From the NCBI GenBank assembly GCA_015657435.1, contig JADLKH010000004.1, positions 519,589 to 532,012 of the forward strand: DNA of 12,424 nucleotides, given 5' to 3'. A program made the translations under genes and the position numbers. Shown here in pieces: positions 1 to 12,424 of this stretch; positions within the stretch are counted from its first letter, which is position 1, and every line of letters begins with the position of its first letter. Below the pieces are notes generated by a model. The model was not told the origin of the DNA. It saw only the letters and a program-made list of their open reading frames with translations, and ran no database searches. Origin of the DNA: Synergistales bacterium. Its GTDB lineage: Bacteria; Synergistota; Synergistia; Synergistales; 79-D21.

Positions 1-1212
1 CCCCGTGGCGTTGCCCAGCGAAGCCTGCCCGGCCAGCACGGCGTCTCCCGTGATGGCCCCGCCCCAGGTGGCCCAGTCGATCCCCGCGTTGTTGAGCTTC
101 GTCATGTTGACCTCGGCGATGAGACCTCTCAGGAAGACCTGCTTGGACTGGATGTCCAGTTTCTGGATGATCGCCTCGACGTTCCGGGCGGTCGCGTCCT
201 CCGCCACGAAGATCAGGCTGTTCGTGCCGGGGTCCGCAACGACGCTGCTTGGGAGCGCGCCTTTCTGGTCCGGCTGGAGTTTGGCCGCGGTGGAAAGGAT
301 CGTGCTCAGCTTTTCGGCCATCGTCCGGGCATCGGTGTTCTTCAGGGGAACCACGTGGTACTGACCCGCCCGGGCGGGGATGTCCAGTTCGCGGATGATC
401 TTCATCGCTTCGCCGAAAACGCGTTTTTCCCCCAGGAGGACCAGCTTGCGCGAGGCATCGTCGGGAATGGCGAGCAGGCCGGCCAGGGGAGAACTCGGGT
501 CCTTCGCCATCGCCGTCAGCTGGCCTGCCAGGGCGGACGGCGTCGTGTTCCGTATGTCGACGGCCTTGCTGTTCTTGAGGCTGTCCGCCGCGTCAAGGGC
601 GTTGATGACCCCCAGAGCTTTCTGGATCGCCGTCGCCTTACCCATGAGGAGGATCTTCGCGCCGCTGGCCATGGGGGCGACCCCCACTTCGCCGCTCATC
701 GCGGCCTTCAGTCCGTCGGCCACGAACGGCGCCGAAACGTAATCCAGCGGAACGATCTGAGTGACGAAGCTCTCGCCGAATCCCGGGCCGACCCGTCCCT
801 TGCGGACAGCGTAATCGGTGCTCTGCCCCTTGGAGGCCGGAACCACCTTGCTGTAGGTTCCCGTCCTCTGGAGCGAAAGCCCGTTCATCTCCAGGACGGA
901 GAGCATCGCCTGGCGTGCTTCCCCGAGGCTGAGGGCTCTCGGGGATACAACGGTGACGGTCCCCTTTACGGTCGGGTCGATAAGGATGTTCTCCCGGAGC
1001 ACCTCCGACATGAAGCGGATGAAGGTTCCCAGATCCAGATCCCGGAAGTTGAACTGGACTGACCCCGAAGCCCGCATGGCTCTGGCCGCCTCCACCAGCC
1101 CGGCTTCATCCTGGGGGGTCTCGGCACGGCAGGGTGTTTTGAAGGCGAATCCGACGGTCATGACCGCCAGGATCGTGAGGAATAGGAAGAACCGGAATCT
1201 TGCGTGCAGCAT
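1..1212 (-). CDS. gspD: T2SS secretin GspD, N-terminal 404 residues (partial, runs off left edge)
   Basis: This is the outer-membrane secretin of the type II secretion system, the channel through which folded proteins leave the periplasm. The frame is open from the ATG at 1212 to the window edge. Residues 5-30 look like a signal peptide (basic start, hydrophobic core, cut near CRA|ETP). Residues about 50-128 form the N0 domain (VQFNFRDLDL, then VTVVSP). N1-N3-type repeats follow, for example VVPLKNTDA near 287-295 and the TNSLIF strand near 330-335. The secretin core begins near 358 (QVFLRGLIAEV) and is cut off by the edge. A GGAGGGG Shine-Dalgarno lies just upstream of the ATG. The gene starts 13 nt after the gspI stop and is the last T2SS gene visible. 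The plus-strand reading frames across it are shadows. Confidence 0.93.
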   Translation of the reverse strand, partial: MLHARFRFFLFLTILAVMTVGFAFKTPCRAETPQDEAGLVEAARAMRASGSVQFNFRDLDLGTFIRFMSEVLRENILIDPTVKGTVTVVSPRALSLGEARQAMLSVLEMNGLSLQRTGTYSKVVPASKGQSTDYAVRKGRVGPGFGESFVTQIVPLDYVSAPFVADGLKAAMSGEVGVAPMASGAKILLMGKATAIQKALGVINALDAADSLKNSKAVDIRNTTPSALAGQLTAMAKDPSSPLAGLLAIPDDASRKLVLLGEKRVFGEAMKIIRELDIPARAGQYHVVPLKNTDARTMAEKLSTILSTAAKLQPDQKGALPSSVVADPGTNSLIFVAEDATARNVEAIIQKLDIQSKQVFLRGLIAEVNMTKLNNAGIDWATWGGAITGDAVLAGQASLGNATG

Positions 1213-1225
1213 GGGAACCCCTCCC

Positions 1226-1567
1226 TCAGGGAAGACTCAATTCGATGGAACGGGACTTGGACCTGACCGAAAGGATACGGTACCGGAGGCTCCATCGGTC
1301 GTTCAGGACAGGCCTCGACTGGCTTCGGGTCTCCCAGGAGAGGTCGCCGCTCGATCCGTTGTCCGGTGTCTTTTCGTAGAGCAGGTCAAGGCGCAGGCGG
1401 GAAACTTCCTCGACGAAAAGCCTTTGTTGCCGGGCCTCGGCCAGGGCCCGTTCCGACTGGATGATCAGCCTCAGGGATCCGGCTCCGGCAAGGCCCATGA
1501 TCGCCACGGCCACCAAAACCTCCAGAAGGGTGAATCCCGCCGATCGGAATTCCGGTCTTCCCATCAT
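1226..1567 (-). CDS. gspI: T2SS minor pseudopilin GspI
   Basis: A 113-residue minor pseudopilin. It carries a class III prepilin leader cut by the prepilin peptidase at SAG|FTLLEVLVAVAIMG (Gly11 at -1, Phe12 at +1, Glu16 at +5), followed by one N-terminal hydrophobic helix. The length, the short globular part and the WETRS...WSLRYRI pattern match GspI better than GspH or GspG. With GspJ and GspK it should form the tip of the pseudopilus. The start ATG overlaps the gspC stop in an ATGA junction, so the two are translationally coupled. A second ATG follows immediately. GspI usually sits with H, J and K; here it is between gspC and gspD, away from J and K. A different minor pseudopilin type is possible but less likely. 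Confidence 0.8.
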   Translation of the reverse strand: MMGRPEFRSAGFTLLEVLVAVAIMGLAGAGSLRLIIQSERALAEARQQRLFVEEVSRLRLDLLYEKTPDNGSSGDLSWETRSQSRPVLNDRWSLRYRILSVRSKSRSIELSLP

Positions 1568-2445
1568 TTTACCGAGTAGGCGACCTGGGAATCCGCTCCG
1601 TCACGCAAGAAGGAAACGACGAACCGATCGCTGTTCAGCAGTGAATTCATGGCGTTGACGATATCCGCTGTCGTCCGGATGGGGATGTCGTTCAGGGAGT
1701 GGATGACGTCCCCGGACCGGACCCCCATGGCGAAAAGCAGGCTGTCCCTGTGCAGCCACTGAGCCTCGATGCCCTGGGAGGAGCCGTCTTCGCCCATTTT
1801 CGGGCGCAGACGGACCCGGTTCAGTTCCTGATAGGGATCCATCAGCAGCTTGTTGATCACGTTCCTCTCGATCGTTCCGTCCTGGCCGCCGGAAGGGGGA
1901 GAGATCCCGCTTTTCGGGTCGAAGGCGGCCTTCGGTTCGCGCCGCGAGGGGAAAGAGGGCGCCGGGGCGAAGGCGGGTGCGGCTCCGCCGACTCCCGCGT
2001 AAAGCACGTCGAGCGTGCGCGTCCGGGTTCCCGCAACGAGGAAAACGCGGGTTCCCTCGACTTTCCTGAGCGTTTCGCCTCCGAGTTTCTGACCGACCAG
2101 GACCGCACGGAAAGTTCCGTTCAGCCCGAAGAGGGCGCCCAGCGGGGGAAAGGTTCCGAGCAGTCGCGTTTCCGTGGACGCGTTTCCCGCCGGGTTAAGG
2201 TCTCCTTCCAGCGAGAAGAGGTTTCCGCGGGAAAAGGACTCGAGATCCCGGTCGGCGGCCGTCGCCGGCTCGAAACGGAGGGACGCCGGAGCGGGGAGGG
2301 CCGCCTGATCGAGGCGCCGGCTTTGGATGCGTGCGTCCAAAACCAGCCCAAGAAGACGGGCGGCAACAACGCCGCAGAAGAAGGTGATGAGGAGGCCAGA
2401 CAGGATTTTCCAGGGGAAGGTCCGGTTCGGCATGGACAGTTTCAT
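1564..2445 (-). CDS. gspC: T2SS inner-membrane clamp protein GspC with C-terminal PDZ domain
   Basis: GspC links the inner-membrane platform to the secretin and takes part in cargo selection. The 293-residue protein has a short cytoplasmic start and one membrane helix at about 13-36. An HR-like domain lies at about 70-150 (FSRGNLFSL, then ETRLLGTF and GTRVFLVAGT), followed by a Pro/Ala-rich linker. A PDZ domain spans about 192-293, with ERNVINKLL, the GVRSGDVIHSLNDIPI binding loop and FVVSFLRDG. I chose the ATG at 2445 over the one at 2463. It forms an ATGA overlap with the gspN stop, as at the neighbouring junctions, and a GGAGGTG Shine-Dalgarno lies 9 nt upstream. The gene is followed by gspI with the same overlap. 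Confidence 0.9.
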   Translation of the reverse strand: MKLSMPNRTFPWKILSGLLITFFCGVVAARLLGLVLDARIQSRRLDQAALPAPASLRFEPATAADRDLESFSRGNLFSLEGDLNPAGNASTETRLLGTFPPLGALFGLNGTFRAVLVGQKLGGETLRKVEGTRVFLVAGTRTRTLDVLYAGVGGAAPAFAPAPSFPSRREPKAAFDPKSGISPPSGGQDGTIERNVINKLLMDPYQELNRVRLRPKMGEDGSSQGIEAQWLHRDSLLFAMGVRSGDVIHSLNDIPIRTTADIVNAMNSLLNSDRFVVSFLRDGADSQVAYSVK

Positions 2446-3040
2446 GGACGTTTCCACCTCCACTGTCCTTTGCCCTCCGGCCTCAGTCCCTCGGAAAGCC
2501 CGAGCAGGTTGAGGCTTGCAGAGAGCGACTCGGGGGCCCTGATCGCCAGGTCGACGACCGAAAGCCGCCGGGTCTCGGGCGACCAGGCGAGCTTCCCGGA
2601 AACGGCCAGGTCCCCTTCGACGAGGATCGGGTCGAACCGGGTTTCCGTCCTGCCGAGCGACAGGTTTCCCCTCATCCCGAGAGCTTCAGCGGGCTGTTTC
2701 CCGGAACCGTCAGGGTCGCGGCGGGGCTGTCGATTTCCAGCGTGGGGGAGAGAGTGAATAGCGAAGCCGCGGTCTTGAGTTCCAGGTTGACCGTGGGAGC
2801 CTTGAGGGCGCCGAGCAGGCTCGTTGCGGCAAGATCCCGGATCTCCACCCGGGGAGGCAGGTGAGAGAGGATCGCCGCAGACCCGTAATCGAGCTTCATC
2901 CCCATCGTGGAGGCTTTGCGGGAGGCTTCGGCCAATACGGTTTCCGCCAGGCGGTCCCAGGGGCATGCCCAGACCAGGCCCAGAAGAAAGGCGCTAGCGA
3001 AGGCAACGGCTCTCGTCAGGCTTTTCGGAGGCGTTTTCAT
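2442..3040 (-). CDS. gspN: T2SS GspN, apparently split by a one-base deletion
   Basis: GspN is an inner-membrane/periplasmic T2SS component of uncertain role, found in a subset of systems. From the ATG at 3040 (ATGA overlap with the gspM stop) the frame gives 122 residues. There is a hydrophobic segment at about 10-26, then a beta-rich periplasmic part (LDYGSAAILSHLPPRVEIRDL). It stops at 2672-2674 (PLKLSG*). The next frame takes over at once with MRGNLSLGRTETRF and continues for 77 residues to a TGA at 2442-2444 that overlaps the gspC start. Restoring one base near 2676-2678 gives an exact 600-nt frame of 199 residues. I read this as one gene with an indel, most likely a sequence error. Real truncation is possible. 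The GspN name rests on position and general fold pattern, with low sequence certainty. Confidence 0.72.
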
Positions 3041-3555
3041 GGCTGTCCTCCCAGAAGGAGGCTGAGGGAAAGCTTTCTCTTCCCGTCGACCGGCAAGGCC
3101 CGGATTTCTGCGGCCGTGACGGAAAGGCGGATCCTTTTCAGTTCGCGGACAAGCGCGAGCATTTCATTCTGGTCCAGGCCCTCGAGGCCCAGGGAAATCC
3201 CGCGGTTCGAGCTTGATAGGTTTTTCAGCCGGTTTTTCATCTTCAACCGATCGACGGTCTCCGAGGCGGCCGTTAAGGGGTCCGCTGTCGTTTGCGCCGA
3301 GCCGCCTCCCTGTCGTTGGGAAAGGGGAATGGTCCTGTAGGCCTGGGCGATTTCGGTCAATCCGGCGAATCGCGAGGCCTGAAGCGGGATGCGGGCGGAC
3401 AGGTCGATCGCGCTGAAATGGAGAAAAAGGCCGATTCCCCAGAGGAGAGGGACCATGGCCGTCATCAGAAGAATCTTTCGGCCTTCGGGAGTTCCCCGGT
3501 TTTCCAGGAACCATTCCCGAACCTGAAGGGCGATGTCTTTCCAGCGGGTCGTCAT
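3037..3555 (-). CDS. gspM: T2SS inner-membrane protein GspM
   Basis: A 172-residue bitopic protein of the T2SS inner-membrane platform, expected to dimerise with GspL. It has a short cytoplasmic N-terminus (MTTRWKDIALQVREW), one membrane helix at about 29-49 (LLMTAMVPLLWGIGLFLHF), then a periplasmic helix rich in Gln/Ser and a ferredoxin-like alpha/beta part ending in KLSLSLLLGG. The start at 3555 was chosen because it is the first ATG before the membrane helix, and because the gspL stop would overlap it (ATGA) if one base were restored. The open frame extends upstream to 3726, but that part lies inside gspL. The stop overlaps gspN by ATGA. Confidence 0.85.
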   Translation of the reverse strand: MTTRWKDIALQVREWFLENRGTPEGRKILLMTAMVPLLWGIGLFLHFSAIDLSARIPLQASRFAGLTEIAQAYRTIPLSQRQGGGSAQTTADPLTAASETVDRLKMKNRLKNLSSSNRGISLGLEGLDQNEMLALVRELKRIRLSVTAAEIRALPVDGKRKLSLSLLLGGQP

Positions 3556-4627
3556 CGGCCATCCCCCTGACCGTGACCTTGAACCGAAACTGGCCTCCGG
3601 GCAGCTGCTGCAGGTCTTCCAGGGAGGATTCTTCGGCTTCCAGCGCGTGCTGGAAGGCCCGGATGGCCTCCACGGAAGGTCCTTTGCCGGTGATTTCCGT
3701 TTGCCTTTCGGAGAAACGGAGAGCATCGAGCACGATTCCCGAACCGGCGTTCTGCCCTGCCCTCCCCAGCATGGCCAGGGCGCCTGCCAGGCTTTTCGTT
3801 TCGTCCGTTCCCAGGGCTGCGGCCAGGCGCGCTTTCGCCTGGCTCAGCGGGTCCCGGATCGGCCCCGATGGGTCGAAAACCTCCCGGTAAAGGCGGACCG
3901 ACGCCTCCTCGTAACCGGCAAGCCGGGTTTTGGCCGAAAGAAGGGCGATTCCGGCAGAGGCGTCGAAAAGAAGGCCGAGGACCAGGAGTGCGGAAAGCAC
4001 GGGTTTCAGGATCGAGGAGAAGCTTTCAAGCCGGAGGGCCGACTCCCTCTGCCCGGAGGATAGATCGAGCGCGGCGAGGGCCGGGAAGGCGGCCCAGGTC
4101 CGGCGGGCTTCGGCTTCCAGTTGTTCCGCGGCTTCCGGGTTCCCCCGGCTGTCCAGCAGGAGGACATCGGTTTCCGTCCCCGAAGAGCGTCGGATCCACT
4201 CGACGACTTCCTGGGGTTCCCCTTCCGAACGGGGCGACCAGCGGTAGAGGACGGGGATTCCGTCGCGCCAGAGGACGCAGGCCACGTTCTCCTCATCGGC
4301 CCAGACGCCAAGCCCGGTCCCCGTGTCCGGGGCAAGGGCGAGGGGGGCGGGGAACAGCCGGCTTTTTCCCGCAGGTTCTTCGTCGGGTTCGGCCGTTTTG
4401 GAAAAAACCAGAGCGAAGCCTCTGGAATGATCCCTGTCGCGATGGAGGACCACCGGGTGAAGGCGCGACCGAGCGTCCGCCTCTCCCATCAGGGCGGACA
4501 GCTGCAGCGAGAGGGCCTGCCGGATTCGGGCGGGATCACTGAAGGGAAAAGAGAACGGGTGAAAGGACAATTCCCGCGGAGTGACGAAACGGCAAGGCCG
4601 GTTTTCTCCCGGCCAGACGGGTTTCAT
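3552..4627 (-). CDS. gspL: T2SS inner-membrane protein GspL, with apparent one-base deletion at its 3' end
   Basis: GspL couples the cytoplasmic ATPase GspE to the pseudopilus machinery through GspM. A cytoplasmic actin-like domain fills residues 1 to about 205. One membrane helix lies at about 208-231 (LKPVLSALLVLGLLFDASAG), followed by a periplasmic part. It ends in a ferredoxin-like fold with GGQFRFKVTVRG. As given, the frame does not stop there but runs on to 3164 through gspM, adding about 130 Arg/Pro-rich residues of shadow-like composition. One extra G in the G5 run (minus strand; C5 at 3563-3567) would give a TGA at 3552-3554 overlapping the gspM ATG, and a 358-residue protein of normal length. 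I annotate that version. A TAGGAG Shine-Dalgarno precedes the ATG, 6 nt after the gspK stop. Confidence 0.82.
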
Positions 4628-4633
4628 GGTCTC

Positions 4634-5563
4634 CTACATCTCCTTCCAGGCGACGACCGTGCATCGTCCCGATCGCTTCAGGAGCACGGCTTCGAAACGA
4701 CGCACGAGATTCCCCTTGCGTACCTCGATGTCCGCCAGAAAATGCGAGCTCGTGAAGGACAAAAGCCCCGACACCCTGGGCTGGAGGCCCTGCGGAAAAC
4801 CCGGCAAGCCGGCGAGGTCACCCCATCCGGAGAGCGGTTCCTTGCGCCGCTTTTCGACGATCTCGCGAACCACTGCGGGGGTGAGGGTTTCGTCGAGCAG
4901 CTCCAGAACCTCCGGAACGGCGACGTTCACGTTGATTTTGCCGTCGCTGCGGACCGTTAAAAAACGCTCAAGGCCCACGGGGTATTTCTCATTGTTTCCG
5001 GTAAGAAGGTTTTCGTCAATGCCGGGGAAAAGCCGGATCTCATCAATCGCGGCGGGCGGGCGGTTAATGAAGGAGTCCTCTTCCGTCCCCCCCGCGCGGG
5101 GCGTCCGGTCGGCATCCAGGAAATCCAGCAACCCGGCGGCCAGTTCCGGTCTGCGGACTTTTTCCCATAGCCGTTCCCAGGGTTTCTCCAGCTCTGTCCG
5201 CAGGGTGCTTCCGTCGGGCAGGAAAAGGGCGTTGACCGGAAGGGCGCCGTTTTGAGGGGTCAGCCGGACGACCACGGAAAAGTCTTCTCCGATGGGGAGG
5301 GGCCAGGCCCCGAACCAGGGTTCCAAAAGCGAATCGGCGTCGTTCGTGTCCAGGACGAGTCCCCTTTGGATCTCGTGAACGGCCGTTTCTGCCAGGCTGC
5401 GGGCCTGGAGGGAAAACGCGAGCGCCGAAGCCTTCCTGAGCTCCATCCTCGCGAACCAGGCGAAGGCAAGGGCTCCGGTCACGAGGAGCGTCACGGACAA
5501 TAGAACGGCGACAAGGACGAATCCCGGCCTTTTGGATCTAGAAGGCTGCGAGGGTGTCCACAT
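4634..5563 (-). CDS. gspK: T2SS minor pseudopilin GspK
   Basis: GspK is the large minor pseudopilin at the pseudopilus tip, which starts assembly with GspI and GspJ. This 309-residue protein has a prepilin leader cut at KRPG|FVLVAVLLSV (Gly14|Phe15). It has Ala rather than Glu at +5, as expected for GspK, which lacks the Glu of other pseudopilins. The family segments LLDFLDADRTPRAGGTEED and INVNVAVPEVL are clear, as is the helical inserted domain typical of GspK. I start it at the ATG at 5563 (MWTPSQPS), which gives a short basic leader and overlaps the end of gspJ by 26 nt. The longer frame to 5815 lies inside gspJ. A GGGGA about 12 nt upstream could serve as the ribosome site. Confidence 0.9.
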   Translation of the reverse strand: MWTPSQPSRSKRPGFVLVAVLLSVTLLVTGALAFAWFARMELRKASALAFSLQARSLAETAVHEIQRGLVLDTNDADSLLEPWFGAWPLPIGEDFSVVVRLTPQNGALPVNALFLPDGSTLRTELEKPWERLWEKVRRPELAAGLLDFLDADRTPRAGGTEEDSFINRPPAAIDEIRLFPGIDENLLTGNNEKYPVGLERFLTVRSDGKINVNVAVPEVLELLDETLTPAVVREIVEKRRKEPLSGWGDLAGLPGFPQGLQPRVSGLLSFTSSHFLADIEVRKGNLVRRFEAVLLKRSGRCTVVAWKEM

Positions 5564-6152
5564 GGACCACGCTTTTCCCCTTTCGCCCGAGCTCGATGGA
5601 GATGCCTGCGGGGAGAACTCCGGAATAATCCTCCACCCACTCCCGGCCGTCGAAGACCCGGACGGCGAAACGGTCGGCGTTTTTGACCAGCAGGGTCCCC
5701 CCTGCCGGATCAAGCCGCTCCGCGAGGACCTCCTCCGGCCGCATTCCCGGAAGCGTCCAGCGGTAAAGTCCCGGCCTGACCGCTTCCCTGAAGGGGCCCG
5801 GCTCGAGAACCGCAAAAGCTTCCGTCGCCGCCGGCTGCCCGCGGGTCAGGGGCGCCCCGGTCCACAGAAGCAGGACATCGAGCCTCCGGTCTCCGGGGAG
5901 GCTGCGGCGGATGGACCGTAATGGGGTTTCCCCGCCCTGCGGGAGGGTTTGCCTGCAATCCGAGGCGATGGAGCGGGCCGCCGCCGAAAGGACGGTTTCC
6001 GCGGCGTAGTCGTTCTGGACGGCTTCGAGACGGATGACAAGAGCCACAAGCGGACCGACGGCGATCGTGGCTACAAGGCCGATCAGGCCGATGGCCACGA
6101 GGACCTCGATCAGGGTGAAGGCCGGATTGCCGCAGCGACGTTGCGTTCTCAT
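5538..6152 (-). CDS. gspJ: T2SS minor pseudopilin GspJ
   Basis: A 204-residue minor pseudopilin with the N-terminal helix FTLIEVLVAIGLIGL, Glu16 at +5, and a globular part with late strands and the motif GREWVEDYSG. Length and position directly before gspK fit GspJ. The leader is MRTQRRCGNPA|F: the residue before the cut is Ala instead of the usual Gly, which prepilin peptidases accept less well. It is the first T2SS gene in this stretch and starts only about 33 nt past the subtilase terminator. The start (ATG at 6152) has a poor Shine-Dalgarno. The only -10-like box (TAAAAT, minus strand, 6159-6164) is so close that the transcript would be nearly leaderless. Expression by read-through from the subtilase gene is an alternative. 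Confidence 0.85.
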   Translation of the reverse strand: MRTQRRCGNPAFTLIEVLVAIGLIGLVATIAVGPLVALVIRLEAVQNDYAAETVLSAAARSIASDCRQTLPQGGETPLRSIRRSLPGDRRLDVLLLWTGAPLTRGQPAATEAFAVLEPGPFREAVRPGLYRWTLPGMRPEEVLAERLDPAGGTLLVKNADRFAVRVFDGREWVEDYSGVLPAGISIELGRKGKSVVHVDTLAAF

Positions 6153-6184
6153 GAACCCATTTTACCGCGCATGTCCGTTCAGGG

Positions 6185-6217
6185 AAAAAGGGGGGCGGGA
6201 AGTGGTTCCCGCCCCCC
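6185..6217 (-). terminator. Rho-independent terminator after the subtilase gene
   Basis: A perfect 12-bp stem (6190-6201 with 6206-6217, arm GGGGGGCGGGAA on the plus strand) closes a 4-nt loop. On the minus strand it is followed by five T (6185-6189). It starts 5 nt after the subtilase stop, and separates that gene from gspJ. Confidence 0.9.
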
Positions 6218-6222
6218 TCCGG

Positions 6223-7983
6223 CTAAAGTCGGCTCTTCTTCCTGCATCCTGCCGCGAGCGGCACCAGCAGGAACAGGGCGAATGCGGGCAGCGCGGCTCC
6301 GCTGCAGCCACCGCCGCCTCCTCCCCCGGATGGGGCCGGAGGCTCTTCCGCGAGATCGACCGTCACGGTCAGGTTCCCGTCCGGGAACGCGAAGACGTAG
6401 GTGCAGTCCGCCAACGAGGGGACCGACCATGTCGCGGAAGCGATTCCGTCTCCGGCGGCCTGGTCGAAGCCGGTGCCGTTGTCCCGGAGGGTGACGGTTC
6501 CGTAGGAAGCTCCGTTCTGGGTGATCGAAACGGAGAGATCCCCCAGGGATTCTTCACCCGAGATGTTCAGGGCGGCAAGGTCCAGGGATGCCCCCTGTTC
6601 CAGGTCCAGGCTGTTCGCGATGGGACGCAGTCGCGAACGAACCGGCTGCCCGCTTCCGGTCAGGGCTCCGAAGGTCCCGTCCCCGCCCGCCAGGAGGCGT
6701 CGTCCCGTGATGGTTTTCGAGGCCAGTCCGGACAGGGGCGTTCCGGTCGAAAGCAGGCGATTTTTCAGAGCGATCCAGTCCCGGTCCGGGTCCTGGGCTT
6801 TCATCAGGGCCAGCACGCCGGTCACATGGGGGGCGGCCATGGAGGTTCCGCTCAGTGTCGAATAGTCGGATCCGGGCAGGCTTCCCCAATAGGTGCTCAG
6901 GATGTTCTTGCCGGGGGCCCCCAGGTGCACGGTCCGGCGTCCGTAATTTGATGCCTCGTTGGAGTTGAAGACGGCCAGTGAATCGTTTTCGTCCGTTGCC
7001 GCGACCGACAGCACGTTCGGCCTGAAAAGGCCGGCCGGGTAGAACGGCGTCAGGTCGTTGTCGGCGTCGTTATTGCCCGCTGCGGCGACGAAGAGGATCC
7101 CCGCCGCTCCCGCGTCCCCGATGGCCTCGTTCAGGAAGGCGTCTTCGCTGACGGGGCCGCCCAGCGAGGCGTTGATGGCCACGACCGGCAGGTTCTTGCC
7201 TGTCCGGAGGGCCGTGACGTAGTCGATCCCCTCGACGAGGTCGCTCGTATAGAAGCTGCTTCCCTCATTGGCCTTGACCGTGATGATCCCGATGTGCCAG
7301 TTCAGACCGGACACGCCCACTCCGTTGTTGCCCACGGCTCCGATGATGCCGGAGACGTGGGTGCCGTGGCCGACGTTGTCCTGGATATCCTGAGCCAGGC
7401 TCGGCGAAGCGGCGGAATTGACCCCGTGGACGTCGTCCACGAAGCCGTTGCCGTCGTCGTCCAGGCCGTTGCCGGGGATTTCTCCGGGATTGGTCCAGAG
7501 GTTGCCGGCCAGGTCGGGATGGCTGGTGTCGATTCCCGTGTCGAGAACGGCAACCAAGACGTCCGCGCTGCCCACGGTAAGGTCCCATGCGGCCGGAGCC
7601 CCGATTTTACCCGGTCCCCACTGGCTCGCATAGCTGGGGTCGTTCGGGACGAGCGCGGTATGGTAGATGTAGTTGGGCTGGGCGAAGAGAACCCCTTCCT
7701 GCCCCGTGAGGGCCGATATCGCCGCCTGGACGGTTGTACCGCTCCGGATTTTCAGCCGGGCGATCCCCATCCGTGCCGTTCCGTCCGCTTCCAGTACGGA
7801 AAGCGCAACGGGCGACGATGAAAGGATCGGATCGATCCGGGCTCCCGGTTTCAGGCGGACGAGGATTTCGCCGGGGACGAAGGACTCTCCCTGCGGAAGA
7901 CCCTCCGTCAACTCCGCGGCGAAAAGGAGAAAAAGGCCGCAAAGAACTGCCGCTGCGGGAATCCACGAAGCAGGACGTTTCAT
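6223..7983 (-). CDS. Secreted subtilisin-like serine protease (S8) with Cys-type C-terminal sorting signal
   Basis: A 586-residue preproprotease. Residues 1-29 form a signal peptide (MKRP, then a hydrophobic core). About 36-110 is an I9-like propeptide (GEILVRLKPGA to QPNYIYH). The S8 catalytic domain is about 125-430 and holds Asp148 (AVLDTGID), His206 (GHGTHVSG), oxyanion Asn304 (AAAGNN) and Ser381 (SGTSMAAP). An acidic loop (GNGLDDDGNGFVDD, 171-184) between Asp and His looks calcium-binding. Residues 445-548 are a beta-sandwich-like domain. The end is Ser-Gly7-Cys560, a hydrophobic helix and RKKSRL. The frame stays open to 8865, but I start at 7983 because the signal peptide begins there and an AGAGGAGGT Shine-Dalgarno lies 7 nt upstream. 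It is probably exported and held at the surface. Substrate is unknown. It is upstream of the T2SS operon and divergent from the Lgt-like and CPBP genes. Confidence 0.92.
   Translation of the reverse strand: MKRPASWIPAAAVLCGLFLLFAAELTEGLPQGESFVPGEILVRLKPGARIDPILSSSPVALSVLEADGTARMGIARLKIRSGTTVQAAISALTGQEGVLFAQPNYIYHTALVPNDPSYASQWGPGKIGAPAAWDLTVGSADVLVAVLDTGIDTSHPDLAGNLWTNPGEIPGNGLDDDGNGFVDDVHGVNSAASPSLAQDIQDNVGHGTHVSGIIGAVGNNGVGVSGLNWHIGIITVKANEGSSFYTSDLVEGIDYVTALRTGKNLPVVAINASLGGPVSEDAFLNEAIGDAGAAGILFVAAAGNNDADNDLTPFYPAGLFRPNVLSVAATDENDSLAVFNSNEASNYGRRTVHLGAPGKNILSTYWGSLPGSDYSTLSGTSMAAPHVTGVLALMKAQDPDRDWIALKNRLLSTGTPLSGLASKTITGRRLLAGGDGTFGALTGSGQPVRSRLRPIANSLDLEQGASLDLAALNISGEESLGDLSVSITQNGASYGTVTLRDNGTGFDQAAGDGIASATWSVPSLADCTYVFAFPDGNLTVTVDLAEEPPAPSGGGGGGGCSGAALPAFALFLLVPLAAGCRKKSRL
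6226..6327 (-). other. C-terminal sorting signal of the subtilase (Gly7-Cys-Ser-Gly / hydrophobic / RKK)
   Basis: Residues 553-586 of the protease have the three-part layout of prokaryotic C-terminal sorting domains: a short motif (seven Gly, then CSG), about 18 hydrophobic residues, and a basic end (RKKSR). An invariant Cys after a Gly run is the mark of the MYXO-, JDVT-, CGP- and Synergist-CTERM group. This one most resembles Synergist-CTERM. Published computational work links that group to glutamic intramembrane proteases of the CPBP family, and one is encoded at 8894..9427. Cys560 (codon 6304-6306) would be the processed or modified residue. Confidence 0.75.
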
Positions 7984-7990
7984 GCGAGAG

Positions 7991-7999
7991 ACCTCCTCT
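7991..7999 (-). promoter_or_regulatory. Strong Shine-Dalgarno of the subtilase gene
   Basis: The minus strand reads AGAGGAGGT, 7 nt before the ATG at 7983. This fixes the start and rules out the much longer upstream open frame. Confidence 0.85.
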
Positions 8000-8027
8000 G
8001 GGAATCTTTCTGGTTCCTTTGTTTCCC

Positions 8028-8057
8028 AGTATAGCGTTCTTCGGGAAAAGGTTACAA
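8028..8057 (-). promoter_or_regulatory. Candidate sigma-70-type promoter for the subtilase gene
   Basis: On the minus strand, TTGTAA (8052-8057) is followed after 18 nt by TATACT (8028-8033). These match the consensus boxes at 4 of 6 and 5 of 6 positions. It lies about 45 nt before the start codon, in the 129-nt divergent gap. Called by eye only. Confidence 0.45.
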
Positions 8058-8062
8058 TAACC
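8050..8062. promoter_or_regulatory. Small inverted repeat in the divergent promoter region, possible operator
   Basis: GGTTA-CAA-TAACC is a 13-nt inverted repeat. It covers the -35-like box of the subtilase promoter and contains a plus-strand TACAAT (8053-8058) that could be the -10 of the Lgt-like gene, for which no good -35 box is visible. A regulator bound here could act on both transcripts. The short arms mean chance is possible. Confidence 0.3.
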
Positions 8063-8112
8063 GCGTCGGGGATGGCCGACGCCCCGAATCCGTCCGCAGG
8101 GAGGCCGATGCA

Positions 8113-8897
8113 TTGCACCCAGTCCTTTTCAGGATCGGACACGTCGTCATCGACACCTATACCGTCGTCTGGACCCTGTCTCTGGCTCTCTCCCTCGCGT
8201 GGACGAGAAGCCGCTCCAGCCGCCTGTACGGGCTTGATGACGAGGATGCGCGGAGAGCCCTTTTCTGGGGGTTCCTCGGAATCCTGGCCGGTGCGCGCCT
8301 CGGCAACATCCTGATGGAATGGCCGACCTATGCGGCGAATCCCGGGAAACTGCTGCGCCCCTGGGAAGGGGGGCTCTCGGCCCTCCCGGCCGTTATCGGC
8401 GGAGGGCTTGCCGCCCTGGCGGTCCTCCACAGAAGGAAAATTCCCGTGTGGCGGCTGGCCGAGGCCGCCAGCCTCCCGGCCGCAGCTCTCGTCGCAGCGG
8501 GGCGATGGGGGTGTTTCTTCAACGGTTGCTGTTACGGGAAAGTCTCCACCGCTTCCTGGGCGATCCGGTTCCCCTTCGACCCGATCGGGGTGACCCGGCA
8601 TGCGACCGAGCTTTACGAGTCGTTTTCGGCGCTTTTCCTTTTCGCTTTCCTGTGGGTGATCGAAAGAAAGATCGGGACAGGCCGCCGAAAGCGGCAGGCC
8701 TCGATTCTCTGGCCCCTCTTCCTGGCCGGCTACGGAGGGATCCGGCTGGTCGTGGACCGTTTCAGGGGGATGTGGACCTTGGAACGCCCCGGGCCCTGGC
8801 CTGGAGCCTGGGGGTCTTCCTGCTTGGGGCAGTCTGGTTTTCAGTCTCCGCCTTCCGCCCGCCAAAACCTGAAGAGGAGAGGGGGAAAGACCGGTGA
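8113..8897 (+). CDS. lgt: Divergent Lgt-like prolipoprotein diacylglyceryl transferase, with apparent one-base deletion
   Basis: Lgt transfers diacylglycerol from phosphatidylglycerol to the lipobox Cys of prolipoproteins in the inner membrane. This homologue keeps the family layout: HPVLFRIG start, Tyr16, GARLGNILMEWP, WEGG, RWGCFFNGCCYGK, TRHATELYES, and GYGGIRLVVD. It lacks residues I match to E. coli His103 (Leu91), Asn146 (Cys134) and Glu151 (Cys139), so activity may differ. It starts at TTG 8113 with GGGAGG upstream. As given, the frame misses the last helix and runs on to 9000. One extra G in the run at 8765-8769 restores FRGDVDLG, a final membrane helix (LAWSLGVFLLGAVWF) and a TGA at 8895-8897 overlapping the next start, giving 261 residues. 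It is coupled to the CPBP protease gene. It could be the housekeeping Lgt or a specialised paralogue. Confidence 0.8.
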
Positions 8898-9427
8898 GTC
8901 CCGGGATGCTCGGGCCCCTGTTCGCCGTGGCCGCGATGCTTTACGGGCCCTACCTCTGGGCCTGGGTCAGGAAAGAGCCGATGGGCGCCTACGGACTTGA
9001 GCTTCGTCCCTCACGCAGGGGGCTGTTCGAGGCGACGGCCCTCGCCGCCCTGACCCTTGTCCCGCTGACGGCCATGGTGTTCGCGGGCTGGCCTGGGCGA
9101 ACCTGGCCCCGAGACCTGCCTTTCTCGGCGGTCATGGCATTTGCCTCTTCCGGCCTCGTGGCGGCCGTGTCCGAAGAAGTCTTTTTCAGAGGCTGGGTTC
9201 AGACTCTGCTGACCCGATTTTTCCATCCCGCCCCGGCAATCGTCGGCGCGTCGGCCCTTTTTGCCCTTTCCCACCTGGTGTTCCGCTCCGATCCCTTCTA
9301 CCTTTTGACGTTCTTCCCGGGCCTGGTGATGGGGTGGCTCCGTTCGAGGCACGGTGACATCGCCCCGGCGATCCTCTACCACCTGCTGGGCAATCTCTGG
9401 GCGATCTGGTTTTTTCCCCATCCCTGA
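8894..9427 (+). CDS. CPBP-family glutamic intramembrane endopeptidase, candidate C-terminal sorting enzyme
   Basis: A compact 177-residue multi-pass membrane protein related to Rce1-type CAAX proteases. All three core motifs are present: Glu94-Glu95 with Arg99 (SEEVFFRG), Phe123 to His127 (FALSH), and His163 to Asn167 (HLLGN). Four or more hydrophobic segments are visible. The start is the GTG at 8894 inside a GTGA overlap with the Lgt-like gene stop, with purine-rich GAGAGGGGGAAAG upstream. In-frame ATG codons follow at residues 5 and 16. Family members called myxosortases (MrtX, MrtC, MrtP) and their relatives such as MrtS are predicted to process Cys-containing C-terminal signals. The subtilase 0.9 kb away has one, so it is a likely substrate. 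The MrtS assignment is my inference. Other roles known for CPBP proteins, such as bacteriocin immunity, fit the context less well. Confidence 0.88.
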   Translation: MSPGMLGPLFAVAAMLYGPYLWAWVRKEPMGAYGLELRPSRRGLFEATALAALTLVPLTAMVFAGWPGRTWPRDLPFSAVMAFASSGLVAAVSEEVFFRGWVQTLLTRFFHPAPAIVGASALFALSHLVFRSDPFYLLTFFPGLVMGWLRSRHGDIAPAILYHLLGNLWAIWFFPHP

Positions 9428-9434
9428 ACGTGAA

Positions 9435-9468
9435 GGGGGAGGCGGTTTTCGCCGCCTCCCCCTTTTTT
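9435..9468 (+). terminator. Rho-independent terminator of the Lgt-like/CPBP operon
   Basis: An 11-bp perfect stem (GGGGGAGGCGG at 9435-9445 with 9452-9462), a 6-nt loop and six T (9463-9468), beginning 7 nt after the CPBP stop. The convergent citF gene ends at 9494. The same hairpin read on the minus strand is followed by TTCACG, so it would be a weaker stop for the cit operon. Confidence 0.92.
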
Positions 9469-9493
9469 ATCCGTTTTTCCTTACCCGTCGTCC

Positions 9494-11044
9494 CTATTTC
9501 TTCTTCAGCTGCTTCACGACGTCGATAACGGTGCCATCCCGCCACTCGATGACGCCGATGATGCGATTCTCGGTTTCGACGGGATCCGTCGGTCCGCACA
9601 TCTCGTGGGCCCGAGCGACGAGTTCGTCCATGGAGACGAGGGGGACGTTCCCGGCCGCCTGGCAGGCGTCGATGAGATCCTTGCGGCGGGGGTTGATCGT
9701 GACGCCGTACTCGGTGACCAGCGCGTCGACGACCTCGCCGGGCGTCGTGACCGAATAGACCTGGTCGACGACGCAGGGGATGCGGCCGCGCAGCAGGGGC
9801 TGGCTGATGATCGTGAGCTTGGCTCCCGCGGCGGTGTCCTGGTGGCCGCCGATGCCGTGGAGCAGGGCCCCGTCGGCCTCGGTGTTGACGTTCACGTTGA
9901 AATCGCGGTCCATCTCGGTGGCGCCCAGAATGACCACATCGAGCATGTTGACCGCCGTACCCGCGTTCCACGGGTTGGCGTACCAGTCGGCCGAGATCTC
10001 GATGTGGTTGGGGTTTTCGGCGATGGACTTCACGGCCTCGAGGTCGAAGGACTGGACGTCCATGAGCTTCTCGACGTAGCCTTCCTTGAGCAGGTCCACG
10101 AAGTAGCCGGTGATGCCGCCGAGTCCGAAGCTTCCCCGGACCCCCCGCTTCTTCATGGCTTCCTTCATGAAGGCGGTGACCGCCAGGGAGATGCCGCCGG
10201 CCCCCGTCTGGAAGCTGATGCCTTCCTTGAAGTAGGGGCTGGCCTCGATCAGGCGGGAGGCGTACTTGGAGATCAGAAGGCGCAGCGGGTCGCGGGTGAT
10301 CCGGGTTGTCCCGGAAACGATGCCCGCAGGGTCTCCGATGCTTTCCATCACGGCGACGATGTCGGCGTAGATCTGTGGGATGGAAACCGGAGCGGCCGGG
10401 AACGGAACGAGGTTGTCCGTCACGGCTACGACGCAGTCCGCATACATGGCGTCGGTGAAGGCGTAGCCGAGCGACCCGCAGGCGGATTTCCCCTGGGAGC
10501 CGCAGAGGTTGCCGTAGGCGTCGGCGGTCGGCGCGGCCACGAAGGCCACGTCGATCTTCACGTCGCCGGACACCACGGCCCGGGGGCGTCCGCCGTGGCT
10601 TCGAAGGACCACGGGAACGTCCATTCCGCCTTCCGAGACCATCTGTCCGATCGGGCCGTTGACGGAACCCATGATCCGGCGGATGACCCCGCTTTTGATG
10701 TGCTCGATCAGTTTCTTGTGGACGCCGAACAGGGCGGTCGGGAAAAGGGTCAGGTCCCGGATGCCCATTTCGGCACAGGCGTCGATGACCGCGTTGACCA
10801 CGAAGTCCCCGTTCCGGAGATGATGATGGAACGAGACGGTCATGCCGCTTTTGAGGCCCGACGCCGCGATGGCGGCCTTCAGGTCGGGGACGACCTTGCT
10901 GGTGCGGTCGCTGAATGCCGCGCGAAGCTTCGGTCCGGCCCGGTTGCCCTCGGGTTTGCGGGCGTGCTCGCCCATGAAGGGGAGCGTCTTGCCGTAGCCT
11001 TCGATGAATTCGGGGATTTCCCGTCCCAGGATGTTCTTAGGCAT
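9494..11044 (-). CDS. citF: Citrate lyase alpha subunit (citrate CoA-transferase), or citramalate lyase alpha
   Basis: The alpha subunit swaps acetyl on the acyl carrier (CitD) for citrate, making citryl-ACP and acetate. At 516 residues it has normal CitF length. Segments matching the family along the whole protein include GMTVSFHHHLRNGDFVVN, SHGGRPRAVVSG, CGSLGYA, YFKEGISFQTGAGG, VQSFD, NPNHIEISADWYANP, FNVNVNTEADG, GGHQDTAAGAKL, PLLRGRIPCVVD and VTEYGVTINPRR. The start ATG at 11044 overlaps the citE end by 8 nt and has GGAGGAGGG upstream. It is the last gene of the operon. The acetylation and prosthetic-group genes citC, citX and citG are not in the window. Citramalate lyase subunits are close homologues and cannot be excluded by eye. 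Confidence 0.93.
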   Translation of the reverse strand: MPKNILGREIPEFIEGYGKTLPFMGEHARKPEGNRAGPKLRAAFSDRTSKVVPDLKAAIAASGLKSGMTVSFHHHLRNGDFVVNAVIDACAEMGIRDLTLFPTALFGVHKKLIEHIKSGVIRRIMGSVNGPIGQMVSEGGMDVPVVLRSHGGRPRAVVSGDVKIDVAFVAAPTADAYGNLCGSQGKSACGSLGYAFTDAMYADCVVAVTDNLVPFPAAPVSIPQIYADIVAVMESIGDPAGIVSGTTRITRDPLRLLISKYASRLIEASPYFKEGISFQTGAGGISLAVTAFMKEAMKKRGVRGSFGLGGITGYFVDLLKEGYVEKLMDVQSFDLEAVKSIAENPNHIEISADWYANPWNAGTAVNMLDVVILGATEMDRDFNVNVNTEADGALLHGIGGHQDTAAGAKLTIISQPLLRGRIPCVVDQVYSVTTPGEVVDALVTEYGVTINPRRKDLIDACQAAGNVPLVSMDELVARAHEMCGPTDPVETENRIIGVIEWRDGTVIDVVKQLKKK

Positions 11045-11924
11045 TGTCGGTTCCCTCCTCCAGGAGGCCCGCCCGGGTGAGCGTGAAGAGAGCCCTCTTC
11101 ACGACGGGGGCGTCCACCATCCGTCCGTCGACCTGCACGGCGCCAAGTCCCCGCTCCGCCGCTTCCTTTGCCGCTGCGACGATCTTCCGGGCGCGCTCGA
11201 TTTCCTTTTCCGTCGGGGTAAAGACCTCGTGGATGATGGGAATCTGGTTAGGGTGAATGACGCTCTTGCCGTCGAAGCCCAGCTGTTTGATGAACTCCGT
11301 CTCCCGTTTCAGCCCTTCGTCGTCGGTGATCCTCGGGAAAACCGTGTCGAGTGCGTCGACGCCCGCGGCACGGGCGGCAACGATGACGCTCTTGCGGATC
11401 CCCTCGAGTTCCGTTCCCTCCGGGGAACGGTTGGTCCGCAGGTCCGCCGTGAGGTCTTCGCCTCCGGGGATGACCGCGGTCACGCGCGGTGAGGCGGTGG
11501 CGATGTCATAGGTGTTGAAGATCCCCCGTGCCGTTTCGAGCAGGCAGAAGATCTTCGTTTTGCCGACCTCGAGGCCCGCTTTCTCCTCGATCTCGGAGAG
11601 AGCCTCGTCGAGCTGTTTCACCGTGGCGGCGTCGTCCACCTTCGGGGCGCGGACGCCGTCCAGCCTGCCCAGCGGGACGAGGGTTTCGATGTCTTTCCTC
11701 CAGTATTCGGTATCGAGGCCGTTGATGCGGACGGTAACCTCGCAGGAGCCGAACTCTCCCCTTTTCAGGACGTCGCGGATGAGGATTCGGGCGGCGTCCT
11801 TCTCCCGGACGGCGACGGCGTCCTCCAGGTCCAGGATCAGACCGTCGGGTGCGAAGAGGTGCCCCCGCAGCAGCATGTTCGGGTTATTGCCGGGGAGGTA
11901 GAGCATCGTGCGTCGCAGCCTCAT
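11037..11924 (-). CDS. citE: Citrate lyase beta subunit (citryl-ACP lyase, HpcH/HpaI family), or citramalate lyase beta
   Basis: CitE cleaves citryl-ACP to oxaloacetate and acetyl-ACP. This is a TIM-barrel enzyme of 295 residues, normal for the family. It opens with LRRTMLYLPGNNPNML. Family signatures include the metal- and substrate-site segment LILDLEDAV, RINGLDTEYW, FCLLETARG, the IPGGEDLTADL segment, and GFDGKSVIHPNQI near the end. The start ATG at 11924 overlaps the citD stop (ATGA), with GGGAGGGG upstream. The stop overlaps the citF start. Mg-dependent citrate or citramalate cleavage cannot be told apart by eye. A stand-alone malyl/citramalyl-CoA lyase is unlikely given citD and citF on both sides. 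Confidence 0.93.
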   Translation of the reverse strand: MRLRRTMLYLPGNNPNMLLRGHLFAPDGLILDLEDAVAVREKDAARILIRDVLKRGEFGSCEVTVRINGLDTEYWRKDIETLVPLGRLDGVRAPKVDDAATVKQLDEALSEIEEKAGLEVGKTKIFCLLETARGIFNTYDIATASPRVTAVIPGGEDLTADLRTNRSPEGTELEGIRKSVIVAARAAGVDALDTVFPRITDDEGLKRETEFIKQLGFDGKSVIHPNQIPIIHEVFTPTEKEIERARKIVAAAKEAAERGLGAVQVDGRMVDAPVVKRALFTLTRAGLLEEGTDNA

Positions 11925-12193
11925 GCTTCGTCCCCTCCCTTCAGTCGGGTGACGGCGGCCTCGACGCGGGCCTTCAGGACCAGGTCGAGCGCTCCATTGT
12001 CCTGGACCGTGATCGTCAGGTCCTTGATTTCCAGTTGGCCCAGGGTTTCCCTGACGGCCTTGTCCATGGCCTTCGAAAAGCGGGCCACGCTGGCGCCGGC
12101 CAGGGTCAGGGCGATTCCCGTCCCCGGGTCGGTTTCGGATACCGTGACAAGGCAGTCCATGGATTCCACGGTTCCGGCCTGTGCGGTTTTCAT
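11921..12193 (-). CDS. citD: Citrate lyase acyl carrier protein (gamma subunit)
   Basis: CitD is the small acyl carrier that bears the triphosphoribosyl-dephospho-CoA prosthetic group and moves the acyl chain between CitF and CitE. The 90-residue protein begins MKTAQAGTVESMD, where Ser11 matches the modified Ser of the AGTxES motif. It contains TVQDNGALDLVLKARVEAA, the typical CitD C-terminal strand and helix. The ATG at 12193 is preceded by AAGGAGGT. The open frame extends to a GTG at 12241, but that start falls inside a hairpin and would place residues ahead of the conserved N-terminus. It is coupled to citE by an ATGA overlap. Confidence 0.92.
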   Translation of the reverse strand: MKTAQAGTVESMDCLVTVSETDPGTGIALTLAGASVARFSKAMDKAVRETLGQLEIKDLTITVQDNGALDLVLKARVEAAVTRLKGGDEA

Positions 12194-12232
12194 GATGGAG
12201 ACCTCCTTCGGTTTTTCTTTCCCGATGCGAAA

Positions 12233-12259
12233 GGGGCCCACCGCGCTGCAGTGGGCCCC
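12233..12259 (-). terminator. Hairpin between the upstream gene and citD, possible weak terminator or attenuator
   Basis: A 9-bp perfect stem (GGGGCCCAC at 12233-12241 with 12251-12259) has a 9-nt loop. On the minus strand it is followed by only TTTCGC. It sits in the 88-nt gap before citD. It could partly end the upstream transcript or mark an mRNA processing point within a longer operon. No promoter is obvious in the rest of the gap. Confidence 0.4.
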
Positions 12260-12281
12260 CAGGGGTCCTTGGGTGCGGGCT

Positions 12282-12424
12282 TTACTGGGGCAGGTGCTCC
12301 CAGGCGCACATTTCCTTCGCCTTCGCGGAAATTTCGGCGTCGAACTTGTCGTAGTCCGGCAGGATCTTCCGGGCGACGGCGCGGGCCATGTCGAGGGTCG
12401 AGACGGCCTTCTTCTCCCACTCGG
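12282..12424 (-). CDS. C-terminal end of an unidentified protein upstream of citD (partial)
   Basis: The last 46 codons of a gene entering from the right edge are visible, ending with TAA at 12282-12284. The fragment is helical and charged (AVSTLDMARAVARKILPDYD, then a Lys/Glu-rich stretch and WEHLPQ). It has no motif I recognise. Same strand and 88 nt before citD, it may belong to the same pathway, for example citrate or citramalate formation, but the sequence does not show this. Coding is supported by codon composition like its neighbours and the absence of a better frame. Confidence 0.6.
   Translation of the reverse strand, partial: EWEKKAVSTLDMARAVARKILPDYDKFDAEISAKAKEMCAWEHLPQ

Follow-up and report, generated by a model that had tools for sequence, protein, structure and literature searches.

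The C-terminal sorting signal Synerg-CTERM (TIGR04564) and the glutamic intramembrane protease MrtS (NF040589) form a known pair; for its founding paper, PMC11980579 refers to J Bacteriol 2024 (doi 10.1128/jb.00173-23). For MYXO-CTERM proteins, the 2025 myxosortase study itself (PMC11980579) predicts an Lgt-like acyltransferase that acts before cleavage; its passages on this enzyme call it unidentified and name Lgt as the leading candidate. An earlier note on the DNA analysed here had known of no Lgt-family partner described for this group. This view is overtaken by the published prediction, and tail and protease both belong to families that already bear names. The new element of the locus is the Lgt-like partner of the MrtS/Synerg-CTERM pair.

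We analysed a stretch of 12,424 nucleotides from an uncultured, anaerobic Synergistales bacterium (the window; GenBank assembly GCA_015657435.1, contig JADLKH010000004.1, positions 519,589 to 532,012). Its features are listed in the table below. As the earlier note had described, a secreted subtilase with a Gly7-Cys tail is divergent from an Lgt-family gene and a CPBP gene, and downstream of it come T2SS genes in the same orientation. Pseudopilins, GspK, GspC and GspD are all present, GspC scoring below its cut-off and GspL being weak; as a whole gene (G000:C2:518935-520641) GspD reached 390.3 bits with TIGR02517, above the cut-off. The gene order is common to the loci L002 and L003, whose Lgt proteins are 71% and 65% identical to that of the window, so the arrangement is more than chance.

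Table. Features of the window with their coordinates, strand and best profile evidence.
Feature	Coordinates	Strand	Evidence
GspD, T2SS secretin, gene cut by the window edge	1..1212	-	TIGR02517 205.8 bits for the truncated protein
T2SS pseudopilin	1226..1567	-	PF07963 N_methyl 30 bits (cut-off 21.2)
GspC	1564..2463	-	NF041616 T2SS_C_SYNERG 179.4 bits (under cut-off 200)
GspL, open frame probably overlong	3164..4627	-	PF12693 GspL_C 26.2 bits (weak, under cut-off 29.6)
GspK	4634..5815	-	PF03934 24.8 bits (cut-off 24.2)
GspJ-like minor pseudopilin	5538..6152	-	TIGR02532 21.1 bits (cut-off 16.3); TIGR01711 gspJ only E 0.03
Secreted subtilase, Synerg-CTERM-like tail (Cys560), putative cargo	6223..7983	-	PF00082 164.1 bits
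Lgt-like enzyme, TTG start at 8113, frameshifted at about 8770	8113..8897	+	PF01790 146.6 bits (cut-off 24.9)
MrtS, Synerg-CTERM glutamic intramembrane protease	8894..9427	+	NF040589 217.6 bits (cut-off 130); PF02517 69.9 bits (cut-off 22.4)

The subtilase comprises 586 amino acids; its Asp motif begins at residue 148, its His motif at 205 and its Ser motif at 379. Its tail consists of GGGGGGGC with Cys560, the hydrophobic stretch SGAALPAFALFLLVPLAAGC and the basic end RKKSRL, and has the anatomy of the Synerg-CTERM motif. With TIGR04564 (cut-off 22.5) the whole protein scored 19.3 bits, while the six-frame genome search gave 23.6 bits, above the cut-off. Judged by its sequence, the tail resembles Synerg-CTERM. 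Among the 13 matches at E <=10 in the window genome, nine were above the cut-off and two more, below it, shared the same anatomy. The CPBP protein carries both motifs of its family, EExxxR (EEVFFR, 94-99) and HxxxN (HLLGN, 163-167), and is identified by its profile score as MrtS. Synerg-CTERM and MrtS are present across the window's order.

The neighbouring gene is a clear member of the Lgt family. Against TIGR00544, the canonical Lgt equivalog with a cut-off of 118.9, its frameshift-cut frame reached 108 bits, and four intact relatives outside the window's genus scored 48.8, 46.5, 43.8 and 93.9 bits, all under the cut-off. An AF2 model of the relative P0002 has the Lgt fold (TM 0.78 to 5AZB); the window protein itself was aligned to 5AZB. 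PF01790 is matched up to residue 219 (about 8770), the remainder lies in another frame up to the stop at 8897, and MrtS starts with GTG at 8894. The two genes had been described as overlapping. This overlap of 107 nt is not real, because lgt is frameshifted near 8770; the intact lgt genes of L002 (ATGA) and L003 (GTGA) overlap mrtS by 4 nt.

We read the locus as a surface-anchoring module in which the Lgt-like enzyme lipidates the tail Cys, MrtS cuts and the T2SS exports, and we give this reading a probability of about two in three. The subtilase would be exported via Sec, and its C-terminal helix would hold the protein in the inner membrane so that the tail Cys faces the periplasm. The Lgt-like enzyme would transfer a diacylglyceryl group from phospholipid to this Cys. 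MrtS would cleave just after the lipidated Cys, as in the published model for MYXO-CTERM, and free the helix; the lipid-tailed product would then reach the cell surface through the T2SS. Where LspA is present, N-terminal lipoproteins may be further substrates of the enzyme.

Co-occurrence was determined in the order's 118 genomes that are at least 90% complete, unfiltered for contamination, in which GspD was counted at E 1e-60 or better. Lgt was present in all 87 genomes with MrtS, in all 88 with strong GspD and in 72 of 72 with LspA, and LspA without MrtS did not occur in this set. Lgt, MrtS, GspD and LspA were all found in 70 genomes and all absent from 24; 15 lacked only LspA and 9 showed other patterns. 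The presence counts are uncorrected for kinship, the sole control being the counts by genus (58 genera, any member), which gave 30, 13, 8 and 7, respectively. In all 185 genomes, many of them incomplete bins and some with up to 9% contamination, 120 had Lgt and MrtS, 21 Lgt alone, 5 MrtS alone and 39 neither. The five with MrtS alone are each less than 90% complete. LspA without MrtS was seen in 11 of the 185, five of these belonging to the sister group.

The earlier note had held that wide occurrence of the lgt/CPBP pair without Cys tails would speak against its proposal. Lgt without MrtS occurred in 7 of the 118 genomes; three of these keep strong Synerg-CTERM matches and four do not (two of the four have one weak match each). 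Genus g8 (three genomes, 99% complete) has Lgt without MrtS, LspA, strong GspD or strong Synerg-CTERM, and G145 has Lgt with GspD only. Conversely, of the 136 genomes that have strong Synerg-CTERM matches, seven were without Lgt, all but one of these being less than 90% complete; the exception, G006 from the window's genus (91% complete), has three Synerg-CTERM matches and neither Lgt nor MrtS.

Among 43 Lgt loci read, 28 adjoin yidC/jag. This usual setting, yidC-jag-lgt, has the look of a housekeeping locus. Placement next to mrtS or T2SS genes and away from yidC/jag was seen in three genera (window's genus, three loci; g35, four; G140; G149). The starts of lgt and mrtS were less than 1 kb apart in 5 of 120 genomes (2 genera) and less than 15 kb apart in 9 of 120 (4 genera). 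Under random placement about 0.03 and 0.5 of 40 genera, respectively, would be expected by a binomial estimate for closed genomes with distance limits set post hoc.

The window gene is the only PF01790 match in its genome; a second one was not found. No LspA was found in this genome (G000, 86% complete) or in G007 (56%), and G009 (93%) gave only a match of E 0.04. A profile built from the order's own LspA was applied to 31 of the 77 LspA-negative genomes, including all 15 that lack only LspA. It detected five of five positive controls, four of which are profile members (G133 is not). Nothing credible was found in 30 of the 31, and a fragment at a contig edge in G038 was counted as LspA. The earlier note had held that a sole lgt with normal lipoprotein activity would speak against its proposal. 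The gene is indeed the only one found, and normal lipoprotein activity is doubtful, since no LspA was found in this genome of 86% completeness.

N-terminal lipoboxes look rare in the sampled genomes. Strict matches numbered 10 in 1686 ORFs from five samples of the phylum versus 5 in 90 from one E. coli stretch of 100 kb, a contrast that is inflated because this control, searched with the strict rule only, proved lipoprotein-rich. Lipoproteins make up about 2% of E. coli proteins overall. The strict rule was adopted after a looser one (8, 7, 7, 4 and 1 matches) had yielded mainly cytoplasmic or membrane proteins. Matches were few even in the LspA-containing genomes G020 and G004, and a 400-kb sample of the window genome held one plausible lipobox protein. 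Two families were tried as lipoprotein markers and rejected. Bmp (PF02608; 30 loci less 14 wrong-frame readings) had no convincing lipobox, whether LspA was present or not, and is therefore not diagnostic. MetQ (PF03180) was matched in 27 of 44 genomes and in none of four searched in the window's genus; its readable proteins (30 loci less two frameless and two wrong-frame) carry plain signal peptides, with and without LspA alike. Taken together, co-occurrence, linkage, LspA-less genomes that retain lgt and mrtS and the small number of lipoboxes lend comparative support to the proposal of the earlier note, an Lgt-like partner that would lipidate the tail Cys of T2SS-linked CPBP cargo. For MYXO-CTERM proteins such an enzyme was already predicted in print.

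In an alignment of 41 members, drawn from the 136 genomes of the order with an Lgt match and numbered as in E. coli Lgt, Arg143, Arg239 and Arg246 were conserved throughout. The column of His103 (HGGL motif) held no His in any sequence (Leu in the window; His nearby in three rows), and positions 146, 151 and 152, which are Asn, Glu and Leu in E. coli, were Cys in 41 of 41. Tyr235 was kept in 38, and Glu243 was replaced by Asp in 39. E. coli Lgt is reported to need His103, Glu151 and Asn146 (PMC4728403), so their replacement could mean that activity is lost or changed. The Gly-Cys-Cys signature need not indicate new chemistry, since Lgt relatives from other phyla share it (P0034 from Acidobacteriota; L206 and L207 from Planctomycetota). 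The sister group (G001-G005, another order) has far higher Lgt scores and contains LspA, and its two aligned proteins are canonical at the key positions. One of its genomes, G004, has two Cys tails besides LspA. Four Myxococcota genomes contain one to four Lgt-family matches each (two of those in G190 are pieces of one gene), including a type with GRxGC..VHDHPG in place of the Gly-Cys-Cys motif. A strict DNA pattern for this type, which says nothing on function, was found in 40 of 187 genomes, its reversed control in none.

It seems unlikely that the gene encodes an ordinary Lgt serving N-terminal lipoproteins only, with signal peptides in LspA-less genomes left uncut or cut by another protease and with MrtS co-occurrence arising because reduced genomes have lost such envelope functions together. 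Clear family membership, the fold of the close relative, the yidC-jag site, the presence of Lgt wherever LspA occurs in the 118 genomes, the one plausible lipobox protein of the window genome and genus g8 would all agree with such an enzyme. It accounts poorly for the 15 genomes that combine Lgt, MrtS and GspD without LspA while none of the 118 has LspA without MrtS, and for lgt adjoining mrtS or T2SS genes in several genera. The few lipoboxes in G020 and G004 and the plain signal peptides of the readable MetQ-like proteins also argue against it, but the four genomes searched in the window's genus yielded no MetQ-like protein.

Less probable still is an enzyme that acts on the tail Cys by other chemistry, for example S-acylation via one of its own three cysteines, or with another donor lipid. 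The missing His103 and the three cysteines would suit this idea, which is at odds with the invariant arginines and with Gly-Cys-Cys in relatives outside the phylum. That the module is decaying in the window strain, with lgt a pseudogene, is very improbable. The one-frame translation does lose its last transmembrane helix, but the near-identical P0015 is an intact protein of 261 amino acids and the break falls at a run of G. The apparently overlong GspL of the same window suggests indel errors in the assembly. An RNA fold as a sign of programmed frameshifting was not found at the break (z -0.30).

Its position beside mrtS and the usual joint occurrence of the two genes in relatives make the Lgt-like gene a good candidate for the anchoring enzyme that tail-trimmed surface proteins have so far lacked. 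A specific gene is associated with protease and T2SS across an order, as a candidate for the step that gives Cys-type C-terminal signals their lipid. More tentatively, and with the odds somewhat against it, Lgt may have become a dedicated C-terminal lipid transferase in this order, one that dispenses with His103 as a base, has three invariant cysteines in its active site and acts on a Cys before a transmembrane helix (the reverse of lipoprotein signal-peptide topology), while the N-terminal pathway largely faded. If so, Lgt-MrtS would mirror Lgt-LspA, and similar Lgt paralogs of Myxococcota that lack His103 would become candidates for the MYXO-CTERM acyltransferase. Lgt is an antibiotic target; if confirmed, it would gain a second, topologically inverted substrate class. 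Genomes without detectable LspA could allow this C-terminal role to be studied apart from ordinary lipoproteins.

Rhombosortase and GlyGly-CTERM of Vibrio cholerae likewise combine an intramembrane protease trimming a C-terminal signal with T2SS secretion, but the protease is a rhomboid serine protease. The GlyGly-CTERM signal is not known to contain a Cys. In Staphylococcus aureus, one component of lipoprotein N-acylation is a CPBP protein. Compared by description, this two-component system similarly ties a CPBP-family protein to lipoproteins; its substrates, in contrast, are N-terminal lipoproteins (PMC7387801). With E. coli Lgt (5AZB/5AZC; PMC4728403) the enzyme shares the fold, as modelled for a relative, the three arginines and mostly Tyr235, whereas it differs at positions 103, 146, 151, 152 and, mostly, 243, and LspA is missing in many genomes. 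The locus agrees with Synerg-CTERM/MrtS in its tail of Cys, hydrophobic stretch and basic end and in a MrtS above the curated cut-off, but the models TIGR04564 and NF040589 name no lipid-transferring partner. MYXO-CTERM and the myxosortase MrtX of Myxococcus xanthus, as portrayed in PMC11980579, share the CPBP protease, the Cys-containing tail and the T2SS route to the surface; there Lgt is the leading candidate for a predicted acyltransferase, whereas in this order the protease and the T2SS have a specific Lgt-like gene linked to them.

The window genome (G000; 2.68 Mb in 6 contigs, 86% complete; window at G000:C2:519589-532012) carries on the minus strand, in reading order, genes for the subtilase, a pseudopilin, GspK, GspL, GspC, another pseudopilin and GspD. 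Citrate lyase genes lie farther along the window, also on the minus strand. This gene order recurred in L002 (UBA6083) and L003 (bin97) as far as both loci extend, and comparison of MrtS, the CPBP protease, placed Synergistaceae MAGs as the closest named relatives. The window's lgt is frameshifted: its frame matched PF01790 as far as residue 219, while the remainder lies in a different frame that ends in a transmembrane helix and has its stop at 8897, just behind the mrtS start. L002, L003 and the near-identical protein P0015 (three differences from the window protein) have a single intact frame, and lgt and mrtS overlap by 4 nt in L002 and L003. The overlap of the lgt and CPBP genes described in an earlier note is thus no property of the genes themselves. 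At 3037-4627, the open frame for GspL runs to 487 aa, against 406 aa in G126, and shares a wide overlap with the neighbouring frame, suggesting another small indel in this assembly.

Coordinates of features in the window
Feature	Position	Strand
GspL frame	3164-4627	-
subtilase gene	6223-7983	-
lgt	from TTG 8113	+
mrtS	8894-9427	+

NCBIfam models identified the protease as MrtS and the subtilase tail as Synerg-CTERM-like; the tail and CPBP protease of the earlier note are both present, the protease belonging to and the tail resembling a family already named. The Synerg-CTERM model TIGR04564 gave 13 matches in the window genome at E up to 10, of which 9 exceeded the cut-off and 2 more showed the right anatomy below it; the other 2 were discarded on inspection.

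To describe co-occurrence, 185 genomes of the phylum were searched. Matches were obtained for Lgt in 141 genomes (all counted), MrtS in 132 (125 over cut-off counted), LspA in 108, Synerg-CTERM in 149 at E up to 1 (136 counted) and GspD in 175. As weaker GspD matches may be other secretins, a T2SS was counted only where E reached 1e-60 or better, as it did in 128 genomes. Completeness was at least 90% for 118 genomes of the window's order, contamination being unfiltered. GspD, Lgt, MrtS and LspA occurred together in 70 of these and were all missing from 24; 15 had the first three without LspA, 4 Lgt alone (G027, G029, G030, G031), 3 only GspD and Lgt (G125, G143, G145) and 2 Lgt, MrtS and LspA without GspD. 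From these patterns, Lgt is tied more tightly to MrtS and the T2SS than to LspA. Lgt and MrtS lie next to each other in G000, G007 and G009, where no credible LspA was detected. MrtS without Lgt (5 genomes) and LspA without MrtS (11 genomes, 5 of them sister-group members in which MrtS-like matches either fall short of the cut-off or are missing) occurred exclusively outside the high-completeness set. G006 and G008 of the window's genus yielded none of Lgt, MrtS and LspA; G006 nonetheless has 3 Synerg-CTERM matches (best E 1e-6), possibly relics or the result of an assembly gap. Genus g8 and G145, which keep Lgt without MrtS, also argue against a strict link. The g8 genomes G029, G030 and G031 showed no detectable MrtS or LspA and no strong GspD or Synerg-CTERM matches. 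Their Lgt-like gene is intact, in the order yidC-jag-lgt-htrA (L066-L068).

Among 43 lgt loci examined, 28 have yidC and/or jag next to lgt. The remaining 15 include three of the window's genus, where lgt sits between cargo gene and mrtS, and four of genus g35. In G126 (g35), lgt is followed by a T2SS operon (pseudopilin, K, L, C, D, E, F) whose far end carries gspG and mrtS; G128 and G129 are arranged likewise, judged by distance, and G125 has GspD 7 kb from lgt. In G140 and G149 lgt adjoins gspG and mrtS is divergent; at a third locus of their genus (G142) lgt lies at yidC. The other loci are those of G077, G043 (lgt beside htrA only, without mrtS nearby), G169 (at a contig edge), G120b (second copy of lgt) and the sister-group genomes G001 and G003 (short flanks). 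In G077, lgt and mrtS start 2.4 kb apart; between them (L081, 3145-4997) lie an unnamed gene and one with weak resemblance to DsbD (30.6 bits against a cut-off of 330), whose product might maintain the tail Cys in its reduced state. Among 120 genomes having both genes, lgt and mrtS share a contig in 22 and are at most 15 kb apart in 9.

For the Lgt-like enzyme, 41 main-copy sequences, hand-picked out of the 136 genomes of the order that gave a match, were aligned together with a fragment from E. coli and two sequences of the sister group. R143, R239 and R246 (E. coli numbering) were invariant, and Y26 and Y235 were present in 37 and 38 sequences. None had His at the 103 column (3 had one within three positions), and positions 146, 151 and 152 were Cys in all 41. 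According to PMC4728403 and PMC8689077, respectively, E. coli Lgt loses activity in the tested H103, E151 and R143 variants and is also inactive as N146A. The AF2 model of the relative P0002 (mean pLDDT 88.8) best matched E. coli Lgt (5AZB, TM 0.78). Lgt proteins with Gly-Cys-Cys also occur outside the phylum, so this signature by itself is no mark of C-terminal function. Second Lgt copies were seen at L116 (G039) and L075 (G120), one of the Gly-Cys-Cys type without His103 and one near-canonical with His103.

N-terminal lipoboxes were surveyed in 400-kb samples, a fraction of each genome. Strict matches numbered 4/332 ORFs in G000, 2/282 in G020, 3/365 in G029, 1/370 in G010 and 0/337 in the G004 sample; by eye, most resemble cytoplasmic or membrane proteins. 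The same rule applied to 100 kb of E. coli K-12 gave 5/90 ORFs: the annotated lipoproteins YajI, AcrA, YajG and YbaY, and CyoA, also a lipoprotein. Compared with E. coli, N-terminal lipoproteins thus seem rare in the sampled genomes, the samples being partial and the control stretch richer in lipoproteins than the E. coli average. G004, which belongs to the sister group and has LspA as well as an Lgt of high score, showed two SSGC/SAGC-type C-terminal tails in its sample (L313-L332).

Among the matches listed from the open-licence literature, outside whose scope the founding MrtS description falls, there was no Lgt partner of MrtS, no mention of Synerg-CTERM by name among texts matching Synerg-CTERM or myxosortase, and no pairing of MYXO-CTERM with a diacylglyceryl transferase. 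Judged by these matches, the gene-level evidence for an Lgt partner appears new. The hypothesis of an Lgt-like acyltransferase is already in print: PMC11980579 predicts one for MYXO-CTERM, terms it unidentified and, given that MrtX is functional in E. coli, names Lgt the leading candidate. Myxococcota loci L216, L218 and L219 (G187, G185, G190) encode Lgt paralogs lacking His103 (by eye) with the motif GRxGC..VHDHPG, for which a strict DNA pattern matched 40 of 187 Myxococcota genomes; these paralogs are possible candidates for the MYXO-CTERM acyltransferase. Overall, the window carries a known sorting system, MrtS/Synerg-CTERM/T2SS, with the Lgt-like enzyme as a well supported candidate for its predicted lipid-transfer step.
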